From positions 1 through 30,788 of the IMG/VR virus record IMGVR_UViG_3300032245_001012: a stretch of 30,788 nucleotides of DNA. The stretch is one strand, 5' to 3'. Positions 1 through 30,788 of the stretch are shown in pieces (the first letter of the stretch is position 1; each line of letters begins with the position of its first letter). The translations under genes and the position numbers were made by a program. Under the pieces are notes generated by a model. That model searched no databases. It saw nothing but the letters and a program-made list of their open reading frames with translations, and was not told the origin of the DNA. The stretch comes from a virus.

Positions 1-1
1 G

Positions 2-463
2 CCGCTGATTCCTTTGGCGATTAATGAAGGCATGAAGGCGACCACCGGCATGGATTTCATCACTGCCGCCAAGACGGTTTATAGCAGTAGCGCAGGCGAT
101 GATGTTCGGGCGCAAATTGCCGAGCAAAAGAAAAAGGCAATGGAAAGCGTAGCGGCTCCAACTGCCGACCAAGCACCAGCACCAGACTCACCAATCGCTC
201 AAACGGCAAACAACACCGCGAAGATGGTGGACATTGCTCAAAAGCAACTGGACATCAGTCGGCAAATTCTTGGCGGCGGGACGGTTGCCAGTGAAGCGGC
301 ATCACCAGTCCGAATCGGGCAGGCGTTGGGCCGTGGCGGTCAAGGCTCACGAGTTGAGCAGAAACTGCGCGAGTTCGTGCGGGAAGTCTACAACGAGACC
401 ATCGGCATCTCTATAGCATCTCAGCGCAACACGGGCCAGCCGAATCGGTTTGGGGTTCGATAA
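2..463 (+). CDS. C-terminal end of a probable tape-measure or tail protein (5' partial)
   Basis: The reading frame is open to the left edge of the window, so this is probably the tail end of a longer protein and not a complete gene. A TTG at 14 could serve as a start, but nothing marks it. The visible part is rich in Ala, Gln and Lys and helical in character. It has a proline/alanine linker around residues 50-65, a Gly-rich segment (GRGGQGS) near the end, and a basic C-terminus. Its stop overlaps the start of the next gene by one base (TAATG at 461-465), so the two are co-translated. A position directly before a hub-like tail protein is where long-tailed phages carry the tape-measure protein. 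The function is inferred from position, not from a domain. Confidence 0.5.
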   Translation, partial: PLIPLAINEGMKATTGMDFITAAKTVYSSSAGDDVRAQIAEQKKKAMESVAAPTADQAPAPDSPIAQTANNTAKMVDIAQKQLDISRQILGGGTVASEAASPVRIGQALGRGGQGSRVEQKLREFVREVYNETIGISIASQRNTGQPNRFGVR

Positions 464-2817
464 TGCCCGACGCTCTACAAGTCCTAGTCGATGTGGCTCA
501 GCGACGGCTATCCGCGCCGCGCATCTCAATGACGGCCGAAAAATTCGGGTTCAACGGGCTTCTCTACAGCAGCACATGGATTGAACCGGTCGGCGGGACG
601 ATCATGCTTGAGCCTCCTCCGCTCAATGCAAGCTGGCACACAAGCAATAGCGGCAATTACGCTCGGTTTACACTCTCGGATTTTGGACTGAGCGCGACTG
701 CCGCAGGATGGCAGGAAGCAGACAACCGAGGGGCAGGGCCAGTCAATCTCATCAACGGCACCGGGATGGGCACGACGACACAGAAAACGTCTTCGACCTA
801 CGGCAAGAATCGCGGCTACTTCATTTCGTTCTACGCCTACAACGTCGAAAATAAGGCATCTGCCCTGTATTTTGAAGGCGGGATCAGCAACGGCGGAACT
901 GGCGCGGCGGGCGTATCTTGGGCGTTCTGGTCAACCGGGGCCGTTGACATCTACAAGGATGGCGTACTGGTCGGCTCCTACAACATCGCGGGCGATTTCA
1001 GCAACAAATACGCCGATTACTTGATCATTCCGATGAGGCGGCGCGACTTGCTGGTCTACAGTATCAGCGCGGGCGAAGGGTTTATCCATACCTTTACCGA
1101 CATCGCAGAAGACGCCACTGATCCGGTCATTCTCGCCGATGAAAAGTTCTGGTTTTTGGTCCGCAACCACTCGGCGAACGTTGAACTTGCCGTCCTGAAA
1201 TATCCGACGTCGGGTTACGTCACCAGCCTGCCGATCAGTCTCAGCGTTCCACCGCCGATCGGGGCCACGCTTGAACCGCGAGTGAACGCGGAGCCGGGCG
1301 TTAGCGTGACCGACGCCTACATCTTCGGCGATCAACCGTACTACGGCACGGTCCCGGACACGACCAACAAAATCTCGGCGTTTGCTGTGGTCAAAACGGA
1401 CGGCTCGGCATACACGCCAGATGGCTCCATCCGCGATGTTCTGATGAAGGCCACGCTGGTTGGCAATGGCAGTTACACGCCGTTTCTCTACGGGGCCCAC
1501 GCCGCCTACGCCGCCATCTTTGAAGATACAGACTCATCCGAGCAGTTCGACATCACGCCGTACATCATGCGGAATCCGTCGCCGACATTGAGCGTCCCCG
1601 ATGATCCCGGTGGCGTTGAGTTTCGGTTCACGATCTGGAAACCAGAGACGCTAGAAGCTTCTGACGTCGCACTACTGACCACGCTCGGCAATCGGCCGGT
1701 AACGGTCAAGATTGGCAGCAACATCCTTATCAATGGCGTGATGATGGAGCCTGAGTTTGACGATTCGTTCTACGACGAAGGGGCCCGGCTGCACTGCACG
1801 GTCAAAGATCAGCTTCATTTAGCGTCGACGCTTCAATTCCGGGAGCGAATCCCGCTTGATGCTCTTAAACTGTCGGACGCGCAGGACGCAACAAACTACT
1901 GGAAATCGGTTGTCCAGTTCTTAGCCTACTCTGGCGGCATCCTGAACGCCAACATGGACCTTGACAACGTTGGGTTCACGTTGCCATCGGTGCCAAAGGA
2001 CGGGCAGCAGGAAGCGTTTTCATGCTTCATCGACATCGGATCCAATCCATACGATGAACTGGCGCGGCAAGTCGGCACTTACGCGGCTGGCTTTGTTTGG
2101 AGAATGAAGCCCCAAGGATCGGGCGCGGCTCCTCAGTTCATCTTCAAAGACCCGGACACGCTTTCGGCAACGCCTGATTACACCCTGTACCGAACGGGAG
2201 ACGACGCAGTGGCGGCATCTAAGCCAGCGACCGACGTTTACTGGACATATTCGGATCGTCCGCTACCGATTGAAGCTAACGAGGTTCGCGTGACGGGTTA
2301 CGATCCCCGCGCAAAGCAGGTCATCAGTGCCTATTCGATTGACGACGCAAGTCAGGATCCGACCACCGCGCCAAGTAGTAGGCCAACCAACTGGACCGGC
2401 ACCCCGCTGGTCTTTGGCGTGATTGATGGTCGTTTCACCTCGCAGGATGCATGCAACCGAGTTGTGGCGGCGATCTTCCCGCGAGTATCGGCTCGCTACT
2501 ACATCTCGCAGTTCACCAGCGAAATGCTTTTCAAAACGAGCGGCGCGCCCGTATGGCCATCGGATCTTGTCCGGTTGGTTGGTCGGCGCGATGTTCGCAT
2601 CTCGGCGATGACGGTTGAGTTCATCGTTGAGGATGGATCAACGTTCGTGGCGCGGAATGTCACCTATACGGGCGGCGCAATCATGAACCGGGGCGGCTAC
2701 GGTACCGAGTCCATCGTTGCCGCGCAGCTGCGGGCCGCGATCAGCAAAACCTTTGTCTACGGTGGCAGTGAGTTTATCGCCGCTCAGACGCCAGCAGTGA
2801 CGGTTCTGGTGCCCTAA
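463..2817 (+). CDS. Tail hub / tail-tip-like structural protein
   Basis: This 784-residue protein has no signal peptide or membrane segment. Residues about 80-210 are rich in aromatic and Gly residues and look like a beta-sandwich (concanavalin/LamG style). The C-terminal 350 residues resemble phage hub proteins of the gpD/gp27 type: a segment around NGVMMEPEFDD followed by DQLHLAS, later EVRVTGYDPRAKQ, then a run of beta strands ending near FVARNVTYTGG. Hub proteins sit at the tail tip below the tape measure and join tube to fibres. Both ends are coupled by one-base TAATG overlaps with neighbours, which supports an operon of tail-tip genes. Assignment as hub rests on order and fold impression; a fibre-like adhesin is the alternative. 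Confidence 0.5.
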   Translation: MPDALQVLVDVAQRRLSAPRISMTAEKFGFNGLLYSSTWIEPVGGTIMLEPPPLNASWHTSNSGNYARFTLSDFGLSATAAGWQEADNRGAGPVNLINGTGMGTTTQKTSSTYGKNRGYFISFYAYNVENKASALYFEGGISNGGTGAAGVSWAFWSTGAVDIYKDGVLVGSYNIAGDFSNKYADYLIIPMRRRDLLVYSISAGEGFIHTFTDIAEDATDPVILADEKFWFLVRNHSANVELAVLKYPTSGYVTSLPISLSVPPPIGATLEPRVNAEPGVSVTDAYIFGDQPYYGTVPDTTNKISAFAVVKTDGSAYTPDGSIRDVLMKATLVGNGSYTPFLYGAHAAYAAIFEDTDSSEQFDITPYIMRNPSPTLSVPDDPGGVEFRFTIWKPETLEASDVALLTTLGNRPVTVKIGSNILINGVMMEPEFDDSFYDEGARLHCTVKDQLHLASTLQFRERIPLDALKLSDAQDATNYWKSVVQFLAYSGGILNANMDLDNVGFTLPSVPKDGQQEAFSCFIDIGSNPYDELARQVGTYAAGFVWRMKPQGSGAAPQFIFKDPDTLSATPDYTLYRTGDDAVAASKPATDVYWTYSDRPLPIEANEVRVTGYDPRAKQVISAYSIDDASQDPTTAPSSRPTNWTGTPLVFGVIDGRFTSQDACNRVVAAIFPRVSARYYISQFTSEMLFKTSGAPVWPSDLVRLVGRRDVRISAMTVEFIVEDGSTFVARNVTYTGGAIMNRGGYGTESIVAAQLRAAISKTFVYGGSEFIAAQTPAVTVLVP

Positions 2818-5800
2818 TGTCCACGGTCTTTAGCACGGGTCGGTTTCGCACTCTGACATGGAGCGGCGACATCACCGATTCGTTTCACGGCAAGGTTGTG
2901 CCAGTCGCGCCACCGGCCGTCGGAACGTTTGTCCACAGCAGCGACATCGATTTCCGGGTCATCGCCTATTCAAAGCTCTTTGGTGGGATCTATCTCGTTC
3001 GCTTCACGACGTACCGGGATCCTAACAATCTGCTGGGATCGGGCATCACTCAGCACGTCACCGCGACGATTGACACGGGCGACGGTTCCCCGGTCTCGGA
3101 CGACCAGTACACGTCTCACGCTTTCACGCCGCTGTTTCCCGGCAAAGAAGTGAGCTGGGACATGAGCGGCGACTGGTCGGTCACTTGCGACGTCGTGGAA
3201 AAGTGCGAGGTTTACAGTCTCGGCGACTCCGATCCTGACCGCATTGATACCAACGAGTTTCCGACCGAACCGATCTGGGACACGGGCACCGGCACGATCA
3301 CGGCATACGGCGGGGCTTACTCAGACGGGCTTCGTGGCTACGGGGTTCGATTCTTCGAGGTCATCCAGTCTGGCACCGACATCGTGGCCACGATTACTTG
3401 CGCGGGAGCGGGCACGGCAACGGTTACCAAGACGCTCACCGCTGATGTCGTCTGCGGGTATGGATTCTGGAATAAGTCTCTGAACGCATGGCGCAACGAA
3501 GCCAGCGAGCTGATCATTGAACACGTGCTGAACGGTGACTCAATGGACACCGATCTTAGCGAGACGCTGACTGCATCGGGCGCGTGGGGAACCGGCACGA
3601 TCACGATTGAGGGCGACATGGACACCCAGAGCGGGTCCGGCGGCGGTGGCTACACCCTTGCCGACAGTCTGGTCGTCCCGCCGATCAGTTGGAAGGCCAA
3701 GACATCGGTCAGAACGTGGGATACCGCGTATCCTGCCGAACTGCAGCTGAACCTACTCAAGTACGCCGGGATCGTGACGCCGATCCTGTTCACCGGAACT
3801 AACACGCAAAGCCTCTGGAAGCAACGGTACGTCGAAATCTACAACGAGGTTCACGAAGCTAATACTAACCTCACCGGGTCTCGCACCCTTAATATTTTTG
3901 AGCAGTATCCAATTCGCGCGTGGCTTGACGTCGATTCACTGAGCAACGCGGGCGAAGACTCGGGAGATTGGCGACTTTGCTTTCTCGGTAAGCAGTGGGA
4001 CGCGGGCACGATCTCGCACGCCACGACCTACGTCGTAGACAACGGATCCAGCGCAACGAATTGGATCGCATCGGGTGGCACGGTTGCCAGCGATGGGACG
4101 CGGGTCAGGCTCACTCCAAGCGGTACGGCAAGCCTCACGCGGACTTTCACCGGTGACCTAATCGCTGAAGGGTACCGGTACCTCGACATCCGCTGGCGTT
4201 CCAACGGAATCGCGACGCAGACGGTCACGGTGACGATGGCGGGTAAGACGTGGACCGCGCAGACGGCCGCCGATGGCACGTATGTCACGGTTCGGCTTGA
4301 TCTTGCCTGCGCGGGCAACGAGACCGACGATGTGGAGCCGGTAGATTCCAGATTCCAGATTGAGGATCCGGGTGGCTACCCAACGGCTAAACGACCAAAG
4401 GAAAAGTACCTGCTTGGCTGGGGTGTCAATTACATTGAGTCAATTGCCTTCTCCGGGATTAACACTGGATGGACTAGCTTTGATATTGACTGGATCCAGT
4501 TCGCCCGTGACGAGACAAAGGCGTACCTTTCGTTTCTCGCGCCATTTGCCAAATACGGGCCGGGATGGACATCACCAAGCGACACGACGACGCTGCAGCC
4601 GTATGCCTTTCAATACTCAGACGGCAGACCGGCCGACTGGCCCGCGATGGCGTTCGTTGACGTAACGAGCGGGACCGATTATTACCGCTGGTTCACGATC
4701 ACCGACATGCTCGGGTTCTTAGAAAACTCGCCGGGCTGGTCAACGGTTCCAGCGGGTTCGTTCCCGTCTGACGGGTTCCACAATAACGGGCTTGAAGCCT
4801 ACTGCTTGTCGGCTGGCGGCGCGACCTTCAACTTCAACCCGTTTGTTTATGACTTCACGTACTGGACAAACACCGAGGCCGACGATGCGACAATCACGCT
4901 AAAAGCTCAGGCGATGTGGGATGAGGTCCACGCCTACCCCGGTGCCGGTCGCGGAGTCTGGGACGATTCGGGCTACGACGCCACCAAACCCGAAGTACCG
5001 CTGGCAATGGCGAAGCACTTCCGGGCAAGGACCGAGGGCATAGTGTTCCTCGACACCGACCTGCCGTTTTCATCGGCGACCATCGTAGCCTACGAAACGG
5101 CGACGCCTGCCAACGTGATCGGCAACGCAACCACGGATACCACGGGCAGGTTCACGACAAACACGCCATACGCTAAGACGCCGAAGACGATCACGACTGA
5201 ACTGCGGCAAGGGGCACCAACCTACCTTGAAGCGCACCGGAGCCTTAAGAACCGCGAGCGAGATCGAACATCGTTCAGGAAGGCCGCGACCACTGTTGAA
5301 CAACCTCTAGCCTACGCCGTATCACGCGATTCAAGACATGCCCGAGGCTACGTTCGGGCTGGAACTTTGCGGTTTGGCTTTTCTGCCAACGCATCTTTTG
5401 GCTGGTCGGAAGTGGACACGACCAAGACCGGCATCACATCGCTTTCGATGGATTACGTGCGGGCCAGCCAGTCCAACACGCTTCAGGTTTGCGTGGTCGA
5501 ATCGGGCACAGCAAAGGTTTACAGCACGGACAAAGAGGACGGGACACTTACCTTGGCAATTACTATCGGAACAGCAAGCCACGCGGCGGTTGTGGAGCGG
5601 CCTGACGGCCTGCTCATGACCTTTAGATTAAGCGGTGGCACGGTCTACATGCGGGCTTACGACGCTGACGGCAACGCGCTATATGCCGAGCAAACCACAA
5701 ACCTCACTGGCCTAGACAATGCCGAGATTGACGCCCGGTTCTCGGTGGGGCCGACTCAAAACGTGCGAATAGGGATTTTACACATCGTCGGGGGTTCCGC

Positions 5801-5840
5801 GATCTTCAAAACATCAGCGGACGGGATCACATTCAGCTAA
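2817..5840 (+). CDS. Large tail-associated protein, probably adhesin or baseplate component
   Basis: This is a 1007-residue protein translated from an ATG overlapping the previous stop (TAATG). It is rich in Thr, Gly, Asp, Tyr and Trp and appears to be almost entirely beta structure. Residues about 400-570 look like a jelly-roll carbohydrate-binding module, with alternating strands around YLDIRWRSN and FDIDWIQFARDE. Residues about 740-790 resemble a small Ig-like or carboxypeptidase-regulatory repeat (TATPANVIGNATTDTTGRF). The last 150 residues form another beta domain. No catalytic motif was recognised. Its position between the hub-like gene and the fibre gene suggests a part of the tail tip that contacts the cell surface. 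A polysaccharide depolymerase cannot be excluded. Confidence 0.5.
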   Translation: MSTVFSTGRFRTLTWSGDITDSFHGKVVPVAPPAVGTFVHSSDIDFRVIAYSKLFGGIYLVRFTTYRDPNNLLGSGITQHVTATIDTGDGSPVSDDQYTSHAFTPLFPGKEVSWDMSGDWSVTCDVVEKCEVYSLGDSDPDRIDTNEFPTEPIWDTGTGTITAYGGAYSDGLRGYGVRFFEVIQSGTDIVATITCAGAGTATVTKTLTADVVCGYGFWNKSLNAWRNEASELIIEHVLNGDSMDTDLSETLTASGAWGTGTITIEGDMDTQSGSGGGGYTLADSLVVPPISWKAKTSVRTWDTAYPAELQLNLLKYAGIVTPILFTGTNTQSLWKQRYVEIYNEVHEANTNLTGSRTLNIFEQYPIRAWLDVDSLSNAGEDSGDWRLCFLGKQWDAGTISHATTYVVDNGSSATNWIASGGTVASDGTRVRLTPSGTASLTRTFTGDLIAEGYRYLDIRWRSNGIATQTVTVTMAGKTWTAQTAADGTYVTVRLDLACAGNETDDVEPVDSRFQIEDPGGYPTAKRPKEKYLLGWGVNYIESIAFSGINTGWTSFDIDWIQFARDETKAYLSFLAPFAKYGPGWTSPSDTTTLQPYAFQYSDGRPADWPAMAFVDVTSGTDYYRWFTITDMLGFLENSPGWSTVPAGSFPSDGFHNNGLEAYCLSAGGATFNFNPFVYDFTYWTNTEADDATITLKAQAMWDEVHAYPGAGRGVWDDSGYDATKPEVPLAMAKHFRARTEGIVFLDTDLPFSSATIVAYETATPANVIGNATTDTTGRFTTNTPYAKTPKTITTELRQGAPTYLEAHRSLKNRERDRTSFRKAATTVEQPLAYAVSRDSRHARGYVRAGTLRFGFSANASFGWSEVDTTKTGITSLSMDYVRASQSNTLQVCVVESGTAKVYSTDKEDGTLTLAITIGTASHAAVVERPDGLLMTFRLSGGTVYMRAYDADGNALYAEQTTNLTGLDNAEIDARFSVGPTQNVRIGILHIVGGSAIFKTSADGITFS

Positions 5841-5844
5841 AAAA

Positions 5845-6156
5845 ATGATCAGTTACGCATCACGAAAACAATCGGCGTCGGGGGTCGCGCTCACTGCGGC
5901 AACGCCAGTAAAACTCTTTGCCACCAATAACCCGCGAGTTGGGTATGCGGTTTGGGTTCCGGCTGGTGTGACCCTTTACATCAAGGAAATCCCAGCAGGC
6001 ACGACTGCGCCGACAGCAGGCCAGATGAACGCCGGTCAGGTCGAAGCCATCACTGGACCACTTCAATACGAAAGCGGCGCACGTGAGACAGCAGACATCT
6101 ATGGACTGACTGCCGCTCCCGTCACGCTCTACCCTGAGGAGATCATCGGACAGTGA
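5845..6156 (+). CDS. Small structural protein of the tail-tip cluster
   Basis: This 103-residue protein begins 4 bases after the previous stop, behind an A-rich stretch with no clear ribosome site. It is all-beta in character, with strands such as GYAVWVPAGVTLYIKEI, and has no Cys and no membrane segment. Its last codons overlap the GTG start of the fibre gene (GTGA), so it belongs to the same transcript. Small beta proteins in this place are often fibre-attachment or tail-tip accessory proteins. I do not recognise the family. Confidence 0.55.
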   Translation: MISYASRKQSASGVALTAATPVKLFATNNPRVGYAVWVPAGVTLYIKEIPAGTTAPTAGQMNAGQVEAITGPLQYESGARETADIYGLTAAPVTLYPEEIIGQ

Positions 6157-8360
6157 CCGGCTTCACTCAACGCACGGAAGTCAGCCGAGGCAACGTCAAC
6201 GGCTGGATCAATTCTTCGCTCAATGCCAACGCACCGACGACGGTTGCCTACAATGCGGTGCCCGATTATGCCGCTAGCGGCTACGGCACGCCCCCGTTTA
6301 CGTTCAACATGACCCGATACAACAACGGAAGGTGGACGACCAGCATCAACTGGTTCAGCACGTTGCCGACCGATCTAGCTAACACTTCCAAGTGGGTCAG
6401 ACTTTACATCGACGATACGGCAGGAAGCAACGCTAATAACGGCACCACGAAAGCCCTTGCTCTTCGAGACATCTTCTATGCCATCAACTCATTGACGGTA
6501 GCAGCTCAACCAGCGGCTTTCAACGTGATCTCGGCAATGACTGGAAATGCCGTTTTGATCCAAGTGACGACGACCTCGGCGCATTTTCTAGCAACGGGCG
6601 ATTACGTGACCATCACTGGATGCACTGGCAACACGGCAGCTAACGGAACGTGGCAAGTCACGGTGATTGACTCCACGAATTACACGCTTAATGGCAGTCT
6701 TGGGAACGGCACTTACACCGCAAACTCGGGTGCCATGCGTCGCCGAATCGTCTACATGATGAAGCCGGGAGGAAGCTGGAAGTTCACGGCAAGCGGTAAC
6801 GGCCAGTGTTGGAACGGTGGGCAAATTCAGTCTGACAGTCTCTTCATTCCGTGGGATGGAACCCGATCGTCCAGCACATGGACCAGCTCGATGGAACTTC
6901 CAGACCTTACCGGATGGGCCAATCTTGCCAGCCGTGGCGCGACCGTTTGGCGAGCAGGTCAACCGGCGACTGCTGGATCTCCCGGAACGCCAGCCGTCTT
7001 TGACTTTGGCCAGTTGGACAAGCTAAATCGCCCGGTTCGCTTGACTCTGGCTTCGGATACGGCAGGGGTCTACTCGACACCTAACACCGCAATCGTCGCT
7101 GGCAATACCAACGTGACTACCACGACCGGAAACGGCGTAAGCCCCATCGTTGTCACTACCTCTGGCACTCACAAGTTCACCACGGGAGATTCGGTAACGA
7201 TTAGCGGCGTGGTTGGCAACACCGCAGCCAACGGAACGTTTACGATCACCTACGTAGGCACGAACCAGTTTTCGCTTGATGGTACGACCGGAAACGGAGC
7301 GTATTCATCGGGTGGTTATGTCGCCTATGCCTACATCATCAATCTAGCCCGAACGGGTACTCCCGCTGATGGATCCATTGACTTCTGCCGAAACTCGGTT
7401 GATGGCCAGATGGCAGAATCGCCGTTCAAACTTTGGGTAAAGGGCGGAATCTTCCGGTACGGTGATCGATGCTTCTACACCTCTAACATCGACAAGACGA
7501 TCACGGGTGCGAGTAATCCCGGAACTATCACTATCACGACATCCGCAGCTCATGGCTACAACACGGGCGACTCGGTGACCATCGTCGGCGTAACAGGCAA
7601 CACTGCAGCCAATGGCACGTGGGTGATTACGGTGACTGGAACGACCACGTTCACGCTCAACAGCTCAACTGCTAGTGGAGCTTATGTGAGCGGCGGATTA
7701 GTTCAACGAAACTTCTATCCGTTGCTGGCATTTGAAAGCTGTCAGTTCAGCTTTTCAACGGGTTCGGGCAACGCTGGTTTCTACAGTGAACTTCCCGCCT
7801 ACATCTATCTGTTCAACTGTCAGGCCAACGACAACGAGTCGGATGGATTCAACTTCCGTCGCGGCCGGATCCTCAACGTCAACTGGATTGCCAATCGCAA
7901 CGGCTGTCTTTCGACGTCGGCGCCATACCTTGATTACCGAACGTCGGGATCGTGGGGAACCAACCAAGGCGAGACGATTCACCGAGGATCGGTGCTGTAC
8001 TCGGTCAACGGGCAAAGCACGCAGAACGGTGGGCAGGGTCGCTACCACGTTGGATCCGACACCAACTATAACACCGCGTACATCTGGGACTTTGGCGGGT
8101 TCTCGTGGTCGCAGCGAGGCGACACGACCAACCAAAAGGGCAACGCTGATTTTGGTGGCGGCAACTCGACCGACGTGGTGAAGTACTACATGTACGATCC
8201 CAAGGCGGTCAGTCCGGACGGTGCGGTTTCGACGTCAGATCAGAACTTTGCCATTCAGGACTCGGGTCTGCTTTATCCCGACATTGACCTGACGGGCGGC
8301 GTCTCGGCAAAGCTCAAGGTTAGCGGTACGGCGGCGACGACGCAGCTGGTGATTGTGTGA
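6153..8360 (+). CDS. Tail fibre with three FCCH-like repeats and a probable beta-helix region
   Basis: The protein has 735 residues and a GTG start inside the preceding stop (GTGA). Three copies of a domain of about 70 residues occur near residues 125-194, 322-392 and 447-517. Each contains the core TGDxVTI followed by GNTAANGT and then a closing segment rich in Gly, Tyr and Thr. Such repeats are usually annotated in phage fibres as similar to the E1 FCCH domain. After the third repeat, residues about 525-640 (strands around YIYLFNCQANDNESDGFNF) suggest a right-handed beta helix as in pectate-lyase-like tailspikes. This is the best candidate receptor-binding protein in the window. No enzymatic residues were identified, so it may be a binder, a depolymerase or both. 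Confidence 0.65.
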   Translation: MTGFTQRTEVSRGNVNGWINSSLNANAPTTVAYNAVPDYAASGYGTPPFTFNMTRYNNGRWTTSINWFSTLPTDLANTSKWVRLYIDDTAGSNANNGTTKALALRDIFYAINSLTVAAQPAAFNVISAMTGNAVLIQVTTTSAHFLATGDYVTITGCTGNTAANGTWQVTVIDSTNYTLNGSLGNGTYTANSGAMRRRIVYMMKPGGSWKFTASGNGQCWNGGQIQSDSLFIPWDGTRSSSTWTSSMELPDLTGWANLASRGATVWRAGQPATAGSPGTPAVFDFGQLDKLNRPVRLTLASDTAGVYSTPNTAIVAGNTNVTTTTGNGVSPIVVTTSGTHKFTTGDSVTISGVVGNTAANGTFTITYVGTNQFSLDGTTGNGAYSSGGYVAYAYIINLARTGTPADGSIDFCRNSVDGQMAESPFKLWVKGGIFRYGDRCFYTSNIDKTITGASNPGTITITTSAAHGYNTGDSVTIVGVTGNTAANGTWVITVTGTTTFTLNSSTASGAYVSGGLVQRNFYPLLAFESCQFSFSTGSGNAGFYSELPAYIYLFNCQANDNESDGFNFRRGRILNVNWIANRNGCLSTSAPYLDYRTSGSWGTNQGETIHRGSVLYSVNGQSTQNGGQGRYHVGSDTNYNTAYIWDFGGFSWSQRGDTTNQKGNADFGGGNSTDVVKYYMYDPKAVSPDGAVSTSDQNFAIQDSGLLYPDIDLTGGVSAKLKVSGTAATTQLVIV

Positions 8361-8704
8361 TGCCCGTTGATGAAAACGAACTGATACGAGTCACCCTTCA
8401 GCGCATCGAATCCAAGTTAGACACGATCCAGACCGAGTATCACACTCGGTTTGGCAGTATTGAGCTTCGGCTCGCATCGCTTGAGGGCACCAATTCCAAC
8501 CGCAAAGAAGGCATGAACCGGGCGTGGGCGGGCGTCTTTGCCTTCACGCTGCCCACCGTCGGATGCTTTGTCTGGCTGTTTACAACGCTGTATCAGACCA
8601 TCAACCGAGTTGACACCATTGACCTGTTTGGGAGCAAAGCGTCTCGCGACAAGCAGAAAGAATTTGACGACCGATTGAAGGTCATGGAGTCCAAAGCCAA
8701 ATGA
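8360..8704 (+). CDS. Membrane protein with N-terminal coiled coil, XhlA-like lysis candidate
   Basis: The chosen ATG overlaps the fibre stop by one base (TGATG); a GTG one codon upstream is an alternative. The product has 114 residues. The N-terminal half is a predicted amphipathic or coiled-coil helix (RVTLQRIESKLDTIQ). One hydrophobic segment follows at about 53-76 (AGVFAFTLPTVGCFVWLFTTL), and then a charged C-terminal helix. This plan recalls XhlA/hemolysin-type proteins that accompany holins. It directly follows the tail fibre and precedes a very small two-helix membrane protein, the usual place for a lysis cassette. A membrane anchor for another purpose is possible. Confidence 0.5.
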   Translation: MPVDENELIRVTLQRIESKLDTIQTEYHTRFGSIELRLASLEGTNSNRKEGMNRAWAGVFAFTLPTVGCFVWLFTTLYQTINRVDTIDLFGSKASRDKQKEFDDRLKVMESKAK

Positions 8705-8865
8705 AATATCAAATCACCAAAGTCATTCTAAGCCTCACTGCGGGGCTTACTGTCCTGTCCCTATCGGAAGAGCCTTGGACGGCCAAAACATACGTAGCGG
8801 CGGTTGTAGCGGCTATCACGGGCTGGCTGTCGCCTAGCAATCTTGGAGTGAAGAGGAAGCAATGA
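8701..8865 (+). CDS. Small two-helix membrane protein, holin candidate
   Basis: This is a 54-residue ORF joined to the gene before it by an ATGA overlap and to the gene after it by another. Two hydrophobic stretches, around VILSLTAGLTVLSL and YVAAVVAAITGWLS, are separated by a short acidic turn (SEEPW). The C-terminus is basic (VKRKQ). Small size, two membrane segments and a charged tail fit a class II holin. The endolysin is not next to it; it lies on the other strand at about 12.4-12.8 kb. The family is not recognised, so the call rests on topology and position. Confidence 0.5.
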   Translation: MKYQITKVILSLTAGLTVLSLSEEPWTAKTYVAAVVAAITGWLSPSNLGVKRKQ

Positions 8866-9041
8866 AAATCAGATGTAGAATCGGCGTCCGGCTCTTGTGG
8901 CCCATTACCAATGCGGCAACGTTCGTCGTCTACCTCAGCGAGCGGGATTACGACGACGCCCGGGATGCGGTTGGGGTGCTTAACCTGATCCTGCCGCCGG
9001 ACATTTCCAAGCGGTTCATTTTTGAGAGGGCTGACCAATGA
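8862..9041 (+). CDS. Small unknown protein of the lysis region
   Basis: This ORF encodes 59 residues with ATGA junctions on both sides, which is the main evidence that it is translated. The N-terminus is basic and the middle is hydrophobic to amphipathic (LLWPITNAATFVVYLSE). An acidic segment (RDYDDARDAV) and FERADQ follow. The first half could lie in a membrane. I do not recognise a family, so no function is proposed. Confidence 0.45.
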   Translation: MKIRCRIGVRLLWPITNAATFVVYLSERDYDDARDAVGVLNLILPPDISKRFIFERADQ

Positions 9042-9091
9042 CGGGTTGGCGTCTCTGGATTCATCCCCGGCGGTGGCTTCGACTAGCGTGA
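9038..9091 (+). CDS. Possible 17-residue peptide
   Basis: A very short frame starts at an ATG that overlaps the previous stop (ATGA) and encodes MTGWRLWIHPRRWLRLA. The peptide is Trp- and Arg-rich and amphipathic. The stop lies 6 bases before the start of the metallophosphoesterase gene. The same overlap style is used by the real genes here, but an ORF this short can arise by chance. It may be only a coupling element. Confidence 0.2.
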   Translation: MTGWRLWIHPRRWLRLA

Positions 9092-9097
9092 GGGCCT

Positions 9098-10318
9098 ATG
9101 AAAGCATCACCATGGAAGGAATCCGAAGTTGAGTTCATCTGTGACCATTTCAACGTAGACCTTACAGCTTCCCAAATTGCCGCCCAACTCAAACGCTCAT
9201 ACGACGCGGTCTCGTGCAAGATTAAGCAACTCGCCGCCGACGGCAAGATCACTCGCAGTCAAAAGATAGTCCAGATACGACCTACGGCAACGGTGCCGTA
9301 CATCCCACCAAGGGAAGAGGCACCACCCGTATCGCCTCAAAAGGTGTGGCGATTACTGACCTATTCGCCTCAGACCATCTACTCCATCGCGGACCAGCTG
9401 GACTCATCGCCCCGCGCCATTCGTGAGGCAATCGCGACGCTTGAGTCCGAGCAGTACCTGATCGAGTCTGACGGTCAGACCGTTCGCAAGTACGAACCAG
9501 AGGGCGGCACGTCGTCCCACTTCCCCCACAATCCCATTGATCTTGACGAGTACGACGGCAAGCTAATTCGGTTTGGCGTGATCTCGGACAATCATATGTG
9601 TAGCCGGTACGCGCGGCCTGACGTGGACAACGCGTTGTACGACATCTTTGCCGCCGAAGGCATTACCACCGTCTACAACACGGGCAACTGGATCGACGGA
9701 GAAGCGCGGTTCAATAAGAGTGACCTGAACGTACATGGTGCCGGGAACCAGTGCCGGTATTTCGCCAAGAACTATCCCCAGCGCGAGGGCATTACCACTT
9801 ACTTCATCGCTGGCGACGATCACGAAGGTTGGTACACCCAGCGCGAAGGCATCGACATCGGGAAGCTGGCAGAGTCTTACGCCAAGGAAGAGGGGCGCGA
9901 GGATCTCGTCTACCTTGGCTACATGGAGCATGACGTAGTGATTCCCGCTGACAACGGGCAGACGGTCATCAGGCTCATGCACCCCGGCGGTGGATCGGCG
10001 TATGCGGTCAGCTACACGGCTCAACAGATTGCCAACTCACTCACCGGCGGCACAAAGCCCAACGTCCTAATTCTGGGCCACTACCACAAGGCCGAATATC
10101 TGTACTACCGAGGGATTCACATGGTTCAGGCTGGATGTACGATGGATCAGTCACCGTTCATGCGGAAGAAGCGATTGGCGGCGCATATCGGCGGGTGGAT
10201 TGTTGAGATGCGGCAAAGCTCAGACGGCTCGGTGCGACGGTTCAAAGCGGAGTGGATCAGCTTCTTTGACGGGGCATTCCATGAGAACGAGTGGGCGTAC
10301 AAGATGGAATCCAACTGA
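9098..10318 (+). CDS. Metallophosphoesterase with N-terminal HTH and winged-helix domains
   Basis: This 406-residue protein appears to have three parts. Residues 5-50 resemble a Myb/SANT or GcrA-like helix-turn-helix (PWKESEVEFI, then SQIAAQLKRSYDAVSCKIKQL). Residues 82-131 look like a winged helix (YSIADQLDSSPRAIREAIATL). From 157 on there is a calcineurin-like phosphoesterase: DNH at 164-166, a GN at 196-197 where GD is usual, GDDHE at 239-243 where GNHD/E is usual, His295, and GHYH at 327-330. The metal-binding set is therefore mostly present but altered at two places. The family cleaves phosphodiesters, nucleotides or DNA with two metal ions. The gene lies between the lysis region and attP, where temperate phages often carry accessory genes. 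The substrate is unknown. Confidence 0.75.
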   Translation: MKASPWKESEVEFICDHFNVDLTASQIAAQLKRSYDAVSCKIKQLAADGKITRSQKIVQIRPTATVPYIPPREEAPPVSPQKVWRLLTYSPQTIYSIADQLDSSPRAIREAIATLESEQYLIESDGQTVRKYEPEGGTSSHFPHNPIDLDEYDGKLIRFGVISDNHMCSRYARPDVDNALYDIFAAEGITTVYNTGNWIDGEARFNKSDLNVHGAGNQCRYFAKNYPQREGITTYFIAGDDHEGWYTQREGIDIGKLAESYAKEEGREDLVYLGYMEHDVVIPADNGQTVIRLMHPGGGSAYAVSYTAQQIANSLTGGTKPNVLILGHYHKAEYLYYRGIHMVQAGCTMDQSPFMRKKRLAAHIGGWIVEMRQSSDGSVRRFKAEWISFFDGAFHENEWAYKMESN

Positions 10319-10390
10319 GAATAATCCCAACCCGCACTTCGGATTATCATAGACTTGGGCGACAACCGGACGTTTTATCACTCACGGTTG

Positions 10391-10600
10391 CCCCATTACC
10401 AACCCCATACCTGCCCAGCCATCTGTAGCGGCTCCCAGCGGCTAAATTGCCATCAATAGGTAATGGGGTGAACTTGGTCGTTTTGCCTGTGGCTCAGGAG
10501 GCCGTGGGTTCAATTCTCATCATCCGCCCCAAATTTGAACCTAAACCGCCCGGTTTTCAGCGATTGACGCGGATTGCCCCATACCAAACCCATTACCGGC
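10391..10600. other. attP: Probable attP region with flanking arm-type repeats
   Basis: The core is the tRNA-His 3' fragment at 10487-10531. Around it lie copies of a short motif: CCCCATTACC at 10391-10400, AACCCCATACC at 10401-10411, its exact reverse complement GGTAATGGGG at 10459-10468, GCCCCATACC at 10576-10585 and AACCCATTACC at 10587-10597. Repeated short sites on both sides of a tRNA-derived core, directly downstream of a tyrosine integrase gene, are the usual plan of an attP with integrase arm sites. The gap between the metallophosphoesterase and the integrase (10319-10592) holds nothing else that I can see. Confidence 0.75.
10487..10531 (+). other. tRNA-His(GTG) 3' fragment, att core
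   Basis: The segment reads as the 3' part of a tRNA-His. The loop CTGTGGC carries anticodon GTG at 10489-10491. The 3' anticodon strand TCAGG follows, then a 5-base variable loop and the T arm GTGGG/TTCAATT/CTCAT. The acceptor strand CATCCGC leads to discriminator C73 and an encoded CCA at 10529-10531. C73 is the hallmark of tRNA-His. The sequence upstream of the anticodon loop does not pair with this half, so there is no complete tRNA gene. Integration here would rebuild the 3' end of the host gene. Confidence 0.8.
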
Positions 10601-11573
10601 CGAACATCTTTAGCACGTCTGCGCCTGACAATTCCTCGTAAACCCGCTGGGTGAAACTGGTCTTGGTGTGCCCCAGCAAGTAGGTTCGCAGCTGGTCGGG
10701 GATTCCTGCCCGTCGCCATTCGTCGGCTCTCCACCCTCTCAGGTCGTACATGCGCGTCTCTGAGTGTTGCCGCCACCATTTACTCATGTGGTCTACCGGG
10801 TCAGCGATTCCCGGCCACGGGTCATCGGGGATCGTCTCAATCAATCGCGCCAGTTCATCGGTCACCGGAACACTGCGAATCCCGGCGGCGGTCTTGGACT
10901 TCGGGATACGAACAAGCCACCGATCAGAAACGACGTGCAGGTCGGACGGCTTGACTCGGCTGGCCTCAATGGGGCGCATACCGCATTCTCCCATCAACCT
11001 AAAGAACACAACCAAATGCGGGGCGGCAAGACTGAGCATCCGTTCGTACTCTTCCCGTGTCATCGGCGGGTAGGTCAGCTTCGTTTGCGTTGGCTTCGGG
11101 GATCTGATGTCCTCGGCGGGATTGGTCGTAATCCATCCCAAATCGGACACGGCAAAGGCGAGGGCTTGCTTGATGCAGAGTCGGTGCTTGCTGATGGTGC
11201 TCGAGCTTTTACCAATGCACTGCGCGACATGGATGCGCGTGAGCGTCGGCGCGGTCAGGTCAGCGACGTTGGATCTACCTGCAAGGCTTTCCCACTGCTT
11301 GGCATAGAGGTCCATCGCGGCGCGGTGATCGGCTCCGCTGTCAGCCCAAATCCTTGAGCGAACGATTTCAAACAGTTCGGATAGGGTGCCGCTAAGACTG
11401 GGAAGATGAAGGCGGCCGTTCTGAGCGAGCCACGTTTCGCGCTTTCGTTTGGCTTCGGCAAGGGTTGGAGCCTCAAAGTATTTGACGAGCTTCTGCTGAT
11501 GCTCGCCACGCAGGGCTAGGGCAATCCGCCAGCGTCCATCCTTGAGTTGCGTTCCCTGTCCCGGTCGTCTCAC
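10593..11573 (-). CDS. int: Tyrosine integrase
   Basis: This 326-residue site-specific recombinase would join attP to the host tRNA-His gene. The N-terminal part (about 1-55) is a basic arm-binding-like domain, residues about 60-160 are the SAM-like core-binding domain, and the rest is catalytic. Visible catalytic residues are Arg200 (GMRPIEA), Lys225 or Lys227, Arg279 in YDLRGWR, His302 in LLGH and nucleophile Tyr312 in RVYEEL. The His of the usual HxxR box is Tyr276 here, a tolerated but less common change. The GTG start overlaps the excisionase stop (GTGA). The 3' end lies about 60 bp from the att core. Confidence 0.92.
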   Translation of the reverse strand: MRRPGQGTQLKDGRWRIALALRGEHQQKLVKYFEAPTLAEAKRKRETWLAQNGRLHLPSLSGTLSELFEIVRSRIWADSGADHRAAMDLYAKQWESLAGRSNVADLTAPTLTRIHVAQCIGKSSSTISKHRLCIKQALAFAVSDLGWITTNPAEDIRSPKPTQTKLTYPPMTREEYERMLSLAAPHLVVFFRLMGECGMRPIEASRVKPSDLHVVSDRWLVRIPKSKTAAGIRSVPVTDELARLIETIPDDPWPGIADPVDHMSKWWRQHSETRMYDLRGWRADEWRRAGIPDQLRTYLLGHTKTSFTQRVYEELSGADVLKMFGR

Positions 11574-11779
11574 TCATGGGATTGTATTTGATGTTTGCAA
11601 GTTTTGATGTAGTCCCGAAGATCATCAACCGGGAAAAGTACGCGATTGCCCAAGCGAACGCGATCAACCGGTAGCGTCTTCAATAAGTCCACACTGATGC
11701 CGCCAAGTGCCTTTGCCGCGTCAGGAGCCGACAGTAGTAGCGGCTCCATCGTCACCACGTCGCGGGGTTCGGGTTTCAA
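11570..11779 (-). CDS. xis: Excisionase-like HTH protein
   Basis: This is a small DNA-binding protein of the HTH_17/excisionase type (about 69 residues). The core APDAAKALGGISVDLLKTL, then VRLGNRVLFPVDDLRDYI, follows the family pattern of a MerR-like helix-turn-helix with a wing. I chose the TTG at 11779 because it overlaps the upstream stop (TTGA) and has GGAGGA a few bases before it. A TTG at 11797 and an ATG at 11749 are the alternatives. It is translationally coupled to the integrase. Such proteins bend att DNA and turn the integrase reaction toward excision. Confidence 0.75.
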   Translation of the reverse strand: MKPEPRDVVTMEPLLLSAPDAAKALGGISVDLLKTLPVDRVRLGNRVLFPVDDLRDYIKTCKHQIQSHE

Positions 11780-12144
11780 TCTTCCTCCTTCCAACAAAGG
11801 AAATGGTCATTGGCCCAATTCAATAGCTCTTCTTTCGTTCCGATTGATCCAGCGAGCGGACGCAACCGCAACACGTTTTGAAAGTCAAACTGGGCGCGGT
11901 ATCGGATTGAATCTGGAGTTGTCCACGCGACACCTTGAGCCTCATAAATCGGAGTAGCCAACGACTTGCAAACCTGGTTGATCATTTCAATGTCAATCGG
12001 CCTGCCGAGAAACGCTTCTGCCCGCGCCGTGTTTTCAATGACTCGGTAAATTGCCCCATCGTTGTCACACGCAATCACGGCGACGTTCACAAACTCCTCG
12101 GTGGACTCGTTTGCCATGTATCGGAGTACGGTGTACTGACTCAT
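11776..12144 (-). CDS. DUF3037-like protein
   Basis: The protein is 122 residues from the ATG at 12144, which overlaps the upstream stop (TGATG) and has GGAGG about 7 bases before it. The N-terminal block YTVLRYMANE, then EEFVNVAVIACD, matches the signature I remember for DUF3037 (Y..vRY.p.....EFvNvGV). The biochemical role of that family is not known to me. It lies between the excisionase and the endolysin part of the leftward operon. DUF3037 proteins often sit beside HipA-like partners; none is seen here. Confidence 0.6.
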   Translation of the reverse strand: MSQYTVLRYMANESTEEFVNVAVIACDNDGAIYRVIENTARAEAFLGRPIDIEMINQVCKSLATPIYEAQGVAWTTPDSIRYRAQFDFQNVLRLRPLAGSIGTKEELLNWANDHFLCWKEED

Positions 12145-12407
12145 CACCAAACCTCCGCGCATCGCGCATATGCCTCGCCCAGCGGCCTGTATCGCCCGTG
12201 ACCGAGGCTGGCCCATGCCGTGTACATGACGTAAAGTCCCCGATTAGTAATGTCCCATTCATCCACTTCGGCAGTGCCGTCGCCTGCCCGCTCAATCGCA
12301 TCGGCAATCGCGGGTAGCAAAGACGACTGATTAAGCTGCCGATCAGCTAGGGCGAGGTAAAGTGCCTCGAGCTGCGCGGCGGTGCCTTCAACTTTGGTGA
12401 TAGTCAC
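12144..12407 (-). CDS. Unknown small protein of the leftward operon
   Basis: This 87-residue protein has a GTG start inside the preceding stop (GTGA). It is acidic to neutral and mainly helical in character (AAQLEALYLALADRQLNQSS), with a C-terminal segment rich in Tyr, Trp and Arg. No family, membrane segment or metal motif is recognised. Tight coupling on both sides supports translation. Confidence 0.5.
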   Translation of the reverse strand: MTITKVEGTAAQLEALYLALADRQLNQSSLLPAIADAIERAGDGTAEVDEWDITNRGLYVMYTAWASLGHGRYRPLGEAYARCAEVW

Positions 12408-12784
12408 GCTCTAGCCTCGCAGTGCGGTTTGTCTGGCGTCTTCCAATCTCCACCCCAAACCAATCCGTGCTTACGGCATAAGTGACCGTAGTAGTCCCAT
12501 GCCTCGTCAGTGATCTCGTAGGGATTACCGCCGCCGAAAGCGATGTCCACGGCAAGCCCTTTGAGGTGCTTGGACATCATTGTCCATGTGACTTTTGGCC
12601 CCGGCCGCGTTCGACCTTGGGCGTAAAGCCATGCTTGACGAGCAAGCGATCTTTTACCCTCGGTAACGATTACGAATCTTCCGGGTGCGTGAACCTTGAG
12701 CCACAGATCCAGCTCTGCTTTGACCAGCAGAAACGTGGACCTGAACTGCGGGTCGAGGCCCTGCAGTTTGTCTTGGTTGCTCAT
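12404..12784 (-). CDS. Endolysin, M15-type L-alanyl-D-glutamate peptidase
   Basis: The 126-residue enzyme would cut the peptide stem of peptidoglycan during lysis. The M15 zinc site is clear: the SxHxxGxAxD box (SKHLKGLAVD) gives ligands His73 and Asp80, and DKPH at 118-121 gives catalytic Asp118 and ligand His121. GKRSLARQAWLYAQG is the usual substrate-side helix. There is no signal peptide and no cell-wall-binding domain, so it should depend on a holin. The ATG at 12784 is favoured: it follows the upstream stop by 4 bases and has GAGGGG in front. It is unusual that it sits in the leftward early operon, far from the holin-like genes at 8.4-8.9 kb. Confidence 0.85.
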   Translation of the reverse strand: MSNQDKLQGLDPQFRSTFLLVKAELDLWLKVHAPGRFVIVTEGKRSLARQAWLYAQGRTRPGPKVTWTMMSKHLKGLAVDIAFGGGNPYEITDEAWDYYGHLCRKHGLVWGGDWKTPDKPHCEARA

Positions 12785-12788
12785 GACT

Positions 12789-13304
12789 TCACCCCTCGGC
12801 CTCAAGTTGAAGCTTGCTGTAATTGCCCCGCAACGGCTGACTGAACCAAAAGTCCAGATAGGAAAACAGGGCTTCGTATTCCGATCGGCTGGCGTCGTTC
12901 TCTTGCTTCTTGGCTACTGCCGCCTTAAAGTCATCCAACGTTCCGCAAAAGCAACCCCTGATGACGTACTGGTTATGGCGAATCAACGTCAATGTGCCCG
13001 ATTCAGATCCAATTGAAGTAATCCACTGGATGTCTGACCGATGGGCTACCTGGGCGTTGTCATAGACCCAGGCGTTGCCAGAGACCTGGGCGTTGCCATA
13101 GACCTGGGCGTTGCCAGAAACCCGGGCGTTGCCAGAAACCCAGGCGTTGCCAGAGACCTGGGCGTTGCCAGAGACCATACACGAGATTGCTACGCTCGCC
13201 GTGTTTTCAACCCACCCACCGACAGTGCCGTCTGGGTTTCGATGTTGGTGCCACGTCTCGGCAGTGGCGTGTCGGAAGATTTTTTTAAGCTGTTCTAAGT
13301 TCAT
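12789..13304 (-). CDS. Hexapeptide-repeat (YdcK-like) beta-helix protein
   Basis: The 171-residue protein contains seven consecutive six-residue repeats of the form SGNAxV (variants YGNAQV and YDNAQV) at about residues 43-86. This is the pattern of a left-handed parallel beta helix. Flanking parts include WVENTASVAIS before the repeats and GTLTLIRHNQYVIRGCFCGTLDDF after them; the latter recurs in phage proteins of this kind. Similar proteins are common in phages but their role is unclear. The start at 13304 has AAGG about 10 bases before it. The repeat DNA is a perfect-phase 18-bp tandem array. Confidence 0.7.
   Translation of the reverse strand: MNLEQLKKIFRHATAETWHQHRNPDGTVGGWVENTASVAISCMVSGNAQVSGNAWVSGNARVSGNAQVYGNAQVSGNAWVYDNAQVAHRSDIQWITSIGSESGTLTLIRHNQYVIRGCFCGTLDDFKAAVAKKQENDASRSEYEALFSYLDFWFSQPLRGNYSKLQLEAEG
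13053..13178. repeat. 18-bp tandem repeat, seven units
   Basis: On the + strand the unit begins GGCGTTG and continues with CCAgAgACC-type sequence. Units start at 13053, 13071, 13089, 13107, 13125, 13143 and 13161. Each encodes six residues on the minus strand, so loss or gain of units keeps the frame. Confidence 0.9.
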
Positions 13305-13311
13305 TTTGGGA

Positions 13312-13674
13312 TTACCTTCGGGCCTTGCTCGGACTGGACGCGGCGGCGGGTTCGGGAGCAGACTTGACCAAGATTACAGGCATTGAAACTGGCGGCGCAG
13401 TATTGATCTCCCAGATCGTTTCTGGATAGTAGAAGTGAGTCGCGCACTCGTATCGGCAATGCTGGTACGTAGCACCATCAACGACAAGCGTTTTTTGAGG
13501 CTCCTTCTTCGGCACCACTTTGAGAATCGTGCCGTTGCGGATGATGTGGGTGCAATTTCTGCAATCAAGCGTCCCGGCATCTAGCATTTTGCTTACGCCC
13601 GCCATCCTGCATACAGAAATATCACCGGGCAACAGCGGCGATCCAACTTCGATCGTGTTTTCGGTTTCGCTCAT
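13312..13674 (-). CDS. Unknown Cys-containing protein
   Basis: This is a 120-residue product from the ATG at 13674, 4 bases after the SSB stop and about 9 bases behind a GGAG. The central part has paired cysteines (DCRNC at about 37-41, HCRYEC at about 72-77) that could hold a metal ion. The C-terminus is rich in Ala, Pro, Ser and Lys and likely disordered. I do not recognise a family. Its neighbours (SSB, annealing protein) suggest nothing specific. Confidence 0.5.
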   Translation of the reverse strand: MSETENTIEVGSPLLPGDISVCRMAGVSKMLDAGTLDCRNCTHIIRNGTILKVVPKKEPQKTLVVDGATYQHCRYECATHFYYPETIWEINTAPPVSMPVILVKSAPEPAAASSPSKARR

Positions 13675-13678
13675 GTCT

Positions 13679-14065
13679 CTACTCCGCGAAGGGATCATAT
13701 GACTCCTGGTCGTTGGCAGCTTGTGCCGGTGCCTGATTGCCGCCGGGCTTCTTGTCCAGCCCGCTCACTTGGTCAACCGTCACCTCCCAGACCTCCCGGT
13801 TCTGCCCTTCCTTGTCCGTGTACTTGCGGCTCTCCATGCGCCCCTCAAGGCTCACTAGCGATCCTTTGGCAAGGTAGCCAGCGGCATACTCGGCGGACTG
13901 CCCCCAGACCTTACAGTTAAAGAAATCAGAATCCTTCTCGTCTGGGTTGGTCGGCTTGATCTTCTTGCGTACGGCCACGGTGATGGTGGCAAACGTCTTG
14001 CCCGTTGCCGTGGTCTTCTTCTCAACGTCGCGGACAAGGCGACCAATTAGAATGATGCGGTTCAT
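13679..14065 (-). CDS. ssb: Single-stranded DNA-binding protein
   Basis: This 128-residue OB-fold protein coats ssDNA during replication and recombination. The N-terminus MNRIILIGRLVRDVE is the canonical SSB start, followed by FATITVAVRKK, DFFNCKVWG and GSLVSLEGRMESRKY. The linker is short and rich in Gln and Ala. It ends in an acidic tip (DPFAE) of the kind that docks partner proteins. The ATG overlaps the upstream stop (ATGA). It lies two genes after the probable annealing protein, a usual pairing in phage recombination modules. Confidence 0.93.
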   Translation of the reverse strand: MNRIILIGRLVRDVEKKTTATGKTFATITVAVRKKIKPTNPDEKDSDFFNCKVWGQSAEYAAGYLAKGSLVSLEGRMESRKYTDKEGQNREVWEVTVDQVSGLDKKPGGNQAPAQAANDQESYDPFAE

Positions 14066-14289
14066 GCTAACTCCCTCAACAAGCCCTTGGACATCTCAAT
14101 TGCAAAGTTGATCACTTCTTCGTCGGCAGTCGCAATGTCCCATTTTGACCCTTCAATGTCTTCCGTAGTCATTAGGTTTGGGTTAGAAATAAGCGCGGCA
14201 AGCACCGCGCACGAGACGTATTCCAGTTTGGTAAGACCGCAACCATCACCGTCAGGAATGGGGAACGCGTATTCTTTCTTTAAGCTCAT
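14062..14289 (-). CDS. Small conserved-type phage protein, unknown function
   Basis: This is a 75-residue protein with ATGA overlaps at both ends. It contains GLTKLEYVSCAVLAALISNP followed by an acidic helix ending EEVINFAIEMSKGLLRELA. This pattern recalls short phage proteins of unknown function that carry G(L/M)T.rEy.A...l.gl...p and a C-terminal A..m...l. No biochemical role is known to me. Confidence 0.55.
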   Translation of the reverse strand: MSLKKEYAFPIPDGDGCGLTKLEYVSCAVLAALISNPNLMTTEDIEGSKWDIATADEEVINFAIEMSKGLLRELA

Positions 14290-15089
14290 GCCACCACCTC
14301 GGCTTCAATCGTGTCCTCGGCAGGGTCGTAGGTGCCAAACAGTGAATCCACCGCGCCACGGAACGAACACTCAGCCTCTTGGAAGTACCCCCAAACCCGC
14401 TGGAACTGCTCGGGCGTTTTGACTCCCTGCTCGTAGGCGTAATTAATGACCTCGGCAGGATCGTCTCCACCGTCCTGAATTGCCTTGTTCATTTCCTTGA
14501 CCTTGGATGCTTCCCATCGCCAGTCGTCTTTTCGGATGCGAGTTGCGTTCTGTTTTAGCAACCCTTCGGAAGCGTTCGCAGGTAGCGCAGACGGCGCGGG
14601 GCGGTCATCCACTACCCTTGCGTTGGGGATCGTCTCGACCTCAGTCTCGTCCAACATCCCAAGCCCACACATTGCCAGCGTAAGGCGTCTCTTTGCCTTT
14701 GTAACAGCCTTCATGAGCGAGTTGGCATAATTGCCCTGCATGTCTTTTTCGGACACTACACCGATCTCAGAGTCGCGGCGGCCGGTCTTGTCCACTCCGG
14801 TAACGGTGACGGTAATCCAGCCATTACCCTGCTCAATCTTGGGTGGGTCGATGCTGACTCCGTAGATGGACCGTAGCTGATCGGTTGCGCCTTTGAGGGC
14901 GTACATCGTCAGCTTGCCGTTCAGCAAAATGAACTGGAATGGCTTGGTGAGCGGGTTCAGCCCAACGCTGGCGCACACTGCGTTGTAGTAGTTCACGCGC
15001 TCGGTGGCGGTGAGTTTGGCAAGATCGCCGTCAACGAGGACGGAAAGAATCTTGTCTGAGTTATCAAGGGTTGCGAGTTCGGTGTTCAT
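14286..15089 (-). CDS. Probable phage ssDNA-annealing recombination protein (RecT/Sak-type)
   Basis: This is a 267-residue protein. Recognisable blocks are ERVNYYNAVCASVGLNPLTK, FILLNGKLTMYALKGATDQL, then NSLMKAVTKAKRRLTLAM with GLGMLDETEVE. I associate this set with phage proteins annotated as RecT-like or as a divergent Sak-type annealing family, which pair complementary single strands. The C-terminal third is helical and variable. The location two genes upstream of SSB supports a recombination role. The start overlaps a 39-residue gene upstream (ATGA). The exact superfamily cannot be settled by eye. Confidence 0.6.
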   Translation of the reverse strand: MNTELATLDNSDKILSVLVDGDLAKLTATERVNYYNAVCASVGLNPLTKPFQFILLNGKLTMYALKGATDQLRSIYGVSIDPPKIEQGNGWITVTVTGVDKTGRRDSEIGVVSEKDMQGNYANSLMKAVTKAKRRLTLAMCGLGMLDETEVETIPNARVVDDRPAPSALPANASEGLLKQNATRIRKDDWRWEASKVKEMNKAIQDGGDDPAEVINYAYEQGVKTPEQFQRVWGYFQEAECSFRGAVDSLFGTYDPAEDTIEAEVVA

Positions 15090-15205
15090 TTGTTGTTGTC
15101 GTCCTTTCGGAGTTCGTTTCGGTCGTTTTGTCGATGGTCAGGAACCTTGGTCCCGAGGTAGAAAAAGGCAATGCCAAGCGCAAGCTGAATCCAAAAGTCG
15201 CTCAT
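15086..15205 (-). CDS. 39-residue single-pass membrane protein
   Basis: This short ORF has ATGA overlaps on both sides (15202-15205 and 15086-15089). The N-terminal half is one hydrophobic helix (FWIQLALGIAFFYLGTKV) and the C-terminal half is strongly charged (DHRQNDRNELRKDDNNK). The coupling on both sides makes translation likely. The function is unknown. Confidence 0.5.
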   Translation of the reverse strand: MSDFWIQLALGIAFFYLGTKVPDHRQNDRNELRKDDNNK

Positions 15206-15495
15206 GCATCACCGTCCACTTTGGCGAGGAGGGTTTCGGCTTTAGCTTGCATCCCAGTGCCTCTCAGAATGTCGGACTCAGCGGCCCATGTAACGAACTC
15301 GTACAAATCGGGCGAGGCGGCGATTAGGCGGGCGTTGGCTTCTACAGTTTCTTCGTCGAATTCATCTTCGCGAACCTCGCAGATTTCGCCACGACCGCCA
15401 CGGATGCAGCCTTCGGTGTTTTCGGCGACCGGGCCAGCGTGAATCGTGTTATGCCAAACCCACTGAACCCACGGTCCCGGCGTGAACTTCGGCAT
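15202..15495 (-). CDS. Common phage protein with KFTPGPW ... ANARLIAASPDL motif
   Basis: This is a 97-residue protein. It starts MPKFTPGPWVQW and later has EANARLIAASPDLYEFVTWA, a signature repeated across many unrelated phages. I know of no established function. The ATG overlaps the previous stop by one base (TGATG). The middle is acidic with two Cys. Confidence 0.6.
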   Translation of the reverse strand: MPKFTPGPWVQWVWHNTIHAGPVAENTEGCIRGGRGEICEVREDEFDEETVEANARLIAASPDLYEFVTWAAESDILRGTGMQAKAETLLAKVDGDA

Positions 15496-15881
15496 CAGTT
15501 CTCACCGTCCTTGAATGGGCACCAGTCACTAACCGGATACGGCTTCTGAGGTAGTCGATACTCGGGCCACGTCAGGTATTTGGTCGTGTCAACGAATTCC
15601 TGCCAGTCGTTGCAGCGGGGTCCAATCTCGCGCACCTCGCAAGCCAATGCTCGGTACTCGGTACGGTTCGCGGCTCGAGCCACCAGATCGCCTTTGGTGA
15701 TGACGTTGGTGCCAATCGTCTTGGAGTCGCTTGGCATCTGAACCATCTGGCCGCAATACTCTTCGTAGCCGCCATCAACCTCAATCGTCTCGTCAAATTC
15801 CACAACGGGCTTGGCAAGAATCTCAGGAGTGAGATTGACGTTCAGACGCTGGCTGTGGAACTGAATTTCGGCGGCGGTCAT
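15495..15881 (-). CDS. Unknown 128-residue protein
   Basis: The ATG overlaps the upstream stop (ATGA) and the stop overlaps the next start (TGATG), so it is a coupled member of the leftward operon. The protein is acidic, has no membrane segment, and carries scattered aromatic and Cys residues (GGYEEYCGQMVQM, PVSDWCPFKDGEN). No family is recognised. Confidence 0.5.
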   Translation of the reverse strand: MTAAEIQFHSQRLNVNLTPEILAKPVVEFDETIEVDGGYEEYCGQMVQMPSDSKTIGTNVITKGDLVARAANRTEYRALACEVREIGPRCNDWQEFVDTTKYLTWPEYRLPQKPYPVSDWCPFKDGEN

Positions 15882-16024
15882 CGCGTCACTCCCGTTTCGC
15901 CACGTGCATCAGCGCTGGCTCGGTCCATCGTGCCAGCGAGTCCCGCCGATACGATCAGAAGCAGGACGATGAACGCCCAAAAGATGGGCGAGTGGCTGTA
16001 GCGGTCAAATGCGCGCTGGATCAT
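15878..16024 (-). CDS. Small membrane-anchored protein
   Basis: From the ATG at 16024, inside the upstream stop (ATGA), the product has 48 residues. A single hydrophobic segment (IFWAFIVLLLIVSAGLAGTM) lies near residues 13-32, behind a short basic N-terminus. The tail is hydrophilic. A longer frame back to 16111 exists but lacks support. The function is unknown. Confidence 0.45.
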   Translation of the reverse strand: MIQRAFDRYSHSPIFWAFIVLLLIVSAGLAGTMDRASADARGETGVTR

Positions 16025-16248
16025 CGCGCACCTCCAATAACCGGCCGAAGGGCTTCTTCCACGTCGCGGGCGATTCGGGTAGGCGCTGGCTGACCTTTGT
16101 GCGCCATGCAACCAAGAAAAGCGTCGGTGATCTCAGGTTCAAACTTCTGAACCGAGTGGATGAACTGGGCGCAAGCCGTGAGCGTAAACCCGGAGCCGTT
16201 CTGGATCGAGGCGCGGGTCAGGATGGCGACGATCTGGTCGTAGCTCAT
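16021..16248 (-). CDS. Unknown small protein, second gene of the leftward operon
   Basis: The 75-residue product starts at the ATG at 16248, which overlaps the stop of the 32-residue leader gene (ATGA). It is helical with two Cys (LTACAQFIHSVQKF, DAFLGCMAHKGQ). It is among the first genes read from the leftward promoter, where phages often place host-takeover or anti-repressor proteins. That role is only positional here. Confidence 0.5.
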   Translation of the reverse strand: MSYDQIVAILTRASIQNGSGFTLTACAQFIHSVQKFEPEITDAFLGCMAHKGQPAPTRIARDVEEALRPVIGGAR

Positions 16249-16343
16249 GCCAGCCCCCGGACAAGGTAGGGGCGAGTGAACGCCAGATAGACGAAAATGA
16301 TATCCCGCCACAAAGACGGGAAGTTGCTAGTGAGTCGGTGCAT
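16245..16343 (-). CDS. 32-residue peptide, first gene of the leftward operon
   Basis: This very short frame is well supported: AAGGA lies 5 bases before its ATG, it follows a TATAGT promoter by about 30 bases, and its stop overlaps the next start (ATGA). The peptide has a hydrophobic middle (LWRDIIFVYLAFTRPYL) and a basic character, so it may sit in the membrane. No family is known to me for such a short sequence. Confidence 0.5.
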   Translation of the reverse strand: MHRLTSNFPSLWRDIIFVYLAFTRPYLVRGLA

Positions 16344-16421
16344 GTTATTCCTTGGCCCGGTTGTGCGGGCTTGGAATAACTATATCATGTTTTCCTACCA
16401 ATTGGTAGGTTTTTTGGTAGG
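16344..16421 (-). promoter_or_regulatory. Leftward early promoter (PL) with operators and leader inverted repeat
   Basis: On the minus strand, -10 TATAGT is at 16384-16379. A palindromic operator CCTACCAATTGGTAGG (16394-16409) lies over the expected -35 area, and a half-site TTGGTAGG is at 16414-16421. Downstream, a nested inverted repeat runs from 16344 to 16380: GTTATTCC/GGAATAAC (8 bp) around GCCCG/CGGGC (5 bp). Its outer arm covers part of the -10 and its other arm supplies the ribosome site of the 32-residue gene. The -35 is poor, so activation or a relaxed promoter is possible. Confidence 0.7.
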
Positions 16422-16432
16422 TTTTTGGAAAA

Positions 16433-17098
16433 TTATTTTGGGCCGAATACATGCCGCATTCCGTGCGGATATGTGCTGGTGTGCGTCTCGCCGTTGACGC
16501 CCTTGCGGATGCGCTGGATCAGAACGCCCTTCACTGAATACTTTCGGCCGTCCAAAACGGGGTAATCCGGGTTCACTGGTCGTAGTTCTGGCTTCGATCC
16601 TCGGACCATGACCTTTACCGCGTCCTCCCCATCGTCGAAAGCGTGAACCACGTTGTAGCTCTCGGGTTCCCGCGCCTCAAAGATCGCGATGTCACCCGGT
16701 TCTAGCAGTGGGTACATGGACATTCCGTCCACAACACGCGCCCACTTTTCCAAACCACTTCCATTGTCAACAATAGCAATCTCTTCAACGTCGGAGAAAC
16801 TTGCGGACGGAACACCTGCGGAAATGCCTGTGTACATCGGAACATATATTACACCTGCCGCCCGAACGCGCAATGGCTTCCCAATGGATAATTGCGCTTT
16901 TTCGTAAGCTTTGATCTCTTCCAGCATCCGCGAATAGACTTTCGGGTCGCGGGGACGGCTCTCGCCGCGCAGCCAAGAACTGACTACTACATGGCTTCTT
17001 CCGATGCGCTCACCGACCCAGCGGTACGACAATCCCAGTCGATGAAGGGAATCATCTACTAGTCTTGCCACCGGATCGGTTGATGCCACGAACACCAT
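16433..17098 (-). CDS. Self-cleaving CI/LexA-type lysogeny repressor
   Basis: From the ATG at 17098 the protein is 221 residues. Residues about 20-60 form an XRE helix-turn-helix (LSYRWVGERIGRSHVVVSSW). The C-terminal half is an S24 peptidase: Ala94-Gly95 (ISAGVPS) is the likely self-cleavage bond, Ser127 in GMSMYP the nucleophile and Lys162 in DAVKVMV the base. Such repressors shut off early promoters and are inactivated through RecA during DNA damage. Matching palindromes lie at both ends of the gene. No Shine-Dalgarno is visible; a weak -10 (TACGTT) 3 bases before the ATG would give an almost leaderless mRNA. The 62 extra codons upstream in the frame cover the operator and are not likely coding. 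Confidence 0.88.
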   Translation of the reverse strand: MVFVASTDPVARLVDDSLHRLGLSYRWVGERIGRSHVVVSSWLRGESRPRDPKVYSRMLEEIKAYEKAQLSIGKPLRVRAAGVIYVPMYTGISAGVPSASFSDVEEIAIVDNGSGLEKWARVVDGMSMYPLLEPGDIAIFEAREPESYNVVHAFDDGEDAVKVMVRGSKPELRPVNPDYPVLDGRKYSVKGVLIQRIRKGVNGETHTSTYPHGMRHVFGPK

Positions 17099-17112
17099 AC
17101 TAACGTACGTGA

Positions 17113-17166
17113 CCTTACCAGTTCTTTCCAAAAACTTACCAACTGGTAGGCATTTTGGTGTATAGT
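17113..17166 (+). promoter_or_regulatory. Rightward early promoter (PR) with operators
   Basis: The operator CTTACCAACTGGTAGG at 17135-17150 is a near copy of the left operator, and a half-site CTTACCAGTT lies at 17114-17123. A -10 TATAGT is at 17161-17166, 10 bases after the operator; the left side has the same motif 9 bases after its operator. The -35 lies inside the operator and is weak. The expected start site (about 17173) coincides with the ATG at 17174, so the first mRNA is probably leaderless. Confidence 0.7.
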
Positions 17167-17173
17167 GGTTTGC

Positions 17174-17353
17174 ATGGCCCTGCCCAAAGAAACCCAACTT
17201 GAAATTTGGCGGCGGTATCGAGATCGGCCCTTGACTGGCGAAACCGTCACGGCGATTGCGAACCAATTCAATATCGCTCGGCAAACGGTGCCGGTCATCT
17301 TTCGCCGCATTACAAAAGAAAAAACCCCCGGCTCACAACAGCGCGAGGGCTAG
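17174..17353 (+). CDS. Small HTH protein in the Cro position
   Basis: From the ATG at 17174 the product has 59 residues. It contains a helix-turn-helix (VTAIANQFNIARQTVPVIF) and a basic C-terminus. It is divergent from the repressor and the first gene of the rightward operon, where Cro-type regulators usually sit. Sequence similarity to Cro itself is not evident; the helix pattern is more like a homeodomain-like or transposase-style HTH. The ATG lies about 7 bases after the -10, which points to a leaderless start. A GTG at 17165 overlaps the -10 and is unlikely. Confidence 0.6.
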   Translation: MALPKETQLEIWRRYRDRPLTGETVTAIANQFNIARQTVPVIFRRITKEKTPGSQQREG

Positions 17354-17371
17354 CGCGGACACACCGACAAA

Positions 17372-17394
17372 GGTAACCGCTTCATCAGGTTACC
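17372..17394. repeat. Inverted repeat GGTAACC ... GGTTACC
   Basis: Two perfectly complementary 7-base arms (17372-17378 and 17388-17394) are separated by 9 bases, between the Cro-position gene and the next ORF. The arms are not followed by a T run, so a strong terminator is unlikely. An operator, for example for the nearby HTH protein, or an mRNA hairpin are the options. Confidence 0.5.
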
Positions 17395-17436
17395 AGCTTT
17401 GCCGCGCTCAGTCGGCACCGCAATCCAGAAAACCTT

Positions 17437-17694
17437 ATGGACAAAACAACCGCTCTTAGGAGCCTCACCGACACAATGGCCCGCGCTCAAGCCGAGGCAG
17501 ACCGCTACCGCCAGCTTGCCGCCGATCAGGACGCGCTGGTTGACGAAATCGTTGACTTAAAAACGAAGCTCAACGCGATGGTTCGGCTTGCTGATTATTC
17601 AGCAAGTTGCAAGTACCCGCAACAAGAGGCAGACGAGGATTTGCACACTGAGCTTGTAATAGCAGGCTACGGCGGCGACGAGGTGCCCGAATGA
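17437..17694 (+). CDS. Coiled-coil small protein, unknown
   Basis: The protein has 85 residues. Residues about 8-50 are a likely coiled coil (MARAQAEADRYRQLAADQ followed by ALVDEIVDLKTKL), and the C-terminal part is acidic (ADEDLHTEL, GGDEVPE). No Shine-Dalgarno is visible before the ATG. Its stop overlaps the next start (ATGA). The role is unknown; short coiled-coil proteins are common in early phage operons. Confidence 0.5.
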   Translation: MDKTTALRSLTDTMARAQAEADRYRQLAADQDALVDEIVDLKTKLNAMVRLADYSASCKYPQQEADEDLHTELVIAGYGGDEVPE

Positions 17695-17807
17695 ACCCAG
17701 TTGATGCGCTTATTGTGGCGGTTGGCGTCCTGCTTTCCGCGCTGGTGTTCATCGTTCTTGCAATCGCGGTCATTGAGGCGATTGACGAATGGCGAGGGTG
17801 GAAATAA
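17691..17807 (+). CDS. 38-residue single-pass membrane protein
   Basis: This ORF is coupled to the gene before it by ATGA. It is nearly all one membrane helix (ALIVAVGVLLSALVFIVLAI), followed by a short acidic and aromatic tail (DEWRGWK). Its 3' end overlaps the next ORF by 19 bases. The function is unknown. Confidence 0.45.
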   Translation: MNPVDALIVAVGVLLSALVFIVLAIAVIEAIDEWRGWK

Positions 17808-17980
17808 ACCTTACCGTCGCGCAAAGAAACGTGCTGGCATCCATGCCGATCAACGGCGAAATAGCGATGGGCGGCACTGATGCGCCGGCTGTCGTGTGGC
17901 TCCAAAAGCTCGGGCTGGTGGAGCATGTTGGCTGCTGGCGATACCGGATTACGCCCGCCGGACGGGAGGCATTGAAATGA
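17789..17980 (+). CDS. Small winged-helix-like protein
   Basis: The product has 63 residues. The C-terminal half, LQKLGLVEHVGCWRYRITPAG, has the look of the last helix and wing of a winged-helix domain, as found in many small phage proteins. It starts inside the 3' end of the membrane-protein gene and ends at an ATGA junction with rusA. DNA binding is an inference only. Confidence 0.5.
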   Translation: MARVEINLTVAQRNVLASMPINGEIAMGGTDAPAVVWLQKLGLVEHVGCWRYRITPAGREALK

Positions 17981-18420
17981 CTTTCTTTCTTGAGTGCATC
18001 CCAACGACGACGACGGCGCAGGGCAAACGGCAGAATCGAGCTACCGGCGCGTTCTTTAAGGATAAGGCGCACGAATTAGCCATGTCTTTCATGGTGGGAC
18101 TGCTTGCGCCACACCGCCCGCCTAAGCCGTTTTCTGGGCCTGTTTCCATGTCCGTGGCGTTCATTTGGCCGCACAAGAAAACGGGGCCTAAGGCAAGCCG
18201 TGAAGGGACCCAATACCGGACAACGAAGCCAGACCTAGACAACTTGGTAAAGGGCTTGATTGACGTGATGGCAGATCTCCATTTCTTTGAGGAAGGCGAC
18301 CAGCAGGTAGCGGAATTAAAGCTATCAAAGTTTCGAGGGGAGACGCCCGGTATTGCGATTAGGATTTCCGAAGCACAGTTACCGCCTTACCAGTTTTGGC
18401 ATCGGGAGGATTTTGAATGA
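17977..18420 (+). CDS. rusA: RusA-type Holliday junction resolvase
   Basis: The ATG at 17977 overlaps the upstream stop (ATGA); the product has 147 residues, normal for the family. The RusA signature KPDLDNLVKGLIDVM gives catalytic Asp86 and Asp88. A further acidic residue lies in EEGDQQVAELK (Asp108), where the family usually has a DD pair. Basic residues in WPHKKTGPKASR fit DNA binding. RusA cuts four-way DNA junctions and helps resolve recombination or replication intermediates before packaging. It is the first recognisable enzyme of the rightward operon. Confidence 0.87.
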   Translation: MTFFLECIPTTTTAQGKRQNRATGAFFKDKAHELAMSFMVGLLAPHRPPKPFSGPVSMSVAFIWPHKKTGPKASREGTQYRTTKPDLDNLVKGLIDVMADLHFFEEGDQQVAELKLSKFRGETPGIAIRISEAQLPPYQFWHREDFE

Positions 18421-18593
18421 CCGTTTTTGTTGTGCGCCAAACCGCCACCGGATCGTTTGTAATTGGTTCGTTTGGTTATCAAGGACGACGAGCAATATTC
18501 GTTCCTCGGGACGGTATTCGATTTTCAAGTCGCGAAGCTGCGGAAGCTGAATTACAAGCCGAGCAGCTCAAGCAGAAGGATGGGGACGAGTGA
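18417..18593 (+). CDS. 58-residue unknown protein
   Basis: This ORF has ATGA at its start and GTGA at its end, both shared with neighbours, which supports translation. The N-terminal half is beta-like (TVFVVRQTATGSFVIGSFGY) and resembles a small barrel strand set. The C-terminal half is a charged helix (SREAAEAELQAEQLKQK). No family is recognised. Confidence 0.5.
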   Translation: MTVFVVRQTATGSFVIGSFGYQGRRAIFVPRDGIRFSSREAAEAELQAEQLKQKDGDE

Positions 18594-18883
18594 AGGAGCG
18601 AATCCTAGAGCTGCGGCAGCAGGGCCTTTCGGCGACCAAGATTGCCAACCAACTTAACGCGGAAGGGTCGCTAACTCCAAGCGGCTTAGAGTGGACAGCT
18701 AAGCACGTTTACAACCACGAAAACAGCGGCGAGAAGACGCCACGAACACCCCAAGAATTGTTGGCCCACGACCCAACGAACAAGTTGGCGTTAGCCGATC
18801 TTGACGACCGGGCGCGATATTTCGCCAGCGGCAATCTTGATATTTGGGCAATTCGGCATATCAACGAGGAGTACAGCAAGTGA
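18590..18883 (+). CDS. HTH protein resembling the recombinase-type helix region
   Basis: The GTG start overlaps the previous stop (GTGA); the product has 97 residues. The segment LRQQGLSATKIANQLNAEGS, then LTPSGLEWTAKHVYNHE, follows the pattern I remember from large serine recombinases and small phage HTH proteins that choose DNA sites. The rest, RTPQELLAHDPTN and on, is helical. No catalytic domain is present, so it is most likely a stand-alone DNA-binding protein directly upstream of the methyltransferase. A regulator of that gene is possible. Confidence 0.5.
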   Translation: MKERILELRQQGLSATKIANQLNAEGSLTPSGLEWTAKHVYNHENSGEKTPRTPQELLAHDPTNKLALADLDDRARYFASGNLDIWAIRHINEEYSK

Positions 18884-19974
18884 CCCATCTAGAACTATTT
18901 GCAGGAATAGGCGGGATCGCCATCGCCTCCGAATGGGCGGGATTTGAACACGTTGGGTTTGTTGAGCGTGATCCGTTCTGCCAGAAAGTCTTAGCCAAGC
19001 ACTGGCCCCATGTCCCAATTTACGACGATGTTAGAACATTTGACGGAACAGAATTCAGAGGCGTTGACCTCATCAGCGGTGGCTTTCCATGCCAGCCCCA
19101 CCCCCTTGCTGGAAGCCGTAAGGCGTCTGGCGACGAGCGTGATCTCTGGGGAGAATTCAGGCGTCTTGTGGGGGAAGCGAGACCGACATGGGTGTTGGCA
19201 GAAAACGTCCCAGGATTGTTTAGCTCTGAATCTGGAAGATTCTTCGGGCGAGTGGTCGATGACCTGGCCACGTTGGGGTACCGCGTGGGATGGGCTTGTT
19301 ATGGAGCATCCGACACCGGAGCGGTTCACCGTCGAAATCGGGTTTTCATCGTTGCCTACTCCGCGCTCGGAGAAGATGACTGGCGAGAACGCCGAGACAT
19401 GGAGCGCCCGAACGCAGGACGGGAAACACGCATCAAAACCGCTAGCTTTGGCAGTTCAGATGTTGCCTACTCCGACTTCCAGCGAACACAAGTACAGGTT
19501 GCAGGGGGACTCTCAGCAGAGCAACTGCTTAGAAGCGAGGGCGCGACGGGGGGAACTGCTACCCACTCCGCAAGCGTGGGATGCGAAAGATTATCATGCG
19601 GCGAAACCCGAGATAGTCAAGACGCGGGAACAGCAAAAGAAGCGGGGCGGCGGTTGTGCGAATCTGGCCGAGAGAATGGCGGCGCAAATGTTGCCTACGC
19701 CAGCCGCATCTCAAATGGGCAAGCCAGTACGACCGCTGATACCATCGGAAATAGACGGGACGCCCGGCACTATGTTGGTTGGAGCGATAGGTCAAGCGAT
19801 TGGCGAGAATGGGGAATCAGTCCAACGGTTAGGCTTGAACCCCGAGTTCGTCGAGGTGATGATGAACTTCCCCGTCGGATGGACCGAGTTAACCGACTGA
19901 AGGCACTAGGTAACGCCGTAGTCCCAGCTCAGATTTACCCAATCCTGAAAGCGATAGCGGAGGCAAGCAAGTGA
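18880..19974 (+). CDS. DNA (cytosine-5) methyltransferase
   Basis: From the GTG at 18880 (GTGA overlap) the enzyme has 364 residues. It methylates cytosine C5 in DNA using S-adenosylmethionine. Motif I is FAGIGG (7-12), motif IV GGFPCQP with catalytic Cys71, motif VI AENV (107-110), motif VIII HRRNRVF (about 150) and motif X ALGNAVVP near residue 343. The target-recognition stretch between VIII and X (about 160-320) is low in hydrophobic residues and contains repeated VAYS-type blocks. No restriction enzyme is seen beside it, so self-protection of phage DNA is a likely role. A second long frame runs through most of this gene. Confidence 0.9.
   Translation: MTHLELFAGIGGIAIASEWAGFEHVGFVERDPFCQKVLAKHWPHVPIYDDVRTFDGTEFRGVDLISGGFPCQPHPLAGSRKASGDERDLWGEFRRLVGEARPTWVLAENVPGLFSSESGRFFGRVVDDLATLGYRVGWACYGASDTGAVHRRNRVFIVAYSALGEDDWRERRDMERPNAGRETRIKTASFGSSDVAYSDFQRTQVQVAGGLSAEQLLRSEGATGGTATHSASVGCERLSCGETRDSQDAGTAKEAGRRLCESGRENGGANVAYASRISNGQASTTADTIGNRRDARHYVGWSDRSSDWREWGISPTVRLEPRVRRGDDELPRRMDRVNRLKALGNAVVPAQIYPILKAIAEASK
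19010..19900 (+). CDS. Overlapping frame: methyltransferase-associated LPTP-box protein
   Basis: This 296-residue frame lies wholly inside the methyltransferase gene, shifted by one base. It contains WPRWGTAWDGLVMEHPTPE, four LPTP boxes (SSLPTPRS, QMLPTPTS, ELLPTPQA, QMLPTPAA) and an ending GLNPEFVEVMMNFPVGWTE. I recognise this order from proteins that occur beside or within phage C5 methyltransferases. The boxes correspond to the VAYS-type blocks of the methyltransferase frame, because GTTGCCTACTCC reads V-A-Y-S in one frame and L-P-T-P in the next. No good ribosome site was found before the ATG at 19010. It is either a true overprinted gene or a reading that mirrors constraints on the methyltransferase. 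Confidence 0.45.
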   Translation: MSQFTTMLEHLTEQNSEALTSSAVAFHASPTPLLEAVRRLATSVISGENSGVLWGKRDRHGCWQKTSQDCLALNLEDSSGEWSMTWPRWGTAWDGLVMEHPTPERFTVEIGFSSLPTPRSEKMTGENAETWSARTQDGKHASKPLALAVQMLPTPTSSEHKYRLQGDSQQSNCLEARARRGELLPTPQAWDAKDYHAAKPEIVKTREQQKKRGGGCANLAERMAAQMLPTPAASQMGKPVRPLIPSEIDGTPGTMLVGAIGQAIGENGESVQRLGLNPEFVEVMMNFPVGWTELTD

Positions 19975-20141
19975 CCTACCCCGAGGCATGGCAATACCTA
20001 GCCTCAATCGGCTGGTCGCTTAGTAAGCAGTTCGGCTCGGTAAGGATCGACACGGGGAAGGTGATCGTATGGCGCGGACATGACGAGCTAGTCCACTACG
20101 CGGAAGGCATCAAGGCGGCGAGGGATGGTGGCAACAAGTGA
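19971..20141 (+). CDS. 56-residue unknown protein
   Basis: The GTG start overlaps the methyltransferase stop (GTGA) and the stop overlaps the next GTG (GTGA). The product starts with a helix (TYPEAWQYLASIGWSLSK) and ends basic to neutral with a His- and Gly-containing tail. It is small and soluble-looking. No family is recognised; the junctions are the evidence for translation. Confidence 0.45.
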   Translation: MTYPEAWQYLASIGWSLSKQFGSVRIDTGKVIVWRGHDELVHYAEGIKAARDGGNK

Positions 20142-20308
20142 CAGCTAACGTTCGCAAGATTGAGACTGAGCCGCAAACAAAACCGACCATTAAAGGCTGT
20201 CCGTTGGTCACGTACGCGACTTTCCAAACGGATGCGTATAAGACGGGCTACCACGCATGGCGGCGGATGCTCAAGGTGCTGGCGACGGCGGAGAGGATGA
20301 AGTATTAA
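20138..20308 (+). CDS. 56-residue unknown protein
   Basis: The GTG start overlaps the previous stop (GTGA) and the TAA overlaps the next ATG (TAATG). The basic product contains KPTIKGCPLVTYATF, then a C-terminal helix rich in Arg and Lys (YHAWRRMLKVLATAERMK). It could bind nucleic acid, but nothing shows it directly. Confidence 0.45.
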   Translation: MTANVRKIETEPQTKPTIKGCPLVTYATFQTDAYKTGYHAWRRMLKVLATAERMKY

Positions 20309-21015
20309 TGGCAAGAATACGAACAGTTAAACCTGAATTTTGGTCATCCGAGCAGGTAGCTAATTGCTCCCGTGATGCTCGACTTCTCTTTCTCGGAATG
20401 TGGAATTTCTGCGATGATTACGGCGTGCATACGGCGTCCGTTAAGCGGCTGAAAATGGAGGTTTTCCCCGGCGATGAATTCGCCGATGGGTTGGCGACCA
20501 TTCGCCGAATGATCGACGAATTGATAGCGAATGGCCTTTTGATGGAGTACGAAGCCGAGGGTGAGTCATATTGGCTCGTCACAGGGTGGAAGCATCAAAA
20601 GATCGACAAGCCAACGCGTAAATATCCTCTCCCTCAGGTTCAAAGTGCCAAGAATTTAACACAAATTCGACAACCATTCGACGAACGTTCCGAGAACGAT
20701 CAACGATCAGTAGTCCTAGGAATGGAAGGGAAGGGAATGGAAGGGAGTATAGGGCGAAAAAAGAATTTCCGAAAACCTACGTCCGAAGAGGTCTTGGCGT
20801 ACATGGACGAGCGTGGAAAAATCCCAGAACGCGAACGAAAATCATTGTCAGAAAGATTCGTCGATCACTACGAAATGAAAGGGTGGCTAATCGGTAAATC
20901 CCCTATGAAAGATTGGCAAGCAGCGGTTAGGACTTGGGAGCAAAGCAGAAACGCGAACCAGCCGCAACAAGAGGGCGAGGGTTGGAAGCCTTACGTCAAA
21001 CCGGAGTACAACTAA
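20308..21015 (+). CDS. Phage replication organiser / helicase-loader-type protein
   Basis: From the ATG at 20308 (TAATG overlap) the protein has 235 residues. The start MARIRTVKPEFWSSEQVANC followed by RDARLLFLGMWNFCDDYG is a well-known N-terminal signature of phage replication proteins with a winged-helix domain. The middle is a disordered Gln/Ser/Lys linker, and residues about 150-220 form a C-terminal helical region (DHYEMKGWLIGKSPMKDWQ) of the kind that contacts helicase. The gene lies directly before the DnaB-like helicase, the usual origin-binding plus loader arrangement. No iterated origin repeats were noticed inside the gene. Confidence 0.72.
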   Translation: MARIRTVKPEFWSSEQVANCSRDARLLFLGMWNFCDDYGVHTASVKRLKMEVFPGDEFADGLATIRRMIDELIANGLLMEYEAEGESYWLVTGWKHQKIDKPTRKYPLPQVQSAKNLTQIRQPFDERSENDQRSVVLGMEGKGMEGSIGRKKNFRKPTSEEVLAYMDERGKIPERERKSLSERFVDHYEMKGWLIGKSPMKDWQAAVRTWEQSRNANQPQQEGEGWKPYVKPEYN

Positions 21016-22253
21016 TGGAACCAAACGTAGATGCAGAAATAGCAATCCTTGGCGCGATGTTTCTCGGTAAGCCCGTAGCTCGCCGAATGTCCGCAGCGAT
21101 AGACCCTAAATGGTTCTGGCGCGAGTCTCACCGAACGATCTTCCTTGCCGCCAAAGAACTTTCTGACGCGGGCCGGGATCTGGACCTAGTTTCGATCTCA
21201 AACCAACTTGGTAACAAGCTGATCGATGTCGGCGGCGAGGACTACATCACGCAGTGTGTCGAGTTCGTGCCGTCGGCCGCAAACGCTGACACCTACGCAA
21301 CCATCGTCCGCGAACAATGGGCACGTCGGGAGATTTCCAAAATAGGAAAACAGGCCGGGGTACCCGAACACACGCTTGATTCGCTACTGTCGGATCTTAC
21401 GAACGTTGCTAGAGCATCAGCGTCTTCAATGGCCCGGTCAGGAAACGTTCATGAGTTCACTAAGAAAAGGGCCCGGCATGGCGTCAAAACCGGCTACCGG
21501 CTCATCGACGATGCCACAGCGGGCGTAGGTCTTCGCGCTGGTCAGATGGGAGTCGTCAGCGGATACACCGGCACCGGCAAATCGGCATGGATGCTCAAAG
21601 CGGCTTGGAACGCGACGGCATCAGGCCTAAGGGTCGGCTACATCACGATGGCTGACCTCAACGGGGAGGACATTCTCGAGCGGCTCATGCGGCAGCTCAC
21701 GGGATTCGGCACTCGGCCGGTTGGACCCGGTGCCGAAGAGTGGGATGCGGCGATGGATCTGGTCCGGTGCTATGACCTTTTTATCCATGACACAACCGAG
21801 GAGAGGTTTGGCTACTTGCTAGACCCGGTTTTAGGGTGGCTAGACGCCCGCCAGTCAAGCCACAACCCGTTCGACGTGGTTTTTATCGACTACGCCCAAA
21901 AGCTCCGCGCAAAAGGCCGTATGAGCGAATACGAACACGCAACCGAGTGCGCGGCTGCTCTACGTTGGTCGGCGGCCAGATGGAAGATCCCCGTCTGGAT
22001 CGGTTCGCAGGTCACCGAGTCAACCACCGGAGGCAAAGACGTCACGAAGGGTAGCCGAGTCTGGGAGGAGGACTGCGCAATTCATCTTTCGCTCAAACGG
22101 GTGGAGAAGGATTCATCAACTTGGAAGGCTTTGCCTAATGAGTTTCAGATGGACGGAGTGACGGTGGCAAGACTAGCAAAAAATCGTTTTGGAAAATCGC
22201 ATTTGACGGACACCTACCTGCTCAATCAGCGGGCGGTATTCGAGGAACTTTAA
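21015..22253 (+). CDS. DnaB-type replicative helicase
   Basis: The ATG overlaps the previous stop (TAATG); the product is 412 residues. The N-terminal domain begins EPNVDAEIAILGAMF (DnaB-like). The RecA-type ATPase has Walker A GYTGTGKS at 183-190 and Walker B VVFIDYAQ with Asp292. Later it has WIGSQVTES and GSRVWEEDCAIHLSL, where the SQ motif and loop contacts lie in the family. DnaB unwinds DNA ahead of the replication fork as a ring. It is slightly shorter than bacterial DnaB, as usual in phages. Confidence 0.88.
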   Translation: MEPNVDAEIAILGAMFLGKPVARRMSAAIDPKWFWRESHRTIFLAAKELSDAGRDLDLVSISNQLGNKLIDVGGEDYITQCVEFVPSAANADTYATIVREQWARREISKIGKQAGVPEHTLDSLLSDLTNVARASASSMARSGNVHEFTKKRARHGVKTGYRLIDDATAGVGLRAGQMGVVSGYTGTGKSAWMLKAAWNATASGLRVGYITMADLNGEDILERLMRQLTGFGTRPVGPGAEEWDAAMDLVRCYDLFIHDTTEERFGYLLDPVLGWLDARQSSHNPFDVVFIDYAQKLRAKGRMSEYEHATECAAALRWSAARWKIPVWIGSQVTESTTGGKDVTKGSRVWEEDCAIHLSLKRVEKDSSTWKALPNEFQMDGVTVARLAKNRFGKSHLTDTYLLNQRAVFEEL

Positions 22254-22274
22254 GCGACGACAAAGGAAAAGAAC

Positions 22275-22664
22275 ATGGCAACACAAACGAAGCGAGTAGC
22301 ACGATTGACGGCAGATCGACCCGGCTGGAAAGCGGCGGTCCAACTCTGGTACGAGTTTGAGCGGGGCACCAAGCGTGCATCCATGTGCCAACCCAAAGGC
22401 GCGGAGCAATCAACCGACGAAACGGACGACGTGGCAGCAATCTGCTGGTGCGCCGTAGAGAACGCTCTCGGCAAGATCCCGAAGCCGATTCAGAACTGCG
22501 CGTCGGTCTATCTCATCGACCGAATCTATCCCGGCGACAGGGAGAACGACTACGGGCCGTGGCTCATTCAGGTTCAAGACACACTCAACGAGGCAATGGC
22601 TTTGATTGAGACGGAGCTTGACAAAGTGCCTTGGTATGTTAAGCCTGAGAAAAATTCACGCTAA
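22275..22664 (+). CDS. Unknown 129-residue protein at the end of the early operon
   Basis: A good ribosome site (AAAGGA) lies about 8 bases before the ATG. The protein is helical and contains a basic N-terminus (TKRVARLTADRPGW), an acidic linker (STDETDD) and VENALGKIPKPIQNCASVYL. It is the last gene before a terminator and before the late promoter region, which is where lambda-like phages carry the Q antiterminator and Gram-positive phages carry ArpU-like regulators. I do not see clear similarity to either, so that role is only positional. Confidence 0.5.
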   Translation: MATQTKRVARLTADRPGWKAAVQLWYEFERGTKRASMCQPKGAEQSTDETDDVAAICWCAVENALGKIPKPIQNCASVYLIDRIYPGDRENDYGPWLIQVQDTLNEAMALIETELDKVPWYVKPEKNSR

Positions 22665-22697
22665 CCCACGTGTCTGAAGTGCCAAGAAACAGAAAGG

Positions 22698-22731
22698 CCC
22701 CGCAAATCGCCAAATAGACGGCAATGCGGGG
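22698..22731. terminator. Bidirectional terminator between convergent genes
   Basis: CCCCGCA (22698-22704) pairs with TGCGGGG (22725-22731), and inside it GCC/GGC adds a short stem. ATTTT follows on the + strand, and on the minus strand the stem is followed by a CTTTCTG stretch. It separates the early rightward operon from the leftward cassette. Confidence 0.7.
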
Positions 22732-22754
22732 CGATTTTGGGGAGGGGTGCGGCG

Positions 22755-22985
22755 TTAGATGAAAACTCGCTGTCCTTCGGGGCGCTCGCAATACTGATTT
22801 GCGTACCCACAAAACGCCCAATAGTCTGTCAATTTGCTGTAAGGGACCACGCTAAAATCAGGGCGGGAGTAGATTTCTGTGCGTCCATGTCGTACAAGCG
22901 ATTTGTATCTATTGCAGGGGTTATTGGCCCGCAGATCTGCAAGCAGTTGACGAGTCGTGATTTGGACGAATGGGCTGGTTTTCAT
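22755..22985 (-). CDS. Unknown 76-residue protein of the leftward cassette
   Basis: The ATG overlaps the stop of the RHH-like gene (ATGA). The protein contains TRQLLADLRANNPCNRYKSLV, then an aromatic, Cys-containing tail (DYWAFCGYANQYCERPEGQ). It is basic in the middle. I do not recognise the family. A toxin partner for the small RHH protein upstream cannot be ruled out. Confidence 0.5.
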   Translation of the reverse strand: MKTSPFVQITTRQLLADLRANNPCNRYKSLVRHGRTEIYSRPDFSVVPYSKLTDYWAFCGYANQYCERPEGQRVFI

Positions 22986-23122
22986 TTTCGTTGGTCTTTT
23001 TCTAGCTTTTCGCGGATGGCGGTGAGGATGAATTTTGAGAGGCTGTATTCGGGTGGAATCGAATCCCGCAATTCTCGCGGGAGTCTGATCGTGGCGTTGA
23101 CGAATTCGGTGGTGGGCTTCAT
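22982..23122 (-). CDS. Small ribbon-helix-helix-like protein
   Basis: From the ATG at 23122 (ATGA overlap) the product has 46 residues. The pattern NATIRLPRELRDSIPPEYSL followed by SKFILTAIREKLEKD is typical of Arc/MetJ-type ribbon-helix-helix proteins: a beta strand with alternating residues and then two helices. These bind DNA as dimers and are common as antitoxins or auto-repressors. A longer start at 23167 would add a stretch rich in Arg and is less likely. Confidence 0.6.
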   Translation of the reverse strand: MKPTTEFVNATIRLPRELRDSIPPEYSLSKFILTAIREKLEKDQRK

Positions 23123-23508
23123 AGAGTTGCTCCGGCGGCCACGAGCATGTCTACGAGTTCCTGCCAAACCTTTCGGGCGTCTTCGTCGTCAGCATCGTTC
23201 AACATTTCGGTGGCAGAGTGGAGATCGTCCCAAGAGTCATCGTTGGAGTATCCAGAACCGTTGGCACCGTTCAAAATCTTTTCGGCGGCGTCCTGCCATG
23301 CCTCCAGCTCGGTCCAGCCTGATCCGATAGAAGGCTTGATGGCGTACTGGCGAACTCGGATAGTCCAGCCTTCGTTGTCGTCTCCTACGGCGTAAGCATC
23401 GCCGTCAGCGTGGTCACAGACCAGTCGCTCAATCTGATCAAATCGGTAAACGGTGTTCCCGTCAGTTACGGGGAAAGTGAATCCTGCGAGTGTGTTGGTT
23501 TTGTTCAT
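23119..23508 (-). CDS. Unknown acidic protein, first gene of the leftward cassette
   Basis: The 129-residue protein has AGGA 10 bases before its ATG and a strong promoter about 40 bases upstream. It is very acidic, with runs such as NDDSWDDLHSATE and DADDEDARK, and has no membrane segment. Acidic DNA mimics are one possible class, but there is no direct evidence. The cassette (this gene, the RHH-like gene and the 76-residue gene) is transcribed opposite to its surroundings. Confidence 0.5.
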   Translation of the reverse strand: MNKTNTLAGFTFPVTDGNTVYRFDQIERLVCDHADGDAYAVGDDNEGWTIRVRQYAIKPSIGSGWTELEAWQDAAEKILNGANGSGYSNDDSWDDLHSATEMLNDADDEDARKVWQELVDMLVAAGATL

Positions 23509-23546
23509 GTCGGTTTGTCCTGGTCGCTTTTCTCAGCGACGTAGAT

Positions 23547-23575
23547 ACTATAACGCAGTCTTACGCGGAATGCAA
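23547..23575 (-). promoter_or_regulatory. Leftward sigma-70-type promoter of the three-gene cassette
   Basis: On the minus strand, TTGCAT (23575-23570) and TATAGT (23552-23547) are separated by exactly 17 bases. The initiation site would be near 23540, about 30 bases before the first ATG. TTACGC at 23561-23566 lies in the spacer, and its reverse complement GCGTAA at 23592-23597 lies upstream of the -35; together they may form an operator. Confidence 0.72.
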
Positions 23576-23631
23576 GAAAAAATGTAAAGTAGCGTAAAAC
23601 CTGGTAATTGTGCTGGATTTTGAGAATCGTG

Positions 23632-23660
23632 TTGCTTTTCCGTCGTCTTGTGCGTATAAT
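23632..23660 (+). promoter_or_regulatory. Probable late promoter (rightward)
   Basis: TTGCTT (23632-23637) and TATAAT (23655-23660) are separated by exactly 17 bases, which is the best promoter match in the window. Transcription would start near 23667, at the foot of a terminator hairpin, and would lead to terS 247 bases downstream. It is divergent from the leftward cassette promoter. Confidence 0.75.
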
Positions 23661-23668
23661 AAATCACC

Positions 23669-23706
23669 TACCCGCCCTCAGTGTGTCTGAGAGACGGGTA
23701 TTTTTG
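23669..23706 (+). terminator. First terminator hairpin of the late leader
   Basis: TACCCG (23669-23674) pairs with CGGGTA (23695-23700), and CTCAG (23677-23681) pairs with CTGAG (23687-23691), with a small internal loop between the stems. TTTTT follows at 23701-23705. It starts within a few bases of the predicted initiation site, so most transcripts would stop at about 40 nt unless read through. Confidence 0.7.
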
Positions 23707-23784
23707 TTTCTGGACGGCGATCTTTGGCGACCCGGATCAACGATTACGAACTCGCCGGTAGAGGCCGGTGACCCGTCCAGAAAC
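23706..23784 (+). other. Folded leader element with a 12-bp closing stem
   Basis: GTTTCTGGACGG (23706-23717) and CCGTCCAGAAAC (23773-23784) are perfect complements and close a 79-nt element. Inside, GGCGA (23726-23730) can pair with TCGCC (23752-23756), and CCGG (23755-23758) with CCGG (23765-23768); these two overlap and are alternatives. The element is followed by CA and looks tRNA-like in outline, but has no TTC T loop and no anticodon arm. It may be a leader RNA, a packaging site or an operator. Confidence 0.55.
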
Positions 23785-23839
23785 CATACTTCATCCAGTC
23801 AAACCGGCTTTTGATCGGTGGCTCTTGAGGCAGTGACTC

Positions 23840-23877
23840 GCCCTGTTCGTTCTTACTTCGCGGATGGGGCATTTTTT
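23840..23877 (+). terminator. Second terminator hairpin of the late leader
   Basis: As RNA, 23840-23849 (GCCCTGTTCG) pairs with 23861-23870 (CGGATGGGGC) over ten base pairs, counting several G-U pairs, with an 11-base loop. ATTTTTT follows at 23871-23877. It lies 36 bases before the terS start, so a second barrier stands between the promoter and the packaging genes. Confidence 0.55.
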
Positions 23878-23913
23878 AAACTTGAAATCTTAATTTAAGG
23901 AGGCAATTTACGA

Positions 23914-24288
23914 ATGGCAACTCACGGCGGGGCTAGACCTAATTCAGGCCGCAAAAAGACCAGAGACGTAAACGAAAGCGCGGTGCGTGAAGCGGAAAAG
24001 AAAATCCGTGACCGACTGCCGCAGATCATCGACAATCTTTTGATCCTTGCTGGCGGTGTGAAGGTCGAAGAGACTACAGCAGAAGGCGAGACAGTGGTTT
24101 ACAAAAAGCCACCCTGCCGACAGACCAACGAGTACCTCGTTAACCGGATACTTGGCAAGCCAACTGAAAAGGTTGAAAGCGAAAATAGCGGCGGCATGAC
24201 CGTTCGCGTGGTGTATGGAACTGACAGTCAGCCTTCCCAAATTTCATCCGGCGCAGACCGAGATTTGGCAGAACCGGAAGCGATATAA
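23914..24288 (+). CDS. terS: Small terminase subunit
   Basis: This 124-residue protein starts behind AAGGAGG, a strong ribosome site about 10 bases from the ATG. The N-terminus GGARPNSGRKK is the short basic DNA-binding start typical of many phage small terminases. A helical middle with oligomerisation character (KKIRDRLPQIIDNLLIL) and the segment TNEYLVNRILGKPTEK (about 72-87) follow. The C-terminal tail is acidic. The gene overlaps terL by 74 bases. The subunit would recognise pac/cos DNA and regulate the large subunit. Identification relies on the N-terminal motif and on position. Confidence 0.72.
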   Translation: MATHGGARPNSGRKKTRDVNESAVREAEKKIRDRLPQIIDNLLILAGGVKVEETTAEGETVVYKKPPCRQTNEYLVNRILGKPTEKVESENSGGMTVRVVYGTDSQPSQISSGADRDLAEPEAI

Positions 24289-25435
24289 CGTCCTTTGCTG
24301 CGGTCGCAGGTTCGGCAAGACCTTCTTCGTCACTCGGCTACTGTGCGAGACGGCACTGGACGGCCAGCCAGTTGGCTATTTCGCTCCGAGCTACAAACTG
24401 CTTCGCGAGGTCTTCGAAGAGTGCCGACGGCGACTCGCTCCGATTATCACCAGCGCAAACCTGACGGACAAGGTGATCCGGCTGGTCACGGGTGGCCACA
24501 TCGATTTTTGGACGCTTGAAGATCCAGAAGCCGGTCGATCCCGCAAGTACAAACGGGTCATCATTGACGAAGCGGGACTGGTACGGAATCTCGGCGAGGT
24601 CTACAATGCGGCGATCAGGGCCACGCTGACGGACCTTATCGGCGATCTATGGCTGTGCGGCACCCCGAAGGGCAAAGGGTACTTCTTCACTGCCTACACG
24701 AACGGCCAAGACCCGGAGAAGCCCAACTGGGCAAGCTGGCAAAAGCCGACGCGCCTTAATCCTTTTTTGCCAGCGAGCGAGATCGAAGAGGCACGGTTGG
24801 AAATGCCGGAACGCCTTTTCCGTCAAGAGTACGAAGCCGAGTTCCTAGACGACGCGGGCGGCGTGTTCATGGGCGTCGATAACGTCCTGACCAGCGACGG
24901 GCAGGGCATTGCGGCGAGCATCGGGCTAGACCTTGCCAAAGTGAACGACTTCACAGTCATCACCGCGCTGACAGCTCACGGCAAGCAGATCGCGATTGAT
25001 CGATTTAACCGGATGCCTTGGGAGAATTTACTCTCGCGCATCGTGGCGTTTATCGAGCGGTTCCCGGGTGCATCGGTCTGGGTTGATGCGACGGGCGGCG
25101 TGAACACGGTTCCCGACCAGCTTCGGCAGATGATGCCGGGACGCCACATTGAAAGTTTCATTTTTACCAACCAGTCCAAGAACGACCTGATCAGCAACCT
25201 TCAACTCAAAATCGAACAGCAGACGATAAGCCTGCTCGATGATCCTGTCCAGACATCCGAACTCAAAGCCTACGAGTACACCTTCAACGCCAAGACTCGA
25301 AACGTATCAATGAACGCACCGGAAGGGCTTCATGACGATACGGTTTGTGCGCTGGCTTTGGCGGCGTGGCCACTAAAGATCGGCAAGCCCGGCTACGGAT
25401 TTGATCCCAGTGATTGGGCACTAGCAATGCAATGA
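24215..25435 (+). CDS. terL: Large terminase subunit
   Basis: The 406-residue motor packs DNA into the prohead and cuts it. The ATPase has Walker A CCGRRFGKT (28-36), Walker B VIIDEAG (114-120) and the coupling motif GTPKGKG (148-154). The nuclease shows acidic residues in GLDLAKVNDFTV (Asp238), VDATGG (Asp290) and HDDTVCALALA (Asp373/374). The ATG at 24215 precedes the typical entry F-HPAQ and lies within terS; no clear ribosome site is seen, so coupling to terS is likely. It ends in an ATGA overlap with the portal gene. Confidence 0.95.
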   Translation: MELTVSLPKFHPAQTEIWQNRKRYNVLCCGRRFGKTFFVTRLLCETALDGQPVGYFAPSYKLLREVFEECRRRLAPIITSANLTDKVIRLVTGGHIDFWTLEDPEAGRSRKYKRVIIDEAGLVRNLGEVYNAAIRATLTDLIGDLWLCGTPKGKGYFFTAYTNGQDPEKPNWASWQKPTRLNPFLPASEIEEARLEMPERLFRQEYEAEFLDDAGGVFMGVDNVLTSDGQGIAASIGLDLAKVNDFTVITALTAHGKQIAIDRFNRMPWENLLSRIVAFIERFPGASVWVDATGGVNTVPDQLRQMMPGRHIESFIFTNQSKNDLISNLQLKIEQQTISLLDDPVQTSELKAYEYTFNAKTRNVSMNAPEGLHDDTVCALALAAWPLKIGKPGYGFDPSDWALAMQ

Positions 25436-27408
25436 ATCTCAAGACCCTTGCCCGTAAGTGGCTGCACGGATTTCTTCCGCAGTCGCCCGCATTGGGTCCG
25501 TCATCGGGCAATTTTCGAGGCTGGTTCGGTGGTTCGCGCTACGATTACACGCAAGAGGCTGGCGAACTTTGGTCCAACTCAGTCGTATCCATCTGCATCA
25601 ATCGTAAGGCAACGATGATGTCTGAGTGTCGGCTCATCATTGAAAAGTACGACGCGGCAAAAGACAAGTGGGAAAATGCCACCGGGCCAGCCGTCAGCCA
25701 AGCCCTGAACATCTGGCGCAAGCCGAACGAGTATTACAACTTCACCGCGCTCATCAACGCGATTGAGCTTTCGGCCGATTGTCGAGGTCAGTATTTTCTC
25801 TATATCCGGCGATCAAACTCGGGCCAGCCAATCGGGTTCTGGTACCTGCCACATACATGGGTCTCGGTCGAATCGGGCAAAGATAACGCGGGCGGCGAAA
25901 AGCTAGTCACGCACTATCGCTACAACATTCCGGGCGGCGCACAGGTTGAACTATCGGTTGATGACGTCCTCATGGTTCGCAACGGCATCGATCCGAAGGA
26001 CACGCGATGCGGCATCTCGCCACTCTACGCCCAACTTCGCGAGGTTAGCAGCGATAACGAGGGTAGTAACTGGCTGGCTTCTCTGCTTCGCAACGGTGCC
26101 ACTCCATCGACGTTCATCGTTCCAAAGGTCGCACCGGCAAACGGCCAGGCGGCCACGCCGACGCAGCTACGCGAGATCCGCAATCTGGTTAACGAGTCCA
26201 TCCGAGACGCACGCGGCCAAGCGGTCATGATCCCGTATCCGGTGGACCTGTCGCCAGCCACGTTTAGCCCCAAGGATATGGGGCTGGACATCATCCGCGC
26301 CATTCCGACAGATCGAATCTGCCCGGCACTTGGCGGCGATCCGATGGCGTTTGGACTGCCTTCCACATCCAAGACGTACAGCAATCTTGAAGAGGCATTG
26401 AACGCACTCGGCAACCTGACGATCTTGCCAACGCTCAAAGATTGGGCGGCGCAATGGTCAGAAAAGATGCTCCCAATGTTTGCACTGGATCCCGAGATCT
26501 ATCGCTACGCGTGGGATACGTCTGATGTCACTTGGATGTCGGATGAGACCAAGGCCAAGCGAGAAATCACTTGGGGCGATTGGGAGAAGGGCATTATTGA
26601 CCTCTTCACCGCCAAGAGCGAGATCGGCGTGCCACCTGACAAGGCTGATAAAGGTATCAACTATTTCATGGTGCAAGCGGCCGCACAACCGCTACCAGAG
26701 ACGCCAAAGAAGCAGGGTCTAAGCGATTGGGCCATCAAGATGGGCGCGGCTAACATTGCTCGCCTAGAAAAGCACGGTCGCACTCCGTCGCCTCAGGTTC
26801 ATAAGATCAAGTCCGACACGGCGGCGCAGTCGGCTCACAACCGGAACATCAATCAGATGGACCGAGTGATGATGCAGGCGTTTGACGATTACAAGGCTGG
26901 ACGCCTGAACATGGTCGATCTGAAAGAGCGGCTCAGTGCGGCAATTTACGACACGCACCGAAAGCAATACCGGCTCGGCTTTCAAGTTGGTGGCGGCACT
27001 CCGACCAACGAAGAGCTAGACCGATTTGCGACCACCACTACCGACCTTCAACAGCAGTACCTACAGGGCTTCCTTGACGACGTAGAGAATGGTCGGTATG
27101 ACGATGCTGATGGCGTTCTGGACCTTGATGGTGCGCTTAGGCAACGCGTGGGCATGTACGCTGACAACACCAGCGCATCTGCCACCGCAGGCTTCGTGCA
27201 AGGTTCCCCGGACGATGCTGAATACACATGGAAGCTGGGTGTTGCCGAGCATTGCCCAGACTGCGAGTACATCGCGACGCTTTCACCGTTTGATAAAGAA
27301 ACTATGTTCACTCATCCAAGAGAGGGAGACACCCGTTGCCTTAGTAACTGTAAGTGTCAGATCGTCCGCGACTCTGATGGACTAGCACCGTTTGGCCCGG
27401 TTGAATAG
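25432..27408 (+). CDS. Portal protein fused to a MuF-like head-morphogenesis domain
   Basis: From the ATG at 25432 (ATGA overlap with terL) the product has 658 residues. Residues 1-410 follow the HK97-family portal: GELWSNSVVSICINRKA, KPNEYYNFTALINAIE and then the central fold with SKTYSNLEEALNALGN. Residues about 470-658 contain a long helical region and end with a cysteine set (CPDCEY, CLSNCKC) typical of MuF-like minor head proteins. Portals form the ring through which DNA enters; MuF domains are exported with the head and sometimes carry enzymes. Fusion in one gene is seen in some phages, and no separate MuF gene occurs here. Confidence 0.88.
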   Translation: MNLKTLARKWLHGFLPQSPALGPSSGNFRGWFGGSRYDYTQEAGELWSNSVVSICINRKATMMSECRLIIEKYDAAKDKWENATGPAVSQALNIWRKPNEYYNFTALINAIELSADCRGQYFLYIRRSNSGQPIGFWYLPHTWVSVESGKDNAGGEKLVTHYRYNIPGGAQVELSVDDVLMVRNGIDPKDTRCGISPLYAQLREVSSDNEGSNWLASLLRNGATPSTFIVPKVAPANGQAATPTQLREIRNLVNESIRDARGQAVMIPYPVDLSPATFSPKDMGLDIIRAIPTDRICPALGGDPMAFGLPSTSKTYSNLEEALNALGNLTILPTLKDWAAQWSEKMLPMFALDPEIYRYAWDTSDVTWMSDETKAKREITWGDWEKGIIDLFTAKSEIGVPPDKADKGINYFMVQAAAQPLPETPKKQGLSDWAIKMGAANIARLEKHGRTPSPQVHKIKSDTAAQSAHNRNINQMDRVMMQAFDDYKAGRLNMVDLKERLSAAIYDTHRKQYRLGFQVGGGTPTNEELDRFATTTTDLQQQYLQGFLDDVENGRYDDADGVLDLDGALRQRVGMYADNTSASATAGFVQGSPDDAEYTWKLGVAEHCPDCEYIATLSPFDKETMFTHPREGDTRCLSNCKCQIVRDSDGLAPFGPVE

Positions 27409-27410
27409 AA

Positions 27411-28256
27411 ATGGAAAAGAAAACCGCTGAATTTCAAGCCGCCGCGACTCTGAAAGATAATCAGATCGAAGTTACGGCAAGCACCGAAGGAACACTCCTT
27501 CGTGATGGGTACGTCTTTGCGCCCGGTGCATGGACTAAGAACGCACAACGGAGCTTTTCCAAAGACGGCGCGATTTTGGTCGGGCATGACTGGGACGACC
27601 TGCCAATCGGCTTTCCCGTTTCTAGTCGCATGGAAGGCTCGGATCTTGTCAGCGTGGCTCAGTTCCATACCGACGAAGTAGCGCAGCGAGCGCGAACTAT
27701 CGCCAAGGAACGAATGGACGCGGGGCTGAACGTCAGCGTCTCAGTCGGCTTCATGCCCAACTACCAGACCTGTTCGTACTTTTCTAATGGCGCGGATCTG
27801 CTCGCGGCCGCCGAGGGCGAGGGCATGGACATGAGCCGGTTCGACACCAAGGCGATTAAGGCGTACAAGTACGGCATTGAGTTCTGCCGTGAGGTCGCCG
27901 AGTGGTTCGAATGGTCCATCGTTTTGGTGGGCCGAAATCAACTCGCCAAGGCACGGCAGGTACACGATTTTTCAGGAGAGTCGGCGCATGGTCTGACGCT
28001 CCGAGAGCATCTCGAATTCTCGCTTGGTGGAATTGAGAGAGCATTCGCCATTGAAAGAGAGCGGCAGGCCAAAGGTCGCCACATCTCGCAGGAACACCGC
28101 CCAACAATCGCGCAGATCCATTTGGTCACCAGCCAGATGCTTGAAAGCTTCGCGCAGGACGATGAGCCAGCACTCGACCCGCAAACCGATAGCGCGCTGG
28201 AAGAACTCCGACAACGCGCATTGATGCACCGGGCCGCCGCTTCCCTAATGCGGTAA
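27411..28256 (+). CDS. HK97-type prohead protease
   Basis: This 281-residue protein is an S78-family serine protease that cleaves the capsid delta domain and itself during maturation. Likely catalytic residues are His59 in LVGHDWDD, Ser111 in VSVGF and Glu167 in WFEWSIVLVG. The C-terminal third (about 190-281) is helical and charged and may act as scaffold. The gene begins 2 bases after the portal stop and is followed by the capsid gene, the standard order. No strong ribosome site is visible. Confidence 0.9.
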   Translation: MEKKTAEFQAAATLKDNQIEVTASTEGTLLRDGYVFAPGAWTKNAQRSFSKDGAILVGHDWDDLPIGFPVSSRMEGSDLVSVAQFHTDEVAQRARTIAKERMDAGLNVSVSVGFMPNYQTCSYFSNGADLLAAAEGEGMDMSRFDTKAIKAYKYGIEFCREVAEWFEWSIVLVGRNQLAKARQVHDFSGESAHGLTLREHLEFSLGGIERAFAIERERQAKGRHISQEHRPTIAQIHLVTSQMLESFAQDDEPALDPQTDSALEELRQRALMHRAAASLMR

Positions 28257-28263
28257 CAAAACC

Positions 28264-29517
28264 ATGCTAAAACAGCTACAGGAAGACTACAAGAGCCTTT
28301 CCGCTAAGGTTCAGGGCGTTATGGCCCTGTCTGACGGAAAGCCGGGCGCAATGCCCGCCGACGATCAGGTCAAGTTTGAGCAAATGCTCGCTGACCTTGA
28401 CGCACTCAAGCACAGTATTGAATTGGCTGAAAAGGCCGAGGCGCACGCCGTCTGGGCGTCTACTCCCAACGACAAGCTCCGCGTTGCTCCCGAGCAACTG
28501 CACGACATCAAGCTGCACACCCCGGAAGAGAAGCACGCTTTCGCTAAGTTCATCACCGGCCACAAGCTGACCGATGGCGAGCAGAAGGCAATCACTCACA
28601 CCCTGACGGTCGGCAGCGACGTTCGTGGCGGTTACCTCGCTCCGGTCACGATGGCAAACGATCTGATCATCTTGCTTCGCAATATGGTCTACATTCGGTC
28701 GTGGGCACGGAACTACCAAATCACGCAGGGCGCATCCATTGAAGTTCCAGTACTGACGGCTGACGTTTCGGATCTCGTTGAGACTTCGGAAGCGGCGGCA
28801 TCTGGCACCGACGACACCCAGCTCAACTTCGGTATGCGCGTGTTGACTCCGCGACTTCGTGAAATCACCGTTCCGATTGGTCGGTTGATGGAGAAGTCTT
28901 CGGCGTTCGACATCTACAACATCGTCATGGAATCGGCGGCGTACTCCAAGGCCACCAAGGAAGAGAAGGAATTCTTGACCGGCAACGGCGCAAACCAAGC
29001 GATGGGCGTCTTCACCGAGTCCGTGAACGGTTTCAGCACCAGCCGAACCGTCAGCACCGGCACCGCGAACGTCATCGGATTTGATGACTTTGTGAACTGC
29101 CTTGCTGGTCTTCGGTCGCAGTTCCGAAACGGCGCAAACTGGCTGATTCACCGCAACCTTGAGGGTCGCGTGCGAAAGCTGAAGGACTCCGCCAACAACT
29201 ACCTCTGGTCCCCGGTTGGGCAGGGCGTCTACAACTCGCAGAACCTGACGGTTGGCCTGCCGGGAACCATTCTCGGATTTCCGTACTACACCTCGGAAAA
29301 CATGACCGATCCCGGTATCACCGGCAACATCACTACCGGCACGATGGTAGCAATCCTGTCGAACTTCCAGCAGTCCTACGCGATTGCGGACGCCATCGAC
29401 ATGGAGGTCGTGAACCTTGACCAAAAGTATTACCCCCGAAAAGCCCTTGGCTTCCTCGCGGCATACGATGCTCAGGTCGTCAACGAAAACGCAGGAATGC
29501 GAATCAAGGTGAGCTAA
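28264..29517 (+). CDS. Major capsid protein, HK97 fold
   Basis: This protein has 417 residues. The first 100 or so form a helical delta domain (SLSAKVQGVMALSDG, ALKHSIELAEKAEAHAVWA) that the protease should remove. The mature part starts before about GGYLAPVTMANDLI and contains RSWARNYQITQG, EVPVLTADVSD, REITVPIGRLMEKSS, KEEKEFLTGNGAN and QKYYPRKALGFLAAYDA, the usual HK97-fold order of E-loop, spine helix and A domain. A lysine and acidic residues near the E-loop could support crosslinks, but this cannot be judged by eye. Codon bias creates a long antisense frame across it. Confidence 0.93.
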   Translation: MLKQLQEDYKSLSAKVQGVMALSDGKPGAMPADDQVKFEQMLADLDALKHSIELAEKAEAHAVWASTPNDKLRVAPEQLHDIKLHTPEEKHAFAKFITGHKLTDGEQKAITHTLTVGSDVRGGYLAPVTMANDLIILLRNMVYIRSWARNYQITQGASIEVPVLTADVSDLVETSEAAASGTDDTQLNFGMRVLTPRLREITVPIGRLMEKSSAFDIYNIVMESAAYSKATKEEKEFLTGNGANQAMGVFTESVNGFSTSRTVSTGTANVIGFDDFVNCLAGLRSQFRNGANWLIHRNLEGRVRKLKDSANNYLWSPVGQGVYNSQNLTVGLPGTILGFPYYTSENMTDPGITGNITTGTMVAILSNFQQSYAIADAIDMEVVNLDQKYYPRKALGFLAAYDAQVVNENAGMRIKVS

Positions 29518-29521
29518 GACC

Positions 29522-29989
29522 ATGCAGAACCTACTCCGCAACACACTCGCCGTTCACGTCGCGCCTAACGACGCCGCGACCACGACCTACACTCTCGCCG
29601 CTGGCACGACTACCGTCAACTCGGTTGCCGTGGACACTCAAGGCTACAAAGGCGCAACGTGGCTTGTGACCTTTGGAACCAACATCGCCACTGCGGTCTT
29701 CGCTGGCAAGATTCAAGGCTCTGCCGATGGATCAACCGGATGGACTGACATCACGGGTGCAGCTCAAACCGTTACCGACGTCGCCGCCGCCACGGTGGAC
29801 AAGGTTCTTTCCATTCAAGTGGAAAGCCCACTGTTCCGCTACTTGCGGTTTGTCTCGGCTCGATCGGTGGCAAACTCGGTTATCAACAGCATGTTCTGCC
29901 TGCTTGATGATAACGTGAAGGGTCCTGTCACTCAGCTCGCAACGGCTGGTCAATTCGTTGCTGAACCGACCTACGTTTCGACGTTCTAA
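29522..29989 (+). CDS. Capsid-associated beta protein, decoration candidate
   Basis: The 155-residue protein follows the capsid gene by 4 bases. It is beta-rich with Thr and Val (TTTYTLAAGTTTVNSVAVD, GKIQGSADGSTGWTDITG) and includes an SPLFRYLRFVSAR segment common in phage structural proteins with a jelly-roll or Ig-like look. A gene at this place often encodes a head decoration or stabilising protein. It is followed by a hairpin that would limit downstream transcription. The family is not named with certainty. Confidence 0.6.
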   Translation: MQNLLRNTLAVHVAPNDAATTTYTLAAGTTTVNSVAVDTQGYKGATWLVTFGTNIATAVFAGKIQGSADGSTGWTDITGAAQTVTDVAAATVDKVLSIQVESPLFRYLRFVSARSVANSVINSMFCLLDDNVKGPVTQLATAGQFVAEPTYVSTF

Positions 29990-30003
29990 GGTTCTCTCTC
30001 AAA

Positions 30004-30032
30004 GTCCCCGGTTCCTCGCCGGGGCACATTTT
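30004..30032 (+). terminator. Hairpin after the capsid block, attenuator
   Basis: CCCCGG (30006-30011) pairs with CCGGGG (30019-30024), with a 7-base loop, and GT before it can extend the stem. CACATTTT follows. The T run is short, so it is probably a partial terminator that lowers expression of connector genes relative to capsid. Confidence 0.6.
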
Positions 30033-30037
30033 ACGCA

Positions 30038-30664
30038 ATGGCTGTACCGACCACTGGCGATCTCACCACGTTTCTAGCGTCCATCGGCGTCACTGCGCCA
30101 GCGGCAGTTGATGAAGCGGTGATCCTCGCGACGGCAACAGCAGAATTCGAGCAACGTACCGGACGGCGGAAGTTAGAAGGCGACTCGGCCGCGACTGCCG
30201 TTCGGTACACGCTCCAATGGCCCCAGGGCGCAAACGTTCAGCTGCAGATCAGCGACGTATGGGCCGCTCCAACGGTCACCACGGGATATTCGGGAACCGG
30301 CACCGGCACCGTGCTTACCGAGTACACGCATTACGAACTGTTGCCGCTCAACTGGTCAACGATTGGGCGTCCGGTCGAAGCCATCAGATTCAACGATACG
30401 CCATCCATTGACTCCGGGGCCATCCTCGTTAACGGCAAGCTGGGATACGCGCAGACGATGCCGAGCGACGTATTTCAGGCGATTCTTTCCAAAGCGGCGG
30501 CATTAGTTCTGACTCAGATGGCAGGCGATGCAGGATCCATTTCAGACCAAAAGCAAGGCGATCGTCAAGTGAAGTTTTCCACCGAGAAAGACCGAAGCAC
30601 GATTGACCGGCTGACCAACGCATTTGAGCAAACCGTTAGCCGCTACATCAAGGTTGGTTACTAA
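30038..30664 (+). CDS. Head-tail connector / adaptor-like protein
   Basis: This is a 208-residue protein. The start TTGDLTTFLASIGVTAP, then VILATATAEFEQRTGR, matches the helical opening of HK97 gp6-like adaptor proteins. The middle is beta-rich (GANVQLQISDVWAAP, EYTHYELLPLNW), and the end is a long helical part (SDVFQAILSKAAALVLTQM). Such proteins form the ring below the portal and help join the tail. The TAA overlaps the ATG of the next gene (TAATG). The order after the capsid block supports the call. Confidence 0.65.
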   Translation: MAVPTTGDLTTFLASIGVTAPAAVDEAVILATATAEFEQRTGRRKLEGDSAATAVRYTLQWPQGANVQLQISDVWAAPTVTTGYSGTGTGTVLTEYTHYELLPLNWSTIGRPVEAIRFNDTPSIDSGAILVNGKLGYAQTMPSDVFQAILSKAAALVLTQMAGDAGSISDQKQGDRQVKFSTEKDRSTIDRLTNAFEQTVSRYIKVGY

Positions 30665-30788
30665 TGGCATGGGTCAAGTATCCGCACACTGTCACGGTCT
30701 ATCCCGTCACCACGGCAATTGACGGCACGACGAAGCTTGAGGCCAACCCGGTTGTGGGATCCGGCGTCAGTAAGACGGTCGATGTCCA
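30664..30788 (+). CDS. Head-completion / stopper-like protein (3' partial)
   Basis: The ATG overlaps the previous stop and the frame stays open to the window end, so only 41 residues are visible. They are beta-like (PHTVTVYPVTTAIDGTTK). Short proteins beginning with P-x-T-V-T-V in this place are often head-closure proteins. The call is positional. Confidence 0.45.
   Translation, partial: MAWVKYPHTVTVYPVTTAIDGTTKLEANPVVGSGVSKTVDV

Follow-up and report, generated by a model that had tools for sequence, protein, structure and literature searches.

The locus examined here raises the question of what a viral protein does in which two DNA-binding modules are joined to a calcineurin-like phosphoesterase domain with altered signature motifs. 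The window, that is the whole stretch of DNA analyzed, comprises 30,788 nucleotides of a virus (IMG/VR record IMGVR_UViG_3300032245_001012). An earlier note on it had described an ORF fusing two DNA-binding domains to an altered calcineurin-like domain, and this description is confirmed, with the ORF coding for 406 amino acids (the window protein). In a search of the open-access literature we found no paper on the family to which this protein belongs.

Domain architecture and selection

The gene and the modules encoded by it are as follows:
9088..9093, + strand: GTGAGG, a plausible ribosome-binding site preceding the ATG, as read in the sequence
9098..10318, + strand: gene for the HTH / winged-helix / DP1-like phosphoesterase protein (ATG start, 406 aa ORF, P0001)
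9119..9238, + strand: N-terminal HTH, residues 8-47, GcrA/SANT-like, an exchangeable module (weak sequence matches and AF2 model)
9335..9490, + strand: winged helix-turn-helix, residues 80-131, clade-wide (Pfam HTH_11, AF2 model and fold match)
9560..10267, + strand: calcineurin-like phosphoesterase domain of the DP1 type, residues 155-390 (profile and fold matches)

Comparison with the gene of a relative whose protein is 97% identical (L001) revealed 111 silent and 11 residue-changing codon differences (dN 0.017, dS 0.592), and the resulting dN/dS of 0.03 implies strong purifying selection on the window protein. The DNA similarity between the two, 89%, extends from 8355 to 10384 and ends short of the integrase gene. 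On sequence grounds, this ratio and the 194 related stretches confirmed in IMG/VR mark the gene as real and selected. A further 32 related stretches were recovered in GTDB genomes, and a plasmid search yielded no relative.

Structure prediction places helix-turn-helix folds in the N-terminal 135 residues, as the earlier note had expected, and the protein was not recovered as a member of a known family with an assigned structural role. In an AF2 model built on 81 relatives (mean pLDDT 88.5) the first HTH consists of three helices (residues 8-18, 24-31 and 35-47), and the winged helix of helices 80-89, 94-100 and 105-117 with strands 122-124 and 128-131; a low-confidence linker occupies residues 55-68. 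A separate model of residues 1-138 reproduces these elements, though less confidently (72.7). The winged helix exceeds the cut-off of Pfam HTH_11 (residues 85-125), and its top fold match is a BirA-type winged helix (Z 8.8, rmsd 1.9 over 58 aa). The fold search with residues 1-138 mainly probed this second module, and the first HTH rests on the model together with weak sequence matches to phrog_323 (E 4e-7 at residues 2-53) and Pfam GcrA (E 0.003 at residues 6-67).

Throughout the clade that shares the motif variants described below, the winged helix and the phosphoesterase core are constant and the segment before the winged helix varies. It is GcrA/SANT-like in the window protein and a few others, whereas many members have a different HTH, the L010 group carries a CxxC zinc finger, and L004 and L074 have nearly nothing there. 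By eye, an IS1-type zinc ribbon takes its place in L027, L063 and L088, and NCBIfam IS1-type zinc models match two members. As the outermost DNA-binding module is exchanged on a constant core, we suggest that the target DNA may differ between phages.

Relationship to the small subunit of archaeal PolD

The alpha/beta sandwich fold of the superfamily is present, with residues 154-397 of the model matching many of its members (top Z 20.6). Pfam Metallophos_2 stays under its cut-off for the window protein (E 9e-4); the fold match is clear. A PDB search with the single window sequence gave no match, and a search with a profile of 82 relatives returned six DP1 chains as the best matches (E 6e-6 to 5e-4). 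The same affinity was seen in NCBIfam, where the leading matches are to five models of the PolD small subunit (first NF003118, which matches 44 of the 81 members with a best E of 8e-21, then its four sister models), and in an hhalign comparison of the family profile with archaeal DP1s (95.7%, E 1e-8). Foldseek placed nine PolD (DP1) chains at ranks 1-9, and VIA-align gave DP1 a Z of 20.6 (rmsd 2.8 over 224 residues). Sequence profiles and fold agree in placing the domain nearest to DP1, the subunit that provides 3'-5' proofreading in archaeal PolD. The window protein itself scores 23 bits against NF003118, whose curated cut-off is 445, and is therefore DP1-like rather than a DP1.

Comparison with DP1 structures (5IHE, 6T8H, 8PPT) shows a common phosphoesterase fold, the same order of ligand positions, the catalytic His and a QTxF after the GHxH. 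DP1 carries an N-terminal OB domain and pairs with DP2; in our model the N-terminal part is filled by the HTH and winged helix. PolD has been described as exclusively archaeal (PMC10721889). No DNA polymerase for which the protein could proofread was recognized in the window.

Mre11 and SbcD share the superfamily fold with its two-metal site and differ in their lower fold score (Z about 15, VIA-align value for Mre11). We know of no winged-helix fusion of this kind for either. No SbcD model occurs among the NCBIfam matches of the 81 members, five members match a PHROG named SbcD-like, and a search for the SbcD family across six host genomes gave no match. PADLOC models of anti-phage defense gave weak matches only, that of the window protein falling in its winged helix.

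Among 50,697 annotated phage records there is a single relative, ORF43 of the Halorubrum tailed virus BLv36 (WLW38154.1, 'hypothetical protein'). It shows 29% identity to the window protein over two thirds of the query and differs from it in having the canonical GD and GNHD motifs and in sitting in an apparent head gene region. In BFVD the name 'DNA polymerase II small subunit' is already attached to some remotely related phage proteins. One 660-residue phage relative in BFVD, A0A8S5P6X8, is named for a Hint/intein domain and possibly represents an intein within such a phosphoesterase.

A paired exchange of metal ligands

The metal ligands of Pyrococcus abyssi DP1 are D360, H362, D404, N450, H497, H560 and H562, and H451 is required (PMC10721889). 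Alignment to DP1 identifies the following counterparts in the window protein:
9587..9595, + strand: motif I, D164-N-H166 (DP1 D360, H362)
9683..9688, + strand: motif II, G196-N197 (Asn replaces DP1 D404)
9812..9826, + strand: motif III, G239-D240-D241-H242-E243 (Asp replaces DP1 N450)
9980..9982, + strand: H295 (DP1 H497)
10076..10087, + strand: G327-H328-Y-H330 (DP1 H560, H562)

The motifs reported in the earlier note, GN for GD and GDDHE for GNHD, with D164xH166, H295 and GHYH present, are thus borne out. In the hhalign alignment N197 lies opposite D404, D241 opposite N450 and H242 on the catalytic H451, such that the D404/N450 pair of DP1 is exchanged as N197/D241, with one residue, D240, inserted. 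All seven ligand positions of DP1 are filled by metal-capable residues (D164, H166, N197, D241, H295, H328 and H330). Relative to the canonical letters of the superfamily (DxH, GD, GNH[DE], H, GHxH), the DxH, H and GHxH are kept and the GD and GNHD are altered clade-wide; by fold the protein is a superfamily relative and by motif set a variant. We read this as a shift of charge between ligand positions, from motif II to motif III, in a site that would still bind two metals.

A survey of 170 distinct relatives shows how closely the two changes are paired. The 91 GN proteins carry GDDHE (84), GEDHE (3), ADEHE (1), SSTCHE (2) or GSCHE (1), so that the motif III ligand is Asp or Glu in 88 and Cys in 3, and none has GNHD. 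Conversely, in the 75 relatives with GD and otherwise intact motifs, the third motif is GNHD in 73, GSHD in one, GNHG in one and GDDHE in none. The remaining four are upstream copies from Woesearchaeota, in which GD is retained and other ligands are lost. A tree built without the motif columns accounts for GN versus GD by two changes and gathers nearly all GN proteins in one branch (SH-aLRT 97; hereafter the GN clade). This points mainly to one old exchange held at ~40% identity rather than repeated convergence, and the paired counts are accordingly not to be read as independent events. Clade-wide, paired changes of this kind lead us to reject a degenerate copy.

Within the GN clade the acid gives way to Glu in L088 (ADEHE) or to Cys in L185; Cys at the position equivalent to 241 occurs in three GN proteins, L181, L159 and L185 (SSTCHE in two, GSCHE in one). 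Relatives of the canonical type, which are also common among viral contigs, vary in motif I, with DxQ in 22 (L104, L140, L198 and 19 others) and CxH in 8 (L184, L182, L170 and 5 others).

In four Woesearchaeota loci two family genes are adjacent (L101:1440-3733, L102:1733-4188, L103:6743-9125 and L108:7881-10318), three of the four pairs overlapping by 4 bases. The downstream copy resembles the window protein in its GN and GDDHE motifs with ligands intact and also carries an insertion; the upstream copy, unlike the window protein, lacks motifs I and III and some of the GHxH, keeps GD and looks inactive. The surrounding genes look chromosomal, and a strong DP1 match is present in two of the four genomes. 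Inteins, suspected in these genes from long matches, proved to be insertions and tandem copies. The pairing suggests that the two products might form an asymmetric heterodimer.

These patterns bear on the proposal, also raised in the earlier note, that the protein is a metal-binding regulator that has lost full catalysis. In its fuller form this would be a catalytically dead DNA-binding regulator, whose phosphoesterase domain serves as a scaffold for metal or protein and which might regulate the integrase or late genes. The presence of two DNA-binding modules agrees with such a role. However, the odd positions are family-wide, motif III compensates for the missing motif II Asp, and every ligand position, like the catalytic His, persists at deep divergence, which together disfavor lost catalysis. 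True pseudoenzymes near the clade, namely the Woesearchaeota upstream copies, look different, with the motif losses described above.

Genomic neighborhoods

The immediate neighbors of the window gene are:
8357..8704, + strand: holin-like small membrane protein, upstream neighbor (label inferred; no PHROG match)
10504..10531, + strand: tRNA-3'-end-like stretch, a putative attP core, as read in the sequence
10593..11573, - strand: tyrosine integrase, convergent neighbor (phrog_1, E 6e-34)

The integrase gene starts 275 bases past the end of the window gene, and short ORFs, recognized by eye, occupy part of the gap 8702-9098. The gene had been placed between lysis genes and attP, a common site for cargo. 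In this picture the adjoining integrase stands, whereas the lysis genes reduce to the one holin-like ORF, and neither 7 genomes nor a viral scan yielded a copy of the attP-like stretch. Rfam and ARAGORN returned nothing useful for a tRNA-based attP, and promoter and terminator scans gave no usable signal above chance. The window phage has it as an accessory gene, with late genes on one side and the integrase on the other, a position that suggests late expression. By eye we also noted a putative M15-type endolysin (12404-12805, -), a putative SSB (13679-14065, -), a putative RusA-like resolvase (17896-18420, +) and a putative C5 cytosine methyltransferase (18844-19974, +).

The cargo-site argument fits the window phage and a related group but not the family, whose genes also lie beside RecA, ribonucleotide reductase (RNR), ThyX and endonuclease VII. 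Neighbors of the GN clade also include integrase, lysozyme and dATP/dGTP diphosphohydrolase, and in L074 RNR and ThyX are directly upstream of the family gene. As the neighborhoods differ widely, they support no single pathway. An integrase-like neighbor was seen in 19 loci, which are partly redundant and include many near-copies. After collapsing these, an integrase lies within 3 kb in 2 of 49 GN representatives, by a narrow integrase model that misses some, and we do not regard integrase association as a property of the clade.

The integrase neighbors recall Bxb1 gp47, which is reported to be an inactive protein serving as a recombination directionality factor for its integrase (PMC12287305). 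Another phage phosphoesterase, gp48 of mycobacteriophage A10ZJ24, degrades DNA in vitro (PMC12287305). Both are phage-borne calcineurin-like proteins like the window protein; unlike it, they are 255 aa long, have no DNA-binding modules, and combine a DTQ motif I with canonical GD and GNHD. The window protein did not group with them (hhalign 3.9%, no hmmsearch match at E 10). The Bxb1 precedent and the adjoining integrases thus lend something to the dead-regulator proposal, but there is no profile relation to gp47 beyond the superfamily and the integrase of the tested type is near few GN representatives; taken with the retained ligands, this leaves a dead regulator unlikely. The gp48 precedent, together with the accessory position next to the integrase, would fit a narrower nuclease role, in which the protein damages host DNA in counter-defense or host takeover. 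Yet gp48 is an early-expressed protein of a different subfamily, while the window gene follows late genes, and we rate this role as distinctly improbable.

Another narrower nuclease role, in genome packaging or at DNA ends together with terminase, is prompted by canonical GD/GNHD relatives that often, by eye, lie just 5' of the TerS, TerL and portal genes (for example in L183, L193, L142 and L205); HNH proteins work with terminase in other phages. Striking as this appears, a terminase lies within 3 kb of 10 of 20 GD relatives against 6.6 expected, an excess not clearly beyond chance, and of 0 of 11 in the GN clade against 1.9 expected. The terminase of the window is at 24215, far from the window gene, and a packaging role is very improbable.

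Calcineurin-like enzymes include cyclic-nucleotide hydrolases, and genes for a deoxyribosyltransferase and a dATP/dGTP diphosphohydrolase recur near family genes. The fold matches include Rv0805 and MJ0936. A small-molecule phosphodiesterase that hydrolyzes cyclic or modified nucleotides, as a counter to nucleotide-signaled defense for example, with the DNA-binding modules serving autoregulation, might account for these observations. However, enzymes of the Rv0805/MJ0936 type rank well under DP1 by both fold and sequence, and such an activity is hard to square with fusion to exchangeable DNA-binding modules; we hold it to be rather improbable.

A proposed DNA-tethered nuclease and its implications

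Based on these observations we favor, at somewhat better than even likelihood, an active DP1-type two-metal phosphodiesterase that is tethered to DNA through the winged helix and a replaceable head and is most probably a DNA nuclease. Under this proposal two metals would be held by the seven retained ligands, H242 would assist catalysis, and the DNA-binding modules would deliver the nuclease to particular DNA. This could be the phage's own DNA, in repair, recombination or end processing, or else that of the host or a competitor. The 'targeted DNA or nucleotide phosphoesterase' of the earlier note is thereby upheld in kind, in the two DNA-binding modules and the DP1-type phosphodiesterase domain. 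As phosphoesterase folds are promiscuous, the resemblance to DP1 is no proof of a DNA substrate. We found no enzyme with both an assayed activity and exchanged ligands of the GN type.

The fold, the superfamily and the resemblance to DP1 are of already known kinds; as far as our searches reach, the clade-wide ligand exchange is new, and so is its combination with exchangeable DNA-binding heads. A broader proposal, which we consider plausible though short of an even chance, is that viruses carry, in these proteins, a large lineage of DP1-type nucleases outside PolD, with an inverted two-metal center (motif II Asp to Asn, motif III Asn to Asp, Glu or Cys) and interchangeable DNA-binding heads, the target changing by domain swap. 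If true, the inverted center would change how metal is used or which substrate is chosen. The conserved Asp/Asn exchange amounts to a natural experiment on how phosphoesterases use their two metals, in proteins that annotation by motif only would label dead. The DP1-like domain, widespread in viral contigs, polymerase-free and joined there to a shuffled set of DNA-binding domains, is relevant to the origin of DP1 and to the role of DP1-like domains outside PolD.

Follow-up and report, generated by a model that had tools for sequence, protein, structure and literature searches.

Long same-strand overlaps in which both reading frames are under selection have rarely been established in bacteria and their phages. 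The viral DNA analysed here (the window, 30,788 nucleotides) belongs to a temperate phage, with integrase, repressor, terminase, portal and capsid genes, and raises the question of whether its C5-cytosine methyltransferase gene contains such an overlap and what the second frame would contribute to the enzyme. The initial annotation had reported a long frame nested in this gene and had suggested the overprinting of two genes. We conclude that the two frames, alpha and beta, are a real and old overlapping gene pair, and that beta most likely codes for the component with which the enzyme recognises its DNA target. The reading preferred here, held at a probability of about 0.83, is that of a two-subunit C5 methyltransferase with alpha as catalytic large domain and beta as target-recognition small domain, expression and activity being inferred. 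The overlap occurs in phages and in genomes of many phyla, has natural relatives that are free of it and offers a testable division of labour. If the reading is true, it would explain the apparent absence of a target-recognition domain from many phage methyltransferases, correct the label 'DNA methyltransferase' that two different subunits share, and direct the search for phage methyltransferase specificity to the right frame.

Two reading frames at one methyltransferase locus

The features of the locus are listed below in window coordinates.

18866–18871 (+): Shine-Dalgarno-like GAGGAG upstream of the alpha GTG, from the sequence
18880–19974 (+): alpha, C5-cytosine methyltransferase, 364 aa, motifs I–VIII and X, without motif IX (PF00145, phrog_363)
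19010–19900 (+): beta, LPTP protein, 296 aa, nested ORF in the +1 frame (phrog_1008, beta profile)
19028 (+): alternative ATG start of beta
19081–19095 (+): alpha motif IV, GFPCQ (PCQ invariant in alignments A2 and A4)
19201–19209 (+): alpha motif VI, ENV (invariant in alignment A4)
19265–19294 (+): beta segment WPRWGTAWDG (W86 nearly invariant)
19327–19356 (+): alpha motif VIII region, HRRNRVFIVA
19352–19363 (+): beta LPTP box 1, read as VAYS in alpha
19426–19881 (+): alpha VIII–X interval, residues 183–334, predicted unfolded and weakly constrained
19463–19474 (+): beta LPTP box 2, read as VAYS in alpha
19559–19570 (+): beta LPTP box 3, read in alpha as ATHS, not VAYS
19691–19702 (+): beta LPTP box 4, read as VAYA in alpha
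19835–19882 (+): beta motif IX-like segment LNPEFVEVMMNFPVGW (consensus LNPxWVEWLMGFPxGW in alignment A3)
19909–19926 (+): alpha motif X, GNAVVP

The alpha frame is open from 18844, most likely starts at the GTG at 18880 and ends at 19974. It carries the hallmarks of C5 methyltransferases (PF00145), namely the invariant PCQ, ENV, HxRxR and GN, and is matched along its length by phrog_363 (PHROGs, E 3e-72). The Pfam match to PF00145 (E 4e-43) covers residues 1–161 only, and neither motif IX nor a folded recognition domain was found in the chain between motifs VIII and X. In the AF2 model residues 1–170 mostly have pLDDT values above 90 and the motif X helix is confident, and Foldseek aligned the model with M.HhaI over about 160 columns. 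Nearly all of residues 183–334 fall below pLDDT 50, which could come partly from the shallow alignment of a variable region. Motif X starts 35 nt past the proline codon of the beta triplet NFP (usually GFP). Upstream, a small ORF at 18590–18883 (+) with a weak recombinase HTH-like match ends in a GTGA that overlaps the alpha start, an arrangement suggestive of translational coupling.

Beta is the +1 frame of alpha and is open throughout 19010–19900 (+), with 296 codons and a stop, which confirms the nested frame first reported. The elements that had been picked out in its product, namely WPRWGTAWDG, four LPTP boxes and the ending LNPEFVEVMMNFPVGW, were all located, as were the DNA repeats noted with them, GTTGCCTACTCC at 19351 and 19462 and GTTGCCTACGCC at 19690. 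The layout had also been linked to proteins that occur with phage methyltransferases, and this family exists: phrog_1008 matches residues 139–294 of beta (PHROGs, E 1.7e-20). A Pfam search with the nested product matched no family, and a PDB sequence search returned no match.

Conservation and selection in the nested frame

The overlap is conserved far beyond the window. In IMG/VR, 80 loci were collected through the beta profile and 80 through the alpha profile alone, and in 160/160 a +1 beta was matched by the beta profile, as the +1 frame of alpha or as its split remainder. Scanning the genomes of bacteria and archaea yielded 80 loci, of which nearly all are nested like the window, and the same +1 ORF is present in INPHARED phages of Paenibacillus, Synechococcus and Microcystis and in those from environmental samples. 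Assigned by rule and by eye, 272 loci comprise 254 nested, 10 split, 4 single-chain (the mosaic MidnightRain included), 1 tandem, 1 frameshifted and 2 without beta; 118/133 are nested once near copies are removed. The searches were seeded with nested members, so these counts hold for this clade and cannot be extended to C5 methyltransferases at large. In two canonical enzymes of that kind, L283 and L286, the +1 frame contains 15 and 27 stops, respectively, and does not match beta.

The expectation for a frame without function was obtained by permuting alpha codons among synonymous positions. In the window this produced a mean of 5.2–5.3 stops in the stretch, which remained open in 0/300 trials, and the real +1 product scored 290 bits against the beta profile vs 59 ± 15 (maximum 105) for the shuffles; the window sequence is one of the 7 sequences on which the profile was trained. 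Over the ORF in the sampled loci a mean of 6.2–6.4 stops is expected in +1 and the real sequences have none. The real beta-profile score exceeded the best of 40 shuffles in 158/158 independent loci, with a real median of 116–123 bits vs a mean of 27–40 bits for shuffled alpha.

Selection was estimated from counts of substitutions, classed by what they change in each of the two frames, in 37 independent pairs, using a simple OLGenie-like method without correction for multiple hits. In the VIII–X interval, dNN/dNS of beta is 0.35 (0.26–0.52) in the 11 independent pairs with at least 70% identity there, vs a near-neutral alpha dNN/dSN of 0.85 (0.64–1.04) in the same 11 alignable pairs. An overlap-aware check thus bears out purifying selection in the second frame, one of the points on which the overprinting claim had been made to depend. 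The I–VIII part is held mainly by alpha (0.21, with beta at 0.54), and in pairs with diverged VIII–X intervals the contrast is nearly gone (alpha 0.78 vs beta 0.69). A scan for close relatives with the window beta alone found none, and selection was therefore measured in other family members and not in the lineage of the window itself.

The LPTP boxes show which frame dictates the sequence of this interval. Family members keep [LW]PTP in beta while its codons vary, and under the boxes alpha reads V/L/M-A-D/Y/N/H-S/T/A/P, the full set of residues that synonymous beta codons permit. Conversely, where alpha words in the interval have the form [VLMI]A[DYNH][STAP], beta reads [LWY]PT in 89% of 193 cases, vs 15% after shuffling. 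Because of this proportion and the codon variation under [LW]PTP, the VAYS repeats are regarded as a product of the LPTP boxes. The initial annotation had placed the boxes over VAYS-type repeats of the methyltransferase target region; the overlay holds, with ATHS at the third box, and the attribution has to be reversed, as the repeats are an out-of-frame shadow of the boxes and were rejected as a methyltransferase feature.

Rearranged relatives and the role of beta

Some relatives carry the same parts without the nested overlap. The Mycobacterium phages prophiFVLQ01-1, Hamulus and Seagreen have motifs I–VIII, several LPTP boxes, a WMMGWP motif IX and GNGVxPQQ in one chain, and in Hamulus phrog_1008 matches in frame (E 4e-80). 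In the split form (L078, L018, L054, L180, L207, Severus and Vagabond) alpha ends past motif VIII and beta continues via motif IX to motif X, and in Porphyromonas somerae (L239) the alpha interval is short and a gene of its own, immediately downstream, encodes beta. A tree of the catalytic part intersperses these rearranged forms with nested ones and implies several changes of state; as it is unrooted and has weak resolution, the direction of those changes is an inference. On present evidence we favour, with some reservation, an old clade with its target-recognition domain in +1 over the catalytic gene, in which nesting is by far the commonest state and the split, tandem and single-chain forms arose from it repeatedly; if so, the pair would be one of the most widely distributed long gene overlaps in prokaryotes. 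Three lines of evidence support overprinting of two genes: the conservation, the selection acting on the beta frame and the natural rearrangements in which beta lies outside the overlap. Overprinting was to be given up if homologues were known only as translations of methyltransferase genes, with frequent stops in related phages and no purifying selection; beta also occurs outside the overlap, lacks the stops that would be expected and evolves under purifying selection.

The end of beta, LNPxWVEWLMGFPxGW, corresponds to C5 motif IX in pattern and in position (L283 has RRLSPRECFRLQGFPDSF). When the Hamulus single chain was searched against PDB, the matches were confined to the catalytic part of M.HhaI and M.HaeIII, and homology to motif IX therefore has position and pattern as its basis. 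AF2 gave a poor model for beta by itself (mean pLDDT 56, with blocks 281–290 and 291–296 at 93 and 84), which leaves its fold and its likeness to a known target-recognition domain unproven. Identification with a solved fold was abandoned, given the lack of a PDB sequence match and a model too poor for searching. A poor model of beta by itself would be expected if the protein folds only with alpha, and it proves nothing. The initial suggestion that the second protein helps to choose the DNA target remains the best-supported function, inferred because of the motif IX-like segment and because the LPTP module of single-chain relatives lies at the target-recognition position.

Alternatively, beta might be a genuine overlapping protein under selection that serves a separate purpose, as a regulator, a DNA-binding or an anti-restriction protein, and is not the target-recognition part. 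Such a role could account for the extra N-terminal stretch upstream of the LPTP module, which is absent from the in-frame part of the single chains, and it cannot be dismissed by fold or family, since the lone AF2 model is too poor for identification and no Pfam model exists. It is nevertheless unlikely: in the single chains the LPTP module and motif IX fill precisely the gap from motif VIII to motif X, alpha has neither motif IX nor a folded recognition domain, and the split forms carry motif X on beta.

According to the preferred two-subunit reading, one stretch of DNA would encode both subunits of a heterodimeric C5-cytosine methyltransferase. The computed support consists of conservation of both frames, selection in beta, rearranged relatives and an alpha VIII–X stretch without motif IX or predicted fold; formation of the heterodimer is inferred. 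Alpha, in frame 0, would fold as the catalytic SAM-binding large domain with motifs I–VIII and X, and its VIII–X stretch would be mainly a linker that holds motif X on alpha, with a sequence dictated by beta. Beta, in frame +1, would be initiated separately at an internal ATG and would bring the small domain, an LPTP-box target-recognition module plus motif IX, which may pack on alpha and, by inference, read the target. If such an enzyme is divided after motif VIII, ahead of the recognition domain, and motif X is attached to the large domain, the resulting chains approximate the two natural domains (PMC5944983). The enzyme would probably methylate the phage's own DNA against host restriction; protection from restriction is inferred as a likely use because the phage is temperate.

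Translation of beta is itself inferred. Neither of the window starts, 19010 and 19028, is preceded by a clear Shine-Dalgarno sequence. Across the loci SD-like motifs stand ahead of internal beta ATGs in 35%, vs 13% in shuffles, an enrichment that, as far as sequence can tell, supports separate initiation even though the window lacks such a motif. Programmed ribosomal frameshifting near motif VIII, giving a chain of I–VIII, LPTP and IX, is a distinctly improbable alternative. That a chain of this kind is viable is clear from the single-chain relatives, and split loci with motif X on beta would yield a canonical enzyme after a +1 shift, but the shifted chain of the nested form would lack motif X, as beta ends before it, and both the SD-like enrichment and the separate downstream beta gene of Porphyromonas speak against a shift. 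The notion that the nested frame is a passive by-product of alpha conservation and codon bias, its family consisting only of mis-called ORFs, draws on the weak beta score that survives shuffling, by which the similarity is partly passive, but it is ruled out by the shuffles (real scores 9–11 standard deviations higher, and an open frame despite about 6 expected stops), by selection in VIII–X that is stronger on beta than on alpha, by the LPTP word test, by beta outside the overlap and by the stops and missing beta match of the canonical enzymes, and thus stands refuted unless these results are sampling artefacts.

Known systems and further observations

M.EcoHK31I (YGGCCR), part of a restriction-modification system, is a naturally two-polypeptide C5 methyltransferase. 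Its small ORF is said to lie inside the large one in another frame, much as 19010–19900 lies in +1 within 18880–19974. Motifs I–VIII and X are on one of its polypeptides and motif IX on the other (PMC3404938), the same distribution as over the large and small chains of the window. By analogy from this shared layout, the phage pairs would work like M.EcoHK31I. The temperate phage has no recognised restriction gene alongside, whereas M.EcoHK31I belongs to a restriction-modification system. The large subunit of M.EcoHK31I contains the predicted target-recognition domain (PMC3404938), whereas the phage pairs seem to have it in the small one, which counts against the preferred reading. M.AquI (CYCGRG) has motifs I–VIII on one polypeptide and IX–X on the other (PMC3404938); the split loci named above share this division, with motif X on the second polypeptide, and the window differs from it, as alpha retains motif X and the whole of beta is nested. 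The kind of arrangement is therefore already known from the motif split of M.EcoHK31I, and what seems new is its breadth in phages, the recognition module in beta and the rearranged relatives. A literature search, which did not reach most subscription journals, found no description of this overlap in phages.

Existing annotations contain both halves of the pair. PHROGs labels phrog_1008, the beta or LPTP family, and phrog_363, the alpha family, as 'DNA methyltransferase', and gives neither their origin in two frames nor the enzyme part that each represents. In Paenibacillus larvae phages, such as Bloom with gp56/gp57, GenBank has overlapping genes that are both called 'DNA cytosine methyltransferase', without functional division. 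Hamulus gp68 and prophiFVLQ01-1 gp6 have the same kind of catalytic part and the same LPTP module with motif IX, and differ in being one continuous chain in the canonical order I–VIII, LPTP module, IX, X. The ShiLan element is an HNH endonuclease out of frame in phage methylases (PMC11855218). It resembles the present case as an out-of-frame protein in a phage methylase gene whose in-frame translation is poorly predicted, and differs in being a homing insertion of another protein that is no part of the enzyme. A ShiLan-like case is the methyltransferase of Mycobacterium phage Constella (L281, 1501–2928), whose gene contains an HNH endonuclease annotated in a different frame; only upstream beta-frame matches remain there.

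Other unusual arrangements were seen. A Vibrio IncC plasmid enzyme (L287, 2483–3727) has motifs I–VIII and X followed, without a change of frame, by a beta-like motif IX end, apparently an alpha–beta fusion in permuted order. In Arthrobacter phage MidnightRain (L278, 1501–2955) the LPTP boxes are in +1 but frame 0 encodes motifs IX and X; this mosaic either needs a frame change or marks decay. Porphyromonas somerae has a second, truncated LPTP fragment with a terminal motif IX (372–707 of L239); a GNAIVPE motif X comes after it in a different frame, and the intact tandem pair lies about 2.3 kb downstream. Elsewhere in the window, two large ORFs of 784 and 1007 aa at 463–5840 (+) are without a PHROG match. 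A 422-codon antisense ORF at 28276–29544 (−), likewise without a PHROG match, runs over nearly all of the major head gene (28264–29517) and is probably a composition effect.
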